The notes under the pieces are model-generated. The model was not told the origin of the DNA and made no database searches. It worked only from the letters and a program-made list of their open reading frames with translations. Below are positions 1 to 64,000 of a DNA stretch of 64,000 bases, piece after piece. Positions within the stretch are counted from its first letter, which is position 1, and each line of letters opens with the position of its first letter. Origin of the DNA: an uncultured Pelagibacteraceae bacterium (GTDB lineage: Bacteria > Pseudomonadota > Alphaproteobacteria > Pelagibacterales > Pelagibacteraceae). A program made the position numbers and the translations under genes. The DNA lies in the NCBI GenBank assembly GCA_902599665.1, contig CACKGK010000003.1:1-64000 (forward strand), in the 5' to 3' direction.

Positions 1-221
1 GAGGTTGATCCTGCAAGCGTTAAAAAGATCGTACAATCTTTGTCTCTAATCATCTCGCTGTAAATTTTTGCAGCATTTGCAGTCTCCCTTGAGACAAAAG
101 ACATTTTTTCCATTGAGGTAACAATCTTTCTTGCATCAAAAGAAGTAATATCAATATGTTCAACTTCTTTACTAAGAAGGTCTTTTTTTCTATTGTTTGA
201 ATGATTTTTTTTATCTGACAT
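1..221 (-). CDS. Deoxyhypusine synthase-family protein (partial, N-terminus only)
   Basis: Only the first 73 codons are in the window; the gene runs off the left edge. The translation has a basic, Lys/Asn-rich start, then segments resembling the N-terminal region of deoxyhypusine synthase-like proteins (SRETANAAKIYSEM and CTIFLTLAGS). True DHS modifies eIF5A, which bacteria lack. Bacterial members are linked in the literature to polyamine aminopropyl/aminobutyl transfer, including homospermidine synthesis. Its ATG shares one base with the stop of the ornithine decarboxylase gene (TAATG), so the two are probably co-translated and both serve polyamine metabolism. The family call rests on a short segment; the substrate is inferred. 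Confidence 0.72.
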   Translation of the reverse strand, partial: MSDKKNHSNNRKKDLLSKEVEHIDITSFDARKIVTSMEKMSFVSRETANAAKIYSEMIRDKDCTIFLTLAGST

Positions 222-1399
222 TAAGCAACAAGAAACTCTTTCTTTGCTTCTTTGTCATACATGGTCATTATAGGATTATCTTCAACTTCATAAATTTCAT
301 CCGAGTAAAATCCATTAAAGTTGGTTCTAAAAGTAAGTCCATAAGCTCCAAGTTGTCCAAGCTCTATATAATCATTTTCTTTTATATTGTTAGGTAAGAT
401 AAAAGGCCCTTTCATATAATCCATGCTATCACATGTTGGTCCATAGAAATCAAATGATGTTAGTTTTTTTGAAATAACTCTACCATCAGTAATCATTTTT
501 GAAGGGTATACAATATTTGGAACACCAGCATCAAATAAAGTTCCGTAAGTTCCGTCATTTATATAAAGTTTTTGTTTTTTTCTTAAATCTACTCTAACTA
601 TTGTTGAACCACTCTCTGCAACAATTGCTCTACCAGGTTCACATATAATTTCTGGAAGTTTTTCTATCTTTAAATTTTCTAAACTTTTTTTGATTTCATC
701 AAAGTAGTTATCTAAAGATTGAGGCACTAAATCGGGATAAACAGTTGGAAAGCCTCCACCTATATTTATTACATCAGGTATAATTTTAGTTTTTTTTATA
801 ATATTACCAATTTCAAATATTCCTTTAGAATATGATATAGGGTGCATGCACTGCGAGCCAACATGAAAACTTAGCCCAACCTTTTTTGCATATTGTTTGG
901 TTAATCTTAGAAGTCCAATGGCTTCATGATTAATTGCTCCAAATTTTTTCGATAAATCTATCTCTGCATGCTCATTAGATACAGAAACTCTCACAAATAA
1001 ATTTAAGTCTTTTGCATGATTTGTGCTCTCAAGAATTTTTATTAATTCATCTTTAGTATCTAAAGAGAAAGTTTTTACGTTATATTTAAAGTATGCATCT
1101 TTTATACTTTCTCTACTCTTTACGGTGTGCATATAAGAGCAATCAGCTTTTGGATTTAATTTTCTAACAGTTTCTATCTCCTTAATAGAGGCTACGTCAA
1201 AATTATTTATACCACTTTCAAGGACAGTTTTTAAAACTACCGGATGAGGATTAGTTTTTAAAGCATAAAGAATTTTGCCTGGAAAGTTTTTCTGAAAGTA
1301 TTTTGAGGCCAATTTTATGGACTCTTTTCTAATACAATAAACAGGTTTTGTTGGTCTCAGTTGATTTACTAACTCTTCAACTGACTTAAATTTTTGCAT
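221..1399 (-). CDS. Ornithine (lysine/ornithine) decarboxylase, fold-III PLP enzyme
   Basis: A 392-aa protein of the alanine-racemase-fold decarboxylase family, which includes eukaryotic-type ornithine decarboxylase. Visible motifs: the PLP-lysine segment YALKTNPHP near residue 45, HVGSQC in the middle, the glycine-rich INIGGGFP loop, CEPGRAIVAESG (phosphate binding) and the C-terminal GPTCDSMD containing the catalytic Cys and Asp. It would make putrescine from ornithine; activity on lysine cannot be excluded. An SD-like AGAGGTG precedes the ATG. The next gene on this strand is a deoxyhypusine synthase-like protein overlapping by one base, which supports a polyamine role. Length is normal for the family. 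Confidence 0.88.
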   Translation of the reverse strand: MQKFKSVEELVNQLRPTKPVYCIRKESIKLASKYFQKNFPGKILYALKTNPHPVVLKTVLESGINNFDVASIKEIETVRKLNPKADCSYMHTVKSRESIKDAYFKYNVKTFSLDTKDELIKILESTNHAKDLNLFVRVSVSNEHAEIDLSKKFGAINHEAIGLLRLTKQYAKKVGLSFHVGSQCMHPISYSKGIFEIGNIIKKTKIIPDVINIGGGFPTVYPDLVPQSLDNYFDEIKKSLENLKIEKLPEIICEPGRAIVAESGSTIVRVDLRKKQKLYINDGTYGTLFDAGVPNIVYPSKMITDGRVISKKLTSFDFYGPTCDSMDYMKGPFILPNNIKENDYIELGQLGAYGLTFRTNFNGFYSDEIYEVEDNPIMTMYDKEAKKEFLVA

Positions 1400-1433
1400 A
1401 TCTGCACCTCTAAAAAAAATTTACAAAAAAAAC

Positions 1434-1450
1434 TGCATATCTAGTATGCA
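1434..1450. repeat. Inverted repeat TGCATA-N5-TATGCA in the odc/regA divergent region
   Basis: Perfect 6-bp arms separated by 5 bases, 35 bp upstream of the ornithine decarboxylase start. Together with the second palindrome at 1462-1479 it could be an operator for a dimeric regulator. No binding protein is known from the sequence. Confidence 0.4.
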
Positions 1451-1461
1451 AGTTTCATAAT

Positions 1462-1479
1462 TGCAGCATTTATGCTGCA
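1462..1479. repeat. Inverted repeat TGCAGCAT-TT-ATGCTGCA between odc and regA
   Basis: Perfect 8-bp arms around a 2-base centre. As DNA this is a compact dyad; as RNA the loop would be too tight without opening a pair. It is followed on the plus strand by only a short A-run and has no U-tract, so it is not a convincing terminator. A protein-binding operator for one or both divergent genes is more likely. Confidence 0.45.
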
Positions 1480-1543
1480 AAAATTATTAATGTAAAGCAA
1501 ATAATGCTATTGAAATATTAAATTTTATTTCCATATATGGGCT

Positions 1544-2107
1544 ATGATTAACCAACCAACACTGCAAAAATTGAGTGATTTCGAGGATAAATCACTTCTT
1601 ATTGTCGATGACGACAATCCGTTTAGACAAAGATTAGCTAGAGCTATGGAGAAAAAAGGCTTCATGGTAACACAAGCTGAGAGTGTAAAAGTTGGGATCG
1701 AAACAGTAAAGTCTCAAAGTCCTGCATTTGCAGTTGTAGATCTTAGATTAAATGACGGGAATGGACTTGAAGTTGTCAAAGAAATTCAAAAGGCAAACCT
1801 AAAAAGTAGAATTATTATGCTAACCGGATATGGAAATATCCCCACAGCAGTTGCTGCAATAAAAGAGGGAGCAATTGATTATATTGCTAAACCAGCAGAC
1901 GCAGATGATGTTGAAAAAGCACTTTTAGCTGATCCTAATCAAAAACCCGCTCCTCCTGAAAATCCAATGTCTGCGGATAGAGTAAAATGGGAGCATATAC
2001 ACAGGGTTTTTGAGCTATGTAACAGAAATGTCTCTGAAACTGCTAGAAGACTAAAAATGCATAGAAGAACTCTTCAAAGAATCCTTTCTAAAAGATCTCC
2101 AAGATAA
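1544..2107 (+). CDS. regA: RegA/PrrA/ActR-type redox response regulator
   Basis: A 187-aa two-domain response regulator. The receiver domain carries the acidic pocket D22-D24, phospho-acceptor D66 (VVDLRLNDG), the TGY switch segment and the conserved Lys in IAKPAD. The C-terminus is a Fis-type helix-turn-helix (VSETARRLKMHRRTLQRIL), characteristic of RegA/PrrA/ActR. In Alphaproteobacteria the partner kinase is RegB/PrrB, which senses redox state through the quinone pool and electron flow. No kinase gene adjoins it here. There is no clear SD; a TTGAAA/TATATG pair at 1510-1539 puts the likely transcript start at or next to the ATG. It converges on the ABC ATPase gene with a 1-bp gap. Confidence 0.9.
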   Translation: MINQPTLQKLSDFEDKSLLIVDDDNPFRQRLARAMEKKGFMVTQAESVKVGIETVKSQSPAFAVVDLRLNDGNGLEVVKEIQKANLKSRIIMLTGYGNIPTAVAAIKEGAIDYIAKPADADDVEKALLADPNQKPAPPENPMSADRVKWEHIHRVFELCNRNVSETARRLKMHRRTLQRILSKRSPR

Positions 2108-2108
2108 A

Positions 2109-3038
2109 CTAATTTTTTGTAAGTCTTAAAAACACATCTTCAAGATCTCCATCATCAGTTGAAATATCATGTATTTTTATACCTTGTTTTTTTATTTCTG
2201 AAATTATTGAGTCAATGCTTAGTTTACTCTTCTCATATGATAAAGTTAACCTATTTCCATCATTTGATATAACTTTTAATGACTCAAAGGTGTTGTCATT
2301 AATATTAGTTTTTTTATCTGTGGTGACACAAACAATTTTTGTTTGAATCCTTTTCAAGAGATTTTTAGTCGTATCTAAAGCAACCAATTTGCCTCCACTT
2401 AGAATACCAATCCTATCGCACATTTTTTCTGCTTCTTCAAGATAATGAGTTGTTAGTATTGTTGTTACCCCTTGTTTGTTCAAAGATTTCACATTTTTCC
2501 ACATTGTATTTCTAAGTTCCACATCTACTCCTGCGGTTGGCTCGTCTAAAATTATAATTGGAGGTTGATGCACCATCGCTTTTGCTACAAGTAATCTTCT
2601 CTTCATACCACCTGATAAAGCTCTAGCATAACTGTCAGCTTGTTCCTCTAATGATACCAACTTTAATATAGTATCTGTAATTCTATCTTTTTCTCTAATT
2701 CCGTATAGTCCTGCCTGAAGCTCTAAAAGTTTTCTAGGACTAAAAAATGGATCAAAGTTAACCTCTTGCGGAACAATCCCAATAGAGGCTCTAACTTGTC
2801 TGGGATTTTTATCTAAGTTAAACCCCCAAACATTTACTTCACCACCAGTTTTTACAACTGATCCACCTAATATGTTTATAAATGTACTCTTCCCAGCGCC
2901 ATTTGGTCCTAATAGACCAAAAATTTCACCTTCTTTCACTTCTAAGTTTAAATTATTAAGCGCATGCGTTTGTTTAGAACCGTTTTTTGAATAAATTTTA
3001 TTCAAGTTTTTAACAGTTAAGACATTTTTTTTATTCAT
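2109..3038 (-). CDS. ABC transporter ATP-binding protein (NatA/DrrA multidrug-type)
   Basis: A 309-aa cytoplasmic ATPase of the ABC-2 exporter class. Walker A is GPNGAGKST, the signature is LSGGMKRRL, Walker B is IIILDEPTAGVD, and the H-loop is TTHYLEEAE. A C-terminal extension of about 80 residues is typical of the DrrA/CcmA-like group. These ATPases normally pair with a six-helix ABC-2 permease. No such permease adjoins: polA is divergent on one side and regA converges on the other. The partner must be encoded elsewhere or the ATPase is shared. The substrate cannot be inferred. Confidence 0.88.
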   Translation of the reverse strand: MNKKNVLTVKNLNKIYSKNGSKQTHALNNLNLEVKEGEIFGLLGPNGAGKSTFINILGGSVVKTGGEVNVWGFNLDKNPRQVRASIGIVPQEVNFDPFFSPRKLLELQAGLYGIREKDRITDTILKLVSLEEQADSYARALSGGMKRRLLVAKAMVHQPPIIILDEPTAGVDVELRNTMWKNVKSLNKQGVTTILTTHYLEEAEKMCDRIGILSGGKLVALDTTKNLLKRIQTKIVCVTTDKKTNINDNTFESLKVISNDGNRLTLSYEKSKLSIDSIISEIKKQGIKIHDISTDDGDLEDVFLRLTKN

Positions 3039-3076
3039 ATGAGGGCATACATTTATTACATTTATAAAAATTAAGA

Positions 3077-3082
3077 TATCAT
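3077..3082 (+). promoter_or_regulatory. -10-like box (TATCAT) six bases before the polA start
   Basis: TATCAT matches TATAAT at five of six positions and lies six bases from the polA ATG. No SD is visible. If used, transcription would start at the A of ATG, giving a leaderless mRNA. An ATTACA at 3055-3060 could be the -35 element with a 16-bp spacer. Confidence 0.45.
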
Positions 3083-3088
3083 TACATT

Positions 3089-5863
3089 ATGGACAAAATA
3101 AAAAAAAGTGACCATTTTTACTTAATAGATGGTTCGGGATATATTTTTAGAGCATATTATGCTCTTCCTCCGTTAACTAGAAAAAGTGATGGATTGCCAG
3201 TTGGTGCAGTCAGTGGTTTTTGCAATATGCTTTTTAAGTTATTAGAGGACTCTAAATCAGATGATAATTTAGAAAAACCTACACACTTTGCTGTAATATT
3301 TGACTCAGCAAGAAAAAATTTTAGAAATGAAATATATTCAGAGTATAAGGGAAATAGATCTGATGCACCTGACGATCTTATTCCTCAATTTGAATACATC
3401 AGGCAATCTGTAAAAGCCTTTAATTTACCCTCAATTGAGTTAATCAATTTTGAGGCTGATGATTTAATTGCAACTTACGTGGAGCAAATTTTAAGTTTAG
3501 GTGCAAAAGTAACAATTGTTTCTTCTGACAAAGATTTAATGCAGCTTTATAAAAAAGGAGTAAGAATTTATGATCCAATGAAGAACAAATTTATAAATCA
3601 AGAGGATGTCCACAATAAATTTGGAGTTACTCCGGAAAAAGTAATAGATGTGCAATCTTTAGCTGGTGATAGTACGGATAATGTACCTGGTGTACCTGGT
3701 ATAGGAATTAAAACTGCTGCTGAATTGATAAATCAATATGGAACCTTAGAAAATTTATTAAAAAATGCATCAAAAATAAAACAAAATAAAAGAAGAGAAA
3801 CTTTAATAGATAACAAGGATGATGCAATTATAAGTAAAAAACTAGTTACATTAAAAAAAGATGTGCCTGTTAAAAATAAAATTGAAGAATTCATATTAAA
3901 AAGCGTTGATCGAGATAAGCTTTATTCTTTTTTAAGAGAAATGGAATTTAATAGACTATTGAGTTCTGCTATCTCAAAGTATGGGAGTACAAATAATCGT
4001 GGATCTAAAGATATTGATAAAAATTCAGAAAAAACATCAGAAATTGACAAAATGAATTATCAATTAATTAAAAATGAGAAGGAAATTGAAGATTGGATGA
4101 AACAATCTGAGGAAATAGGTGAATTTGCAATAGACACTGAAACAACCTCATTAGACCCTCACACAGCATCCTTAGTAGGTATTTCAATCTCTAACAGAAT
4201 TGGAAATGCATGTTACATTCCATTAAATCATGTAAGTGGAAATAATCTTAACGAAAAAAAAGTGTTAAGCATTTTAAAGAATTATTTAGAGGATGAGAGC
4301 ATTAAAAAAATAGGACAAAATATTAAGTTTGATTTCATTGTCTTTTATAATCGTGGAATAATTCTAAATTCCATGGAAGATACCATGCTTATGTCTTACA
4401 CTCTAGATGCTGGTAAAAATAGGCATAATATGGATACTCTTTCAGAGATTCATCTAGGTCATAAAACTATAAAATTTAAAGATTTGGTTGGTACGGGAAA
4501 AAAACAGCTTAATTTTTCTGAAGTAGATATATCTAAAGCCAAAGATTACGCGGCTGAAGACGCAGATATTACATTTAGATTGTACAAAATTTTTTTAAAA
4601 TCACTAAAAACAGAAAAATTATTAAATATTTATGAGTTATTTGAAAAACCATTAATAAAAATACTAGCAGAGATGGAGATAAAAGGTATTAAACTTGATA
4701 AATCTTCACTAAATAAACTGTCTTTAAAATTTTCAACTAAAATCGAAAAATTAGAAAAATCTATTTTTAAGATTTCAAAAAAAATATTTAACATTGGATC
4801 AACTAAGCAACTTGGTGAAATAATGTATAACGATTTAAAAATAGCAGCTTTAAAAAAAACCAAAAAAGGAAGTTTTGCAACTAGTGCTTCAGTTTTAGAA
4901 GATTTAGCTTTTAAAGGTTATGAATTTCCAAAACTCATCTTGGAATGGAGGCAAATTAGTAAACTAAAAAACACCTACTCTGATGCATTGCCTGAACATA
5001 TAAATCAAAATACTAAAAGAGTGCATACATCTTTTTTGTTAGCAGCTACTACAACAGGTAGACTTGCATCTAGTGATCCAAATTTACAAAATATTCCAAT
5101 AAAGTCAGATGATGGTAAGGATATAAGAAAAGCTTTTGTTTCTGAAAAAAACAACAAATTGATTTCAGCAGACTACAATCAAGTTGAGATGAGAATTTTA
5201 GCTGACTTAGCAGACGTAAAACAGCTAAAAAAGGCATTTTTAAATAATGAGGATATTCATACTTTGACAGCTAGTCAGGTTTTTGGAAAAGAAATTAATA
5301 AAATTGATTTAGAAACAAGAAGAAAAGCAAAAGCAATCAACTTTGGAATTATTTATGGTATTTCACAGTATGGTTTAGCTAAACAAATTAATGTTTCGAA
5401 TAATGAAGCAGAGGAATTTTTAAATTCTTATTTTAAAAAATTTCCAGAAATTAAAGATTATATGAAAACAACTGTGAATTTTTGTAGAAAAAGTGGCTAT
5501 GTTAGTAATATATTTGGAAGAAAAACCCATCTCACTGGAATTAATGATAAGAATTTTAATGTAAGAAATTTTCAGGAGAGGGCAGCGATAAATGCTCCAA
5601 TTCAAGGGTCAGCATCGGAGATAATGAGATTAGCAATGATCAGGATTAATAAAGAAATCTCTCAAAATAAAAATAATAGTCTAAAAATGTTGTTGCAAAT
5701 ACATGATGAGTTAATTTTTGAAGAAAGCTCAAAAAAAACAAGAAAAAGTACTAAATTAATTAAGGATTTGATGTTGAGTGTGAAAGATAGTGAACTTCAC
5801 TCATTTTCAATACCTCTTTTAGTCGATGTGAATATTGGAGAAAATTGGGGTGAACTTCATTGA
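3089..5863 (+). CDS. polA: DNA polymerase I
   Basis: A 924-aa, full-length Pol I for Okazaki-fragment maturation and repair synthesis. The N-terminal 5' nuclease domain occupies about residues 1-290 (EADDLIA, SSDKDLMQLY, H2TH region DSTDNVPGVPGIG). A 3'-5' exonuclease domain follows, with an intact DTET motif at D349/E351, so proofreading looks functional. The polymerase domain covers about 520-924, with motif A SADYNQVEMRIL (D695), motif B RRKAKAINFGIIYG and motif C QIHDELIF (H872, D873). Insert regions are lysine/asparagine-rich, in keeping with the AT bias. It is divergent from the ABC ATPase gene with a 50-bp gap and precedes the ChvI-type regulator by 50 bp. Confidence 0.97.
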   Translation: MDKIKKSDHFYLIDGSGYIFRAYYALPPLTRKSDGLPVGAVSGFCNMLFKLLEDSKSDDNLEKPTHFAVIFDSARKNFRNEIYSEYKGNRSDAPDDLIPQFEYIRQSVKAFNLPSIELINFEADDLIATYVEQILSLGAKVTIVSSDKDLMQLYKKGVRIYDPMKNKFINQEDVHNKFGVTPEKVIDVQSLAGDSTDNVPGVPGIGIKTAAELINQYGTLENLLKNASKIKQNKRRETLIDNKDDAIISKKLVTLKKDVPVKNKIEEFILKSVDRDKLYSFLREMEFNRLLSSAISKYGSTNNRGSKDIDKNSEKTSEIDKMNYQLIKNEKEIEDWMKQSEEIGEFAIDTETTSLDPHTASLVGISISNRIGNACYIPLNHVSGNNLNEKKVLSILKNYLEDESIKKIGQNIKFDFIVFYNRGIILNSMEDTMLMSYTLDAGKNRHNMDTLSEIHLGHKTIKFKDLVGTGKKQLNFSEVDISKAKDYAAEDADITFRLYKIFLKSLKTEKLLNIYELFEKPLIKILAEMEIKGIKLDKSSLNKLSLKFSTKIEKLEKSIFKISKKIFNIGSTKQLGEIMYNDLKIAALKKTKKGSFATSASVLEDLAFKGYEFPKLILEWRQISKLKNTYSDALPEHINQNTKRVHTSFLLAATTTGRLASSDPNLQNIPIKSDDGKDIRKAFVSEKNNKLISADYNQVEMRILADLADVKQLKKAFLNNEDIHTLTASQVFGKEINKIDLETRRKAKAINFGIIYGISQYGLAKQINVSNNEAEEFLNSYFKKFPEIKDYMKTTVNFCRKSGYVSNIFGRKTHLTGINDKNFNVRNFQERAAINAPIQGSASEIMRLAMIRINKEISQNKNNSLKMLLQIHDELIFEESSKKTRKSTKLIKDLMLSVKDSELHSFSIPLLVDVNIGENWGELH

Positions 5864-5913
5864 AAACAAACAATTGCCCTAATCTGAACAATTTAGTATT
5901 TTTATTCTAATTT

Positions 5914-6618
5914 ATGTCACAAACAATTGCGTTAGTAGATGATGATCGAAATCTATTAACATCTGTCCAGATGGCTTTAGAAAAAGAGGGTTTTAAAGTT
6001 CAAACTTATATTGATGGTGAAAATGCTCTTGTTGGATTATCAAGAACACCACCTGATCTTGCAGTAATTGATATTAAAATGCCAAGAATGGATGGAGAAG
6101 AACTTCTAAGAAAACTTAGAAAAAAAACTTCTATGCCGGTTATTTTTCTAACTTCTAAAGATGAAGTAACCGATGAGGTTAGTGGTTTAAAACTCGGTGC
6201 AGATGATTTTGTTGGTAAAACTGGAGGATTTTCAACCAAAGTTTTAGTTGAAAGAATTAAAGTACAATTAAGAAAAAAAGATAAGGACATCAATATAGAA
6301 GAAAATAAAAATGTAATTTCTCATGGTAAGTTAAAATTAGATCCTTCCCAACTCGAATGTGAGTGGGATGGTAAACAATTGCCAGATAAACTGACTACCA
6401 CAGAATTTAAGATAGTTGAGGAGCTAGCAAAAAGACCAGGTATGATTAAAGAGAGAGCCTTACTCATGGATGTAGCTTATCGAGAGGACACAGATATAGA
6501 GGATAGGACTATTGACAGTCATGTTAAAAGAATAAGAAAAAAATTTAAAAAGGTAGATAGTGATTTTTCAGCAATTGAAACGAGATACGGAAGTGGATAT
6601 AGATGGAATGTTAAATAA
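5914..6618 (+). CDS. chvI: OmpR-family response regulator, ChvI-type
   Basis: A 234-aa receiver plus winged-helix regulator. The receiver has the acidic pocket D9-D11 and phospho-acceptor D53 (VIDIKMPRMDG). The C-terminal half is an OmpR/PhoB DNA-binding domain (LTTTEFKIVEELAKRPG, RTIDSHVKRIRKKF, ETRYGSGYRW). The following kinase gene begins six bases after the stop, which supports assignment to the ChvI/ChvG (ExoS/ChvI) envelope/acid-stress pair of Alphaproteobacteria. Oddity: after the conserved receiver Lys, the usual Pro-Phe is replaced (GADDFVGKTGGF). A TATTCT hexamer ends five bases before the ATG, with no SD. Confidence 0.88.
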   Translation: MSQTIALVDDDRNLLTSVQMALEKEGFKVQTYIDGENALVGLSRTPPDLAVIDIKMPRMDGEELLRKLRKKTSMPVIFLTSKDEVTDEVSGLKLGADDFVGKTGGFSTKVLVERIKVQLRKKDKDINIEENKNVISHGKLKLDPSQLECEWDGKQLPDKLTTTEFKIVEELAKRPGMIKERALLMDVAYREDTDIEDRTIDSHVKRIRKKFKKVDSDFSAIETRYGSGYRWNVK

Positions 6619-6623
6619 TAATT

Positions 6624-8126
6624 ATGGGAAAAATACTAAAAAATCTCTCTATATTACAGAAATTTCTTTTTATTAATCTAGTAGTCTTCATATTTATAAT
6701 AATAATCACATTCTTTTACTTAGGCGCTATTCAAAAAAATCTAATCAACGAAAAACAAAAAAACCATACAAATATAATAACTCAAACAATATCAAATCTA
6801 GAAAAATCAAACATAAAATTAAATGAGTATGGATTAAGCGAATTTCTATTTTCTAAAAAATCCCGATTTCCTTATTTTGAAAAACTAGATAGAGTAATAT
6901 TTTTTGATGATAAATTAAATTGGATTGGCGATACAAGATCTATTCCATCCTCGACGTTATTAATTGAAGAATTAACAGAGGAAACAAATGAGACAAATAT
7001 TAATGATCAAGAAAATAAAAATGAAACAATTTTCGATGAAGATCTTAATAAATATTATTTATCAGGATCTGAAAAAACTTTAACTAGTTTAAAAGAAATC
7101 CAAGGACAGTTTTTTGTTTTTAGTATTAAGAGCATTAATAATTTAAATAATAAGGGTTATATTCTTATATCTGAAAATGCTGATAATATAATTGCACAAA
7201 TTGAAGAGAGAGAGAACTTTATTATTAGAACAGCTCTTGTGGTGCTTTTGGTTATTATTATTTTTTCATATGTCTTAAATAGATATTTTTTAAAACCTAT
7301 TAAAAATTTAGTTAATTATACAAAAATTATAAAAGATAAAAGTAACGAAAAAACAGATATTGAAAGGGTTAAGACAAGAAATGATGAATTGGGAATTTTG
7401 TCAAAATCACTTGATGAAATGACTAACGAATTAAATAAAAGAATCGCAACTGCTGAAAATTATTCAACTGACTTACTTCATGAAATCAGAAATCCTCTCG
7501 CCTCATTAAAAAGTGCATCTGAAATAATTTCAGAAACAGAAGATAAAACTAAAAGAAAAAAATTAATTAATATCGTATCCCATGATGTTGAGAGAATAGA
7601 AAGGTTAATTACTGATTACTCTCAAATGCTTAAAGATGAGGCAGTAATTTCCACAGAAACAATGCAAAAAATTGATATAAAAGATATTGCAAAATCTGTA
7701 GTTGATGATTTTAATAATATTTATAATTCTAAGAAAAAAATACAAATAAGATTAAAATCTAATGGATCTGAGAATTATTTTATTCTTGGTATTAATAATA
7801 GAATAGAACAAATTATTGCAAATCTGCTTGAAAATTCAATTTCTTTTAGTGGTGAGAATCAAGAAATCATAGTAGAGGTCAGCAAAGACAAAGAAGGTAA
7901 GCCAAGACTTGTCGTGATTGATGAGGGGACAGGTTTTAACGAGAAGGATACTGCTAAAATTTTCAATAGATTTTATAGTAATAGACCTGAAAATTTTGGA
8001 GAACACTCTGGTTTAGGTCTAAATATAGTGAAAAACTTGGTTGAATTACATAATGGACAAATTAAAGCTGAAAATAATAAACAGAGGGGTGCAAAAGTTG
8101 AAATTATTTTCCCGGCGACCCAATGA
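6624..8126 (+). CDS. chvG: Membrane sensor histidine kinase, ChvG-type
   Basis: A 500-aa sensor kinase. A first membrane helix lies at about residues 12-34, an extracytoplasmic sensor domain at about 35-200 (with a Thr/Glu/Asn-rich stretch near 115-140), and a second helix at about 202-220. HAMP follows at about 221-275. The HisKA H-box LLHEIRNPLASLK places the phospho-His at H286. The HATPase domain has the N-box ANLLENSISFS, G1 DEGTGF and G2 HSGLGLNIVKNL. It is co-directional with and six bases from the response regulator gene, so they are a cognate pair. Length is shorter than rhizobial ChvG (about 580-600 aa), mainly in the sensor region. Confidence 0.87.
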   Translation: MGKILKNLSILQKFLFINLVVFIFIIIITFFYLGAIQKNLINEKQKNHTNIITQTISNLEKSNIKLNEYGLSEFLFSKKSRFPYFEKLDRVIFFDDKLNWIGDTRSIPSSTLLIEELTEETNETNINDQENKNETIFDEDLNKYYLSGSEKTLTSLKEIQGQFFVFSIKSINNLNNKGYILISENADNIIAQIEERENFIIRTALVVLLVIIIFSYVLNRYFLKPIKNLVNYTKIIKDKSNEKTDIERVKTRNDELGILSKSLDEMTNELNKRIATAENYSTDLLHEIRNPLASLKSASEIISETEDKTKRKKLINIVSHDVERIERLITDYSQMLKDEAVISTETMQKIDIKDIAKSVVDDFNNIYNSKKKIQIRLKSNGSENYFILGINNRIEQIIANLLENSISFSGENQEIIVEVSKDKEGKPRLVVIDEGTGFNEKDTAKIFNRFYSNRPENFGEHSGLGLNIVKNLVELHNGQIKAENNKQRGAKVEIIFPATQ

Positions 8127-8168
8127 AAAGTTGATTAATACAAATAAAGTTGTTACAAGCCGAAGCTT

Positions 8169-9455
8169 ATGACAGATTATAAAGTAAAAGATATCAACGA
8201 AGCAGAATTTGGAAGAAAAGAAATTTCATTAGCAGAAACAGAGATGCCAGGTTTAATGGCATTAAGAAAAGAATATAAAGGAAAACATCCTTTAAAAGGT
8301 GCAAGAATTTTAGGTTGTCTACACATGACAATCCAAACAGCAGTTTTAATCGAAACTTTAGTTGATCTAGGCGCTGAAGTCAGATGGTCTTCATGTAATA
8401 TTTTTTCGACCCAAGACCATGCAGCTGCTGCAATTGCAAAGGCCGGTATACCAGTTTTTGCATGGAAAGGTGAAACCGAGGAGGAATATTGGTGGTGTGT
8501 TAGACAAACTATCGAAGGTAAAAAAGACTGGAAGCCAAATATGATTTTAGATGATGGTGGAGATCTTACTGCACTTATGCATAAAGATTATAAAGATTTA
8601 ATGAAAGATATAAAAGGATTGAGTGAAGAAACAACTACAGGCGTATTAGCTCTTAAAAAGATGGAAGAACAAGGAACACTTTTAGTTCCTGCGATAAATG
8701 TTAACGACTCAGTTACAAAATCAAAATTTGATAATCTATATGGATGCAGAGAAAGTTTGGTTGATGGAATTAAAAGGGCTACAGATGTAATGATGTCTGG
8801 AAAAGTTGCTATTGTTGCAGGATTTGGGGATGTAGGAAAAGGAAGTGCAGCGTCATTAAGACAAAGTGGTGCTAGAGTAATGGTAACTGAAACAGATCCT
8901 ATTTGCGCACTTCAGGCTGCAATGGAGGGTTATGAAGTTGTATTAATGGACGAAATGATAGGTCAAGCTGACATTGTTGTTACAGCAACAGGTAACAAAG
9001 ATATTGTTACTGCAGATCATATGAGAGCAATGAAAGATAGATCAATACTTTGTAATATCGGACACTTTGATAATGAGATTCAAGTTGATGCATTAAAAAA
9101 TTATAAATGGGATGAAATAAAACCACAAGTTCATGAAATTACTTTTCCAGATAATAAGAGACTTATTTTATTAGCTGAGGGAAGACTTGTTAATTTAGGT
9201 TGTGCAACAGGACACCCAAGTTTTGTTATGAGTGCCTCATTTACAAACCAAGTTACAGCTCAAATAGAACTGTGGAATAACTCAGATAAATACGAGAAAA
9301 AAGTATATGTACTTCCTAAACATTTAGATGAAAAAGTAGCAAGATTACATTTAGAAAAAGTTGGAGCTAAACTAACACCATTATCTAAGGACCAAGCTGA
9401 TTATATCAGTGTTAAAACTGAAGGACCATATAAGCCAGATGCTTACCGCTATTAA
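8169..9455 (+). CDS. ahcY: Adenosylhomocysteinase (SAH hydrolase)
   Basis: A 428-aa NAD-dependent enzyme that hydrolyses S-adenosylhomocysteine to adenosine and homocysteine, clearing the product of methyltransferases. Motifs: [17 protein letters not shown] near the N-terminus, [18 protein letters not shown]-binding [20 protein letters not shown] and the canonical C-terminal [13 protein letters not shown]. At 428 aa it is the short form, lacking the roughly 40-residue insertion of many bacterial (about 465-aa) enzymes. The gene follows the kinase gene by 42 bp, and its 3' end overlaps the tsaE start. No riboswitch fold is evident upstream. Confidence 0.97.
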
Positions 9456-9918
9456 GGGTGGCAAAATAAATATCACAGAGGAAAAAGACACCAAATCTTT
9501 AGCAGAAAGATTTTCCAAATATATAAAGCAAGGTGATTTTATACTACTGAGTGGGAATTTAGGTGTTGGAAAAACAACTTTTATAAAACACATAATCAAT
9601 TCTCTTCAAAAAGCAAATAAACAAAAAATATCAGAAGTTACAAGTCCGACATTTACGGTTGTTAATGAATATCAAATTAAAAAAATATTAATAAAACACT
9701 ATGATCTATTCAGAATTCAAAATAAAGAAGAATTAAACAATTTAGGTATTCAAGAAAATCTAAAAGATCAAATTACATTAGTTGAATGGCCAGAAATTGT
9801 AAAAAAAATAAAAATAAAAAATAGTATAAATTTAATATTTGAATATAAAAAAAACTACACAGAGCGATATATTTCAATTATTTCTAAAAATAAAAAATTT
9901 TTAAATGAATTTAAATAA
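9439..9918 (+). CDS. tsaE: tRNA threonylcarbamoyladenosine biosynthesis ATPase TsaE
   Basis: A small P-loop ATPase (159 aa from this start) that acts with TsaB/TsaC/TsaD in making t6A37 in ANN-decoding tRNAs. Walker A is [11 protein letters not shown]; the family signature [10 protein letters not shown] and a catalytic-region HYDLFRI follow, then VEWPE. The ATG at 9439 gives an N-terminus ending in DTKSLAERF, as expected for the family, and a 17-base overlap with ahcY. An upstream GTG at 9409 would add ten unconserved residues. The next gene overlaps by 14 bases. The tsaE-amgK-murU order is recurrent in Proteobacteria. Confidence 0.92.
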
Positions 9919-10849
9919 ATTTAAGAAATTATCAGGAGACGCATCATTCAGGCATTTCTATAGAAGTAGAAATAGTATTATTGTTTATTGTGTCAAAAAT
10001 AAAAAAAGTAATTTATTAGATTATGATGCTATTAACAAAATATTAATTAAAAAAAAGGTTAGAGCTCCATCTTTAATATCTCATAATTATAAAGAAAATT
10101 ATATAGAAATAGAAGATTTCGGAGATTTGACAGTTTTTGAAAAATTTAAAAATAATAAAATTAACAAAAAAAATTACTATAAAAAAATTTTAGATCTACT
10201 ATCAAAAATAAAAAAAATAAAAATTAAAAAACAAAAAACATTTTTGGAAACAAACTTCAAAGTTCCAAACTATACCTCAAAAATGTTATTAGATGAGTCC
10301 AACTTATTTATAGACTGGTATTTACAAAAATATTTTAAAGGTAAAAAAAAACAATTTTTAGAAAAAGAGTTAAAAAAAATATTTAAGAAATTATTAAGAA
10401 ATATTTCATACCATAAGAAAGTTTTTGTACACAGAGATTTTCATGTATCTAATATAATGATAACTAAAAAGGGCTTAGGACTGCTTGATAGTCAGGATGC
10501 AGTATATGGTAATATTGCATACGATTTAGCTTCTTTAATTGATGATGTAAGGCTTAAAACAAATACAAAAATAAAGGATTTTATTTTTCATGAATTCTTA
10601 AAAAAAAACAAAAATTTAGATTATGAAAAATTCAAAAACGATTTTGAGATTTTATCTGTACTTAGAAACTTGAAAATAATTGGTATATTTGCTCGTTTAT
10701 CCATGAGAGATAAAAAAAATAAATATCTCAAACTTATACCTTATGCTTGGAAATTAATTGAACTTAGAACAAGCAGAAACCCCATATTTAATGACTTAAA
10801 TTATCTTTTAATTAAAAATTTTGATAAAAAAAAAAGAAAATTGATATGA
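9905..10849 (+). CDS. amgK: N-acetylmuramate/N-acetylglucosamine kinase AmgK (phosphotransferase family)
   Basis: A 314-aa aminoglycoside-phosphotransferase-fold kinase. The catalytic loop HRDFHVSNIM and the Mg-binding LLDSQDA (the usual DFQDA variant) are present, followed by YDLASLIDD. In the AmgK/MurU route, MurNAc recovered from peptidoglycan is phosphorylated at C1 by AmgK and then uridylylated by MurU, bypassing de novo UDP-MurNAc synthesis. The assignment leans on position: tsaE upstream overlapping by 14 bases, and a MurU-like transferase downstream overlapping by 4. The protein is very Lys/Asn/Ile-rich, reflecting the low GC of this stretch. Confidence 0.8.
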   Translation: MNLNKFKKLSGDASFRHFYRSRNSIIVYCVKNKKSNLLDYDAINKILIKKKVRAPSLISHNYKENYIEIEDFGDLTVFEKFKNNKINKKNYYKKILDLLSKIKKIKIKKQKTFLETNFKVPNYTSKMLLDESNLFIDWYLQKYFKGKKKQFLEKELKKIFKKLLRNISYHKKVFVHRDFHVSNIMITKKGLGLLDSQDAVYGNIAYDLASLIDDVRLKTNTKIKDFIFHEFLKKNKNLDYEKFKNDFEILSVLRNLKIIGIFARLSMRDKKNKYLKLIPYAWKLIELRTSRNPIFNDLNYLLIKNFDKKKRKLI

Positions 10850-11532
10850 AAGTTAAAACTGCTTTAATTCTTTGTGCTGGGTTTGGTAAGAGGGTTCAAC
10901 CAATAACAGATACAATACCCAAACCTTTAATTAATTATAAAGATGAAACCTTATTAGAAAATACTATTAAATTTTTAATAAAACTAAAAATAAGCAAAAT
11001 TAAAATAAACGTATTTTATTTAAAAGAAAAAATAATTAGTTTTATTGAAAATAAAAATTTTCCAATTAACATAGAAATTGTTGATGACGGTGAAACAATT
11101 TTAGGTACAGGTGGTGGAATTTTAAGCCTCATTAATAAATCTGATGAAGAGGATGTATTAGTTATCAATCCAGATACAATTTGGGATGACAGTTTCATAA
11201 CCTCAGTTATTGATATGGAAAATATCTATTTCGAAAAAAAAATTAAAAATATTTTATTGGTTGTAAATAATTCATCGTGTTTTGATAGAAGATTTAATGG
11301 GGATTTCGAAATTAAAAATAATATTTTATATAAGGAAAAAGTTAATAATTTTAAATATACAGGATGTCAAATATTCAACAAAGATATAATTTCTCATAAG
11401 CAACTGAATTATTTTCCTGTATCTGAAATATGGGATACTCTTTTAAGAGACAGCAAACTTTATGGTTATGAACATAAAGGAGAATTTAAGCACTTAACTG
11501 ATTATGAAATATATGAAAAATTATTTATTTAG
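10846..11532 (+). CDS. murU: Nucleotidyltransferase, MurNAc-1-phosphate uridylyltransferase-like (MurU)
   Basis: A 228-aa sugar-nucleotidyltransferase of the RmlA/GlmU N-terminal fold. The nucleotide-binding signature AGFGKRVQPITDTIPKPLI is at the N-terminus, GTGGGIL is the sugar/nucleotide loop, and INPDTIWDD carries the metal-binding Asp. It starts by a 4-base ATGA overlap with the kinase gene. With AmgK it would convert recycled MurNAc to UDP-MurNAc; UDP-GlcNAc or other hexose substrates are possible on sequence alone. Its TAG stop is interlocked with the TAA stop of gpmA (TTAG at 11529-11532). Confidence 0.8.
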   Translation: MKVKTALILCAGFGKRVQPITDTIPKPLINYKDETLLENTIKFLIKLKISKIKINVFYLKEKIISFIENKNFPINIEIVDDGETILGTGGGILSLINKSDEEDVLVINPDTIWDDSFITSVIDMENIYFEKKIKNILLVVNNSSCFDRRFNGDFEIKNNILYKEKVNNFKYTGCQIFNKDIISHKQLNYFPVSEIWDTLLRDSKLYGYEHKGEFKHLTDYEIYEKLFI

Positions 11533-12239
11533 AAAACTAAAAGGTCTTTTGCTCTGTCTTTATCTAAATAACTAGCATTTTTAATTTTTCCTTCTTCAAT
11601 TTCTATTAATAAAGGATTACCTGTTGGTATTTCTAAACTTGAAATTTTTTTGTTATCTAAATCAAATAGGTATTTACACAATGATCTAATTGAATTTCCA
11701 TGAGCTGAAACAATTATATTTTTATCTAATTTTGGCTCTATATTTCTTTTATAAAATGGTATCACTCTTTCGTAGGTATTTTTTAATGACTCAGTATCAG
11801 GGATCTTATCTCTTGGAACATTTTTATATATATCAATATTCAATGGGTGATATGGACTTGTTTTTTTAAGAGCCTCTGGTGGATTATCCCAAGACCTTCT
11901 AAAAGTATGAATTTTTTCCTCACCATAAAGCTTTTTCATTTCATCTTTATTTAAACCTGTCAAAGATCCGTAATGTCTCTCATTTAATTCCCATGCATTT
12001 ACAATCTCCTGGTTTTTTATTCTCATAGTATTTAATATCAAATTAAGAGTCTCAATCGATCTTGATTGTAAAGATGTGTAAAAATAAGATAATTCAATAC
12101 CTAATTTCTTAATTAATTCTCCTGCTTTACAAGCCTCAAGCTTACCTTTAGCAGCTAAATCAACGTCTACCCAGCCTGTGAAACGATTTTCTAGGTTCCA
12201 TTCACTTTGTCCATGTCTTACAAGAATTAAATAATTCAT
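11529..12239 (-). CDS. gpmA: 2,3-bisphosphoglycerate-dependent phosphoglycerate mutase
   Basis: A 236-aa histidine-phosphatase-superfamily mutase interconverting 3- and 2-phosphoglycerate in glycolysis/gluconeogenesis. The N-terminal signature LVRHGQSEWNLENRFTGWVD holds the phospho-His. Further markers are the ELNERHYGSLTG segment and the second catalytic His in VSAHGNSIRSL. Length is close to the roughly 230-250 aa of dPGMs. It is a single-gene transcript between convergent murU and divergent DUF1476. Confidence 0.95.
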   Translation of the reverse strand: MNYLILVRHGQSEWNLENRFTGWVDVDLAAKGKLEACKAGELIKKLGIELSYFYTSLQSRSIETLNLILNTMRIKNQEIVNAWELNERHYGSLTGLNKDEMKKLYGEEKIHTFRRSWDNPPEALKKTSPYHPLNIDIYKNVPRDKIPDTESLKNTYERVIPFYKRNIEPKLDKNIIVSAHGNSIRSLCKYLFDLDNKKISSLEIPTGNPLLIEIEEGKIKNASYLDKDRAKDLLVF

Positions 12240-12269
12240 AAATTTAACATAAATATAAATTAAATTAGA

Positions 12270-12297
12270 TTGACATAAAGCTAAATCTTTTTATTTT
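12270..12297 (+). promoter_or_regulatory. Promoter of the DUF1476-nuclease-transglycosylase operon
   Basis: A perfect -35 TTGACA (12270-12275) is separated by 16 bases from TATTTT (12292-12297). Only six bases (GTTACA) then precede the ATG at 12304. Transcription should start at or within a base of the ATG, giving a leaderless message; no SD is present. Confidence 0.6.
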
Positions 12298-12303
12298 GTT
12301 ACA

Positions 12304-12612
12304 ATGAGTTCATTTGAGGATAGAAAAAAAAGTTTTGAAAAGAAATTTGCTCATGATCAAGAGCTTCAATTTAAAGTCAGCGCTAGAAGAAATAAATATT
12401 TAGGAGAATGGGTATCCCAAATACTCGATTATAATTCAGATCAAGAAAAAGAATATATTCAATCGGTAATAAAGGCTGATTTTGCTGAAGCAGGTGACGA
12501 AGATGTTTTTAGAAAAATTAAAGAAGATTTAAAAGACAAAAACATATCAGATGAGGAATTACGAAAAAAGATGGATGAGCTAGATGAAAAGGCTAAAACT
12601 GATTTTAGTTAG
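12304..12612 (+). CDS. DUF1476 protein, F1-ATPase inhibitor zeta subunit-like
   Basis: A 102-aa helical protein matching the alphaproteobacterial DUF1476 family: start MSSFEDRKKSFEKKFAHD, then RRNKYLGEWVSQIL and VIKADFAEAGDEDVFRKI. In Paracoccus the family member is the zeta subunit, which binds F1-ATPase and blocks ATP hydrolysis through its N-terminus. That function is inferred here by family. The nuclease gene starts 29 bases inside its 3' end. Transcription probably begins at the ATG. Confidence 0.88.
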   Translation: MSSFEDRKKSFEKKFAHDQELQFKVSARRNKYLGEWVSQILDYNSDQEKEYIQSVIKADFAEAGDEDVFRKIKEDLKDKNISDEELRKKMDELDEKAKTDFS

Positions 12613-13099
12613 TTTTTTTTTTATCCTATTAAATATAAATAGTTCATTTTCTTTAAATAGTAATATTAAAATAATTTCTGGAAAAGCAGTTATAACTGAT
12701 GGTGATACAGTTAAAATAAATAATAAAAAAATTCGTTTCAGTGGAATTGATGCTCCAGAAAGTTATTTTTTTGGAAAAAAACAAATATGTACTTTAAATA
12801 AAGTGGATATTTTTTGTGGAATATTATCAAAAGATAAATTATTTGAAAAAATAGGGAATCGATCTATTGATTGTAAAATTGAAAAAAATAAAGATCAATT
12901 TAATAGGTTATTAGGAGAGTGTTTTTTAGATAACGAGAGTTTATCAGTTTATATGGTCAAGAATGGTTATGCGTTTGATTACCCAAAATATTCTAAAGGA
13001 AAATTCAAAGAATATGAAAAATATGCAAAAGATCTTTCTTTAGGATTGTGGCAAATGAAATTCGAATATCCTTGGATATGGAGAAAAAAAAATAGATAA
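12584..13099 (+). CDS. Secreted thermonuclease-family (SNase-like) nuclease
   Basis: A 171-aa protein with a hydrophobic signal peptide (about residues 5-23) and a staphylococcal-nuclease OB-fold domain. Visible catalytic-type residues: Asp in DGDTVKI, Arg and Glu in IRFSGIDAPES, and Arg in DQFNRLLGEC. A C-terminal LGLWQMKFEYPWIWR matches the family's Trp-rich end. It is likely periplasmic and may degrade nucleic acids for nutrient recovery. It overlaps DUF1476 by 29 bases and precedes the transglycosylase by 8. Confidence 0.85.
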   Translation: MKRLKLILVSFFFILLNINSSFSLNSNIKIISGKAVITDGDTVKINNKKIRFSGIDAPESYFFGKKQICTLNKVDIFCGILSKDKLFEKIGNRSIDCKIEKNKDQFNRLLGECFLDNESLSVYMVKNGYAFDYPKYSKGKFKEYEKYAKDLSLGLWQMKFEYPWIWRKKNR

Positions 13100-13107
13100 T
13101 AAAAAGA

Positions 13108-13707
13108 GTGATTCGAAATAATAAATTACATTTATTTATAATTCTAATTTTAGTTTCTGCATGCTCTTCTATACCTAAAAATACAGCTGATGGTTGTTCA
13201 ATTTTTTCTGAAAGGTATCTTTGGTATAAACATGCAAAAAAATCTGAACAAAAATGGGGAACACCTATTTATTTGCAACTTGCAATTATTAAAATGGAAT
13301 CTGATTTTGATTGGTTGGCTAAACCACCAAGACAAAAATTGTTTAAAGTAATTCCATATAAAAGACCATCCAGTTCTTTTGGCTATTCTCAAGCTATAAA
13401 AGGTACATGGAAACAGTATAAAGAAGAAACTGGAAATAAATATGCTACCCGAACGCGGTTCAAAGATAGTGTAGATTTTATTGGTTGGTACACAAATAAA
13501 ACAGAGAAGATACTAAAAATACCTAAAAACGATGCTTTTAGGCAGTATGTTGCCTATCATGAGGGATGGGGAAACTATAAAAATTATAAAAATAAACAAA
13601 AAATTATTTTATTAGCAAAGAAAGTTGAAAACCAGTCTAAGAAGTACAAAAGTCAACTTAATAAATGTAAAAACTCACTAACTACTAGAAAATATATTTT
13701 ATTCTAA
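13108..13707 (+). CDS. Lipoprotein with lytic transglycosylase (SLT-like) domain
   Basis: A 199-aa protein from a GTG start preceded by AAAAGAG. A short signal ends in a lipobox (LILVSAC), so the mature N-terminal Cys is probably lipidated. The rest resembles SLT-type lysozyme-fold domains: IKMESDFDWLAKPP carries the catalytic Glu, SSSFGYSQAIKGTWKQYKEE is the GYxQ-type motif, and YVAYHEGWGNY follows near the C-terminus. Likely role: cleavage of peptidoglycan glycan strands from the outer membrane. Its TAA stop is interlocked with the RND pump's TAG stop (CTAA at 13704-13707). Confidence 0.8.
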   Translation: MIRNNKLHLFIILILVSACSSIPKNTADGCSIFSERYLWYKHAKKSEQKWGTPIYLQLAIIKMESDFDWLAKPPRQKLFKVIPYKRPSSSFGYSQAIKGTWKQYKEETGNKYATRTRFKDSVDFIGWYTNKTEKILKIPKNDAFRQYVAYHEGWGNYKNYKNKQKIILLAKKVENQSKKYKSQLNKCKNSLTTRKYILF

Positions 13708-16700
13708 TTTAGCTGTTTTTTCAGCTCTATATCAACAGCGTCAATTCTCTTTGTATTTTTGGCAAGAGTTAAATACATTGTTGGTGTCACATATAAAGTA
13801 AAGAACGTAGAAATTATCATTCCACCAAGTATTGTTGCACCAACTGCAAGCCTAGAACCTTCTCCTGCTCCAGGTCCAATATTTCCAATAACAAGCGGTA
13901 ACATTGCTATCATAGTACTTAATGAAGTCATAATTATTGGTCTAAATCTTAAACTACAAGCTTCTTTTACAGCTTTCTCAATATCTTTACCTTTGGTTCT
14001 TAATTGATTTGCATAATCAACTATAAGAATACTGTTCTTTGTTGAAATTCCTATTAGGATAACCAGCGCAATTTGTGAGAAAATATTTATTGACGAATTT
14101 AAAAATAATATGAATACCAAACCACCAAATACCGCCAGTGGAACAGTTAAAATAATTATAAATGGATGAATAAAAGAATTAAAGGTTGCAGACATAACAA
14201 GGTAAGCAGTTAACAAAGCTAAGGCAAAAATTATGTAAAGTTCGTTACTTGTTTCTTTTAATTCCTCTGATTTACCCTTCCAAGTAATTTGTTTGTCAGG
14301 CGCAACTTTAGTCATTGTTTCTTCAAGATATTTAATTGCTTCAGCTAAAGTATATCCTTCACTAATATTTGCAGATATCGTGACAGCTCTTTGCCTATTG
14401 TATCTTGATAACTTACTCGCAGTTCCCTTTTCATTGAATTCTACTAAATTTGAAAGAGAAACTAAGTTACCAGTTTTTTCAGATCTAACAAAGATTTTAC
14501 TTAAACTTTCCTTATCTTTTCTATCCTCTAAGTATTGTTGTAAAATTATAGGATATTCTTTACCAAGTTTATTAAATTTTGTAACTGTTTTGCCACCATA
14601 TAAAGTCTCTAGTGTTTGTCCAATTGCTTCTGCAGATATCCCTAAGTCTTTTGCTTTTATTTTATTAATCTTTATATTTACTTCTGGTTTGTTTCTACTG
14701 TAATCAGATTCTAATCTTGATAAATTTCTGTTTTTCCTGAGCATTCTAATAACTTGAGTTTGAATTTGTTCTAGCTCTTCGTAAGTATTTCCGTAAATAA
14801 CCATTTGAACAGGCTTGTTGTAACTTGAAACTCTTATAGACTGAGGGGATATAGGAAATGCTAATGTTTGAGGCACAGTAACAATTTTACCTATGGCTTG
14901 TCTCATGATTGTTTGGGAGCTTTGTTTTCTATTTTTCCAATTGTCTAAAAGTGAAATGATCAAAAAACTATTCTCAGAGCCAAATCCTGGTACAATCATA
15001 AGAAATCTATTGTATGGGCTATTTTCCTTATCTAGCAATGGTATCAGTCTTTTTTCCACATCTTCGGCTCTTTTTTGTGTGTATTGAAAAGAACTGCCCT
15101 CATCTGTAAAACCAATTACCAAATATACACCTCTATCTTCCATTGGTAATAGTTCCTTTTTTGTATAATTATATAAAGCAGCTGAGCCAATAACGATTAA
15201 AACAATAAATGTTACAATTGTTTTTTTTCTATTGATCCAGAATACTAAAGTTTCTGAATAAAAATTTAAAAAACCTTGAAAAAATTTATCAAATCTTTTG
15301 GTTAAGAAATTTGATTTTTTCTTTTTGTCAAGAAACTTGCTTCCAAGCATTGGTGAGAGTGTTAATGCAACAAACGATGAAACAACTATTGCAAATGATA
15401 AGGCAATAGCAGTCTCTTTAAATAAAGTTCCTGCAATTCCCTCGATGAATATTAAAGGTAAAAAAACAGCCACTAATATAAGAGTTGTTGCGATAATGGC
15501 AAAAGTAATTTGTTTTGAACCCTTGTACGCTGCTACTAACGGTGTTTCACCATTTTCGATTCTTCTATATATAGCATCAGTCATAATAACAGAATCATCT
15601 GTTATAATTCCTATTGCTAAAATAAAACTTAATAAGACAAATATATTTATTGATAAATCAAATATATATAGACCTAAAAAGGTTGCAATCAAACTCACTG
15701 GTAGAGCAATGGCAGGGACTATTACAGCTTTAAGGTTTCCTAAAAATAAATAAATTATGATTACAACTAATATAAATGCAATAATTAATGTTTTATAAAC
15801 CTCATTAATTGCTTCACCTATATAAGTTGCTCTATTGAATGCTATTTCTAAATTTAAATCTCCTGGTAAAGTTTTTCTTACTTCCTCAATTTTTTTCTTG
15901 ATATCTTTGGAAAGTTCTACAGTAGATGCACCGCTCCTTGCATAGATACCTATTCCCATTGTTTTCAAATTTAAAGCCCCTTTACTTTGAGCTCTAAATA
16001 AAACTTTTTCAGTCACTGGACCCAACTCTAAATTTGCAACGTCAGACAATCTTACTATGTTATCTTTAGCCTTCTTTATCGGAAGCTGTTTGAGTTTTTC
16101 TAAGTCGTTATAAGATTTATCGATATTAATTGTAAGATCAATATTTTCTGCCTCTAAAGTACCGGCTGGTAATCTCACATTTTCATTTCTAAGTGATCTT
16201 TCAACTTCTTGTATTGTTAGATTATTCGCTGCCAACTTGATTGGATCTATCCATACTCTTATACTGAGTTCTCTTAGTCCACCAGTTCTTATTCTACCAA
16301 CATTTTTAATGCTTGAAAACTGGTCAACTAAATACCTTTCCGCATAATCTCCAAGCTCAAGGTCTGTCCAAGTTTCTGAGGATAACGCTAGCCACATTGT
16401 CGTTGTAAAACCTGCGGATTGCTTAAGTATTCTTGGCGCATCCGCCTCTGAGGGAAGTCTTCCAACTATTCTAGCCACTCTTTCTCTTACATCGTTTGCA
16501 GCATTATCAAGATCAATATCTGTATCGAACTCTATATTTATTGTACTTTTTCCATTCTCTGATTTTGCATCAATATTTTTTATACCCTCTGCTCCACCAA
16601 TTACTTCTTCAATTACCTGAGTTACTTCTTCGTCAACAATAGGAGCTGAAGCTGAAGCGTATTTCACTTGAACTTGAACTACGGGTGGTTGTAAACCGGA

Positions 16701-16814
16701 TGGAAGTTCTCTAACAGGTAACTTTGAAAAAACAAAAGTACCAAAAACAACTAATATTAAAGATAACACCCATGATAATGCCGGTCTTCTAATACTTACA
16801 TCAGTTAAATACAT
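13704..16814 (-). CDS. RND efflux transporter, HAE1/AcrB-type inner-membrane pump
   Basis: A 1036-aa permease with the duplicated RND architecture: TM1 at the N-terminus (MYLTDVSIRRPALSWVLSLILVV), a large periplasmic porter domain, a TM2-TM6 block at about 335-500, TM7 near 530, a second porter domain and a TM8-TM12 block at about 850-1010. The TM4 proton-relay Asp-Asp is present as IGIITDDSVIMTDA. It lies nine bases downstream of its adaptor gene in an operon with msrA and a sulfurtransferase. No TolC-like gene is in the window. The substrate is unknown; hydrophobic compounds are usual for HAE1. Confidence 0.93.
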   Translation of the reverse strand: MYLTDVSIRRPALSWVLSLILVVFGTFVFSKLPVRELPSGLQPPVVQVQVKYASASAPIVDEEVTQVIEEVIGGAEGIKNIDAKSENGKSTINIEFDTDIDLDNAANDVRERVARIVGRLPSEADAPRILKQSAGFTTTMWLALSSETWTDLELGDYAERYLVDQFSSIKNVGRIRTGGLRELSIRVWIDPIKLAANNLTIQEVERSLRNENVRLPAGTLEAENIDLTINIDKSYNDLEKLKQLPIKKAKDNIVRLSDVANLELGPVTEKVLFRAQSKGALNLKTMGIGIYARSGASTVELSKDIKKKIEEVRKTLPGDLNLEIAFNRATYIGEAINEVYKTLIIAFILVVIIIYLFLGNLKAVIVPAIALPVSLIATFLGLYIFDLSINIFVLLSFILAIGIITDDSVIMTDAIYRRIENGETPLVAAYKGSKQITFAIIATTLILVAVFLPLIFIEGIAGTLFKETAIALSFAIVVSSFVALTLSPMLGSKFLDKKKKSNFLTKRFDKFFQGFLNFYSETLVFWINRKKTIVTFIVLIVIGSAALYNYTKKELLPMEDRGVYLVIGFTDEGSSFQYTQKRAEDVEKRLIPLLDKENSPYNRFLMIVPGFGSENSFLIISLLDNWKNRKQSSQTIMRQAIGKIVTVPQTLAFPISPQSIRVSSYNKPVQMVIYGNTYEELEQIQTQVIRMLRKNRNLSRLESDYSRNKPEVNIKINKIKAKDLGISAEAIGQTLETLYGGKTVTKFNKLGKEYPIILQQYLEDRKDKESLSKIFVRSEKTGNLVSLSNLVEFNEKGTASKLSRYNRQRAVTISANISEGYTLAEAIKYLEETMTKVAPDKQITWKGKSEELKETSNELYIIFALALLTAYLVMSATFNSFIHPFIIILTVPLAVFGGLVFILFLNSSINIFSQIALVILIGISTKNSILIVDYANQLRTKGKDIEKAVKEACSLRFRPIIMTSLSTMIAMLPLVIGNIGPGAGEGSRLAVGATILGGMIISTFFTLYVTPTMYLTLAKNTKRIDAVDIELKKQLN

Positions 16815-16822
16815 TTAATTAT

Positions 16823-17824
16823 TTATTTTTTATCTTCTTTTTTTTCTGACTCTGACTTACCAAATAAATTCTTTATCCAGTCAAACTTACCTTTTTTTGC
16901 TTCTGGATTATTAGATTTTGCTTTTTTGCTCCAATCAGATTTACTTTTTTTAGCTCCATCTTTTATAGGTTTTATTTTGCCATTTGGCCTTACTTTCTTA
17001 AGACCCTCAGCAACAACTATATCGCCTTCATTTAATCCAGATTTGACTTCAAGATATCCTTGACTTCTATTGCCAACTATAACTTCTACTCTATTAGTAA
17101 CGTTTTTGTCGTCTACTTTATAGATATAAACTTTATTACCTTCCAAGATTACACTTGTATCAGGAATTCCTAAAGAATCTCTCTCATTATATTTGATGCT
17201 AACTTCCATTAACGCGCCAGGCAAGATTTCAGAATTTGAGTTTTGAAGTTTAACTCTAAGTCTAAGAGATCTATTACTTACATCGATTTTACTTGCAATT
17301 GAATCTACACTACCTTGATATATTTTTTCTTTATTTCCAGAAAATCTTACATCAACACCTAATCCTTTTTTTACAAATGGAGCGAATATTTCGGGTACAT
17401 CAACATCAATAAATAAAAAAGATGCATCTTCAATATCAATTACAACTGAGCTTTCTGAAACATTTATATCGTCTGAAAAGTTTCTTTTTCCTATGACACC
17501 ATCAAAAGGTGCTCTAATAGTTCTATTTTTTAATTTTGCTACTATGTCTCCAGCTTTTACTTTAGTATTGTATTTTATCTCCTCTAAAATTTCATACTTT
17601 TCAACGTTATAAGACTTTACTTTTATTGGAACAGCTGTTCCGAAGGTTTCAATTATATTTCGGAATTTTCTTTGTTCAACAGTTTTGACAATAATTCCTG
17701 GTGGTGGTCTTTTGCTAAATTTTTTTTTGAAGTGATTACCGATCATTGTTCTTGCAATGATTACACCAGCGATAATTATAAAAAATATTACAATTATAGT
17801 TGTTACTTTTGTTGATCTTTTCAT
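16823..17824 (-). CDS. RND periplasmic adaptor (membrane fusion protein) lacking the alpha-hairpin
   Basis: A 333-aa adaptor with an N-terminal membrane anchor (about residues 8-26). The two lipoyl half-motifs, KVKAGDIVAKL (about 88-98) and IRAPFDGVIGKR (103-114), are separated by only a few residues, where most adaptors carry a 50-90-residue coiled-coil hairpin. The beta-barrel and membrane-proximal domains follow (to about 285). A lysine-rich tail of about 45 residues ends in KSESEKKEDKK. The protein would connect the RND pump to an outer-membrane channel, but without the hairpin the usual TolC-contact element is missing. Confidence 0.88.
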   Translation of the reverse strand: MKRSTKVTTIIVIFFIIIAGVIIARTMIGNHFKKKFSKRPPPGIIVKTVEQRKFRNIIETFGTAVPIKVKSYNVEKYEILEEIKYNTKVKAGDIVAKLKNRTIRAPFDGVIGKRNFSDDINVSESSVVIDIEDASFLFIDVDVPEIFAPFVKKGLGVDVRFSGNKEKIYQGSVDSIASKIDVSNRSLRLRVKLQNSNSEILPGALMEVSIKYNERDSLGIPDTSVILEGNKVYIYKVDDKNVTNRVEVIVGNRSQGYLEVKSGLNEGDIVVAEGLKKVRPNGKIKPIKDGAKKSKSDWSKKAKSNNPEAKKGKFDWIKNLFGKSESEKKEDKK

Positions 17825-17827
17825 AAT

Positions 17828-18643
17828 CTACAATTTTCCATATTCAGCCCATGATCCATCATAAACTGTAGGAGAATATGTATTATTTACTAGGGAATAT
17901 GCAAGACTTAAAACACAAGCAGTAATACCAGAACCGCATGAAAAAACTCTGTTGTTATCATTAGAATCAATTATTTCGTCGAATTTTTTTGAAATTTCAG
18001 ATCTATTTTTAAACGTATTGTCCTTAGCGTTAATAACTTCTTTGAATGGAAGACATAGAGAATTTGGTATAGATCCACTTCTAACATTTTTTCTTGGATC
18101 TGGTGCAGTTCCATCAAATCTTTCCTTACTTCTTGCATCAATAACTTTAAAATTATTTGTTTTTATGTTGTCATTGATTTCGTTAATATTTTTAACAAGA
18201 TGTTTATTTTCTCTAGCAATATATTTCGACTTTAAAATAATTGTATTATCATTGGTTGTCATTTTTTTATCTATTGTCCATTTTTTTAAGCCACCATCCA
18301 AAACGCTGACTAACTCTTTATCATGACCGAAATAAATAAAATTAAACCAACCTCTACATGAACTCAGCACATCTGAATCATCATAAACTACTATTCTATC
18401 TTCATTTGAGATACCTAAAGAAGATACAATTTCCTCCCATTTTTCTCTTGTTGGAAGCATATGAGGTAATTCAGTGTTCTGTTCTGAATTTTTATCTAAG
18501 TCAAAAAATATTGCTCCTGGAATATGTTTACTCAAATATTCTTCATATGGATTTCTATTTATCCCCGGCATGTGCCAAGAACAGTCTATAATTTTTACAT
18601 TATTTAAATTTTTTTCTAACCAATCAGATGAGACAAGTGACAT
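17828..18643 (-). CDS. sseA: 3-mercaptopyruvate sulfurtransferase (two-domain rhodanese)
   Basis: A 271-aa tandem rhodanese protein. The N-terminal domain lacks a catalytic Cys. The C-terminal domain has the active-site loop FSCGSGITACVL; the CGSG(V/I)TA form marks mercaptopyruvate sulfurtransferases rather than thiosulfate-specific rhodaneses. It transfers sulfur from 3-mercaptopyruvate to thiols or cyanide, generating persulfide and pyruvate. It sits between msrA (one base away) and the RND adaptor (three bases away), so all four are probably co-transcribed. Confidence 0.9.
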   Translation of the reverse strand: MSLVSSDWLEKNLNNVKIIDCSWHMPGINRNPYEEYLSKHIPGAIFFDLDKNSEQNTELPHMLPTREKWEEIVSSLGISNEDRIVVYDDSDVLSSCRGWFNFIYFGHDKELVSVLDGGLKKWTIDKKMTTNDNTIILKSKYIARENKHLVKNINEINDNIKTNNFKVIDARSKERFDGTAPDPRKNVRSGSIPNSLCLPFKEVINAKDNTFKNRSEISKKFDEIIDSNDNNRVFSCGSGITACVLSLAYSLVNNTYSPTVYDGSWAEYGKL

Positions 18644-18644
18644 T

Positions 18645-19088
18645 CTACCTTTTTTCTAGATACTTCTGATGATATTCCTCTGCAGCACAGTAATTTTTTA
18701 ACTCAGAAAGTTTGGTAACTACTCTTCCAGATAGCCTCACATTTTCTTCATATATAACTTTTTGAGCAATTTTCTTTTGTTCATCGTTAAGATAGAATAT
18801 TTCACTTCTGTATTGTGTGCCAAAATCAGGTCCTTGAGAATTCAATGTTGTTGGATCATGAAATTCAAAGAATTTTTTTACAATTTCCTCATAAGAAATT
18901 ACTTTGGGATCAAATTCAAGTTTTACAGCTTCTGCGTGATTTGTTGTTCCGGTGCAAACCTCTCTGTAATTAGTATTTGGGCTATTACCTCCGCAATATC
19001 CAACCTCAGTTTTGTAAACGCCTTCTAGTTGTCCATATTTTTTTTCTGGACCCCAAAAACAACCCAAGGCTAAAACTGCTATTTCCAT
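18645..19088 (-). CDS. msrA: Peptide-methionine (S)-S-oxide reductase
   Basis: A 147-aa MsrA with the catalytic-Cys motif GCFWGPE at residues 9-15, the YCGGNSPNTNYREVCTGTTNHAEAV substrate region (in pieces typical of the family) and GTQYRSEIFY. It reduces methionine-S-sulfoxide in oxidised proteins. It is slightly shorter than typical MsrA (about 155-215 aa), with an abbreviated C-terminus and no obvious resolving-Cys tail beyond NYCAAEEYHQKYLEK. It is first in the msrA-sseA-adaptor-RND operon, suggesting an oxidative or reactive-sulfur stress theme. Confidence 0.93.
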   Translation of the reverse strand: MEIAVLALGCFWGPEKKYGQLEGVYKTEVGYCGGNSPNTNYREVCTGTTNHAEAVKLEFDPKVISYEEIVKKFFEFHDPTTLNSQGPDFGTQYRSEIFYLNDEQKKIAQKVIYEENVRLSGRVVTKLSELKNYCAAEEYHQKYLEKR

Positions 19089-19109
19089 AGATTAATGCTA
19101 TAATAATAA

Positions 19110-19115
19110 TATAAT
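19110..19115 (+). promoter_or_regulatory. TATAAT -10 box seven bases before the EamA start
   Basis: A perfect TATAAT is followed by seven bases and the ATG at 19123. A second TATAAT lies at 19099-19104. No SD is present. The nearer box would give a leaderless transcript, the farther one a leader of roughly a dozen bases. The 34-bp gap also holds the msrA upstream region on the other strand. Confidence 0.5.
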
Positions 19116-19122
19116 TAAATCC

Positions 19123-20004
19123 ATGTTAACTAAAAATCAATTAGGCTTTTTGTACATGGTTCTATCAGTTTGTGCATTCTCAATGATGGATGTACTTGTA
19201 AAATGGTCTGAAAATTACCCAGTTGGAGAAGTACTTTTTTTCAGAGGTTTTTGTGGTTTAATACCAATACTTTTTTTAATACCAAAAGAAAATTATAAAA
19301 ATTTTTATAAAACAGATCGACCTAAACTACATTTTGCAAGATGCATGGCTGGTTTAATGGCAATAGTATCCATATTTATTGCTCTAAGAAACCTACCTTT
19401 AGCCACTGTAGTGAGTATTTCTTTTGCAGCACCAATATTTGCAACAATAATGTCGATATATTTTTTATCAGAAAAAATTGGTAAATATAGATGGTTGGCA
19501 GTCTTTATTGGATTTATAGGAGTAATAATTATTGCTCAACCTGGAATTTCATCTTTAAATTTAAATTATATTTTTCCAATTATTTTTTGTTTAGGAATGT
19601 CTTATGTGGCTATTGCAATAAGACAGCTGTCTACTTCAGAACCTGTCTGGTTAATTTCATTTTACTTCTCGATTGCAATATCAATTTTAGGACTAATTAC
19701 TGTTCCATTTGGTTGGGTTATGCCAACTTTTTTTGATTTTATATTATTATGTATGATTGGTTTGCTTGGAGGTGTTGCAAATTTACTTTTAGGTCAATCA
19801 TATAAACTTTCAGAAGTTTCTTTGGTCTCACCGTTAAAATATCTAAGTTTAGTTTTTGCCATTTTCTTTGGATATTTTGTTTGGAATGAAATACCATCAT
19901 ATAAGACCTTAATTGGTGCTGCATTAGTAATTTTATCTTCAATCATAATATTTAGAAGAGAAATATATTTAAAAAAACCAAACTTAATTTTTAAAAATGA
20001 GTAA
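19123..20004 (+). CDS. EamA/DMT-family inner-membrane transporter
   Basis: A 293-aa integral membrane protein with about ten predicted helices in two EamA repeats (first repeat helices from MVLSVCAFSMMDVLVKW; second from FIFPIIFCLGMSYVAIAIRQL). Ends in a basic cytoplasmic tail. DMT members export or import amino acids, nucleosides and other small metabolites; the substrate cannot be read from sequence. Overlaps the next gene by eight bases. Confidence 0.88.
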   Translation: MLTKNQLGFLYMVLSVCAFSMMDVLVKWSENYPVGEVLFFRGFCGLIPILFLIPKENYKNFYKTDRPKLHFARCMAGLMAIVSIFIALRNLPLATVVSISFAAPIFATIMSIYFLSEKIGKYRWLAVFIGFIGVIIIAQPGISSLNLNYIFPIIFCLGMSYVAIAIRQLSTSEPVWLISFYFSIAISILGLITVPFGWVMPTFFDFILLCMIGLLGGVANLLLGQSYKLSEVSLVSPLKYLSLVFAIFFGYFVWNEIPSYKTLIGAALVILSSIIIFRREIYLKKPNLIFKNE

Positions 20005-20620
20005 ACAACCTAAATATTGGTCAAAAGCAATTAAGTTTCTTTCAAAAGATAAAATTATGAGGAAACTTATATTAAAGTACAAGGATAAAACTTTAACTTC
20101 AAGGAGAGATATTTTTTTATCGTTGTGTAAAAGTATAATTGGTCAACAAATTAGTGTAGCTGCTGCTAACTCAGTTTTTTTAAAGTTTAAAACAGAGTGT
20201 AAAGGAAAGATAAATCCAAAAGTAGTAAATAGTATTACTTCAAATAGATTAAAAAAATGTGGTTTAAGTAGACAAAAAGTAAGAGGTATAAAAGAGTTAG
20301 CAAAAAAATTTATTAATAAAACTTTTAATCCAAGACTTATTAAAACAATGAGTGATGAAGAAGCAATTCTTTATTTGTCAGAATTAAGACAAATAGGTAG
20401 ATGGTCTGCAGAAATGATATTACTATTTACTTATAACAGGTCTAACATCTGGCCAGTTCAAGATATTGGTTTGCTTAGAGCAATTTCTAATAACTATAAA
20501 AAAAACTACTTACCACCTATGAGTTATGTAAATCGTTTAAAAAAGAGATTTTCTCCTTATTGTTCAGTTGCCACTTGGTTCTTATGGCGTTCTATTGATG
20601 ATGAACCTGTACAATATTAA
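19997..20620 (+). CDS. DNA-3-methyladenine glycosylase II (AlkA-like, HhH-GPD)
   Basis: A 207-aa HhH-GPD superfamily base-excision glycosylase. The segment SLCKSIIGQQISVAAANSVFLKF is the conserved early helix. A helix-hairpin-helix LRQIGRWSAEMILLFTY is followed by the catalytic-Asp motif WPVQDIGLLRAI. There is no Cys-rich iron-sulfur tail, which favours the AlkA/Mag group over Nth/MutY. It lacks the N-terminal AlkA_N domain of E. coli AlkA (282 aa). It removes alkylated purines. Its stop is interlocked with that of the convergent DUF1330 gene (TTAA at 20617-20620). Confidence 0.88.
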   Translation: MSKQPKYWSKAIKFLSKDKIMRKLILKYKDKTLTSRRDIFLSLCKSIIGQQISVAAANSVFLKFKTECKGKINPKVVNSITSNRLKKCGLSRQKVRGIKELAKKFINKTFNPRLIKTMSDEEAILYLSELRQIGRWSAEMILLFTYNRSNIWPVQDIGLLRAISNNYKKNYLPPMSYVNRLKKRFSPYCSVATWFLWRSIDDEPVQY

Positions 20621-20904
20621 CTGCCTTCAACTATCTGATGATGTCTTACAGCATGGCCCCTAATAACGTCGAGCGCTTCCTGATATTCGGGGGAATCGTA
20701 AAATTCTATCGCTGTATGATAATTTGGAAACTCAAGAACGGTAGTTCTTGGAGAGTCTATTCCTTCATTTGTTCTATTTCTTCCACCTCTAATTAAAAAT
20801 TTGCCTGAGTATTTTTCCGCAGCAGATGTAGCTTTTAGCGCATACTCCTTTAGTTTCTCCTCACTATTGATTTTTTCCCACATGCATACAACGTAACCTT
20901 TCAT
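20617..20904 (-). CDS. DUF1330 family protein (copy 1)
   Basis: A 95-aa ferredoxin-like-fold protein of the DUF1330 (dimeric alpha/beta-barrel) family. Markers: an N-terminal beta strand MKGYVVCMWE, GGKFLIRGG-type segment (SGKFLIRGGR), RTTVLEFPNYHTAIEFYDSPEYQEAL and a C-terminal histidine-rich VRHHQIVEG. Function is unknown; the fold is shared with small-molecule oxygenases and isomerases. A related copy lies immediately upstream (20946-21248). Confidence 0.82.
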   Translation of the reverse strand: MKGYVVCMWEKINSEEKLKEYALKATSAAEKYSGKFLIRGGRNRTNEGIDSPRTTVLEFPNYHTAIEFYDSPEYQEALDVIRGHAVRHHQIVEGS

Positions 20905-20945
20905 AATTCTCCTTTTATATAATTATATCTTCAAAATTTTCTTTA

Positions 20946-21248
20946 TCAAATCTGTTTTTGATCTACTCCTTCAACAATGAACATAATTCTTTTGGTAGTG
21001 CCTTCAGCATAAGACCAGGCAGATTTATAATCAGTTGATTCATGGCAAGACATTGCATCGTCATAACTTGGAAACTCCCAAATAACAGTTCGGACAATGT
21101 TTATATCACTAAATGATTTTAATTTACCACCTCTTACAATTGGTTTTCCCCCATAACTTTTTATTACAGGAATAGCTTTTTCTCCATATTTTTTTAGATT
21201 ATCCTTGTTTGAGATATCTAAGTATAGACTTATCCAATAAGTTTTCAT
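20946..21248 (-). CDS. DUF1330-like protein (copy 2)
   Basis: A 100-aa paralogue of the neighbouring DUF1330 protein, with the same landmarks: MKTYWISLYLDIS, GGKPIVRGGK, RTVIWEFPSYDDAMSCHES and FIVEG. It lacks the HH pair near the C-terminus of copy 1. Identity looks roughly one third by eye, so the duplication is old. The 41-bp gap and shared orientation suggest one transcript starting here. Confidence 0.75.
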   Translation of the reverse strand: MKTYWISLYLDISNKDNLKKYGEKAIPVIKSYGGKPIVRGGKLKSFSDINIVRTVIWEFPSYDDAMSCHESTDYKSAWSYAEGTTKRIMFIVEGVDQKQI

Positions 21249-21291
21249 ATTTATCCTTTTTTAATTTTTTTATTTATGATACCAAATTTCA

Positions 21292-21813
21292 ATGGCTGAT
21301 AAATTAATTATTACTTATGAAGAATACAAAACTGCTGTTGAAAAACTTGCTCTTGAGATAGAAAAAAATTATGAGCCAACAGTTCTAGTTGGGATAATGA
21401 GAGGTGCGGCACCTATCATAGATATTTTGTCCAGAATTTTTAAATTACCAACAGCTTATGTTGTTATCCAAAGTTACTCTGGTGATACTGTTCAAAATAA
21501 ACAAGGAGAACTAATTTTTGCCAGGGATATTAGCGCAATTGCAACTAATGAAAGCTTTAAAAAAGTTTTGTTGGTAGATGATTTGTCTGATACAGGTTTA
21601 ACATTGAATAAAAGTATAGATTGGTTGAAAGAATACGATCCAATTAAAAATCATATCAAAGAGATAAAGACGGCATGTCTATGGAAAAAAAAATCATCTT
21701 CTTTTACCCCTGACTTTTGTCCGATTTTATTAAAAAATGATCCTTGGATAGTTCAACCATCAGAGTATTATGATGAAGTAGATATTGAAGCTTTAAAAAG
21801 AAAGCATTCTTAA
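21292..21813 (+). CDS. Purine-type phosphoribosyltransferase (hypoxanthine/xanthine PRTase-like)
   Basis: A 173-aa type-I PRTase. The PRPP-binding loop is KVLLVDDLSDTGLTLN, with an N-terminal PRPP-loop region VGIMRGAAPI and a hood residue set near WIVQPSEYYDE. It resembles Gpt/Hpt-type enzymes that convert a free purine plus PRPP to a nucleotide. It converges with the BMP nucleoside importer operon across a shared terminator; this suggests, but does not prove, a purine-salvage link. Base specificity cannot be assigned. Confidence 0.8.
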   Translation: MADKLIITYEEYKTAVEKLALEIEKNYEPTVLVGIMRGAAPIIDILSRIFKLPTAYVVIQSYSGDTVQNKQGELIFARDISAIATNESFKKVLLVDDLSDTGLTLNKSIDWLKEYDPIKNHIKEIKTACLWKKKSSSFTPDFCPILLKNDPWIVQPSEYYDEVDIEALKRKHS

Positions 21814-21816
21814 AAA

Positions 21817-21840
21817 AAAGGCCAGACTAAGCTGGCCTTT
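21817..21840. terminator. Bidirectional rho-independent terminator between the PRTase and BMP genes
   Basis: Perfect 9-bp stem AAAGGCCAG / CTGGCCTTT with a 6-base loop, four bases after the PRTase stop. On the minus strand the stem runs into eight consecutive U residues; on the plus strand into UUUAAUUU. It therefore works best for the BMP operon and also serves the PRTase gene. Confidence 0.9.
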
Positions 21841-21860
21841 AATTTAATTTCAATAAAAAA

Positions 21861-22925
21861 TTACTTTGGAATATCTCCTTCTACTCCTTTAACGTAGACA
21901 TTCATACCAGCTAACATCCCATCGTCCGCTACTGAACCATCAGCTACAAGAATGTTTCCTTTTTGATCATAAATTGGACCAGTAAATGAATGAGTTTTTC
22001 CAGATGCTAAGTCTTTTTGAAGTTGTTCTACCTCTTTAACTAAATCACTTCCCATTGCAGAATTATATGGAGCCATGGCAACCATTCCCTCTTTTAATCC
22101 ATGCCAAGTATCTTGTTGTTTCCATGTGCCATCTCTTGCTGCGATAGATCTTTCAACATAGTAAGGCGCCCAATCGTCAATAATAGATGTTAAAATTGAT
22201 TTTGGCGCAAACCTTTGCATATCACTTGCTTGGCCAAAAGACCAAACTCCAGCCTTTTCCGCTACTTGCACTGGTGCAGTACTGTCAGTGTGTTGCATTA
22301 TCACATCTGCCCCTTGATCAATTAAAGCTTGAGCTGCCTCAGACTCTTTACCTGGATCATACCAAGTAAATACCCAAACTATTTTTGTTTTAATATCAGG
22401 ATTTACTTTTTGGGCAGCCAGCGTCATAGCATTAATTCCTCTTATAACCTCAGGAATTGGGAAAGAAGCAATATATCCAATAACATTTGTTTTTGTCATC
22501 TTTCCTGCCATGTGGCCTAACAAAGTTCTTCCTTCATAAAATCTTGCAGAGTATGTGGAAACATTTGAGTGTTCTCTTTTGTATCCAGTTGCATGTTCAA
22601 ATTTTACGTTTGGAAAATCTTTGGCAACTTTGTTTGTAGGATCCATATACCCAAAGCTTGTTGTAAAAATTAGGTCATGTCCAGATTGTGCTAACTGTCT
22701 TATAACTCTTTCCGCATCTGCACCTTCTGGTACACTTTCCACATAAGTAGTTTTTATTCCAGCTGCTTCTACTGCTTTTCTTCCTTCATCATGTTGATAT
22801 GTCCATCCATGGTCGCCAGTAGGCCCAACATAAACAAAACCAACTTTAAAATCTGCATTTGCTTGCCCGCATACGCCTAGCAAAAACAATACAGAAATTA
22901 TATATCTTAAAAAGTTTTTATACAT
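21861..22925 (-). CDS. BMP-family ABC transporter substrate-binding protein (nucleoside/purine type)
   Basis: A 354-aa periplasmic binding protein with a signal peptide (MYKNFLRYIISVLFLLGVCGQANA). The Med/BMP/PnrA fold is recognisable from VGFVYVGPTGDHGWTYQHDEGR at the mature N-terminus, YVESVPEGADAERVIRQLA, GADVIMQHTDS and ITSIIDDWAPYY. Characterised BMP proteins bind purine nucleosides or related compounds. Last gene of the minus-strand ABC importer operon, 87 bp after the second permease; the terminator at 21817-21840 follows. No lipobox is seen, so it should be soluble. Confidence 0.92.
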   Translation of the reverse strand: MYKNFLRYIISVLFLLGVCGQANADFKVGFVYVGPTGDHGWTYQHDEGRKAVEAAGIKTTYVESVPEGADAERVIRQLAQSGHDLIFTTSFGYMDPTNKVAKDFPNVKFEHATGYKREHSNVSTYSARFYEGRTLLGHMAGKMTKTNVIGYIASFPIPEVIRGINAMTLAAQKVNPDIKTKIVWVFTWYDPGKESEAAQALIDQGADVIMQHTDSTAPVQVAEKAGVWSFGQASDMQRFAPKSILTSIIDDWAPYYVERSIAARDGTWKQQDTWHGLKEGMVAMAPYNSAMGSDLVKEVEQLQKDLASGKTHSFTGPIYDQKGNILVADGSVADDGMLAGMNVYVKGVEGDIPK

Positions 22926-23012
22926 TTGATTCCCCTTTAAATTTAATTTTGTGATACTACAAACTAAGCAAGATTCTAATAAAAAAAAATATTTATTTTG
23001 GAATAGCTAACA

Positions 23013-23945
23013 TCACTTTTCCTTATAGAAGATTTGTCCCAATGATGTTGGAGTGTTTAGTTTTATTTTTCTACTGTCACGAGAAATTACAACTAAAACT
23101 ATTATTGTCATGATGTATGGTAATGCACTTAATAATTGAACTGGAATTCTTAATCCAACAGCTTGCATATGTAATTGTAAAATTGTAATCCCTCCGAATA
23201 TTAAAGCTCCTACTAAAACTTTTATTGGACTCCATGTTGCAAAAACTACTAATGCAAGCGCAATCCAACCTCTTCCTCCTGTCATATTTTCAATCCATTG
23301 AGGAGTATAAATTAACGAAAGATAAGCACCTGCCAATCCACACATAGCTCCCCCATAAAGGATACAGCTATATCTTACTAAAATTACATTAATACCTTGA
23401 TTAGATGCTGATGTGGGTGAGTCTCCCACAGCCCTTATTATCAATCCTATTTTTGTTTTTTTTAGAAAATAATTTGTCAAAAAAGGCAATAAAAATGCAA
23501 AATATAAAATAATTGAATGTCCAAATAAAATTGGTCCCAAAAAAGGTATATTTTCTTTAAGATTAACGAATAGTAAGGGAAATTCTTTTCCTGGTATTCC
23601 AACAAAATTCTTTCCTATCATTGCTGACATCCCGATGCCAAAAATGGTTAATGCAAGTCCGGTAGCAACATGGTTTGTTAGAAGAGATTGCGTGAGCAAC
23701 CCGAAAATAATTGAGATAATTAGACCAGAAAGCATTGAGCCAATTACAGCTAAAAATAAGTTGTCTGTTACAACCATTAATCCAAAACCTGAAATTGCAC
23801 CTATGATCATCATTCCTTCTACTCCAAGATTTAACACACCAGATCTTTCAGTTATTAATTCTCCAGATGCAGCAAGTATTAATGGGACCGATGATGCCAT
23901 AATTGCACCAATCAATATACCTATGAAATTTAAATCAAAGCTCAT
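23013..23945 (-). CDS. ABC transporter permease (BMP/nucleoside importer, NupC/YufQ-like)
   Basis: A 310-aa BPD_transp_2 permease with about eight to ten helices. Diagnostic segments: ASGELITERSGVLNLGVEGMM near the N-terminus, GDSPTSASNQGINV (coupling region) and GGRGWIALALVVFATWSP. It starts within the 3' end of the first permease gene (11-base overlap), which supports a heteromeric transmembrane channel. Confidence 0.92.
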   Translation of the reverse strand: MSFDLNFIGILIGAIMASSVPLILAASGELITERSGVLNLGVEGMMIIGAISGFGLMVVTDNLFLAVIGSMLSGLIISIIFGLLTQSLLTNHVATGLALTIFGIGMSAMIGKNFVGIPGKEFPLLFVNLKENIPFLGPILFGHSIILYFAFLLPFLTNYFLKKTKIGLIIRAVGDSPTSASNQGINVILVRYSCILYGGAMCGLAGAYLSLIYTPQWIENMTGGRGWIALALVVFATWSPIKVLVGALIFGGITILQLHMQAVGLRIPVQLLSALPYIMTIIVLVVISRDSRKIKLNTPTSLGQIFYKEK

Positions 23946-25008
23946 TTTTTTTTAGACCTAAAAATTTTATTTTAAAAAAAAGTAAGTAATCAGATCCAAG
24001 AAGAAAGAATAAAATCATCCCTTGAAAAACTTGACCTGTATATTTGGGTACTTGTAAAAAAATCTGTGCTGTTTCAGCACCTAAATAAGTTAGAGCAACA
24101 ACTAGTGAAGCAAATATAATTCCAACTGGATTTAACCTGCCTAAGAAAGCAACAATTATTGCTGTAAAACCATAGTCTGGAGAAATATTTCTATGTAACT
24201 GACCTATGGGTCCAGTTATTTCTCCAACTCCTGCAAGACCTGCACATGCTCCACTAATCATAAATACAACAATGATCATTGTTTTACCTTTGTAGCCTGC
24301 ATATTTTGCAGTCTTTAAACTTAAACCTGAGACTTTTATCTGAAACCCCAAATATGTTTTGTATAAAATTAGCCAACTTAAGAATACAGTTATTAAAGTA
24401 ATAAAAATTCCTGCATGAATTCTTAGACCATCAAATAAAACAGGCATCCTAGAAGCTTCACTAAATTGTCTTGTTTCAGGAAAGTTAAAGCCTTCAGGAT
24501 TACTCCATGGACCAACCACTAAGTAATCTAACAATAATTTTGCTACATAAACGAGCATTAAACTGACTAAAATTTCATTTGTATTAAAATAAGTTTTCAA
24601 AACCGCAGGAATCATTGCAAATATCATTCCTCCAATCGCGCCAGATAAAATAATTATTGGCAAAATATAAAAACCATCATGACCATAAAATAATAAAGCA
24701 ACCCCACCACCAACTATTCCCCCAAAAATAAGTTGTCCTTCGGCGCCAATGTTCCAATTATTACTTTTAAAACAAAAAGATAAACCAATTGCTATTAAGC
24801 AAAGTGGTGTTGCTTTTACTAAAAGCTCACTAAAGCCGTACAAGTCAGAAATAGGTGTTATAAAAAAAAATTTTAAAGCTTCTATAGGATTGAAACCCAA
24901 CACATAAAAAATAATTCCCCCACCAAATAAAGTAAGAAAAATAGCTAGAATTGGGGTTAAAAAGTAAATTGAGGGCGAAACATCATTACGTTTTTCAATT
25001 TTAATCAA
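23935..25008 (-). CDS. ABC transporter permease (BMP/nucleoside importer, NupB/YufP-like)
   Basis: A 357-aa permease of the same family as its downstream neighbour. Markers include LIAIGLSFCFKSNNWNIGAEGQ, the SLKTAKYAGYKG coupling-helix region, ISGACAGLAGVGEI and GFTAIIVAFLGRLNPVGI. About ten helices with a short basic N-terminus. Overlaps the ATPase gene by eight bases. Confidence 0.92.
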   Translation of the reverse strand: MIKIEKRNDVSPSIYFLTPILAIFLTLFGGGIIFYVLGFNPIEALKFFFITPISDLYGFSELLVKATPLCLIAIGLSFCFKSNNWNIGAEGQLIFGGIVGGGVALLFYGHDGFYILPIIILSGAIGGMIFAMIPAVLKTYFNTNEILVSLMLVYVAKLLLDYLVVGPWSNPEGFNFPETRQFSEASRMPVLFDGLRIHAGIFITLITVFLSWLILYKTYLGFQIKVSGLSLKTAKYAGYKGKTMIIVVFMISGACAGLAGVGEITGPIGQLHRNISPDYGFTAIIVAFLGRLNPVGIIFASLVVALTYLGAETAQIFLQVPKYTGQVFQGMILFFLLGSDYLLFFKIKFLGLKKNEL

Positions 25009-26500
25009 TTGAACCTCCTCCCATTAAAATTCCTAATTTTTCAGGAGTAACTTCATTAACATCCATGATTTTGGATAATTTGCCTTTATAAATTACGCAT
25101 ATCCTATCGCTTAATCTTAAAAGTTCGTCGTTATCTGTAGAGATTAATATAGAGGATTTACCCTGTTCATTAATATTTATAAGAGTTTCATGAATATAAT
25201 TGATAGCACCTACATCAAGTCCCCAAGTCGGATTGAAGCAAACTAAGAGTTCTGGAGAAGTAATCAATTCTCTTCCTATTATTAACTTTTGAAGATTTCC
25301 TCCTGATAAAAATTGACTTTTCATTTCAACATTATCAGTATTTACAGAAAAATTAGAAAGTATTTTCTTTGAATGTTCTTTTATTTTTTTTTCATTTACT
25401 AATCCTTTTTCAAAAAAATTTGAAGATTTAAAATTATTTAATGCAACATTTTCATAAATCTTTAATTCTGGAACAGCAGCTTGGGAAATACGATCTTCAG
25501 GTGAAAAAGCCATAAGGTATTCTCTTCTTTCTCTTGGATTAAGCTTACTGATTTCTTTGTCTCTAAATTTTATAGAGGTATAATCAGTAATTATTTCTCC
25601 ACTTAAAATTTGAAACAATTCACTTTGTCCATTTCCTGAAATCCCTGCAATACCTAAGCATTCTCCTTTTTTTAATGAAAAATTTAAATTAATTAAATTT
25701 GTTTCGTAAGGGTCCTCACTTCTAAAATTTAAGTTTGAAATTTTTAGGATTTCTTCACTATATTTAAAATTATTATTTTTTTTTTTAATTGCGCTTAAAT
25801 TTTCACCAACCATCTTATTAGCTAAAGTTTCAATTTTTTCTTCTTTTGTTTTACTTACTGATACTATTTTACCTTTTCTCATAACAGCTACTTCATCACA
25901 TAGTGAAAGCACTTCTTTTAATTTATGAGTAATATAAATTATTAATATTCCCTCATCTGAAAATTGTTTTAATGAAATAAATAGATCTTCTGTTTCTTGC
26001 TCAGTTAAAACTGATGTGGGTTCATCCATTATCAAAACTTTAGGATTTCTGATTAAACATCTAATAATTTCAACCTTTTGTTTTTGACCAGCTGATAAAT
26101 TTAAAACTGGAATATCTAAATCAATTTTAAAATTATATTTTTTTAAGATATTATAAACTGATAGTCTTAGGTCCTCATTTTTTTTATCGCTATCTATACT
26201 TAAATTTTCAAAGACAGATAAAGTCTCAAAAAGATTGAAATGTTGAAAAACCATTCCAATATTATTTTTTTTTGCATCAAGTGGGGAGTTAAGTTTAATA
26301 CTTTCATTGTTTAAAAAAACCTCACCCTCATCAGGTTTTACTACTCCTGACAAAATTTTAACTAATGTAGACTTACCAGCACCATTTTCTCCCAATAAAG
26401 CGTATATTTTTCCACTCTTAAATTCTAATGATACTTTATCGTTCGCAATACATCCTGGATAAATTTTTGAAATTTCAGATACCTTGAGTTTTGTATTCAT
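25001..26500 (-). CDS. ABC transporter ATP-binding protein, duplicated ATPase (NupA/YufO-like)
   Basis: A tandem ABC ATPase of 499 aa from the ATG at 26500. Domain 1 has Walker A GENGAGKST, signature LSAGQKQKVE and Walker B LIMDEPTSVL. Domain 2 has a degenerate Walker A (GISGNGQSEL) but a conserved LSGGNLQKL signature, as usual in sugar/nucleoside double ATPases. The start MNTKLKVSEISKIYPG matches the family; a longer frame to 26563 adds a hydrophobic 21-residue segment unlike any ABC ATPase and is rejected. First gene of the importer operon. Confidence 0.93.
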   Translation of the reverse strand: MNTKLKVSEISKIYPGCIANDKVSLEFKSGKIYALLGENGAGKSTLVKILSGVVKPDEGEVFLNNESIKLNSPLDAKKNNIGMVFQHFNLFETLSVFENLSIDSDKKNEDLRLSVYNILKKYNFKIDLDIPVLNLSAGQKQKVEIIRCLIRNPKVLIMDEPTSVLTEQETEDLFISLKQFSDEGILIIYITHKLKEVLSLCDEVAVMRKGKIVSVSKTKEEKIETLANKMVGENLSAIKKKNNNFKYSEEILKISNLNFRSEDPYETNLINLNFSLKKGECLGIAGISGNGQSELFQILSGEIITDYTSIKFRDKEISKLNPRERREYLMAFSPEDRISQAAVPELKIYENVALNNFKSSNFFEKGLVNEKKIKEHSKKILSNFSVNTDNVEMKSQFLSGGNLQKLIIGRELITSPELLVCFNPTWGLDVGAINYIHETLININEQGKSSILISTDNDELLRLSDRICVIYKGKLSKIMDVNEVTPEKLGILMGGGSID

Positions 26501-26626
26501 TAGAATCGGTTTGATAGTAGTAAAATTAAGAATTAAGTAATATAAATACAATATATTTATCAAATTTTGTCGTAAAACTTATTTTTTTTTCAACTTTTAA
26601 GTTAATCTTTCGTCACATTTGAGTAT

Positions 26627-26632
26627 TATAAT
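26627..26632 (+). promoter_or_regulatory. TATAAT -10 box six bases before the 26639 lipoprotein start
   Basis: Perfect TATAAT followed by CCAACA and ATG. No SD. This predicts a leaderless mRNA. The -35 region is not clear. Confidence 0.55.
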
Positions 26633-26638
26633 CCAACA

Positions 26639-26941
26639 ATGAAAATAAGATTCGCTATTACATTAATATCAATCCTCTTTTTATCTTCAGGCTGTCAAAC
26701 TATTCAAAATAAAACTGACGAGGTCGTAGAAAAGGAAAATAAAAAATACGGTTTATTTGTTGGTGGAGATGTTAATAAAATGAAGTTAGAATTAGGAGCC
26801 CCTTCCGAAGACACAATTAACGACATAGGGAATGAAGTATTAATTTACAAAACTAAAAAATATGGTGTACCGTGTGAGAGAAGATTTGAAGTTAACGCTA
26901 GTGGAACTATTATAGCTTTTAGTTCTAGTGGTTGTTTTTAA
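26639..26941 (+). CDS. Small outer-membrane-type lipoprotein of unknown function
   Basis: A 100-aa protein with a short signal and lipobox LSSGC (Cys at residue 19). The mature part is a short helix followed by a compact domain (NKMKLELGAPSED, YKTKKYGVPCERRFEVNASG, a C-terminal Cys) that superficially resembles the BamE/SmpA-type beta-alpha-beta fold. Two extra cysteines, at GVPCE and SSGC near the C-terminus, could form a disulfide. I do not recognise a named family. It is divergent from the nucleoside importer and followed by a strong hairpin. Confidence 0.7.
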   Translation: MKIRFAITLISILFLSSGCQTIQNKTDEVVEKENKKYGLFVGGDVNKMKLELGAPSEDTINDIGNEVLIYKTKKYGVPCERRFEVNASGTIIAFSSSGCF

Positions 26942-26942
26942 A

Positions 26943-26964
26943 CTTGTGGGGCGAACCCCACAAG
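26943..26964. terminator. GC-rich 9-bp hairpin between the lipoprotein and hsp20
   Basis: Perfect stem CTTGTGGGG / CCCCACAAG with a 4-base loop (CGAA plus strand, UUCG minus strand). It starts two bases after the lipoprotein stop and lies 15 bp from the hsp20 stop. The following U-run is weak on both strands (UUU on the minus side), so it may terminate inefficiently or mainly protect 3' ends. Confidence 0.65.
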
Positions 26965-26979
26965 CAAGGCTAGAGTTAT

Positions 26980-27426
26980 TTACTTAATATCAATAAGTCT
27001 TTTTTTCTTATGATCTGGTAAAATTCTTTCACATGCAATTGTCAAAAGACCATCCTTAAGTTCAGCACAGTTTACTTTTACGTCGTCTGCAATAGTAAAT
27101 GATCTTGCGAATTGTCTTTGTGAAATACCTTTATGAATTATTTCACCATCTTGATTTTGATCTTCAGACTTATTAATCTGTTTTGTTCTTACAGTTAATA
27201 TATTATCTTCGAACTCAACTTCGACGTCCTTTTTATTAAAACCAGCGAGCGCTACCTCAATTGAGTAGTTATCTTTGCCAGTTTTTCTGATGTTGTATGG
27301 TGGATAGTTCGATTGCATTGTCATGCCACCATTACCAAGCATACTTTCAAATTGGTCAAACATATCGTCAAAACCAATAGAAAACGGCCTTAGTGAGTTA
27401 AAGATTGATAGATCCTTACTTGTCAT
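26980..27426 (-). CDS. Small heat-shock protein, Hsp20/IbpA family
   Basis: A 148-aa sHSP (from the ATG at 27426). The alpha-crystallin domain spans about residues 40-135: YNIRKTGKDNYSIEVALAGFNKKDVEVE, DNILTVRTKQ, HKGISQRQFARSFTIADDVKV and DGLLTIACER. The N-terminal arm holds FDDMFDQFESML. It prevents aggregation of unfolded proteins. The start is set by the AGGAG at 27436-27432, five bases before the ATG; an in-frame GTG at 27432 overlaps that SD. A sigma-32-like promoter and a ROSE-type thermometer lie upstream. Confidence 0.94.
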   Translation of the reverse strand: MTSKDLSIFNSLRPFSIGFDDMFDQFESMLGNGGMTMQSNYPPYNIRKTGKDNYSIEVALAGFNKKDVEVEFEDNILTVRTKQINKSEDQNQDGEIIHKGISQRQFARSFTIADDVKVNCAELKDGLLTIACERILPDHKKKRLIDIK

Positions 27427-27483
27427 ATTCACTCCTTTTGTTTAAGCAAGTTAGTTTATGTGAGCCCCAATAAGGCGGCTTAC
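27427..27483 (-). promoter_or_regulatory. ROSE-type RNA thermometer in the hsp20 5' leader
   Basis: The minus-strand leader can form two hairpins. The 5' one (27483-27460) pairs GUAAGCC with GGCUCAC (one A-C mismatch), extended by CC/GG over a bulged G. The 3' one pairs ACUUGCU (27451-27445) with AGGAGU (27436-27431) across the 8-base loop UAAACAAA, with one bulged G opposite the SD. UUGCU facing AGGA is the hallmark of ROSE elements, which occur in front of alphaproteobacterial hsp20 genes. Heat would melt the imperfect helix and free the SD. Fold derived by hand. Confidence 0.72.
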
Positions 27484-27489
27484 ATTAAA

Positions 27490-27518
27490 TATATGGTATT
27501 TAATTTTAAAATTTCAAT
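27490..27518 (-). promoter_or_regulatory. Sigma-32-like promoter of hsp20
   Basis: Minus-strand ATTGAA (27518-27513), 17 bases, then CATATA (27495-27490). This differs at one position per box from the CTTGAA-N17-C(C/T)TAT-type heat-shock consensus of Alphaproteobacteria. The predicted start falls at the first base of the 5' thermometer hairpin. Confidence 0.55.
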
Positions 27519-27528
27519 GCTAAAAATG

Positions 27529-29604
27529 TTAATATTTTTCAGTAATTTTCAAAGCAAAGCTATAATCAACGGCTATTTCTTCAATTGCACCATCTCTTCC
27601 AGATTTACCACCGTGCCCAGCATTCATTTCAGTTTTTAATAATAATAAATTATTATCTGTTTTATAATCTCTTAATTTTGCAGTAAATTTTGCGGGCTCA
27701 TCAAAAAGAACCCTGTTATCGCTAAGACTTGTAGTTATTAAAATATGAGGATAATCCATTTTTTTGATGTTGTTATAAGGAGCATATGAATAAATATAAT
27801 CAAAATGTTCTTTGTTATCTTTTGCATTACCAAATTCATCAAATTCCCCAACTGTTAAAGGCAATGAATGGTCAAGATTAGTTGTTAATGAGTCTACGAA
27901 TGGAACAGCCATTATTACTCCTAAAAACAGTTCTGGCGCTTGATTTACAACTGCTCCCATAAGTAATCCACCTGCAGAACCACCCATACCTATAATTTTA
28001 CTTTTTGAAGTATATTTTTTTTCAATCAAATATTTTCCAACAGCTATATAATCTTCAAAGGTGTTTTTTTTATTTAAAAGCTTTCCTTCTTTCCACCATT
28101 TCATCCCCCTTTCCATTCCACCTCTAATATGTGCTGTTACCCAGATTATATCTCTATTTATCAAACTTAATCGGGTAGAGGAAAATCCTGGAGATATTGA
28201 ATTTCCATATGATCCATAACCGTAAAGTAAAAGATTTGACGAACCGTCTAAAATAGTATCTTTATGTCTAGTAATAGTTAAAGGAACCATTCTTCCGTCA
28301 TGAGATGGGCACTCAAGACGCTCCACAATATAATTATCTGGATCGTGTCCAGATGGAATTTCTTGTTCTTTAACAAGTTTCTTATCTTTTGATTTTAAAT
28401 TATATAAAAATGTCCTCCCAGGTGTTTTAGGTGAAGAATACGATAAATATACATTATCTGTATTTTTATCTTTTTGAGTCAATGATATACTTGGAACAAT
28501 TACTTTTTCATCGCTAAAAATAATCTCTTCCTCTTGATTTGTCTTTGGATCAAGTAAAATTATTTTTCCAAGTGCATTAGATGTTTCAGATCGAATTATC
28601 CAATTATTTAAAAATACCAAACCTCCTATCAATACCTCATCTTTTGGATTAACAAATGGCTCCCATTTTTGTTCTACTAAGTTATTACATCTATCAATCT
28701 TAAAATCTTCAGCATTTTCATTAGTATGTTTGTAAAAATAACCATCCCAAGAATTTATAGAGTATATTATTCCTCTTTTTCTCGTTTGGATTAATTTAGG
28801 ATTTGGATTACTTTCATCAACCCCAAAGTAATATTGTTCTGAAGTGTTATGGTCAGAACTTGAAATTATAAAATATTTCTCATCTGAACTAAGACCAATC
28901 CCAACAGTGAACGCTTCACTTTTTTCTTCAAAAATCAATAAGTCATCTTTTGTTGCTGATCCAATTTCATGTCTATAAATAGTTCTAGGTCTGTGATGTT
29001 CGTCTAATTTAGAATAAAATATATATTTGTCATCCAAACTAAATTCGATGCTACCACTCGTTTCCTCAATTTTTTCAGTGACTAAATTTCCAGATTTAAT
29101 ATTCCTTATATAAATCGTGTAATATTCAGATCCTTTTAAGTCTAAAGAATATCCAAGATATTCATCGTTAAAGCTTACCTCTAAGTCACCTAAACCAAAA
29201 TATTCTGTTTTAAGTTTCTCCTTCTCTTTATCTCCGTTCCAAATTTCCTCAACTTGTTCTTCTCCAATTTTTTTTCTTAATTTAATTGAGTAATTACCTT
29301 TAGCTGTTGTTTTTGTCCAATACTCATAATATTTATCTTTGTAAGGGAGTGATTCATCGTCTAGTTTGATTCTTGCTTTTATTTCATCAAAAAGTTTTTT
29401 TTGGATATTTTTAGTATCCTTCATTTGGTAAGAAAAATAATCATTTTCATCTTCCAAATATTTTCTTACATTAGGCAAAAGTTTTGAGCTATCTCTTAAA
29501 ACTTCAAGAATATTTGGTTGATGAATCCAACTATAATCATCTGTCCAAGTCTTATTGTGACAAGATTTTATTTCAGGTTTCTTTTCAAGCTGTGGTAATT
29601 TCAT
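27529..29604 (-). CDS. ptrB: Oligopeptidase B / prolyl oligopeptidase-family serine peptidase
   Basis: A 691-aa two-domain S9A peptidase. An N-terminal seven-bladed propeller region (about 1-400) precedes an alpha/beta-hydrolase domain. The catalytic Ser is in GMGGSAGGLLMG, with ITTSLSDNRVLFDEPAKF around the Asp and the His in MNAGHGGKSGR. Near-N-terminal DDYSWIHQPN and the GGMERGMKWWKEGKL segment are typical of oligopeptidase B, which cleaves after Arg/Lys in short peptides in the cytoplasm. No signal peptide. It is transcribed towards hsp20 but separated by that gene's own promoter. Confidence 0.92.
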   Translation of the reverse strand: MKLPQLEKKPEIKSCHNKTWTDDYSWIHQPNILEVLRDSSKLLPNVRKYLEDENDYFSYQMKDTKNIQKKLFDEIKARIKLDDESLPYKDKYYEYWTKTTAKGNYSIKLRKKIGEEQVEEIWNGDKEKEKLKTEYFGLGDLEVSFNDEYLGYSLDLKGSEYYTIYIRNIKSGNLVTEKIEETSGSIEFSLDDKYIFYSKLDEHHRPRTIYRHEIGSATKDDLLIFEEKSEAFTVGIGLSSDEKYFIISSSDHNTSEQYYFGVDESNPNPKLIQTRKRGIIYSINSWDGYFYKHTNENAEDFKIDRCNNLVEQKWEPFVNPKDEVLIGGLVFLNNWIIRSETSNALGKIILLDPKTNQEEEIIFSDEKVIVPSISLTQKDKNTDNVYLSYSSPKTPGRTFLYNLKSKDKKLVKEQEIPSGHDPDNYIVERLECPSHDGRMVPLTITRHKDTILDGSSNLLLYGYGSYGNSISPGFSSTRLSLINRDIIWVTAHIRGGMERGMKWWKEGKLLNKKNTFEDYIAVGKYLIEKKYTSKSKIIGMGGSAGGLLMGAVVNQAPELFLGVIMAVPFVDSLTTNLDHSLPLTVGEFDEFGNAKDNKEHFDYIYSYAPYNNIKKMDYPHILITTSLSDNRVLFDEPAKFTAKLRDYKTDNNLLLLKTEMNAGHGGKSGRDGAIEEIAVDYSFALKITEKY

Positions 29605-29623
29605 TTTTGAATTAAATTAATAT

Positions 29624-30133
29624 ATGAATATTTTTTTTATAACACTGATTATTTTTGTTGTTGTTTATATTCTTCTAAGTTGGTTTGCTAGAAGTTCTGC
29701 TAAAAAAATTTCAAGATTTATAAGGATATTAATAATTATTTCTGCAATAGTATTGGCTGTTATCATGGCTTATGCAGGAAGATATATATTTTCATTACCT
29801 TTCGTACTTGCAATCTTACCGCTGATAAAAACAAAAGCAGGAATATCTTTATTTCAAATTCTTAGATTATGGGGTCTTTTCAGAGTTTTAAGAAATTCTG
29901 GAAGATTTAATTTTAATAATTTTAATCAATCAGTTAATAAACAAAGCATATCACTAGATGAAGCTTATAAGATACTAAATTTAAAATCTGATATAAAATA
30001 TACTAAAGCTCAAGTAATGCAGTCTTACAAATCTATTATGAAAAAAATTCATCCAGATGTAAGTCCTGAGCTAACTAGACTTGCCTCGATTGTAAATGAG
30101 GCAAAAGAAATAGTAATCAAACATATTAGTTAA
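29624..30133 (+). CDS. Membrane-anchored J-domain protein
   Basis: A 169-aa protein with two or three hydrophobic helices in the first 75 residues and a C-terminal J-like domain (about 112-169): ISLDEAYKILNLKSD, the HPD motif in MKKIHPDVSPEL, and NEAKEIVIKHI. Alphaproteobacteria carry similar inner-membrane DnaJ-like proteins related to TIM14/Pam18. It would recruit DnaK to the membrane; the client is unknown. Its stop is interlocked with that of the GT9 gene (TTAA at 30130-30133). Confidence 0.85.
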   Translation: MNIFFITLIIFVVVYILLSWFARSSAKKISRFIRILIIISAIVLAVIMAYAGRYIFSLPFVLAILPLIKTKAGISLFQILRLWGLFRVLRNSGRFNFNNFNQSVNKQSISLDEAYKILNLKSDIKYTKAQVMQSYKSIMKKIHPDVSPELTRLASIVNEAKEIVIKHIS

Positions 30134-31068
30134 TTTTTTAACTTATCAATATTTTTTATAACATCCTCAACAAGAACTAAATTTGGATTCGCTTTGGAGC
30201 CATGGTTTATTTTGTCGATATCGTAACCTCTAGGAATTATTCGGTAAAAATTCTTGCTATAATCCGTATAAGCTCTTGGCGAGTCTAGTAGGATTACAAT
30301 ACTTTTTATTCCTGACTGCGATGTGATGTGCGATCCAAAAGAATCATTTCCCACATACATGTTGCATGATGTTAATATTGGTATAAGTTCTTTTATTGTC
30401 ATATCGTGGAGTGATGAACAATTTTTTTTAATTATCTTTCTCATTATTTGATTTGATACATTGCTTTCATCTTTTCCACAAAGCAAGTAGAAATAAAATT
30501 TGTTATCTAAATTCAATCTGTTGATTAAGTTTGAATAATTGTCAACTCCCCATTTTGTTGTTGGACCTGAAGATCCTACTCCTAAGACAATATTAAACTT
30601 ATCTTTATTAATAATATTTTTTCCAATTTCTCTATTTGCATCTGAAACAAAAAATTTAGTTTCAGTTGGGCAAGAATCTAAATTTAGACATTCTAAAGTA
30701 AAGTTTTTTGCAGTATTAACTAAATGTAAATTTTTTTTTTTTATATTTTTGTAATAACTTATATCCCTAATCCCAGAGATTTTTGCTGCTAAATAAATTC
30801 TCTTACCTGGATAAAATATGAATAATTTATCTAAATTTAATTTTTTCAAAACTTTAGAAAGATAGAATATATGAAATAATTTTTTCTTTTTTTTTTCAAA
30901 TATAATTATATCATTTATTAATGGGTCATCATATAAAGCCTCTTTAAGTTTTTTACATTGAGTTACAACAGTTACCGGGCCATATTTTTTAGCAATTTGG
31001 TGACAATAGCTTAAATGTAATAAATTTGATCCAAGTCCAATAAAATTTAAAAAAATACCTGTTTTCAT
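30130..31068 (-). CDS. Glycosyltransferase family 9 (heptosyltransferase-like)
   Basis: A 312-aa GT-B-fold protein. The N-terminal domain opens with an IGLGSNLLHL loop and alternating strands (TVVTQCKKL). The C-terminal donor-binding half contains GVGSSGPTTKWGVDNYSNLI and CNMYVGNDSFGSHITSQSGIKSIVIL, the GT9 signature. Such enzymes add heptose or other sugars to the LPS core. Acceptor and donor are not identified. It stands alone, divergent from the DapA-family gene by 64 bp. Confidence 0.82.
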   Translation of the reverse strand: MKTGIFLNFIGLGSNLLHLSYCHQIAKKYGPVTVVTQCKKLKEALYDDPLINDIIIFEKKKKKLFHIFYLSKVLKKLNLDKLFIFYPGKRIYLAAKISGIRDISYYKNIKKKNLHLVNTAKNFTLECLNLDSCPTETKFFVSDANREIGKNIINKDKFNIVLGVGSSGPTTKWGVDNYSNLINRLNLDNKFYFYLLCGKDESNVSNQIMRKIIKKNCSSLHDMTIKELIPILTSCNMYVGNDSFGSHITSQSGIKSIVILLDSPRAYTDYSKNFYRIIPRGYDIDKINHGSKANPNLVLVEDVIKNIDKLKN

Positions 31069-31132
31069 TATATTTTAAGAAAAAAAATTTATTTTTTTCA
31101 TTTTATAATTATAATACTTTTAAAAATTAATT

Positions 31133-32017
31133 ATGAGTGAAATTAAAGGAATATATGCTGCAAGTTTATCAATATTAGATGAGAGTCTTGCCCTAGATGT
31201 TAAAAATACTATTAAACATGCAGAAAATGTTATTGACTCAGGCTGTCACGGTGTAGTTTTCTTTGGTAGCACTGGTCAGTCTCAACTAATATCCTTAAGT
31301 GAAAAAATTCAATTGATAAATGAGCTACCTAAAAGTAGGTATAAAAATAAATTTTTAATCGGAACTGGCCTTAATTCTTTAATTGATACAATTAATTTAA
31401 TGAAAATTTCTAAATCTATTGGTTTTAATAACTTTTTAATTATGCCTCCAGCTTATTATAAGTATGGAGATGAAGATGTGATTAATTTCTATTCCAAAAT
31501 TATCAATGAGATTAATGAGTGTAAAATTATTTTATATAATTTTGAAAAGCTTTGTGGATATAGATTTAGCGTTCAATGTGTAGAAAAACTGGTAAAAAAA
31601 TTCCCAAACCAAATTGTTGGAGTTAAAGATAGTAGTTACAATTTATTTGAAACTCTTAAAATTAAAAATTTTTCAATTTTTCCAGGATCTGAGTCAAAAT
31701 TGTTAAAAGGATTAGAATTAGGATGTCATGGTGTAATTACTGCAACAACAAATGTTACTGGTCACTTAGCAAGGAAAATTTATGATAATTTTCACAGTAA
31801 TAAAGAGTTATCATTAAATCAAAACTTGTGTGATGTTAGAATGTCTTTTGATAAATACAATTTGATTTCAGGTCTTCATACTTTAATGGCAGAAAAAAAT
31901 TCAATTTATGAAAATCTTTTGCCTCCATTAAAATTATTAGATGAAGCAGAAAAAAAAGATTTATTATTTAATCTACAAAAACTAAACTTTAATATGGAGA
32001 TATTAAAAGCAGCATAA
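31133..32017 (+). CDS. DapA/NAL-superfamily pyruvate-dependent aldolase (not typical DapA)
   Basis: A 294-aa TIM-barrel class-I aldolase. The Schiff-base Lys is K165 in VGVKDSS, the catalytic Tyr is Y135, and the pyruvate-carboxylate motif GSTGQS is at 45-50. The segment after Tyr, YNFEKLCGYRF, departs from the YN(V/I)P of dihydrodipicolinate synthases, so the natural aldehyde partner is probably different (2-keto-3-deoxy sugar acid or related). It lies one base upstream of cfa, with no lysine-pathway genes nearby. Confidence 0.82.
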   Translation: MSEIKGIYAASLSILDESLALDVKNTIKHAENVIDSGCHGVVFFGSTGQSQLISLSEKIQLINELPKSRYKNKFLIGTGLNSLIDTINLMKISKSIGFNNFLIMPPAYYKYGDEDVINFYSKIINEINECKIILYNFEKLCGYRFSVQCVEKLVKKFPNQIVGVKDSSYNLFETLKIKNFSIFPGSESKLLKGLELGCHGVITATTNVTGHLARKIYDNFHSNKELSLNQNLCDVRMSFDKYNLISGLHTLMAEKNSIYENLLPPLKLLDEAEKKDLLFNLQKLNFNMEILKAA

Positions 32018-32018
32018 A

Positions 32019-33206
32019 ATGAGTTTGGTAAGTTTTTTAAATAATTTATTTACATATGATGGCTTCGAACTTTTAGACTCAAATTCTAAAAAGTATGTTA
32101 TTGGAAAACCAATAAAAGAAAAGCCAATTGTAATAAAACTACTCGATCAAAAATTAATGCAAAAATTGCTCATAAACCCTGATTTGTATTTTGGGGAAGC
32201 TTATATGAATGGGTCTTTAGTAATAGAAAATGGCACACTCACTGAGTTCCTTGATTTAGCTTTTAAAAATATTGGTAGAGGAAATATAAATGCTTACGGA
32301 GCAGTTCTTAAAAAAATAAGAGGCACATTTGGATATATTACAAATTTAAATAAAATTGTTAAGTCAAAAGAAAATGTTGCACATCATTATGATATATCTG
32401 AAAAACTTTATGATTTATTTTTAGATGAAAATAGACAATATTCTTGTGCATACTTTAAAAATGATGATGATACGCTTGAACAAGCACAAAATAATAAGAT
32501 ACATCATATTATAAAAAAATTAAATATTCAGCCCAATCAAAAAGTTTTAGACATTGGTTCAGGGTGGGGAACATTAGCACTAGCAATAGCAAAAGAGACA
32601 AATGCTAATGTTACAGGCATTACATTGTCAGAAAACCAATTCGAATACAGTAAGAATAAAGCTAAAGAAATGAATCTATCTAATCAGGTAGAATTTAAAC
32701 TTATTGATTACAGACAATTAAATGAGAAGTTTGATAGAGTCGTTAGTGTTGGAATGTTTGAGCACGTTGGAAGAAATTTTTATAAAACTTATTTTAATAC
32801 AGTCTTTAAGCTTTTGAATGAAAAAGGAATAGCTCTAATTCATACTATTGGTTCTTCTATGCCTCCAAGAGATCCACAACCATGGATACAAAAGTATATA
32901 TTTCCTGGTGGTTATACACCCAGCTTAAGTGAGGTTGCAAAACCTATTGAAAAATCTGGTCTAATTGTTTCTGACATAGAGGTCTTAAGGATGCACTATG
33001 CCCATACCCTCCGGAACTGGAAGGAGAGGTTTTTATCAAAAAAAGATACTGTTTTAAACATGTTCGATGAAAAATTTTTTAGAATGTGGGAATTTTACTT
33101 AGCTAGTTGTGAAATGGCTTTTAAATGGGGAGATCAGGTTGTATTTCAGTTGCAATTATCAAAAGATAATATTTCTGTTCCTAATACTCGGGACTATATT
33201 TATTAA
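32019..33206 (+). CDS. cfa: Cyclopropane-fatty-acyl-phospholipid synthase family methyltransferase
   Basis: A 395-aa SAM-dependent enzyme that methylenates unsaturated acyl chains in membrane phospholipids. A roughly 100-residue N-terminal lipid-binding region precedes the Rossmann domain, with SAM motif VLDIGSGWGTLALAIA, the QYSCAYF active-site segment, VSVGMFEHVG and FPGGYTPSLSEV. Length matches bacterial CFA synthases. It is two bases after the DapA-family gene and 30 bp before the lysine-rich coiled-coil gene. Confidence 0.93.
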   Translation: MSLVSFLNNLFTYDGFELLDSNSKKYVIGKPIKEKPIVIKLLDQKLMQKLLINPDLYFGEAYMNGSLVIENGTLTEFLDLAFKNIGRGNINAYGAVLKKIRGTFGYITNLNKIVKSKENVAHHYDISEKLYDLFLDENRQYSCAYFKNDDDTLEQAQNNKIHHIIKKLNIQPNQKVLDIGSGWGTLALAIAKETNANVTGITLSENQFEYSKNKAKEMNLSNQVEFKLIDYRQLNEKFDRVVSVGMFEHVGRNFYKTYFNTVFKLLNEKGIALIHTIGSSMPPRDPQPWIQKYIFPGGYTPSLSEVAKPIEKSGLIVSDIEVLRMHYAHTLRNWKERFLSKKDTVLNMFDEKFFRMWEFYLASCEMAFKWGDQVVFQLQLSKDNISVPNTRDYIY

Positions 33207-33236
33207 AATATTACTGATAAATAATTAACAGTAATA

Positions 33237-34400
33237 ATGAAAAAAAATAAAAAAAAAAAATTAAAAAATACTAAAAAAAAAAGAAAAATTCCTTTAAAGA
33301 CTAAAAAAAAAACAAAAAAGAAAAAGAAGGCAATAAATTCAAAAAAAAAGAAGACTCAAAAGAAAAAGCCTATTTTAAAAAAAAAAATAAAGAATAATCT
33401 AATTACTAGATCAGTAAGAGTAGAGGAAAAGTTAAAATCAAAATTAAAAGTAAAAGTAAAATTTGATATTTTTGCTATTGATCGAGGTATCTCGAAGCTG
33501 TTTCAATCTATAGATGGAAAAATAAATGAATTCAAAATTCAGAGAAAGGATGAAAAAAGAAGACTTAAATTAATAGAAATTGAGAAAAAAGATAAAGAAA
33601 AAGAAAAAATTAAAAAACAGAAAATTCTGCAAGAAGAAAAACAATTTAAACTTAAGCAACAAGAATTAAAAGATGAGGAAAGAATAGAAAAATTAAGAGC
33701 TAAAGATTTAAAATTATTTTTAAGAAAAGAACAAGCTTTATTAAGAAAAGAACAAGCAGAAAGACAAAAGAAATTTTTACAAGAGTTACGAATACAAAAA
33801 CAGATTGAAAGATTTAGAATAAGAGAGGTAAAAGAGCTTGAAAAACTAGAGAAGATGTCTCTAAAAGAAAAGAGAGAAGACTATGGAGAATTACAACAGA
33901 GAATAGAAAATTTAAAAAATAAATATAGATTAATAAGAGATCAAAAAATTAGAGAAAGAGTCGAGGCTCTTGGAGTAAAAACTGAAGAAGCTGACGATAG
34001 ATCGGCCCTACTTCAAAAAGAAAGAGAATATAACTTAGCAAGACAAAAAATTGAGTTTGCTTTAGAAAGTTTTTATAGGAGTGCTAACAGCTTAGTTTTT
34101 CAATTAAACAAAAGATATATTACAAGGCAAATGTCTATATTCAGATGTATAGACAAAAGATTTGAAACTGGAGAGATATTCATAAAATGGGATGAGTCAT
34201 CAGACGAAGAATGGTTAATATTGATATACATAAAGGATAATTCACCTGATAAAGGAATAATAATAGAAGATAAAACAAATGATGAAAAAAATTTGTCTCA
34301 TGAGTTCAAACCTAATGAAATATTCAAAGCTTCAGACTTGATGGTGGACTCGCTCACTCAATTAATTTCAAAAAAAAGGCAAAAATTAAAGCAAAATTAA
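33237..34400 (+). CDS. Lysine-rich coiled-coil protein of unknown function
   Basis: A 387-aa protein I do not recognise. Residues 1-52 are about two thirds Lys, like a histone-H1-type tail. Residues about 95-275 are charged heptad-like helix rich in Lys/Glu/Arg with KEQ, EER and EKLEK runs, predicted coiled coil. The last 110 residues form a more ordinary globular segment (FALESFYRSANSLVFQ, FETGEIFIKWDESSDEEWLILIYI). No signal peptide or membrane helix. The tail suggests nucleic-acid or acidic-surface binding; this is inference. The 5' coding end is nearly all A (runs up to 11 or more), which is prone to polymerase slippage. Confidence 0.8.
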   Translation: MKKNKKKKLKNTKKKRKIPLKTKKKTKKKKKAINSKKKKTQKKKPILKKKIKNNLITRSVRVEEKLKSKLKVKVKFDIFAIDRGISKLFQSIDGKINEFKIQRKDEKRRLKLIEIEKKDKEKEKIKKQKILQEEKQFKLKQQELKDEERIEKLRAKDLKLFLRKEQALLRKEQAERQKKFLQELRIQKQIERFRIREVKELEKLEKMSLKEKREDYGELQQRIENLKNKYRLIRDQKIRERVEALGVKTEEADDRSALLQKEREYNLARQKIEFALESFYRSANSLVFQLNKRYITRQMSIFRCIDKRFETGEIFIKWDESSDEEWLILIYIKDNSPDKGIIIEDKTNDEKNLSHEFKPNEIFKASDLMVDSLTQLISKKRQKLKQN

Positions 34401-34404
34401 CCTT

Positions 34405-35829
34405 TTATTCATTAACGTAAACAGAAACTCCTCTTGAATTAATATCTACATCAAATTTTTTGTGAAGAGGTGGAAAAGCTCTTTGCGAACAATCAAGTCT
34501 ATCGCATGTTCTACATGATACACCTATAGGCAACTCTGATTTTTTATCAGCTAAATCTAAATTTTCTGTATAGACAAATTCTTTTGCATATTTAGCCTCA
34601 CATCCTAGACCAATAGATAACATACTTTTTTTCTGTCCATATCTTCCAACACCTTTTTCAACTGTCTTTGCTATACAAACATACTTTTCTCCATTTGTCA
34701 TTTTACTAACCGCTGCTTGAATTACTCCAGGTCTTGAAAAAGCTGAATAAACATTCCATCTCGGGCAAGCACCACCATACCTTGGTATTTCAATACCTGA
34801 TAATGAGAATCTTTTTGAGATGTTTCCAGCAACATCAACTCTTAAGAAATGAAAAGGTATTCCAGGTAGTTTAGGATCTTGTAAACAAGTTACTCTGTGT
34901 GCAACTTGTTCAAACGAAGTTGCAAATGTATTTTGTAAAAGTTCAAGATCATATTTTAATTCTTTACACTCTTTATGAAAAAGAGAGTAGGGCATTAATA
35001 TTGCTGCTCCACAATAATTTAAAAGAGCAACCCTAGTTAACTTTTTAGACTCATTCGTTGGAAAATTAAATGTTGATAGGTATTCATCAATTTCTTTTGA
35101 TGCTCCTTCTTGTGAAATTTGTGCGGCAGCAAAAAGTTTTTTAGTTTCAAGTGAAAGATAATCAGATAATAATAATTCTTTTTCTTTGACTTTGTATATT
35201 TTTGAAAATGGTTTTCCTTCTTTAGGAATTACATCTTTTACTGTTATACCATACTCAGTTTTTAGAAAATCGCAAAGAGCTATATATCTTGTTCTATTAT
35301 TTTGTTTTACTTTATCAAAAATATTATTTGCAAATTCTTCCAATTTTGGAAAAAAGTTTTTATTCTCTTGTAAAAAGTCTGAAATTACTTCTCCAGGGAA
35401 AGCATTTTTTCTTCCATCAATAATTTTACCTGAAATATTTTCTAGTTTATTAAAAATTTCATGATCTTTTTGTTTAAAGTTGTCCCCTAGCTTAATTAAA
35501 GCTTTAGCAATTTTTGGATTAGTATTGACCAAATCTTTTACCTCTGGTCCCAAGATATCTAGATCTTCAAAAAGCTCATCACCCAACAACTCAGATATAT
35601 TGTTTTCTAGATTAATGTCCGTCTTACTTGTTAAATCTGAAAGTTCAATTTTAAGTTTATCACAAACCCTTAATAGTAAATCACCATCAATTTTCCTTTT
35701 TCCACTTTCGATTAGATTTAAATAACTTGGAGAGATAGACATTTCCTCTGCTAGTTTGTTAGCTTGTATACCTAACTGCCTTCTAAAAGCTTTGATTTTT
35801 GGACCAATTTTTGTATCAATTTGACTCAT
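34405..35829 (-). CDS. XRE-family short-chain fatty-acyl regulator (ScfR/RamB/PccR-like)
   Basis: A 474-aa regulator. Residues about 7-62 are an XRE helix-turn-helix (LGIQANKLAEEMSISPSYLNLIESGKRK). The middle is an ImmA/IrrE-like region, and the C-terminus is the DUF2083-type ligand domain ending in a cysteine cluster (GVSCRTCDRLDCSQRAFPP). Members such as RamB and PccR bind acyl-CoA-type ligands and control glyoxylate, acetate or propionate genes through TTTGCAAA-type sites. Divergently transcribed aceA and the TTTGTAAA array beginning eight bases upstream fit that role, including autoregulation. Confidence 0.9.
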   Translation of the reverse strand: MSQIDTKIGPKIKAFRRQLGIQANKLAEEMSISPSYLNLIESGKRKIDGDLLLRVCDKLKIELSDLTSKTDINLENNISELLGDELFEDLDILGPEVKDLVNTNPKIAKALIKLGDNFKQKDHEIFNKLENISGKIIDGRKNAFPGEVISDFLQENKNFFPKLEEFANNIFDKVKQNNRTRYIALCDFLKTEYGITVKDVIPKEGKPFSKIYKVKEKELLLSDYLSLETKKLFAAAQISQEGASKEIDEYLSTFNFPTNESKKLTRVALLNYCGAAILMPYSLFHKECKELKYDLELLQNTFATSFEQVAHRVTCLQDPKLPGIPFHFLRVDVAGNISKRFSLSGIEIPRYGGACPRWNVYSAFSRPGVIQAAVSKMTNGEKYVCIAKTVEKGVGRYGQKKSMLSIGLGCEAKYAKEFVYTENLDLADKKSELPIGVSCRTCDRLDCSQRAFPPLHKKFDVDINSRGVSVYVNE

Positions 35830-35836
35830 TTTACCG

Positions 35837-35867
35837 TTTGTAAATTTTGTAAATTTAAATTTACATA
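35837..35867. promoter_or_regulatory. Operator array A (TTTGTAAA repeats) next to the ScfR-like start
   Basis: Two direct TTTGTAAA copies (35837-35844 and 35846-35853) are followed by an inverted TTTACATA. Positions 35848-35865 form a perfect 18-bp palindrome. The 8-mer differs by one transition from TTTGCAAA, reported for RamB/PccR-type regulators. It starts eight bases from the regulator's ATG. Confidence 0.65.
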
Positions 35868-35909
35868 AAATTATTCGATTTTACAAGGGAAATGTAATTA
35901 ATTGTGGAA

Positions 35910-35942
35910 TTTGTAAATATTGTAAATTATAAAGTTTACATG
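35910..35942. promoter_or_regulatory. Operator array B (second TTTGTAAA repeat cluster)
   Basis: TTTGTAAA at 35910-35917, ATTGTAAA at 35919-35926, and an inverted TTTACATG at 35935-35942. The first two boxes repeat array A shifted by exactly 73 bp, or about seven helical turns. A single TTTACAAG at 35880-35887 lies between the arrays. Looping by one regulator oligomer is plausible. Confidence 0.6.
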
Positions 35943-36101
35943 GAAAAAAATAAAATCAACAACATAGAAAATAACTACCAAATTACTAATAAAGAAGAGC
36001 ATTCTGAGTATAAATCTAAAGGTATCTACATAAGAGACGATTATTGCGATTGGGGATCAAGCGGAATGAACGAATTTACTGAAGAATATAGCTCAAATTA
36101 A
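35940..36101 (+). CDS. Possible 53-aa hypothetical protein upstream of aceA
   Basis: An ORF of 53 codons starting at an ATG that overlaps the end of operator array B, with no SD. The product is acidic and hydrophilic, with a plausible compact core (YIRDDYCDWGSSG) and one Cys. It ends 43 bp before aceA on the same strand. An in-frame GTG at 35904 would extend it by 12 residues through the operator and is less likely. It could be a small protein co-expressed with isocitrate lyase or a non-coding leader. I do not recognise it. Confidence 0.4.
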   Translation: MEKNKINNIENNYQITNKEEHSEYKSKGIYIRDDYCDWGSSGMNEFTEEYSSN

Positions 36102-36144
36102 AAATTAGTAATTTCTAGTCATTTATTCAAAGAGAGAGGTTTAA

Positions 36145-37419
36145 GTGTCAGCTGAAAACATTTCATACGATTTACAGAGATTTGCAGGTATTAAAAGAGA
36201 TTATACTCCTGAAGAAGTTGAAAGATTAAGAGGATCAATTAAAATTGAGTATTCGATGTGTAAAATGCAGTCCCAAAAGCTTTGGAGACTTCTAAACACA
36301 GAAGCCTATGTAAACACTCTAGGGTCACTTTCAGGAAACCATGCAGTTCAACATGCAAAAGCTGGTTTAAAAGCAATTTATTTAAGCGGTTGGCAAGTGG
36401 CAGCTGATGCCAATAGTGCTGGTGAAATGTATCCTGACCAATCATTATATCCATATGATAGTGCACCAAAATTAGTTGAGACTATGAACAATTCTTTAAT
36501 CAGAGCTGATCAAATTCAACATATGGAAATGATAGATGGAGACATGGATAAAAGCAAAAGAACTGATTATATGTTACCTATAATAGCTGATGGAGAAGCT
36601 GGATTTGGTGGTCCATTAAATGTATTTGAATTAACAAAAAAATTTATTAGAGCAGGTGCTGCTGGTGTTCATTTTGAAGATCAATTGGCAAGTGAAAAAA
36701 AATGTGGTCACATGGGTGGTAAAGTTTTAGTTCCAACTGGAACAATGGTTAGAAACCTTAAAGCAGCAAGATTAGCAGCAGATATAGCAGATGTCCCTCT
36801 CATCATACTTGCTAGAACTGATGCTAATGCTGCTAAATTAATTACTAACGATTTTGACGAAAACGATAAACCTTTCTTAACTGGAGAAAGATCACCGGAA
36901 GGTTTCTTTTATGTCAAAGATGGAATTGAGCAAGCAATCTCTAGAGGTCTCGCTTATGCACCATACGCAGATTTAATATGGTGTGAAACAGCAACTCCAA
37001 ATTTAGAGGAAGCAAAGAAATTTGCTGATGCTATTCATGAAAAATATCCTGGTAAGATGTTAGCTTATAATTGCTCACCATCATTTAATTGGAAGAAACA
37101 TTTGTCAGATGATGAGATTGGATCGTTCCAAAGAAAAATTGGAGAAATGGGTTACAAATTTCAATTTATTACACTTGCTGGTTTTCATACACAAAACATC
37201 GCGATATTTGAGCTAGCAGAAAAATATAAGAAAGAAGGAATGACTGCATACTCTAAAATTCAACAGCATGAATTCGCAAGAGAAAAAGATGGATATACAA
37301 GTGTTAAACATCAAAGAGAAGTAGGTACATCTTATTTTGATGCAGTTTCAAATACAATAAGCTCAGGCAAAAGCTCAACTACAGCAATGGAAGGCTCAAC
37401 TGAGTCAGAACAGTTTTAG
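36145..37419 (+). CDS. aceA: Isocitrate lyase
   Basis: A 424-aa glyoxylate-shunt enzyme splitting isocitrate into succinate and glyoxylate. The catalytic loop KKCGHMGGK is intact, with preceding [10 protein letters not shown], metal-binding DGEAGFGG, and later [16 protein letters not shown] and [14 protein letters not shown] start is supported by AGAGAGG about seven bases upstream. Divergent from the ScfR-like regulator. The long leader (about 200 bp from array B) leaves room for extra control. In SAR11-type cells, glyoxylate also feeds glycine supply. Confidence 0.96.
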
Positions 37420-37430
37420 ATCATAGATTA

Positions 37431-37721
37431 ATGTTTACTAGCGGTCTTCTTTTAATAGTAAGCTATCTTTTATTTAAATATACAGTTCAATGGATTGAAT
37501 ATTATAATCAAACCGACCCTAGGATGCCTGACTCAATATGGCGTTATACTTGTGATTATAAAGTAATCGGCATAAGAGATATTTGTGATCTGGATGATAA
37601 GCCATTTGTAAGACAAAGAAGGAAAAGAGATAAAATTGTTACAATAATGTATTTTATTGTGGTCCTTGCTTTTGTATTTTCTATGTATTTTATGGCGAGT
37701 TTATTAGGTTTAATTCTTTAA
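37431..37721 (+). CDS. Small membrane protein of unknown function downstream of aceA
   Basis: A 96-aa protein with an N-terminal helix (LLLIVSYLLFKYTV), a hydrophilic 50-residue loop containing two Cys (TCDYKVIGIRDICDLDD) and a C-terminal helix (VTIMYFIVVLAFVFSMYFMASLLGLIL). It starts 11 bases after aceA and may share its transcript. Its 3' end overlaps the convergent TerB/J gene by 12 bases. Not recognised. Confidence 0.7.
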   Translation: MFTSGLLLIVSYLLFKYTVQWIEYYNQTDPRMPDSIWRYTCDYKVIGIRDICDLDDKPFVRQRRKRDKIVTIMYFIVVLAFVFSMYFMASLLGLIL

Positions 37722-38432
37722 TTTTTGAATCTGATCCCATGCTGAATTGACAGCTCTCATTTTAGCTTTGCTCTCATCTATTACTTCTTGAGGAACACCT
37801 TTACTTAATAAAAGATCAGGGTGATGCTCTTTGCTAAGTTTAATATACCGTTCTCTTATTTCTTCGAGAGAATCATCAGGCTTACTCTCTAAAACAATAT
37901 AAGGATTAAGTTTGTCTGATGATTTTCTGCTTTCTTTAATTCCATTAATTTGAGTCTGATTTAATCCAAAAATTCTTGCTATGTCTTCTATCATTATTAA
38001 TTCATTGTCACTTATGTGTCCGTCAGCTTCAGCAATATAAAAAAGAGTGTTGATTACTTCCTCTAATACATTCATATTTCCTCTATAAACTTCTGCAATT
38101 TGTTTTGCATATGGCTCATACCCGGTACTTTCTTCTTTAGCTTTATTGAAAATTTTACCAACCTGATCTAATTCACTCTCAGGTATTTTTAATTTATCTT
38201 TTACGGCAATTAATTCTTCACGACTAACTTGTCCATCTGCTTTACTTAGTTTTGCTGATAAAACAATTAAAGAGAGTGCAAATATTTGTTGAGGCTGTGC
38301 AAAAGATCTAAATCCACCACTTGATCTGGCTCTAGACATTTTTCCACCAATTAAGGATCCTAAAAGCATACCAAAAGGTCCACCAATTGAAAAACCCAGC
38401 ATTCCACCAATTATGCTCCCCCATATTGCCAT
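37710..38432 (-). CDS. TerB + J-domain protein (DjlA-like)
   Basis: A 240-aa protein. A glycine-zipper-like N-terminal segment (IGGMLGFSIGGPFGMLLGSLIGG) may insert in the membrane. A TerB/DUF533-type helical domain lies at about 50-165 (KLSKADGQVSREELIAVK, YIAEADGHISDNELIMI). A C-terminal J domain (about 175-238) has HPD in SKEHHPDLLLSKG. This is the DjlA domain order. It probably recruits DnaK at the inner membrane. It is preceded by the DUF6134 gene, sharing one base. Confidence 0.87.
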   Translation of the reverse strand: MAIWGSIIGGMLGFSIGGPFGMLLGSLIGGKMSRARSSGGFRSFAQPQQIFALSLIVLSAKLSKADGQVSREELIAVKDKLKIPESELDQVGKIFNKAKEESTGYEPYAKQIAEVYRGNMNVLEEVINTLFYIAEADGHISDNELIMIEDIARIFGLNQTQINGIKESRKSSDKLNPYIVLESKPDDSLEEIRERYIKLSKEHHPDLLLSKGVPQEVIDESKAKMRAVNSAWDQIQKLKN

Positions 38433-39118
38433 TACTCAAAATTCCTTAATCTATATTCCCAGTTTCCCATTTTACTATAAGTCACTTTTAATATTAAATT
38501 ATTTTCAGGATTATACCAAACATCAAATTCAAATTTTTTTTCATCAGAAAGATCTTCATCATTTGACTTAATATTAAAGTGTTCAGTTAGATATTCTTTG
38601 CCATTAATTGTAATATTTTTAGTTCCAATTAAACTTACAGTCTGTTTTTTAATACTACCAGATAAAGGACTGATTTGTTTGTCAGAATTGAAAATTTTGT
38701 GGTTCCACCAATTTCCAATTGTACAATCTAAACTAGCTTCACCTTTATAAGATGATCCATCTATAATAAATTTATTTCTATCCTTATCATAATTTAAATT
38801 CACATATTTTTCTTTATCATTTTGAAAAGTATTTGATTTAAAAAAAACTAATTTTTCATCTTTATATTTTTCTATTGTTTCACTTAATATTGAAAAAACT
38901 GTTACGCCAAATAACTCTACTTTAAAATTAGTATAATTTTTTACGACAAATAAATCCTCGTCAAATTCAAAAAAGTAGCTGGTGCTTCCAATAATTTCAT
39001 TATTTCTTAGAACATCCATCTCAATTTTTTTAAGACCCTCATAATGACTACTATGTGCCATGACTTTAGAGGCAAACATAACAATTATTAATACGGTTAT
39101 AAAATGTTTCATTTTCAT
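38432..39118 (-). CDS. Exported DUF6134-like protein
   Basis: A 228-aa protein with a signal peptide (about residues 1-21, ending KVMA-H). The mature chain is beta-rich (IGSTSYFFEFDEDLFVVKNYTNFKVELFGVTVFSI, YLTEHFNIKS, FDVWYNPENNLILKVTYSKMG), consistent with DUF6134/DUF3108-like periplasmic beta-barrel domains. The start could be either of two ATGs six bases apart. Function unknown. Confidence 0.72.
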   Translation of the reverse strand: MKMKHFITVLIIVMFASKVMAHSSHYEGLKKIEMDVLRNNEIIGSTSYFFEFDEDLFVVKNYTNFKVELFGVTVFSILSETIEKYKDEKLVFFKSNTFQNDKEKYVNLNYDKDRNKFIIDGSSYKGEASLDCTIGNWWNHKIFNSDKQISPLSGSIKKQTVSLIGTKNITINGKEYLTEHFNIKSNDEDLSDEKKFEFDVWYNPENNLILKVTYSKMGNWEYRLRNFE

Positions 39119-39157
39119 AGATTTTAGTTAAAGAAAGTATAAATAATAGCTAAAAAT

Positions 39158-39805
39158 ATGTTCCTTACTATCAAAAATATTCCTAAAGTCTCATGGAGTT
39201 CTCAAGAGACTTTTAATTTAAAGCCAAAATTATCAACATTATTTTTTCTGTGTTTTGGCCTTATATTATTTGGTTTTGGTGAAGCCTTAGTCGTTATTTC
39301 ATTTATTGGTAATTCTCCATGGACTGTGATGGCACAAGGAATTTCAATTAATTCAGGATTATCCATTGGGATTGTAACTTTTATAGTAAGTGTTGTCGTT
39401 TTATGTTCATGGTTTTTCTTAAAACAAAAACCTGGTCTTGGTACCATATTTAATATTGTAATTATTGCAGCAATGTTAGATATAACCATTTCATTAATAC
39501 CAACCCCTGAAATTTACATTATGAAATTATTAATGGCTGCAGTAGGCGTTATGGTAGTTGGAGTGGGGAGTGGTATTTATTTAATTGCTAATCTAGGTCC
39601 AGGGCCTAGGGATGGTTTAATGACTGGTTTACAAAAAAAAACTAATCTACCGATTGCTGCTGTAAGAGCTTTTATAGAAATTTCTGTAGCTTCAGTTGGT
39701 TGGTATTTAGGAGGAACAATCGGAATTGGAACTTTAATGTTTGCTTTTGGAATTGGTCCTTGTATTGCTTTAAGTTTATATATTATCGACAGAATAATGA
39801 ACTAG
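39158..39805 (+). CDS. YczE/YitT-like integral membrane protein
   Basis: A 215-aa protein with about five to six helices. The motifs GFGEALVVISFIGNSPWTVMAQGISINSG and NLGPGPRDGLMTGLQKKTNLPIAAVRAFIEI match the YczE/YyaS/YitT group. Function in most bacteria is unknown. Its TAG stop is interlocked with the typA stop (CTAG at 39802-39805). Confidence 0.82.
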   Translation: MFLTIKNIPKVSWSSQETFNLKPKLSTLFFLCFGLILFGFGEALVVISFIGNSPWTVMAQGISINSGLSIGIVTFIVSVVVLCSWFFLKQKPGLGTIFNIVIIAAMLDITISLIPTPEIYIMKLLMAAVGVMVVGVGSGIYLIANLGPGPRDGLMTGLQKKTNLPIAAVRAFIEISVASVGWYLGGTIGIGTLMFAFGIGPCIALSLYIIDRIMN

Positions 39806-41628
39806 GTAGCAGTATTTTGTTTTTCACTTCTTTTTCTTTCGTGAGGGTCCAGAATTGCTTTTCTAAGTCTGCAAGATTTAGGTGTGATTTCTAATGCTTC
39901 ATCAGTATTAAGCATACTTAACTGTTCTGCAATCGACATTTGTCTTACCGGGGTTAGAACTATGTTTTCATCTGTACCTTGTGTTCTCATATTCGTGAGT
40001 TTTTTTCCTTTCATAACATTAATTATCATATCACCTGGTTTTGGAGCTAAGCCCACAATCATACCTGTATAAACTGGATCATTATGTGTAACAAACATTT
40101 CTCCTCTAGCTTGCAAATTAAAAATTGAAAATGCAACAGCCTTACCTTGATCCATAGAAATTAAAGCACCATTTCTTCTTCCTTCCATGTCTCCCTCGAA
40201 ATCTCCATAAGAGTGAAAAATTCTATTGATAACACCAGTCCCTTTGGTTAATGTTAAAAATCTGCTTGTGTATCCCATTAAACCTCTTGTTGGTGCTTGA
40301 AAAATAAGTCTTTTTTTATTTTTTCCAGTATCTTTTAGTTCAATTAATTTACCTTTTCTTCTATTCATGGAATCTATAATTCTTGACGAGTATTCTTCGT
40401 CCAAATCCATAGTTACTTCTTCAATAGGTTCTAACTTTTTTGAATTTTCATCAGTTTTAAATAAAACTTTAGGAGGGCTTACAGTCATTTCAAAGCCTTC
40501 TCTTCTCATTTGTGTTAATAAAATTTCAAGCATTAACTCACCTCTTCCACTTATCTCAAATGCATCTTTATTTACGTTTTCTGAGAAAGAAATCCCAACA
40601 TTGTTTTGAGCTTCTGAAATTAAACGATCTCTAATTTGAGTGCTTGTTAATTTTTTACCCTCTGTGCCTGCTAATGGTGAGCTATTTACTGTAATTTTAA
40701 TCGACATTGTTGGTGGGTCGATTGGTGTTGCTTTAATAGGCTCATTTAATTCTAAATCACAAATTGTATCTGCTACGTTTGCTTTTTCTAATCCTGCTAT
40801 TACTACGATATCGCCTGCCTCTCCAATTTCAATGGGCACTTTTTTTGTGCCCTCATATCTAAAAATTTTTGTAAGTCTGCCTTCATCAACTTTTTCACCT
40901 TTTAAATTGATTGCCTTAATTTGTTGATTTGCTTTTGCTGTTCCTTGTGAAATTCTTCCTACTAAACTTCTACCTAAAAAGTTGTCAGCATAAAGTAGTG
41001 TTGATAGCATCGCAAATGGTTTTGATTTATCAAATTTAGCAGGTTTTACGTGATCTAAAACTAAATCTAATAGTGGGTTAAGATTTTCTCTTGGGCCAAC
41101 AATATCCTTGGAAGCCCAACCAGATCTTCCACTTGCATACAAAACAGGAAAATCTAATTGTTCCTCATTCGCGTCTAAACTAACAAATAGATCAAATGTC
41201 TCATTCAAAACTTCATCAGCTCTTTGATCGCTTTTGTCTAATTTATTTATAACAACAATTGGTTTTAATCCTTGTTTTAATGCTTTACTCAATACAAATT
41301 TTGTTTGAGGCATGACCCCTTCTGCAGAATCTACTAATAATAATGCACCATCAGCTAAACTTAAAACTCTTTCGACTTCTGCTGCAAAATCTCTGTGACC
41401 AGGAGTATCAATAATGTTTATTCTAGTATCCTTCCAATTAATAGAAGTAGGCTTAGCAAGGATTGTAATTCCTCTTTCTTTTTCTAACTCTCCAGAGTCC
41501 ATTAATCTTTCATCAACTACTTCGTTTTCTCTAAAAGAACCACTCTGTTTCATCAAGTTGTCAATCAGTGTTGTCTTTCCATGATCAACGTGAGCAATGA
41601 TAGTGATGTTCCGAATAATGTTTTCCAT
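39802..41628 (-). CDS. typA: Translational GTPase TypA/BipA
   Basis: A 608-aa ribosome-binding GTPase of the EF-G-like class. G1 is AHVDHGKTTL, G2 RGITI, G3 DTPGHRDFA, G4 NKLDKSD, and G5 ASGRSG. Domains II, III and V follow, and the TypA-specific C-terminal domain (RGEMFVTHNDPVYTGMIVG, NMRTQGTDENIVLTPVR) is complete. It supports ribosome assembly and stress or low-temperature growth. Single-gene transcript; a TATAAG box ends 10 bases before the ATG. Confidence 0.96.
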   Translation of the reverse strand: MENIIRNITIIAHVDHGKTTLIDNLMKQSGSFRENEVVDERLMDSGELEKERGITILAKPTSINWKDTRINIIDTPGHRDFAAEVERVLSLADGALLLVDSAEGVMPQTKFVLSKALKQGLKPIVVINKLDKSDQRADEVLNETFDLFVSLDANEEQLDFPVLYASGRSGWASKDIVGPRENLNPLLDLVLDHVKPAKFDKSKPFAMLSTLLYADNFLGRSLVGRISQGTAKANQQIKAINLKGEKVDEGRLTKIFRYEGTKKVPIEIGEAGDIVVIAGLEKANVADTICDLELNEPIKATPIDPPTMSIKITVNSSPLAGTEGKKLTSTQIRDRLISEAQNNVGISFSENVNKDAFEISGRGELMLEILLTQMRREGFEMTVSPPKVLFKTDENSKKLEPIEEVTMDLDEEYSSRIIDSMNRRKGKLIELKDTGKNKKRLIFQAPTRGLMGYTSRFLTLTKGTGVINRIFHSYGDFEGDMEGRRNGALISMDQGKAVAFSIFNLQARGEMFVTHNDPVYTGMIVGLAPKPGDMIINVMKGKKLTNMRTQGTDENIVLTPVRQMSIAEQLSMLNTDEALEITPKSCRLRKAILDPHERKRSEKQNTAT

Positions 41629-41829
41629 AGCTAGGTTTCTTATACATCTAAACCTGAGATTGAAAACTAAAAAAAAATTTATGCCGTTTTTTCTTAATTT
41701 AAAGTTTAAACTAATTTTTAATAATTAACGATAAATTCTTAAATATTATATTGTGGTTTGTAAAAAGGGTAGCAAATGATTAGTAAATTAAGTTTTAGTC
41801 TGTATTAAAATAAGTAATAATATATCTCT

Positions 41830-42441
41830 ATGAAGTTTGGGTTAGTAATAATTGGTGCTCACAATGGTTCTGGGTTGGAACAATTAATTTTAAGACAAAA
41901 AGATAAAGTTTTATTAATTGAACCTGTTTATTATAATTATAATCAATTGGTAAAAAAATTTAGTGGACTTAAAAATATAATTTTAGAAAAGATCGGAATT
42001 TCTGACAAAAAAGATAGTATGAAATTTTTTTATGTAAAAGAAGAGTCCATAAAAAAATTAGGAAAGGAATGGGCTTCAGGAATAGGCTCATTCAAAAAAA
42101 AACACCTATTAAATCATTTTGGTAAAAGATTTTTGATAAGAGAAAATGATATTCGCGAGGAGGAAATAGAAATATTTACTTTTGGAGATCTCATCTCAAA
42201 ATACTCGATTAATGAAGTAGATTATCTTTTAATTGATACAGAGGGTTTTGATTATAATATTATTAAATCAATAAATTTTAAAAAAATTAAAATAAATAAA
42301 ATAAAATTTGAATATAAGCACCTGGATGACACTTTTAAGTTTGAAGAAAAGTTGTATGAACTTAAAAACTATTTTATAAACTTAAACTATAATCAAATTG
42401 ATGTAGATAAAGAAAATATTACTTTTGAAGCGAATTATTAA
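41830..42441 (+). CDS. FkbM-family methyltransferase
   Basis: A 203-aa SAM-dependent methyltransferase of the FkbM type: SAM-loop region VIIGAHNGSGLE, an acidic strand end LIEPVYYNY, GISDKKDSMKFFYV, and DYLLIDTEGFDYNIIKSI near the C-terminus, the family signature. Members methylate sugars or lipids in surface polysaccharides or secondary metabolites; the target is not inferable. It is isolated, with 201 bp of AT-rich non-coding DNA upstream and no SD. Confidence 0.8.
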   Translation: MKFGLVIIGAHNGSGLEQLILRQKDKVLLIEPVYYNYNQLVKKFSGLKNIILEKIGISDKKDSMKFFYVKEESIKKLGKEWASGIGSFKKKHLLNHFGKRFLIRENDIREEEIEIFTFGDLISKYSINEVDYLLIDTEGFDYNIIKSINFKKIKINKIKFEYKHLDDTFKFEEKLYELKNYFINLNYNQIDVDKENITFEANY

Positions 42442-42538
42442 AATTAATCAACAAAAAAGTTAGCAACAGATCTTTTTAGCATAATCTTATTAACCTTAAA
42501 AACTTATCACTGTGTTAATAGAAAAACCATGAGAGTTC

Positions 42539-42571
42539 TTCCTTACTCATTCCTCACTTTTTCCTCATTAA
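42539..42571. repeat. Three degenerate 11-bp tandem units (TTCCTnA...)
   Basis: Units TTCCTTACTCA, TTCCTCACTTT and TTCCTCATTAA lie end to end between the fkbM gene and the groEL terminator. The 11-bp period is close to one helical turn. No gene uses this region on either strand, so function is unknown and chance is possible. Confidence 0.35.
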
Positions 42572-42590
42572 TGATTTTTATTCAGACAAA

Positions 42591-42618
42591 AAAAAGGGCA
42601 GTAAAAACTGCCCTTTTT
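42591..42618. terminator. Bidirectional rho-independent terminator between fkbM and groEL
   Basis: Perfect 11-bp stem AAAAAGGGCAG / CTGCCCTTTTT with a 6-base loop. On the minus strand (groEL) the GC stem is followed by eight U residues; on the plus strand by five U. It lies 26 bp past the groEL stop. Confidence 0.93.
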
Positions 42619-42643
42619 GAATTTTTGATGACCGAAATGAGTC

Positions 42644-44317
<1,674 letters not shown>

Positions 44318-44323
44318 TTAATT

Positions 44324-44617
44324 TTATTTAGAAGTAGAGATACCCATAATGTCTGACTCTTTCATTATGCTGTATTCCTTACCATCAATTTTAACCTCAG
44401 TTCCTGACCATTTTCCAAAAAGAACTTTGTCACCAACTTTAACATCCATCGGTATAATTTTTCCATCCTCAGTTTTTGATCCACCACCAACAGCAACTAC
44501 TTTACCTTCTTGTGGTTTTTCTTGTGCAGAATCAGGGATGATGATTCCACCAGCAGTTTTTTCACTACTGTCTAATACTTCGATTAATACTCTATCGTGT
44601 AACGGTTTAAACTTCAT
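44324..44617 (-). CDS. groS: Co-chaperonin GroES (Hsp10)
   Basis: A 97-aa heptameric lid of the GroEL chamber: [15 protein letters not shown] start, mobile loop [20 protein letters not shown], and the C-terminal [16 protein letters not shown]. An AAGGAG SD precedes the ATG. First gene of groSL. Confidence 0.98.
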
Positions 44618-44641
44618 AATTACTCCTTTAAATTAGAGTTC

Positions 44642-44670
44642 ATATAGATGCATGTGACTATTATTTCAAG
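44642..44670 (-). promoter_or_regulatory. Sigma-32 promoter of groSL
   Basis: Minus-strand CTTGAA (44670-44665), a 17-bp spacer, then CTATAT (44647-44642): a full match to the alphaproteobacterial heat-shock pattern CTTGAA-N17-C(C/T)TAT. The start would be about 44635, giving a leader of about 18 bases that includes the SD. No CIRCE inverted repeat is present, so HrcA control is not expected. Confidence 0.8.
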
Positions 44671-44737
44671 ATCTGCCCTTAAATATATAGGTGAGAAAAT
44701 TCAAGAATTTGTTAGATTTTTAAGCTATATCTCAAAT

Positions 44738-45553
44738 ATGAGTAAAAATTTAGAAGAATCAGGCTTAAAATCAATAGTAAGTGAATATGACTTATTTTTT
44801 ATAGATATCTGGGGAGTAGTGCATAACGGAATAAAGCTAAATGAGAATGCTGTCAAAGTTTTAGAAGAATTGTCTAAAAATGAAAAAAAATTCATATTAT
44901 TGACAAATGCTCCAAGACCAAACTTAACTGTTATTAATACTTTAAAAAAAATGGGGCTAAATAATTATTCCGATACAGTTTTTACATCTGGTGAAGCATC
45001 AAGAAGATATCTTTTAGAAAATTTCACTAATAAAAAATTTTTTCACTTAGGACCGCCAAGAGATTTTGATTTATTTAAAACTTTTCAGGATAATAAAGTA
45101 CTTAATATAGAAGACTCTGATTATTTATTATGTTCGGGTCTTTTTGAAAATCATGAAGATGACTTAGGATATTACAAAACCTTTTTATCAAAACATACAA
45201 CTAAAAAGATGATATGTACTAACCCTGATTTAATAGTTGATCGAGGTAACAAAAGAGAATATTGCGCAGGCTCTATAGCAAAATCATTTGAGGAAATTGA
45301 TGGCAAAGTAATTTATTTTGGTAAACCCTATCCTCCTGTTTATGAAATAGCAGCAGATATAAATAACAAAAAAATATTATGTATTGGTGATAATCTTAAT
45401 ACAGATATAAAAGGTGCTAACATTCAAAATTTTGACTCATTACTGATTACAGGTGGTATACATAGACAAGAAATTTCAAAATTATCAATTAATAATGTTC
45501 TAAAAAATTATGATGTAAAAATTAATTATTTTCAGAAAGAATTAAAATGGTGA
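44738..45553 (+). CDS. HAD-superfamily hydrolase, class IIA (TIGR01459-like)
   Basis: A 271-aa HAD phosphatase from the ATG at 44738. Motif I is DIWGVVHNG (nucleophile Asp in FFIDIWG), motif II is LLTNAPRP, and the C-terminal motif is LCIGDNLNTDIKGANIQ. TIGR01459 members are common in Alphaproteobacteria and act on sugar or nucleotide phosphates; the substrate is unknown. An upstream in-frame ATG at 44648 lies inside the groSL promoter and adds 30 unconserved residues, so it is rejected. Overlaps ribF by seven bases and begins the operon through pgi. Confidence 0.85.
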   Translation: MSKNLEESGLKSIVSEYDLFFIDIWGVVHNGIKLNENAVKVLEELSKNEKKFILLTNAPRPNLTVINTLKKMGLNNYSDTVFTSGEASRRYLLENFTNKKFFHLGPPRDFDLFKTFQDNKVLNIEDSDYLLCSGLFENHEDDLGYYKTFLSKHTTKKMICTNPDLIVDRGNKREYCAGSIAKSFEEIDGKVIYFGKPYPPVYEIAADINNKKILCIGDNLNTDIKGANIQNFDSLLITGGIHRQEISKLSINNVLKNYDVKINYFQKELKW

Positions 45554-46476
45554 AAAAATTAAAGATTTTTAGCAATTTTAATATCCCAAAAAAATATAAA
45601 AAATCAATTATATTGATTGGTAATTTCGATGGGCTACATTCAGGACATCAAAAATTATTTGAATTAGCTAAAAAATATAAATCAAAATATAAATCTAAAG
45701 TAGGTGTAGTTACCTTTGATCCTATACCTAAAATGTTTTTTAACACAAAAATTAAAAATTATAGAATATCAAATTTTAATCAAAAGGTAATTTATTTAAA
45801 AAAATTTGGTGTTGACTTTGTGATAAATAAAAAATTTGAAAAAAATTTTTCAAAAATTACTTATTATAAATTCATAAAAAATATTTTATCAGGAAAACTT
45901 AGATCAAAATTTTTATTTGTAAGTAATAACTTTAGATTTGGTTACAAAAGAGAGGGTGATGTGGCACTGCTAAAAAAATTTGAGAGTGATTTTGGTTATA
46001 ATTTAATAAACCCAAAACCTTTGATGAAAAATAAAAAAATAATTTCATCAACAATTATTAGAAAGTTACTTGAAGAGGGAAAGCTATCAAAAGCAAATAC
46101 TTTTTTAAAAAGAAACTGGGAAATTGAAGGAAAAGTTCAAAAAGGTAGAATGATGGGTCAAAAAATTGGATTTCCCACCTGCAATATCGATATTGGAGAT
46201 TATGTTATAGCAAAACCTGGTGTTTATGCAGTAAAAATAAGAATTAATGGTAGAAAAAAATTCTATAAAGGAATTGCAAATTTAGGTTATAGACCCACAT
46301 TTAATCAAAAAAAAATACTTTTAGAGGTAAATATTTTTAATTTTTCAGGAAATCTTTATAATAAAAAATTATCTGTAGAATTTTTAAAATTTATAAGAGG
46401 AGAAAAAAAATTCAAAGGAATCAGAGAGTTAAAAAATCAAATTAAAAAAGATATTTTAAAAGCAAAAAAAACATAA
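45547..46476 (+). CDS. ribF: Bifunctional riboflavin kinase / FAD synthetase
   Basis: A 309-aa enzyme making FMN and then FAD. The N-terminal nucleotidyltransferase domain has IGNFDGLHSGHQKL and STIIRKLLEEGKL. The C-terminal flavokinase domain has GRMMGQKIGFPTCNI, GVYAVKIRINGRK, and GIANLGYRPTF. Order ribF-ileS-lspA is widespread in Proteobacteria. Its TAA shares a base with the ileS ATG. Confidence 0.95.
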   Translation: MVKKLKIFSNFNIPKKYKKSIILIGNFDGLHSGHQKLFELAKKYKSKYKSKVGVVTFDPIPKMFFNTKIKNYRISNFNQKVIYLKKFGVDFVINKKFEKNFSKITYYKFIKNILSGKLRSKFLFVSNNFRFGYKREGDVALLKKFESDFGYNLINPKPLMKNKKIISSTIIRKLLEEGKLSKANTFLKRNWEIEGKVQKGRMMGQKIGFPTCNIDIGDYVIAKPGVYAVKIRINGRKKFYKGIANLGYRPTFNQKKILLEVNIFNFSGNLYNKKLSVEFLKFIRGEKKFKGIRELKNQIKKDILKAKKT

Positions 46477-49217
46477 TGAGCAAGGCACATTTAAACTTAC
46501 CTAAAACTGCTTTTTCAATGAAAGCTAATCTACCAAATAAAGAACCAGAATATTTGAAATTTTGGGATAAGATTAATCTATATGAAAAACTAAGATCTCA
46601 AAGTAAAGGCAAAGAAAAATTTGTCTTACACGATGGACCTCCATATGCGAATGGAAATATTCATATGGGTACTGCATTAAATAAAATTCTAAAAGATATA
46701 ATAATTAAATTTCATCAAATGGATGGTAAAGATTCAGTTTATGTGCCCGGATGGGATTGTCATGGATTACCAATCGAATGGAAAATTGAGGAACAATACA
46801 AAAAAAATAAAAAAAATAAAAATGATGTACCTATTATTGAGTTTAGAAAAGAGTGTAGAGATTTTGCAAGTAAATGGATTGATATTCATAAAGATCAATT
46901 TAAAAGATTAGGAGTAATTGGAGATTGGGAAAACTATTACTCTACAATGAGTTTTGATGCAGAAGCTCAAATTGTAAGAGAACTTGGAAAATTTTTAAAA
47001 GAGGGTAGCTTGTACAAGGGTTACAAGCCTGTTTTATGGTCAACAGTTGAAAAAACAGCTTTAGCAGATGCAGAAGTTGAATATCAAGATCATGTGTCTG
47101 ATACAATCTATGCAGCTTTCCCAGTTAAAAAATCCAATATTAATGAATTAACTGGTTCGAATGTTATTATTTGGACAACAACTCCATGGACGATACCAGC
47201 CAACAAAGCATTAGCCTATAACCAAAATTTGGATTATGTTTTATGCGAGATAGATAACAATGGTATTTTAGAAAATGAAAAAATAGTTATTGCAAAAGAA
47301 CTTTTGAGTTCAGTTGCAAAAGATACTGATTACAAAATTGAGATATTAAAAGAATTTAAAGGAAAAGAATTTGATGGAACTATCTGTAGCCATCCATTTC
47401 ATAAAATTGGATATGGCTATGATGTTCCAATGCTCGAGGCAAGATTTGTAACAACTGAACAAGGAACAGGAATTGTTCATTGTGCACCAAGCCACGGACC
47501 TGATGATTTTAATTTGTGTATCAATAATGGAATAAAAGCAATTGAAACAGTTGATGATGATGGAAGGTATACGAAACACATACCCATATTTGAAGGAACT
47601 CACATTTTCAAAGCAAACGATATTGTTATCGAAAAGCTTAAAGAACAAAAAGGTCTTTTAAACAACGGCAAACTAACACATTCTTACCCACATTCTTGGA
47701 GATCAAAGGCTCCTTTAGTTCATAGAGCAACACCTCAATGGTTTATTTCAATGGAAAGTCACAAATTAAGAGATAAAGCACTGAAAGCAATAAATGACAC
47801 CACTTTCTATCCTATTAAAGGGAAAGAAAGAATTAAAGCTATGATAGAGACTAGACCAGATTGGTGTGTGTCTAGACAGAGGGTATGGGGAGTTCCACTT
47901 CCAATATTTATTGCCAAAAAAAATGGAGAAATTCTTATCGATGAAGAAGTTTTTGAGAACATTGCAAAAATTTATGAAAAAGAAGGCTCAGATTGCTGGT
48001 TTGAAGATAATTTCCAGAGACTGCTTGGAGATAAATATAAAGCAGAAGATTTTGATAAGACGAGTGACATCGTAGAAGTATGGTTTGATAGTGGATCAAC
48101 TCATTCTTTTGTCTTAGAAAAGAGAGAAGATTTAAAATGGCCTGCATCAATGTATCTAGAGGGTTCGGATCAACATAGAGGATGGTTTCACTCTTCTTTG
48201 CTAGAATCTTGTGGAACAAGAGGCAGAGCACCTTTTGAAAGTATTTTATCTCATGGGTTTGTTGTTGATGGAAAAGGACTAAAAATGTCAAAGTCAACTG
48301 GAAATGTAATAGCTCCAGAAGATATTTTAAAAAAATATGGTGCAGATATACTAAGAATTTGGGTTGCCTCATCAAATTATGCTGAAGACTTAAGAATAGA
48401 TTATTCTATTTTAGACCAGCACTCTGAATCTTACAGAAAAATTAGAAATACTTTTAGATATCTTTTAGGAAATATACAAGACGAGTATTCAAAAGTAGAT
48501 TTTGATAAAATCGATTTAAATAATATTCCTGAATTAGAAAAGTATATGCTTCATAGATTATTTGTGATCGATGAAAGTTTTAATGAATACTTTAAGTCCT
48601 ATAATTTTCATAATTTATATAAAGAATTATTAAATTTTTGCACAGTAGAACTCTCAGCATTTTATTTTGATATTAGAAAAGATCTTCTTTATTGCGATCC
48701 AAAGGATTCAAAAAAGCGTTCAGATTGTATCTCTATCTTAAAAGTAATTTTAGAATGTTTATTAAAATGGTTTGCACCCATCTTATCATTTACTACTGAA
48801 GAAATTTTTCAATTAATTAATAAGGAAGATAAAAATGGAAGTATTCATTTACAAAAATTTGTTAAAATCCCAAATCAATGGAAAAATGAAGAATTAAATA
48901 GTAAATGGGATAAACTTAAATTAATCAGAGACGAAGCAAATATTAGTATTGAAAGCAAAAGGGCAGATAAAATTATTGGGTCAAGTTTAGAGGCAAATAT
49001 TGAGATAAAAATTAAAGATAAAGATATGTATAATTTGGCTCAAAACCATGATTTTTCTGAAATTTGCATTACATCCTCTGCTTCAATCTCGAATGATAGC
49101 AATTTAGGAAAAGAAATTGAGATCACTAGTTCAAAAGCTGTTGGGAATAAGTGCTCAGTTTGTTGGAAAATTAGAGAAAATATTTGTGAAAGAGATGGTA
49201 ACTGTCATCTTTCATGA
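46476..49217 (+). CDS. ileS: Isoleucyl-tRNA synthetase
   Basis: A 913-aa class-I synthetase. The HIGH-type motif is PPYANGNIHMGT (about residues 54-65), the editing (CP1) domain carries WTTTPWTIPANKA and GTGIVHCAPSHG-type motifs, and KMSKS is at residues 603-607. A C-terminal zinc-type module is short: CSVCW, then two further Cys in the last ten residues. Overlaps lspA by ATGA. Confidence 0.97.
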   Translation: MSKAHLNLPKTAFSMKANLPNKEPEYLKFWDKINLYEKLRSQSKGKEKFVLHDGPPYANGNIHMGTALNKILKDIIIKFHQMDGKDSVYVPGWDCHGLPIEWKIEEQYKKNKKNKNDVPIIEFRKECRDFASKWIDIHKDQFKRLGVIGDWENYYSTMSFDAEAQIVRELGKFLKEGSLYKGYKPVLWSTVEKTALADAEVEYQDHVSDTIYAAFPVKKSNINELTGSNVIIWTTTPWTIPANKALAYNQNLDYVLCEIDNNGILENEKIVIAKELLSSVAKDTDYKIEILKEFKGKEFDGTICSHPFHKIGYGYDVPMLEARFVTTEQGTGIVHCAPSHGPDDFNLCINNGIKAIETVDDDGRYTKHIPIFEGTHIFKANDIVIEKLKEQKGLLNNGKLTHSYPHSWRSKAPLVHRATPQWFISMESHKLRDKALKAINDTTFYPIKGKERIKAMIETRPDWCVSRQRVWGVPLPIFIAKKNGEILIDEEVFENIAKIYEKEGSDCWFEDNFQRLLGDKYKAEDFDKTSDIVEVWFDSGSTHSFVLEKREDLKWPASMYLEGSDQHRGWFHSSLLESCGTRGRAPFESILSHGFVVDGKGLKMSKSTGNVIAPEDILKKYGADILRIWVASSNYAEDLRIDYSILDQHSESYRKIRNTFRYLLGNIQDEYSKVDFDKIDLNNIPELEKYMLHRLFVIDESFNEYFKSYNFHNLYKELLNFCTVELSAFYFDIRKDLLYCDPKDSKKRSDCISILKVILECLLKWFAPILSFTTEEIFQLINKEDKNGSIHLQKFVKIPNQWKNEELNSKWDKLKLIRDEANISIESKRADKIIGSSLEANIEIKIKDKDMYNLAQNHDFSEICITSSASISNDSNLGKEIEITSSKAVGNKCSVCWKIRENICERDGNCHLS

Positions 49218-49705
49218 AAAGTGAAAATATAAAAAAGATAGTAATAAGTATTTTCATTTTATTGTCCATTTTCTTATTAGATAGAATATCAAAAATACTT
49301 ATTTTAAATATACTAGAGGAAACTGGACGAGTAGATATTTATATAAACTCATTTTTGAATTTTTATTTGGTTTGGAATAAAGGAATAGGTTTTGGCTTGT
49401 TATCCTCAGATCAGGATCTTTTTTATAATGTAATTACTATTTTAATTATTCTAATTAATTTTGTGATAATTTATCTATTATTTAAGGAAAAAGGACTGAA
49501 GTATTATTTTTTAATTATAATTTTAGGAGGCTCATTAGGTAATTTATTTGACAGAATATATTATAGAGCAGTCCCTGACTTTTTTGACCTAAATTATAAT
49601 GGATATCATTGGTTTATTTTCAATGTGGCTGATATATTTATAACAATTGGGATTATTTTACTTATTCTGGCTGAATTAATAAGTTATAAAAAAGTAAATG
49701 AATAA
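49214..49705 (+). CDS. lspA: Lipoprotein signal peptidase (signal peptidase II)
   Basis: A 163-aa inner-membrane aspartyl protease with four helices that cleaves prolipoproteins before the lipidated Cys. Catalytic Asp motifs: NLFDRIYYRAVPDFFDL and FNVADIFITIG. NKGIGFGLL is the family loop. It would process the lipoproteins encoded at 13108, 26639 and 49698 in this window. Confidence 0.96.
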   Translation: MKSENIKKIVISIFILLSIFLLDRISKILILNILEETGRVDIYINSFLNFYLVWNKGIGFGLLSSDQDLFYNVITILIILINFVIIYLLFKEKGLKYYFLIIILGGSLGNLFDRIYYRAVPDFFDLNYNGYHWFIFNVADIFITIGIILLILAELISYKKVNE

Positions 49706-50021
49706 AATCTTTATAATTTCCAAGTTATTATTCTTTTTATTCTTTCTATACTCATGTGGTGTAGGAGAAGCTTTGCAGGGGAAAAAAAGATCAGATCAAG
49801 GAGATGAATTTTTAATTGATAAAAAAAATCCACTGGCCATGCCTCCAGATTTTGATAAATTACCAAAACCAGGTGAAGCAAGCATAAAATCAACCAAAGA
49901 CATTGAAAGTGATCAATCAAACATAGAAAATTTACTTAAAAATAGTGAAATTAAAAAAGAAACTTTATCTTCAAAACAATCTACATCAATTGAAAATTCA
50001 ATACTAAAGAAAATTAAGTAA
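49698..50021 (+). CDS. DUF3035-type lipoprotein
   Basis: A 107-aa protein with a signal and lipobox (LYSCG, Cys at about residue 20). The mature start matches the alphaproteobacterial DUF3035 family: DEFLIDKKNPLAMPPDFDKLPKPGEA. The remainder is low-complexity Ser/Lys/Glu. DUF3035 genes typically follow lspA. Function unknown. Starts eight bases inside lspA. Confidence 0.83.
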   Translation: MNKIFIISKLLFFLFFLYSCGVGEALQGKKRSDQGDEFLIDKKNPLAMPPDFDKLPKPGEASIKSTKDIESDQSNIENLLKNSEIKKETLSSKQSTSIENSILKKIK

Positions 50022-50025
50022 ATAC

Positions 50026-51195
50026 ATGTTTTCAAAAAACATAATATTTAAAAATTTCCAACAAAAAAAAAATATAAAAGTAGAAAAAAAAATAAATAAT
50101 ATTTTAAAAAAAGAGCTAATGACAAGCGACCTGTTGTTAAGTTCATTTAATAAAAATTACAACTATAGCTATAAAAAAGAAATTTTAAAAAAATATAAAA
50201 AATTCGATACTATAAATTTAATTGGTATGGGTGGTTCAATTTTAGGTACAGAGGCAATATATGATTTTTTAAATTTTAAGATTAAAAAAAAAATAAATTT
50301 TTATAATAACCTTGATAAGCAAATTAATTTTAAAAATAAAAAAAAAACTTTAAATTTAATAGTATCAAAGTCTGGTAACACACTTGAGACCATATCAAAC
50401 TTCAATGTAATTCTTAATTCACAAAAAAAAAATAAAAATATAATAATTACTGAGAAAAAATCTAGTTTTCTTACTAAACTGGGAAATAAATTAAAGGCAG
50501 ATATTATTGAACATAAAAATTATATTGGAGGAAGATATTCAGTTTTATCTGAAGTTGGAATGTTACCAACAGAATTGCTAGGACTAAATGAGAGAAAATT
50601 TAAAAGGCTTAATTACTTAATAAAAAATAAATATTTTCTAAATCAATTGATTTATAACGTTAATTTCATATTTAAATGTGTTTCCAAAGGGAAAAAAAAT
50701 TCAGTAATTCTAAACTATGATGAAAGTTCTAATAATTTATTCAAATGGTACCAACAGCTAACGGCAGAAAGTTTAGGAAAAGATAATAAAGGTATTTTTC
50801 CTATTATTTCATCTATGCCCAAGGATAATCATAGCTTACTTCAACTTTATTTAGACGGACCCAAAAATAATTTTTTTACTTTTTTTGGAATTTTAAATAA
50901 AAAAACAAATAAATTATCAAATAAAAATTTATTTGATAAATTTTCAATTTTAAAAAATAAAAATTTAAATCAAATTATCAAAGCTCAAAGACAGGCAACG
51001 CAAACGGTTTTTAAAAGAAAAAATATACCTTTTAGAAGTTTTGAAATTTTGAGTAAAAGTGAGGAAACTGTAGGAGAGCTGTTTACTTTTTTTGTTCTAG
51101 AGACAATTTTGTTGGGAAGACTAATAGATGTAAATCCTTTTGATCAACCTTCAGTTGAGTTAATAAAAACTGAAACGTCAAAATTACTTATTTAA
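50026..51195 (+). CDS. pgi: Glucose-6-phosphate isomerase, short form
   Basis: A 389-aa SIS-fold isomerase interconverting glucose-6-P and fructose-6-P. Motifs: INLIGMGGSILGTEAIYDF, VSKSGNTLETISNF (phosphate loop), GGRYSVLSEVGMLP, KDNHSLLQLYLDGP and a terminal QPSVELIKTE. It is far shorter than the roughly 450-550 aa of common Pgi, with a cut-down N-terminus and insertions removed, but the key loops remain. Extremely Lys/Asn/Ile-rich. Starts five bases after the DUF3035 gene; its stop is interlocked with that of rsmD (TTAA at 51192-51195). Confidence 0.88.
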   Translation: MFSKNIIFKNFQQKKNIKVEKKINNILKKELMTSDLLLSSFNKNYNYSYKKEILKKYKKFDTINLIGMGGSILGTEAIYDFLNFKIKKKINFYNNLDKQINFKNKKKTLNLIVSKSGNTLETISNFNVILNSQKKNKNIIITEKKSSFLTKLGNKLKADIIEHKNYIGGRYSVLSEVGMLPTELLGLNERKFKRLNYLIKNKYFLNQLIYNVNFIFKCVSKGKKNSVILNYDESSNNLFKWYQQLTAESLGKDNKGIFPIISSMPKDNHSLLQLYLDGPKNNFFTFFGILNKKTNKLSNKNLFDKFSILKNKNLNQIIKAQRQATQTVFKRKNIPFRSFEILSKSEETVGELFTFFVLETILLGRLIDVNPFDQPSVELIKTETSKLLI

Positions 51196-51755
51196 ACTAA
51201 TTTACTAAATAAAATTTTAGATAAACCATATTTCTTTTTTTCCAAAACATTTAAAAACTTAGAAATATTATCGACTGACTTTTTGTTTCGGTGTACAATT
51301 ATTAATGTATTGATATCAGCTATTTTCAGAAATTTTATTTGATTAATTAAATTATTTATTTCTTTGTCTTTAAAAGGTGGATCTATAAAAATTACATCAA
51401 AAATTTCATTTTCTAAATTTGCATCTTTTAAATTATATGCATCACTCTCATATACTTTAGTTTTGCTCTCTAATTTTAAATTAAATATATTATTTTTTAA
51501 AATTTTTATAGAATTTAAATAATTCTCAAAGAAAACTACTTCTTGAGCTCCTCTTGATAAACACTCAATTCCAAATGAACCAGTACCAGAAAATAAATCT
51601 AATACTTTAGAGTTATTTATATTTTTAGAAACTTTACTCGAATGATCTAAAATATTGAAAATTGATTCTCTCACCATATCCCTCAGTGGTCTGGTAGATT
51701 TATCCAGAGGTATTAATAATTTTTTTCCTTTAAGACTTCCTCCTATGACTCTCAT
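51192..51755 (-). CDS. rsmD: 16S rRNA (guanine966-N2)-methyltransferase RsmD
   Basis: A 187-aa Rossmann methyltransferase. MRVIGGSLKGKKL at the N-terminus, RPLRDMVRESIFNIL, SAM motif VLDLFSGTGSFGIECLSRGA and catalytic motif IFIDPPF are all typical. Overlaps purD by four bases. Confidence 0.94.
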   Translation of the reverse strand: MRVIGGSLKGKKLLIPLDKSTRPLRDMVRESIFNILDHSSKVSKNINNSKVLDLFSGTGSFGIECLSRGAQEVVFFENYLNSIKILKNNIFNLKLESKTKVYESDAYNLKDANLENEIFDVIFIDPPFKDKEINNLINQIKFLKIADINTLIIVHRNKKSVDNISKFLNVLEKKKYGLSKILFSKLV

Positions 51756-53017
51756 TTATCTATTATTTTATATCCAATATCTTTTCGATAAAAACCGTTA
51801 CTCCAATTTAGATTTTCAATTTCTTTGATTACATTATCTCTTGAAGACTTAAAATTATCAGAGATACTAACAAAATTTAACACTCTCCCTCCATCAGCAT
51901 ATACTTTCTTGTCCTTTTTTTTTGTCCCTGCATGGTAAATAAAAAATGAATCATTATTCTTTATTTTTTCGATGTTTTGTATCTCTATATTTTTTTTATA
52001 AATATCTGGATATCCATTAGAACAAAGTACTACGCACATACTTTTTTTTTCTTCCCAAAGAATATTTTGGTTTCCTAAAGTTTCATCACAACAAGATAAA
52101 ATTAGATCTAATAAATCAGTGCCTAAAAGCGGCAAAATTGTTTGACATTCTGGATCTCCCATTCTCACATTATATTCTATAAGATATGGATTATTGTTTT
52201 TAATCATTAGACCAACATATAAAAATCCTCTGTAATTCTCTCCCATGTCTTTAATAGCCTCAAAAGTAGGATTAACAATTTCTGTAATTATTTTATTGTC
52301 AAGTTCTGCATTTATAAGTCCAGAAGGTGCATATGCACCCATTCCTCCTGTATTCTTTCCTCTATCTCCCTCACCAACTCTCTTATGGTCTTGAGCAGTA
52401 TTAAATCTTTTATAAGTTTTTCCATCTGAAAGAATAAAATAACTCATTTCATCTCCTTGCAAAAATTCTTCAATAAGAACTTGCTCAGCCAAACCAAATT
52501 TTCCATTAAATATTTCCTGAACCGCTTTATATGAACTTTCTAAATCTTCACAAATATAAACACCTTTACCCGCAGCTAATCCATCTGCCTTAACCACTAT
52601 AGGCATATTTGCATTTTTTAAATATAAAAAAGCTTCTGTAGCAGTTCTAAATACTCCAAATTGTGCAGTAGGAATATTGTATTTTTCACATATTTTCTTT
52701 GTAAATATTTTTGATCCTTCTAATTGTGAAACTTTTTTGTTTGGACCAAAAACTTTTACATTTTCTTTTGAAAGAAAATCAACAATACCATCAACTAGAG
52801 GTTTTTCTGGACCAACAATTACCAAATCAATTTCTTTTTCTTTAATAAATTTCAATAAACTCTCAAAATTATAATAATCCAGTTCTATATTCTGAGCAAT
52901 TAGATCAGTACCAGCATTACCTGGTATACAGTACAATTTTTTTAGTTTAGCAGATTTTGAAATTTTAGTAGCTATTGCATGTTCTCTGCCACCATTTCCA
53001 AGAATTGCAATTTTCAT
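51752..53017 (-). CDS. purD: Phosphoribosylamine-glycine ligase
   Basis: A 421-aa ATP-grasp enzyme for the second step of purine synthesis: MKIAILGNGGREHAIA, VIVGPEKPLVDGIVD, VKADGLAAGKGV, DHKRVGEGDRGKNTGGMGAY and EYNVRMGDPECQ. First gene of a purD-rsmD pair, divergent from DUF2093 by 26 bp. Confidence 0.97.
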   Translation of the reverse strand: MKIAILGNGGREHAIATKISKSAKLKKLYCIPGNAGTDLIAQNIELDYYNFESLLKFIKEKEIDLVIVGPEKPLVDGIVDFLSKENVKVFGPNKKVSQLEGSKIFTKKICEKYNIPTAQFGVFRTATEAFLYLKNANMPIVVKADGLAAGKGVYICEDLESSYKAVQEIFNGKFGLAEQVLIEEFLQGDEMSYFILSDGKTYKRFNTAQDHKRVGEGDRGKNTGGMGAYAPSGLINAELDNKIITEIVNPTFEAIKDMGENYRGFLYVGLMIKNNNPYLIEYNVRMGDPECQTILPLLGTDLLDLILSCCDETLGNQNILWEEKKSMCVVLCSNGYPDIYKKNIEIQNIEKIKNNDSFFIYHAGTKKKDKKVYADGGRVLNFVSISDNFKSSRDNVIKEIENLNWSNGFYRKDIGYKIIDK

Positions 53018-53043
53018 ATATTCAAATATATATCCTATAAATC

Positions 53044-53235
53044 ATGAACAGGTTAGCAAAATTAAAATATCTGCCGAATAATTTTGATATAATAGAAGAG
53101 GGTGATTATGTTATTTGTGCAGTGTCAGGAAAGAAAATTCCGCTACAGAATTTAAATTATTGGAATGTTGATGAACAAGAGGCTTATTTTTCTTATGTTG
53201 AAGCTTCAATAAAACAAGAAAAAGATACTGAATAA
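53044..53235 (+). CDS. DUF2093 protein
   Basis: A 63-aa conserved alphaproteobacterial protein. Core: KYLPNNFDIIEEGDYVICAVSGKKIPL, LNYWNVDEQEAYFS. The family has a CAV(T/S)GK-type motif and unknown function. It lies between the divergent purD and the convergent lpxL gene, the stops being three bases apart. Confidence 0.9.
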   Translation: MNRLAKLKYLPNNFDIIEEGDYVICAVSGKKIPLQNLNYWNVDEQEAYFSYVEASIKQEKDTE

Positions 53236-53238
53236 TTA

Positions 53239-54099
53239 TTATTTTTTCCACCTATTGTGTGTCCAAATCCATTGATCAGGATTTTTTAATATCATTTTCT
53301 CTAAGATGGTATTTAAATGTTCAGAAATTTCCTCTTGAGACTTTTCTGAATTGATTGCTATTGGCTGCGAAACATACATTTTAAAGTTATATTTTTCTAA
53401 TCTTTCAATATAGATTGGAACCAAATCACATTCATATTTTTTTATAATTTGAGCTGGTATTGTGGTCGTAGATGCTAAGTTTCCAAAGAAATTAATTTTT
53501 ATACCTTCTGTGACTCTTTGATCAATCATCAAAGCTATTGAGTTACCTTTTTTTAAATTTTCTAAAATTTTTCTCGTGCCTGATCTTCCTTTCCTAATTT
53601 GATTTCTACAAATATATTTGGTTCTTATCCTTTCCATTGTTTTATTTAAAAAAATATTATTAAGTGGCCTATATATTGCTGCTAAATTTATTCCGTGTTT
53701 CTCAATTTGCATGGCCATGAGTTCAAAATTGTTAAAATGTCCTGAGATAAAAACAACAGGCTTCTTGTTACTTTTAATTTTATTTAAATTTTCAATACCA
53801 TCTATTCTAAAAAACTGCTCTAACTTATTTTTTCTAAAATCTTTCAAGAACGGATATTCTGCTAAAATTCGCCCATAGTTTCCTAGAATATTACTAACAA
53901 ATTGGTTTTCAGAAATATTTATTACAATTTTGGACTTATGCAAATTTTCGATTATTGACTTTTTTTTTCTGAAAAAATTACCAAAATTTTTTCCAAGAAA
54001 AAAACCTAAATTAGATGCTGATTTATATCCTATAACTTTGCAAATAATAAATAAAAATTCTACCAATAGAAATTCAATAAAATATATTATTTTTTTCAT
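53239..54099 (-). CDS. lpxL: Lipid A lauroyl/acyl transferase (LpxL/HtrB family)
   Basis: A 286-aa membrane-associated acyltransferase. An N-terminal hydrophobic helix, the HX4(D/E) catalytic motif in ISGHFNNFELMA, then RPLNN, RKGRSGTRKIL and MIDQRVTEGIKINFFG. It adds a secondary acyl chain to Kdo-lipid A. Last gene of ubiA-msbA-waaA-lpxK-lpxL. LpxL versus LpxM/XL specificity is not decided by sequence. Confidence 0.9.
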   Translation of the reverse strand: MKKIIYFIEFLLVEFLFIICKVIGYKSASNLGFFLGKNFGNFFRKKKSIIENLHKSKIVINISENQFVSNILGNYGRILAEYPFLKDFRKNKLEQFFRIDGIENLNKIKSNKKPVVFISGHFNNFELMAMQIEKHGINLAAIYRPLNNIFLNKTMERIRTKYICRNQIRKGRSGTRKILENLKKGNSIALMIDQRVTEGIKINFFGNLASTTTIPAQIIKKYECDLVPIYIERLEKYNFKMYVSQPIAINSEKSQEEISEHLNTILEKMILKNPDQWIWTHNRWKK

Positions 54100-55013
54100 A
54101 TCTTTTCTTTTAAAAAATTTGAAAACTTTTTATAATTTTCTATTTCTAACTCTACTTTTAAGTATTTAATATTTTTTTTATTACTATTAGTTAATCTTTT
54201 ATAATCTTTTTCTGTAGTAATGATTTCCAATTGTTCATTTGAAGCAATTTTTTTTATTTTCTCTAAATCTTCATTCGTATAATTATGATGATCAGGAAAT
54301 ATAAACTTTTTTGATATTTTAAACCTATACTTATTAAGTGTGTTTTCAAACTCTTCTGGATTTCCAATCCCACAAAAATATAAGTAAGTTTTTTTTCTAT
54401 TTAAGTTTTTTATATTGATTGGAACATATTTGGAATAAAATATATTATTATTAAACCTTTTTAATATTGATGAAAGTTTCGTATTTTTTTTTTCACCAAC
54501 TAAAAAAATTGCGCTATATTTTTTTAATATTTCTAGTTTTTCCCTTAAAGGCCCTGCTGGAAGCAAATATCCATTACCGATACCATAAGTTGAATTAAAG
54601 CAAGCAATTGATATGTCATAATCTATTTTTTTATCTTGCAAACCATCATCTAAAATAGCTACATCAAATTTTTTTACCTCAGCTTTATTTAAACTTATAC
54701 CTCTATTTTCATCACTAATTAGCTTTCCATGAGACTGAAGCATTTTTGTTTCGTCTAGTTGATCTAAATATCTTTTTTTAACAAATACTGTTCTAAACTT
54801 ATTTTTTAAAATTTTATTTATTTGTATACTTAGAGAAGTTTTTCCAGTTCCACCAATATAAATATTTCCCACACATATAGTTTTGATTTTATATTTTTTT
54901 CTAATTAAAAAATTTTTACTAAAATTTATTAACATAGTAAAAATTGTAAAAGGAGTTAATAAATATGAAATTAAATTTTTATCATTTAAATATGATGGTT
55001 TAATAACTTTCAT
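54096..55013 (-). CDS. lpxK: Tetraacyldisaccharide 4'-kinase
   Basis: A 305-aa P-loop kinase phosphorylating the lipid A disaccharide. One N-terminal membrane helix, Walker A in GNIYIGGTGKTSLSI, Walker-type DVAILDDGLQD, LLPAGPLREKLE and a C-terminal FPDHHNYTNEDLE. Begins directly after waaA and overlaps lpxL by four bases. Confidence 0.94.
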   Translation of the reverse strand: MKVIKPSYLNDKNLISYLLTPFTIFTMLINFSKNFLIRKKYKIKTICVGNIYIGGTGKTSLSIQINKILKNKFRTVFVKKRYLDQLDETKMLQSHGKLISDENRGISLNKAEVKKFDVAILDDGLQDKKIDYDISIACFNSTYGIGNGYLLPAGPLREKLEILKKYSAIFLVGEKKNTKLSSILKRFNNNIFYSKYVPINIKNLNRKKTYLYFCGIGNPEEFENTLNKYRFKISKKFIFPDHHNYTNEDLEKIKKIASNEQLEIITTEKDYKRLTNSNKKNIKYLKVELEIENYKKFSNFLKEKI

Positions 55014-56252
55014 TTAAATAAATTTTTTAATCTCGTATAAATTCTTATTTAGTATTTTATCTCCTAAGTATTTTAACTTTTTATTCACAGTATTTCCTTG
55101 TAAAAAATTAATTTTTTGACGAACAACAGATTTCATATTTTTTATCGAGTTTACTCTTCTTGTAATTTTTAATTTGTCTAACATTTCGTAAACTTCTTTA
55201 AAGTTCTCTACATGTGGACCATATAAGATATAATTACCTTTCCTTGCTGACTCTAGAGGGTTCTGTCCTCCATGAGGTATAAGTGATCCTCCCAAAAATG
55301 TTAATTTAGAAAGTGAATAGAATTTTGCAGACTCTCCATAAGTATCCACTATGTAAATATCTGTATTTTTGCATAATTTTTTTGACGAGGTATGTAATTG
55401 CGAATTAAGACCAATACTGTTTAATTCATTTATTATTTCTTTTTTCCTGTTTATATGTCTTGGGATTATTATTGTAATCAGGTTTTTGATTTCTGACTTT
55501 AATTTTTTATGTACTTTTCCAACGAATAGTTCTTCTGTTCGATGAGTACTTGCTGCACAAAAAATAACCTTTTTAGAAAATTTTTTTTTAAGAATTAAAT
55601 TTATATTGTCTTTTTGTGATCCTCCAAAAAACTTTAAATTTCCTACGAGTTTTATTTTTTTTGTTCCTAATAATTTTAAATATTTTTTTGACTCTATGTT
55701 TTGTGGCAAAGCAAGAGTAATTTTTTCAAAAATTTTTTTTGAAAAATTAGGAAAAAATTTCCATCTAGTAAAAGATTTTCTCGTAATTCTTGCATTCAGA
55801 AGGATTAGTGGGACATTTTTTTTATGTAAATTATTAAACATATTTGGCCAAATTTCAGAGTCTACAAATATTGCTAATTTTGGTTTCCAGTGATTAATGA
55901 AATGTTTGGTTAAAAAATTTAAATCAAAAGGGTAAAACTGATGAACAGTCTTTTTAAACTTAAATTTAGATAAAATATGCGAGGAACTGGTAGTTGATGA
56001 AGTAATTAAAATTCTTTTAATTCTTTTATCCTCTTCAAATTTCCTTACAATTGGAATTATACTTAATATTTCACCTACACTTGCACCATGTATCCAAATT
56101 GTTTCATTGGGTTTATTTTTGTTTAGAAAAAATCCATATTTTTCCTTAAATCTATTTTGATCCTCTTTTCCTAAAAATATTCTAATCAATACAATTAGTG
56201 GTGAAATTAATATTATCGGAAATAAAAATAAATTATAAATAACAAACATCAA
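55014..56252 (-). CDS. waaA: 3-deoxy-D-manno-octulosonic acid (Kdo) transferase
   Basis: A 412-aa GT30 enzyme that transfers Kdo to lipid IVA at the inner membrane. N-terminal anchor helix; catalytic-base region WIHGASVGE, LITSSTTSSSHIL, HQFYPFDLNFL and the CMP-Kdo-binding GGSLIPHGGQNPLESA. It overlaps msbA by four bases. Mono- or bifunctionality cannot be told from sequence. Confidence 0.95.
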   Translation of the reverse strand: MMFVIYNLFLFPIILISPLIVLIRIFLGKEDQNRFKEKYGFFLNKNKPNETIWIHGASVGEILSIIPIVRKFEEDKRIKRILITSSTTSSSHILSKFKFKKTVHQFYPFDLNFLTKHFINHWKPKLAIFVDSEIWPNMFNNLHKKNVPLILLNARITRKSFTRWKFFPNFSKKIFEKITLALPQNIESKKYLKLLGTKKIKLVGNLKFFGGSQKDNINLILKKKFSKKVIFCAASTHRTEELFVGKVHKKLKSEIKNLITIIIPRHINRKKEIINELNSIGLNSQLHTSSKKLCKNTDIYIVDTYGESAKFYSLSKLTFLGGSLIPHGGQNPLESARKGNYILYGPHVENFKEVYEMLDKLKITRRVNSIKNMKSVVRQKINFLQGNTVNKKLKYLGDKILNKNLYEIKKFI

Positions 56253-57991
56253 CTTTTGTTTATCTGTTTATTATAATAGTTTTTATAAGTATCAGACTTA
56301 TTTAAGAGTTCTTCATGATTACCTGAGTCCACTACAATACCATTATCCATAACGTAAATTTTATCAGAATTTAAAATAGTTGAAAGTCTGTGTGCAATAA
56401 CAACGGTTGTTTTATTTGAAGTCAATTTATCTAATGCTTTTTGTATTTTTTCTTCAGTTTCAGAGTCTAAAGATGAAGTAGCTTCATCTAAAAGAATAAT
56501 TTTACTATTTTTTAAGAATGCTCTTGCTATAGAAAGTCTTTGTTTTTCTCCACCCGATAATCTCAATCCATTTTCTCCTATTAAGGTTTGATATTTATCT
56601 TCAAATTTATCTATAAATTCTGAACACATTGAAAGCTTTGCAGCTTCATAAATCTCATCGTCGTTTGCTTCTGGTTTTGCATATTTTATATTATTGAAAA
56701 TTGTATCATCAAACAAAGTCACATTTTGATCTACTATCGATATTTCTTTCCTTAAGGAAAATAAATTAACTTCTTTAATATTTTGTCCATCGATTTCTAA
56801 TACTCCAGTTTTTGGATCGTAAATTCTTGGAATTAAACTTAATAATGTTGATTTGCCCGAACCACTTTGCCCAACTAGAGCGGTCATCTTTCCACCATTT
56901 ATTTTAATATTTATATTTTTTAAAACTATATTCTCTAAATTTGTGGAATAATTGAAATTTACATTCTTACAGTTAATTGTTCCTTTTTCCAAATTTAAAT
57001 TTATTTTATCTTCATTAGTTCCAATTAAATTTTTTGTATCAATTATTGGAAGAATTCTTTTACTAGCAGATAATCCTTGACTAACACCAACATTGATAAC
57101 CGCTAAAGACTTTACTGGCTGATAAGCTAACATCATTGCAGCTAAAAAAGAAAAAAAATTATTCAAGCTCAATTGGTCATTCATTATTAATTTACCAGAA
57201 TAAAAAATTAGTATAGCGATCATGGTTCCTGTTAAAATCTCCATAACAGGTGTGGCTCTAATAAAGACTGAGGATATTTTAATTGATTTTTCTTTTAGAT
57301 CATTAACAAATCTCTCTGATCTGTCGTTTTCATACTTTTCTCTTTGAAAAATTTTGATAATTTTGTGATTTTTGAAAATGTCAATTAAATATTTATTTAA
57401 GTCTCCAGATTTCACTTGAGCCTCTGTTACTACTTTACCCATTCTTTTACCTAATTTTTTTGCAATAAAAGATGCAAATGGAATCATAATAATTGCAATT
57501 AGAGATAGCCTCCAATTTTGGACAAACATCACAGTGAGAAGTCCAATTAAAGTTAACCCATCTTTGAATAAAGTTAAAAAAGAAGTACTAAGCATACCTG
57601 TAATTTGATTAACATCAAAATTAAGATTGGAAATATATTTTCCAGTATGCTTGTTTTCTATATTTTCAGTATCAGCCTTAATAAACGATGTAAGCATGTT
57701 AACTTGTATCGTTTTTTTAACTTCTTCTGCAACTTTAATCATTGTAACTCTTGCTAAATAGAGAGAAATTCCTTTAGTCGCAAAGGCTAGAATTATTAAT
57801 AATGGGATTATCAAAAGTAGGCTCTGGTCTTTATTAATAAAAATTTTATCAATTGCTGGATCTAATAACCATGCAGTTGCAGATGTGCTGCCGGCAACTA
57901 ATATAGAAAAAAAGACTGATAGAAAAATTTTATTTAAATATTTTTTCGTATAGTCTTTGTAAAGTCTTTTTAATATTTCAACGTTAGACAT
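56249..57991 (-). CDS. msbA: ABC exporter, MsbA-like lipid flippase
   Basis: A 580-aa half-transporter fused membrane-ATPase. Six helices (about residues 20-310) precede the ATPase: Walker A VGQSGSGKST, signature LSGGEKQRL, Walker B IILLDEATSSLD and H-loop VIAHRLS. Position between ubiA and waaA in a lipid A gene string supports the MsbA role of flipping core-lipid A. Confidence 0.9.
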   Translation of the reverse strand: MSNVEILKRLYKDYTKKYLNKIFLSVFFSILVAGSTSATAWLLDPAIDKIFINKDQSLLLIIPLLIILAFATKGISLYLARVTMIKVAEEVKKTIQVNMLTSFIKADTENIENKHTGKYISNLNFDVNQITGMLSTSFLTLFKDGLTLIGLLTVMFVQNWRLSLIAIIMIPFASFIAKKLGKRMGKVVTEAQVKSGDLNKYLIDIFKNHKIIKIFQREKYENDRSERFVNDLKEKSIKISSVFIRATPVMEILTGTMIAILIFYSGKLIMNDQLSLNNFFSFLAAMMLAYQPVKSLAVINVGVSQGLSASKRILPIIDTKNLIGTNEDKINLNLEKGTINCKNVNFNYSTNLENIVLKNINIKINGGKMTALVGQSGSGKSTLLSLIPRIYDPKTGVLEIDGQNIKEVNLFSLRKEISIVDQNVTLFDDTIFNNIKYAKPEANDDEIYEAAKLSMCSEFIDKFEDKYQTLIGENGLRLSGGEKQRLSIARAFLKNSKIILLDEATSSLDSETEEKIQKALDKLTSNKTTVVIAHRLSTILNSDKIYVMDNGIVVDSGNHEELLNKSDTYKNYYNKQINKS

Positions 57992-58858
57992 TTAAATTAT
58001 TTTTCCAATTAAAATATTAATAAATACAATAAAACCTAATAAATTATTACTTTTAAATTTTACTAGACACATATAGGGGTTTGATACTTCAAGATTTTTT
58101 ATTTGATAGAAGATCAAATGAAAAAATGTAATTACCGTGGACATAAAATATGACACTTTAAAATTCATTAAAAAACCAACTAAAATTAGTGAAAGAAAAA
58201 AAAGTATGTAACATAAAGAAATAAATTTTTTTGGGTTATTTTTAAATTTTATCGAGGTAGACTTAACTCCTATAATCTCATCATCTTTAATATCTTGATA
58301 TCCATAAATAGTGTCGTAACCCAGTGTCCAAAATATGGCTCCAAAATAAAAAATAATTGGTACTAGATTTATGCTGTTATTTATTGATATCCACGCAAGA
58401 ACAAGACCATAGTTAAATGTAATTCCAAGAAATAGCTGTGGCCAATAAGTAAATCTCTTCATCAAAGGATAAGTAAACGCCAATGGCATAGATAATAATG
58501 CCATTAAAATTGTTAATTTATTGAAATTAATTAAAACTAAAAATGCTAATCCACACAAAATAACAGAGTAAATTATCGCACGCTTTACAGAAACTTTTCC
58601 TGATGCAATTGGTCTATTTTTTGTTCTCTCTACTTTTTTGTCAAAATTTTTATCTACAATATCATTTACAATACAGCCAGCAGATCTCATTAGCATTGAA
58701 CCAAGTAAAAATAGTAAAGAATAAAAATAAAATTTTTCTAATTCAGAATTAAAATTATAAGCAATAGTAAGACCCCATAGACAAGGCCAAAATAAAAGCA
58801 TGTAGCCTATTGGTCTATTTAATCTTGTAAGTTCAACGAATAATTTGATGTTTTGCAT
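57992..58858 (-). CDS. ubiA: 4-hydroxybenzoate polyprenyltransferase
   Basis: A 288-aa integral membrane prenyltransferase of ubiquinone synthesis with about eight or nine helices. The first Asp-rich motif is NDIVDKNFDKKVERTKNRP, the second is DTIYGYQDIKDDEIIGVKS. First in the minus-strand string; msbA starts at the next base after its stop. Confidence 0.93.
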   Translation of the reverse strand: MQNIKLFVELTRLNRPIGYMLLFWPCLWGLTIAYNFNSELEKFYFYSLLFLLGSMLMRSAGCIVNDIVDKNFDKKVERTKNRPIASGKVSVKRAIIYSVILCGLAFLVLINFNKLTILMALLSMPLAFTYPLMKRFTYWPQLFLGITFNYGLVLAWISINNSINLVPIIFYFGAIFWTLGYDTIYGYQDIKDDEIIGVKSTSIKFKNNPKKFISLCYILFFLSLILVGFLMNFKVSYFMSTVITFFHLIFYQIKNLEVSNPYMCLVKFKSNNLLGFIVFINILIGKII

Positions 58859-58910
58859 AACAATTTACTTGTAAATAGCAAAGCAGAGTCTCATAATCAA
58901 ATTGATTCGA

Positions 58911-59318
58911 ATGAATATAGATTACACTGTAACAGCATTAATGTTTCCTGCAATACCGCTTATTATGAGTGTATACAGTAACCGGTTTCACACCCTGAGT
59001 GGATTAATTAGAAAAATTCATGATGAGTATGTCTTTGAAAAACACACTCCTCCAGAATGGAAAGATCAACTTATAAACCTAAACAGCAGAATTGGGGTAT
59101 TAAAGTTTGCAATTATGTCAGCAGCATTTGGCTTTCTATTTAATATGCTGACAGTATTTGCTCTTTATTTAGAAAGTTTAATTGTAGCTAGAGTTATTTT
59201 TGGAACGTGCTGTCTATCGATGATGGTTTCAATTATATTTTTTATTAGAGAAATACAAATCTCTACTAAGGCATTAAAACTTCATCTTTCTGATATGGAT
59301 GTTCAGTTTAAGGAATAA
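58911..59318 (+). CDS. DUF2721 membrane protein
   Basis: A 135-aa protein with three hydrophobic segments: TVTALMFPAIPLIMSVYSNRF, AIMSAAFGFLFNMLTVFALYL and VARVIFGTCCLSMMVSIIFFI. The pattern, including a central charged loop with RI, matches DUF2721. A TTG nine bases upstream would add three residues. Its 3' end overlaps the quinone oxidoreductase gene by 11 bases. Function unknown. Confidence 0.8.
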   Translation: MNIDYTVTALMFPAIPLIMSVYSNRFHTLSGLIRKIHDEYVFEKHTPPEWKDQLINLNSRIGVLKFAIMSAAFGFLFNMLTVFALYLESLIVARVIFGTCCLSMMVSIIFFIREIQISTKALKLHLSDMDVQFKE

Positions 59319-60279
59319 TTACTGCTGGACCTGTAATTTTTCTTCCTTCTAAGTCTTTATGTGCTTGAACAGCATCTTCTAATTTATATTTTTTAAAAAT
59401 TTCTATTTTTACATTTCCTGATGAAATTTGTTTAAACAACATGTTAGCTGCTTCTTGTATTTCTTCGCTATTTGTGAAGTACTGATTCATTGCAGGCCTT
59501 ACGAAATAAATACCCTTTGGTTGCAAAGATTTTGAAACAATAATTGGGTCAAGTGGACCTGATGCATTTCCAAATGAAACCATTGTTCCTCTTAATTTTA
59601 AACATTCAATAGATTTATCATATGTTGTTTTACCCACACCATCATAAACAACCGAAACACCTTTACCATTTGTGAGTTCCAACACTTTTTTTGCAAAGTC
59701 TTCCTTAGAATAGTTTATAACCTCATCACAACCATACTTCTTTGCTATCTCAACTTTTTCGTCACTACCAACTGTTCCAATAATTTTCAGACCTAAACTT
59801 TTTGCCCACTGACAAAAGAATTGTCCGACACCACCAGCTGCTGCATGAAATAAGACAGTTTCACCTTCTTTTGGAACATATGTTTTGTGTAATAAATAAA
59901 ATGTTGTCATTCCTTTTGTCATTGCACTCGAAATCTGCTCCAAATCAATATCACTAGGAACTTTTACAATATTTTTTGACGTGTAATTTCTGTGAGTTGA
60001 GTAAGCACCTAAAGGAGCTGCAGCATATGCAATTTTATCTCCAACTGAAAAATTAGAAACATTTGAACCAACTTCTTTGATTATACCTGCTGCTTCCATA
60101 CCAATCCCAGTTGGTAATTCAAGAGGATATAAACCTGATCTATGATATGTATCTATATAATTTAAACCAATTGAAACATGTTCAATTTGAACTTCATCTG
60201 CTCCAGGTTTTTCTAAAGTTATATCTTCTAGTTTAAGAACTTCTGGTCCACCTGTATTTGTTACTTTAATAGATTTCAT
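59308..60279 (-). CDS. NADPH:quinone oxidoreductase (zeta-crystallin type MDR)
   Basis: A 323-aa zinc-free medium-chain dehydrogenase/reductase: GLNYIDTYHRSGLYPLELPTGIGMEAAG at the N-terminal domain, VLFHAAAGGVGQFFCQWAKSLG (Rossmann), and VYDGVGKTTYDKS. One-electron reduction of quinones or reduction of reactive enals is usual. Last in a HAD-DoxX-pirin-Qor string, overlapping the pirin gene by four bases. Confidence 0.93.
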   Translation of the reverse strand: MKSIKVTNTGGPEVLKLEDITLEKPGADEVQIEHVSIGLNYIDTYHRSGLYPLELPTGIGMEAAGIIKEVGSNVSNFSVGDKIAYAAAPLGAYSTHRNYTSKNIVKVPSDIDLEQISSAMTKGMTTFYLLHKTYVPKEGETVLFHAAAGGVGQFFCQWAKSLGLKIIGTVGSDEKVEIAKKYGCDEVINYSKEDFAKKVLELTNGKGVSVVYDGVGKTTYDKSIECLKLRGTMVSFGNASGPLDPIIVSKSLQPKGIYFVRPAMNQYFTNSEEIQEAANMLFKQISSGNVKIEIFKKYKLEDAVQAHKDLEGRKITGPAVIIP

Positions 60280-61112
60280 TTTACAAATGTACCTTTATGA
60301 TAATCCTCGACTGCTTGCAAGATTTCTTGTTTAGTATTCATGACAAAAGGGCCACCTCTCGCAATTTGTTCGCCTATTGGTTTTCCAGCAATCAAAAGGA
60401 ACTTAGCATTAGTTGATCCATAAACCTTAAGTTTCTCACCCATTTCTAAAAGAATTAGTTTTGAATTTTCAATTTTTTTGTGTTGTTGTTCCCCAATTTT
60501 TATTTCTCCTTGAATTAAATAAATAAATGAATTGTGAGTTGACGGTAAATCAAAATTGAACTCTTTATCTTTATTTAATTCAATATCAAAATAAATAGGT
60601 TCAATATTATGTTTTTTTATAGGTCCTTCAGCTTTTCTAAATTGACCAGCTATGACTTTGACAATTTTTTCTTCATCTAGGTGAGTTTGCATCTGATCAG
60701 CATCTATGTAGATGTAGCTAGGCTTGCTCATTTTTAGTTTAGCTGGCATATTGATCCATAATTGAAACCCATGTAACTTACCCTCTTTCATTGCAGGCAT
60801 TTCAGAATGAATAATTCCACTTCCAGTTTTCATCCATTGAACATCTCCTGCGGTCATTCTACCTTCACCACCCGTACTATCTTTGTGCTCAAAATCTCCA
60901 GCTAACATATAAGTTACTGTTTCAATACCTCGATGAGGATGAGGAGGAAAACCAGCTATATAATCTTCACTATTTTCTGATCCGAATTCATCCAACATTA
61001 AAAATGGATCAAAGTAATTTGGTTCTACACCGATGCTCCTTTTTAATTTAACTCCTGCGCCATCAGATGCTGGTACAGGTTCAATAATTTGTTTAACTTC
61101 AATATTTGACAT
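60276..61112 (-). CDS. Pirin-family bicupin protein
   Basis: A 278-aa two-domain cupin. The metal-binding motif is FPPHPHRGIETVTYML with later Ser-type HSEMP (GSGIIHSEMPA). The C-terminal domain holds the family segment ARGGPFVMNTKQEI. Pirins act as quercetinases or redox-responsive regulators. Located between DoxX and quinone reductase genes. Confidence 0.93.
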   Translation of the reverse strand: MSNIEVKQIIEPVPASDGAGVKLKRSIGVEPNYFDPFLMLDEFGSENSEDYIAGFPPHPHRGIETVTYMLAGDFEHKDSTGGEGRMTAGDVQWMKTGSGIIHSEMPAMKEGKLHGFQLWINMPAKLKMSKPSYIYIDADQMQTHLDEEKIVKVIAGQFRKAEGPIKKHNIEPIYFDIELNKDKEFNFDLPSTHNSFIYLIQGEIKIGEQQHKKIENSKLILLEMGEKLKVYGSTNAKFLLIAGKPIGEQIARGGPFVMNTKQEILQAVEDYHKGTFVK

Positions 61113-61122
61113 TTATTTATGT

Positions 61123-61494
61123 TTAGAATTTTTTATCTATACTAAAATTTTTAGTTCCATTTATAAAAATAAATAAAAAACCACCCGCTAAAGCTACATT
61201 CTTCAAAAATGATCCAAGTTGCATTTGGTCAGAAAAATCATTGTGAAATATCACTGCTGTTGCAATACAAAATAAACTTAATAAACCAGCTGATATCTTT
61301 GCCTTATACCCTAATATAATTAAGATTGGTGCAACTATCTCAAGTATTATTGCCGGTATAATTAAAATTCCAGGTACTCCAAAGCTCTCCATCCATTCAA
61401 TAGTTCCATCATAATTACCAATTTTAAAAAAACCATTGAGAAGGAACAATGTTGAGATTAAAATTCTTGCGATAAGATCGAGAATATTTGTCAT
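61123..61494 (-). CDS. DoxX-family membrane protein
   Basis: A 123-aa four-helix membrane protein: ILISTLFLLNGFFKIGNYDGTIEWMESFGVPG, ILEIVAPILIILGY and FHNDFSDQMQLGSFLKNVALAGGFLFIF match DoxX/YphA. The family is linked to thiosulfate/quinone chemistry and oxidative stress. Ten bases before pirin, 21 after the HAD gene. Confidence 0.87.
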   Translation of the reverse strand: MTNILDLIARILISTLFLLNGFFKIGNYDGTIEWMESFGVPGILIIPAIILEIVAPILIILGYKAKISAGLLSLFCIATAVIFHNDFSDQMQLGSFLKNVALAGGFLFIFINGTKNFSIDKKF

Positions 61495-61515
61495 ATTTAT
61501 AAAGTAGTATCTTGC

Positions 61516-62178
61516 CTAAACAATATCAAGCAACTGTTTAAGATTTTTAATTTCATTTTCTGGTGTATAGTCTAAATTATCAAAAATCGCATTGTTTCTA
61601 TTGACCCAAATTGCATTAAAACCATAATTTCCACCTCCAGAAACGTCCCAAGTATTCGCGCTTAAAAATGCAACTTCCTTTTTTTCAATGTTATATTTTT
61701 TAATTGGAATATCGTAAACTTTTGAATTTGGTTTAAAAATACTTACTTCTTCTACAGAAAAAATATCGTCAAAAATATCTTTAAGATTATTTCTACTCAC
61801 TAGTTCATCAAGAAGAGTTGGGGTTCCGTTTGAAAGTATTGAAAGTTTAATTTTTTTTTCTCTAAACAATTTCAAAGTTTCTTTTACCTCTGGATATGGA
61901 GATAGAATTTTGTAAAGGTCTAATAATTCAGTTCTCATATTTGAATTAATATTGAAAACTTTCATTGATTTATCTAGGCTATCTTCTGTAACTTTCCAAA
62001 AATCTTTATGCCTGCTCATTAAACTCCTAAGCCAAGTATACTCTAACTGAGTAGTTCTCCAATAATTTGAGAAGTTTTCCCATTTAGTACCAATTTTATC
62101 TTTACACTTTTCAGCTGCAGAATTTACATCAAATAGAGTTCCATAAGCATCGAAAATTATTGCTTTAATATTTTTCAT
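61516..62178 (-). CDS. Haloacid dehalogenase type II (HAD family)
   Basis: A 220-aa HAD enzyme: nucleophile Asp in IIFDAYGTLFDV, RTTQLEYTWLRSLM (dehalogenase subgroup), LSILSNGTP, FKPNSKVYD and FLSANTWDVSGGGNYGF. This is the 2-haloacid dehalogenase group; actual substrates may be phosphorylated metabolites or 2-haloacids. First in the DoxX-pirin-Qor string and divergent from rsmE by 16 bp. Confidence 0.86.
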   Translation of the reverse strand: MKNIKAIIFDAYGTLFDVNSAAEKCKDKIGTKWENFSNYWRTTQLEYTWLRSLMSRHKDFWKVTEDSLDKSMKVFNINSNMRTELLDLYKILSPYPEVKETLKLFREKKIKLSILSNGTPTLLDELVSRNNLKDIFDDIFSVEEVSIFKPNSKVYDIPIKKYNIEKKEVAFLSANTWDVSGGGNYGFNAIWVNRNNAIFDNLDYTPENEIKNLKQLLDIV

Positions 62179-62194
62179 AATTTACTTTCTTAAT

Positions 62195-62905
62195 ATGAGT
62201 AATATTAGAATATTTTTCTCTGAAAGTTTATCTCTTAATTTAAGTTCTTCACTTGCTAAACCACAATCACATTATTTGACTAAAGTCATGCGAGTGAAAA
62301 TTGGAGAAAATTTTTCCTTATTTAATAAAACTGGTGAATGGTTAGCAAAAATAGACAATATTAATGTTGGAAAGGTAGAATTTAGCATTAAGGAACAATT
62401 AAGAAAGAAAGAAAATCCTCTGGATATTTGGTTAGCATTTTCACCTATTAAATCAAATTATTCAAATTTTATGATACAGAAAGCCACAGAATTAGGAGTT
62501 ACAAAATTTTTCCCTATTATTTTTGATAGGACAATTGTTAGAAAAATTAATTCTGAAAGATTGAAAAAAATAATAATAGAGGCAACAGAACAGTCAAATA
62601 GATTGAATCCACCTTATTTAGAAAAAACTCAAAATTTGAAAACTTTTTTAGAGAAAAATCTAGGTAAAATGGATCTAATTTTTACAGATCTTAATTCTAA
62701 AAACAAAAAAATCGAAGTAGATAAAAAAAGCAAAAAACCTTTTTGTATTATAATAGGACCGGAAGGAGATTTTTCTGAGAAGGAAAGAGAAGCTATTTTA
62801 GATTTTAAAGATGTAAAATCGGTTAAGATTAATGAGAATATATTGAGGTCAGAGACAGCAGTTATATCTTCAATATCAATTCTTAATTATATCTTAAATC
62901 TATAA
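62195..62905 (+). CDS. rsmE: 16S rRNA (uracil1498-N3)-methyltransferase RsmE
   Basis: A 236-aa SPOUT-fold enzyme. N-terminal PUA-like domain (SHYLTKVMRVKIGENFSLFN), then KATELGVTKFFPI, ATEQSNRLNPP and the knot motif IIGPEGDFSEKERE, ILRSETAVI. It overlaps the sco1 gene by six bases at the stops. Confidence 0.94.
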   Translation: MSNIRIFFSESLSLNLSSSLAKPQSHYLTKVMRVKIGENFSLFNKTGEWLAKIDNINVGKVEFSIKEQLRKKENPLDIWLAFSPIKSNYSNFMIQKATELGVTKFFPIIFDRTIVRKINSERLKKIIIEATEQSNRLNPPYLEKTQNLKTFLEKNLGKMDLIFTDLNSKNKKIEVDKKSKKPFCIIIGPEGDFSEKEREAILDFKDVKSVKINENILRSETAVISSISILNYILNL

Positions 62906-63487
62906 ATATTTATTAATTAATTTAATAGATTTTTTAATGTCGTCTCTATGAGAAATCTTAGCAATATATTTTCCATCTTTTAAAAGTATCACGGGTGAAC
63001 TATGATCAATATTATAATCACCATTTTCAAAAAATATTTTTTGGCTAATTATCCCCCAAGATTGTGAAAGTAAAAAAATTTTGCCGGGGTCACCAGTAAT
63101 CCCAACAAATTTATTTTCAAAATTGCTTAGATAATCTTTTACTACTTCAGGAGTATCTCTTTTCGGATCAACACTAATAAAAAATACTTTTATATCTTTT
63201 TTTTTATTTTTTTTAATTCTGTTCATAACTATATCCATTTTATTTAATGTCATTGGACATATGTCAGGACAATTTGTAAAACCAAAAAAAATTGCAGTCA
63301 AAGGTCCCTTAAAGGATTCTTGAGTTATTATATTGTTATTCATGTCTTTAAGTTCAAAATCTGAGCCTTTGAATGCTGCGACTGATTGATCTTTTTGTTC
63401 TTTCATTGATAAAAAGACAGGAAGCATTAAAAATAAGAATATAGTTAAGCATCCTGTTAATACTGCTATGGAGGTTTTTAATTTCAT
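62900..63487 (-). CDS. SCO1/SenC copper chaperone for cytochrome oxidase
   Basis: A 195-aa thioredoxin-fold protein with one N-terminal anchor helix and the copper-binding GFTNCPDICPMTL (CxxxC) plus a distant His in NIDHSSPVIL, and FFISVDPKRDTPEVV. It inserts Cu into subunit II (CuA) of cytochrome oxidase. It is divergent by only 36 bp from a cytochrome oxidase subunit III-like gene. Confidence 0.93.
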   Translation of the reverse strand: MKLKTSIAVLTGCLTIFLFLMLPVFLSMKEQKDQSVAAFKGSDFELKDMNNNIITQESFKGPLTAIFFGFTNCPDICPMTLNKMDIVMNRIKKNKKKDIKVFFISVDPKRDTPEVVKDYLSNFENKFVGITGDPGKIFLLSQSWGIISQKIFFENGDYNIDHSSPVILLKDGKYIAKISHRDDIKKSIKLINKYL

Positions 63488-63489
63488 TA

Positions 63490-63517
63490 TTGTAAAATTG
63501 TATATTGGGACTATATA
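63490..63517 (+). promoter_or_regulatory. Promoter-like pair before the cytochrome oxidase gene
   Basis: TTGTAA (63490-63495), 16 bases, TATATA (63512-63517), followed by six bases and the ATG at 63524. A one-step shift gives TATAAA at 63514-63519. No SD is present; a leaderless start is suggested. Confidence 0.4.
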
Positions 63518-63523
63518 AATAAT

Positions 63524-64000
63524 ATGTCTTTGATAAAGAAATTATTTGGCGCATTAACCGAGAAACCTTGGGAACAGAATCAGGCAGTAATAGATAGTGG
63601 TCATTCGGGTAAAACATTTGAAATATCAAATCAAATGTCTGCAGTAATAATTATATTCGGAGTAAGTACAACATTATTTAGTCTAATTTTCACTGGTTAT
63701 CTTTATTCACTTCCACCTGAACAGGATACGACTTTTATTCTTAAAACGAATTTGCTTTGGATAAATACATTTGTATTAATTTTAGTAACAATATTTTTTA
63801 ACAAGATAAGTAAAGATTTAAAAAATGGAATTACAAGTTCAATAAAAAAGAATTTAATTTACGTTGGTGGACTAAGTTATATATTTTTATTTCTTCAGTT
63901 AGCTCTTTGGTATCAATTAATGCAAACTGGAAATTTTGTTTCAACAAATACTTATTTCTCATCTTATTATTTCTTCACTGCACTCCATGGCATTCATTTA
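63524..64000 (+). CDS. Cytochrome c oxidase subunit III-like protein (partial, 3' truncated)
   Basis: The first 159 codons are present. The protein has a hydrophilic start (MSLIKKLFGALTEKPWEQ), then four helices (about 37-60, 77-95, 112-132 and the one beginning at the end). The terminal SSYYFFTALHGIHL is the conserved COX3 motif. Unlike the classical seven-helix form, it resembles the shorter subunit III relatives of heme-copper oxidases. The neighbouring SCO1 gene supports a role in terminal-oxidase assembly or structure. The right edge cuts it. Confidence 0.85.
   Translation, partial: MSLIKKLFGALTEKPWEQNQAVIDSGHSGKTFEISNQMSAVIIIFGVSTTLFSLIFTGYLYSLPPEQDTTFILKTNLLWINTFVLILVTIFFNKISKDLKNGITSSIKKNLIYVGGLSYIFLFLQLALWYQLMQTGNFVSTNTYFSSYYFFTALHGIHL

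Follow-up and report, generated by a model that had tools for sequence, protein, structure and literature searches.

The only HSP20-family gene found in the 1.2 Mb, 41-contig SAR11 (Pelagibacteraceae) genome studied here is preceded by a leader that is very probably a short, two-hairpin RNA thermometer of the ROSE type, which would add translational control to transcription by RpoH (sigma32). This reading draws on sequence comparison and on analogy with known ROSE elements. The window, by which we mean the whole 64,000-nucleotide stretch of DNA that was analyzed, carries hsp20 on its minus strand (27426–26980), and the closest named relatives of the protein, 99% identical to it, come from single-cell genomes of Pelagibacteraceae (SAR11). 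The features on which the argument turns are as follows.

27512–27518, minus strand: −35 box ATTGAAA of a sigma32 (RpoH)-type promoter, read in the sequence and conserved upstream of relatives
27490–27496, minus strand: −10 box CCATATA of the same promoter, read in the sequence; consensus among relatives CCCATATA
27458–27485, minus strand: hairpin 1, from the fold (AUGU/ACAU, AGCC/GGCU, bulged G27476, CC/GG, loop UUAUU)
27431–27451, minus strand: hairpin 2, the putative thermosensor, ACUU-G-CUU/AAGGAGU, from folds, with 99% of core cells paired
27445–27449, minus strand: ROSE motif UUGCU (anti-Shine-Dalgarno), read in the sequence and conserved in relatives
27432–27436, minus strand: Shine-Dalgarno sequence (SD) AGGAG, read in the sequence, with the ATG at 27426–27424
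27415–27421, minus strand: AAGUAAG in codons 2–4, complement of the anti-SD CUUGCUU, an uncertain, possible competitor suggested by folds and codon conservation
26980–27426, minus strand: hsp20, small heat-shock protein of 148 aa (PF00011 HSP20, E 4e-17), with a conserved ATG at 27426

The leader itself (27485–27427, minus strand, about 58 nt) consists of two hairpins directly after the sigma32-type promoter. The preliminary description had read this promoter as a sigma-32-like ATTGAA-N17-CATATA, which is present and equals ATTGAAA (27518–27512) and CCATATA (27496–27490) with 15 nt between them. Across relatives the boxes are best written as CTTGAAA-N14-CCCATATA: an XTTGAAX box is found in all 145 distinct upstream regions (CTTGAAA in 86, ATTGAAA in 40), a 14-nt spacer to a CCCATATA-like box in 135 of them, and the distance from the boxes to hairpin 1 is nearly constant. 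RpoH is encoded in the source genome (TIGR02392, 355 bits, over the cut-off), and the boxes fit what we take to be the sigma32 pattern familiar from alphaproteobacteria. By analogy, transcription would start near 27485–27481, so that the transcript would begin at hairpin 1. The pattern TTGAAA-N11–17-CCATATA has two matches only in the source genome, of which the hsp20 promoter is one; the other, TTGAAA-N15-CCATATA at window positions 1510–1537 (plus strand), lies 6 nt ahead of the ATG at 1544 of an open reading frame that resembles a RegA/ActR-type response regulator, and may mark a leaderless mRNA or be due to chance. At the other end of the gene, 15 nt past the hsp20 stop codon, a perfect 9-bp hairpin, CUUGUGGGG-UUCG-CCCCACAAG, is followed by UUU (26940–26964, minus strand); since this is likely an intrinsic terminator, hsp20 is probably monocistronic. 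Two genes from hsp20, and divergent from it, lies a gene for a membrane protein (29624–30133, plus strand) with a C-terminal DnaJ-like domain that, at 24.5 bits, falls slightly short of the Pfam cut-off of 27.8.

The GC-rich 5′ hairpin of the preliminary description is borne out by a GC content of 50% in hairpin 1, compared with 29% in the window; its role is modeled as structural, and it is not predicted to melt first. Hairpin 2, which ends 4 nt from the ATG at 27426, likewise folds as had been proposed, with ACUUGCU facing AGGAGU, SD included, around a bulged G. Its lower pairs are A27451-U27431, C27450-G27432, U27449-A27433, and the wobble U27448·G27434, its upper pairs C27446-G27435, U27445-A27436, and U27444-A27437, and the bulge is G27447. 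In published ROSE elements the core is a bulged G between a U·G wobble and a C-G pair (PMC11342760), and U(U/C)GCU opposite the SD with a bulged G is the signature of the class (PMC11342760, PMC3669281). The predicted bulged G of hairpin 2 is flanked by U·G and C-G pairs, as the ROSE motif requires, and these flanking pairs form in all 92 model-aligned rows (U·G in 90, C-G in 2). The leader also has a U(U/C)GCU imperfectly paired with the SD and a position ahead of a small heat-shock protein gene, as in the ROSE class, and its exact complement of two hairpins, the first stable and GC-rich and the second holding the SD, is the architecture of the Pseudomonas type. G-C pairs on both sides of the SD/anti-SD core are not found here: the lower C-G is present, and the upper clamp is U-A. 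We also observe that the hairpin 1 core, YGCC/GGGR with a bulged G (27463–27480, minus strand), itself resembles the ROSE core, and that its Y and R, when aligned in the +1 register, switch six times between C-G and U-A by double changes, compatible with a G·G pair in place of the bulge.

Folding of the leader as a single sequence is unremarkable (z −1.13; 25 of 200 shuffles as good), and the case for the element therefore rests on comparison. The string CTTGCT-N3–12-AGGAG alone is expected 0.17 times by chance per window, and although YTYGCT-N-AGGAG has 16 matches in the genome, the one at hsp20 is alone in lying 3–13 nt before the start codon of an open reading frame of more than 40 aa; no other ROSE motif stands next to a start codon in the source genome.

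For this comparison, leaders were gathered from genomes of the same genus, from named SAR11 genomes, from other genera of the family, and from a sister family, and promoter, conservation of structure, motif, and gene all find support in it. CUUGCU is invariant in 141 of 141 distinct leaders of the main group, and is followed by GGAG in all 141 and by AGGAG in 140, so the pairing of UUGCU with GGAG that had been postulated is conserved among relatives; the distance from GGAG to the ATG is 5–8 nt in all distinct leaders. Deeper genera, with 49–55% protein identity, have the same two hairpins, with UCGCU, the other allowed ROSE form, in two of them (L201 and L202). One same-genus genome (G057; leaders L047 and L048) has a diverged Hsp20 of 53% identity, with a CTTGCT/AGGAGG leader and an aberrant upstream region, and a second hsp20-like gene on another contig; this bin may be mixed (3% contamination).

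Covariance among relatives, on which the earlier proposal also depended, is present in the form of compensatory changes in hairpin 1. When the leaders are aligned on landmarks, its stem is paired in 81–92 of 92 distinct cases over nine positions while the bases vary, and on a tree built from the hsp20 coding sequence minus its first 20 codons, we count about 30 compensatory double changes, compared with 0–1 in most slid registers and 13 in the +1 register. In a model-based alignment (A3, 92 sequences), 96.5% of the cells of the whole structure are paired, compared with 48–66% when slid, and 89 cells show double changes, compared with 22.6 in shuffles (0 of 500 shuffles as high); this alignment was fitted to the structure and leans towards its model, which makes the landmark count the cleaner evidence. 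The hairpin 2 core is invariant except for a change of U·G to C-G that occurs twice. Such near-invariance is expected because one side of the core is the SD, and because the core never varies within these genera, covariation offers no independent test of it. At the foot of hairpin 2, A-U and U-A are exchanged in 16 sequences through three independent events. RNAalifold on a MAFFT alignment (A1), in which the SD is one column off in some rows, recovers hairpin 1 only.

A covariance model built from 22 relatives, with the closest clade of the window excluded, gives the window a score of 52.2 bits (E about 1e-9 when the window is searched and 1.9e-8 for the genome) and finds the element in 222 of 297 genomes of the order, including 129 of the 150 near-complete ones. 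All of its best 30 loci lie directly before hsp20, and there is no second copy in the source genome, where the next matches reach 14.5 and 13.8 bits (E > 7). On this comparison, the element is conserved across most of the SAR11 family Pelagibacteraceae. In the sister family (f2; L049–L068 and L204), three hairpins are predicted in the hsp20 leader, and the last of them, UUUAAUC-G-CUUAAGGAGGAUUAAA in a leader ending AAUCgCUUAAGGAGGAUU, sets U-C-G-C-U opposite AGGA with a bulged G; Rfam reports no match on these leaders, notwithstanding a thermosensor that looks like a classical ROSE. This suggests an ancient ROSE element in the order, of which the short form is the one present in the main family.

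Of the Rfam ROSE models, which the preliminary description had proposed to run, one gives the best match and none reaches its cut-off. No Rfam family at all does so in the window, and in a search limited to the leader (151 nt), the sole thermometer match is ROSE_3 (RF02523), at 24.4 bits and E 0.0021, below its gathering cut-off of 43 bits. This match aligns over the full length of the model (27484–27421), places the bulged G at the same positions in both hairpins, and gives hairpin 1 the shape of hairpin 1 in the ROSE_3 alignment. The best leader among relatives scores 28.3 bits, also below the Rfam ROSE cut-off, and no genome of the order has a ROSE_3 match that reaches the cut-off. RF00435 (ROSE) and RF01832 (ROSE_2) do not match the SAR11 leaders, and on that of the window they give nothing even at E up to 10; positive controls were recognized as ROSE or ROSE_2, with 50.3 bits for a rhizobial leader, 72.8 for Tardiphaga, and 92.5 for Escherichia coli ibpA. 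Further matches on the leader, to CRISPR-DR14, MicA, MIR4416, IS128, and trypanosome LSU, have E values of 1 or more and were set aside as chance. Across the phylum, ROSE_3 occurs in 12 of 349 sampled genomes, in 7 of them over the cut-off, and all 12 belong to one family with genomes of 3.7–6.7 Mb; at nine of these loci the motif stands directly before the ATG, with IbpA-like proteins (type MSNVLSLAPLFRQSVGFDRF). Going by PMC3669281, these would be Pseudomonas ibpA leaders, a genus that we infer.

The proposed mechanism follows from this layout. RpoH would transcribe hsp20 from the promoter at 27518–27490, giving a leader of about 58 nt in which a stable hairpin 1 is followed by a weak hairpin 2 that would pair UUGCU with the SD AGGAG. 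At normal sea temperature, hairpin 2 would limit binding of the 30S subunit; warming would open it and allow Hsp20 to be made, such that heat would act on translation itself as well as through RpoH. For the start site, the melting, the access of ribosomes, and the response to temperature, this account argues by analogy from tested ROSE elements. In terms of predicted stability, hairpin 2 of the window alone has about −4.8 kcal/mol at 20 °C and −2.0 kcal/mol at 37 °C, compared with means of −5.6 and −3.0 kcal/mol, respectively, in SAR11, and −7.8 and −4.7 kcal/mol in leaders of the Pseudomonas type; the E. coli and rhizobial ROSE elements, at −5 to −7 kcal/mol at 37 °C, are also stronger than SAR11 hairpin 2. 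By these predictions, SAR11 hairpins are about as stable at sea temperature as the Pseudomonas ones are in the thirties, which may reflect tuning. Minimum free energy folds contradicted one another as the length of coding sequence varied, and no melting point was taken from them. In the predicted ensembles, SD pairing is partial and a sharp transition is absent, with a probability of the ROSE pairs at 20 °C between 0.01 and 0.75 depending on whether 3 to 240 nt of coding sequence are included. Published thermometers (E. coli ibpA and the Tardiphaga leaders) likewise lack sharp melting in the same computation, and for this reason ensemble folding cannot decide the question of melting.

A refinement of the thermometer, compatible with it, is a two-state switch in which the SD and the AAGUAAG of codons 2–4 would compete for CUUGCUU, so that the coding region would help either to expose the start site or to block it. 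CUUGCUU and AAGUAAG form a perfect 7-bp complement, their pairing prevails when 24 nt of coding sequence are included in the fold, and a duplex of equal energy arises in 2.7% of synonymous randomizations only. Codons 2–4 (ACA AGT AAG, 27415–27423) are also the three-codon window with the fewest synonymous changes in the gene (3, compared with a mean of 12 per codon): all 143 distinct hsp20 genes have AGT as codon 3, a choice made for 13% of the Ser codons in the rest of the gene, 99% have AAG as codon 4 (23% in the rest of the gene), and 99% have ACA as codon 2, and two neighboring genes use AAA near the start where hsp20 uses AAG. However, the helix is rare in folds with 33–150 nt of coding sequence, the pairing is lost in the UCGCU genera (L201, L202) and in L203 while the ROSE hairpins are kept, CUUGCUU and AAGUAAG are both invariant and hence do not covary, and start-proximal codons are constrained in the two neighboring genes as well. 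We therefore consider the switch doubtful, and give the same low weight to the idea that selection for a switch that is bistable, sharper, or tuned to cooler conditions lies behind the codon conservation in Pelagibacter and its sister genera. CTA stands at codon 6 in 79% of these genes, though it makes up 3% of the Leu codons in the remainder of the gene.

It is less likely still that heat control is solely transcriptional, with hairpins that shield the mRNA at its 5′ end and an SD/UUGCU pairing too weak to matter, although the RpoH-type promoter is conserved, all strong covariation falls in hairpin 1 at the very 5′ end, and hairpin 2 of the window has only −2.0 kcal/mol at 37 °C. What this account leaves unexplained is why none of the 141 leaders departs from CUUGCU, unpaired G included, while neighboring leader positions vary, and why UUGCU alternates with UCGCU. 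The conserved bulged-G core YGCC/GGGR of hairpin 1 could be read by a protein, but a leader that binds a ligand or a protein (Hsp20 in autoregulation, for example, or another RNA-binding protein), with the SD in hairpin 2 by coincidence, is highly improbable given that the element is confined to hsp20, has no aptamer-like junction, and has a two-hairpin layout that functions as a thermometer in Pseudomonas (PMC3669281).

The closest known counterparts of the thermometer read here are the short two-hairpin ROSE-like elements under sigma32 control at Pseudomonas ibpA (PMC3669281). Thus, while the initial impression of a very short ROSE with two hairpins holds for this leader, the design is not new in itself. 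The Pseudomonas ROSE_3 elements share with SAR11 a sigma32-type promoter, the small heat-shock protein gene, a similar total length, a stable hairpin 1 with a bulged G beside CC/GG, and a hairpin 2 that sets ACU(U/C)GCU against (C)AGGAG. They differ in that the SAR11 hairpin 2 is weaker and has an A-rich loop without the upper G-C clamp (GCUUA..AAAGG compared with GCUGA..UCAGG), and in that the SAR11 leader is AT-rich and alphaproteobacterial rather than gammaproteobacterial. RF00435 of rhizobia and RF01832 of enterobacterial ibpA also have U(U/C)GCU paired with the SD around a bulged G before small heat-shock protein genes, but are longer, with three to four hairpins. In SAR11 itself, Stav et al. 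2019 (PMC6429828), in a survey of intergenic regions, listed "a possible RNA thermometer" for strain HIMB5; the main text of that paper does not name the gene concerned and never mentions heat-shock genes. This candidate may be the same as the hsp20 leader element. We found no description of a ROSE element in SAR11 in the literature searched.

Overall, comparison supports the structure well, and we regard the leader as a real, conserved, short candidate thermometer of the ROSE type. SAR11 bacteria, which count among the most abundant cells in the sea, have small genomes in which few regulators are known. If the reading is true, the leader would provide them with a directly testable temperature sensor, whose variation among ecotypes could be compared with habitat temperature, and the short ROSE design would extend from Pseudomonas to a distant, AT-rich lineage in which it goes unflagged at Rfam cut-offs.
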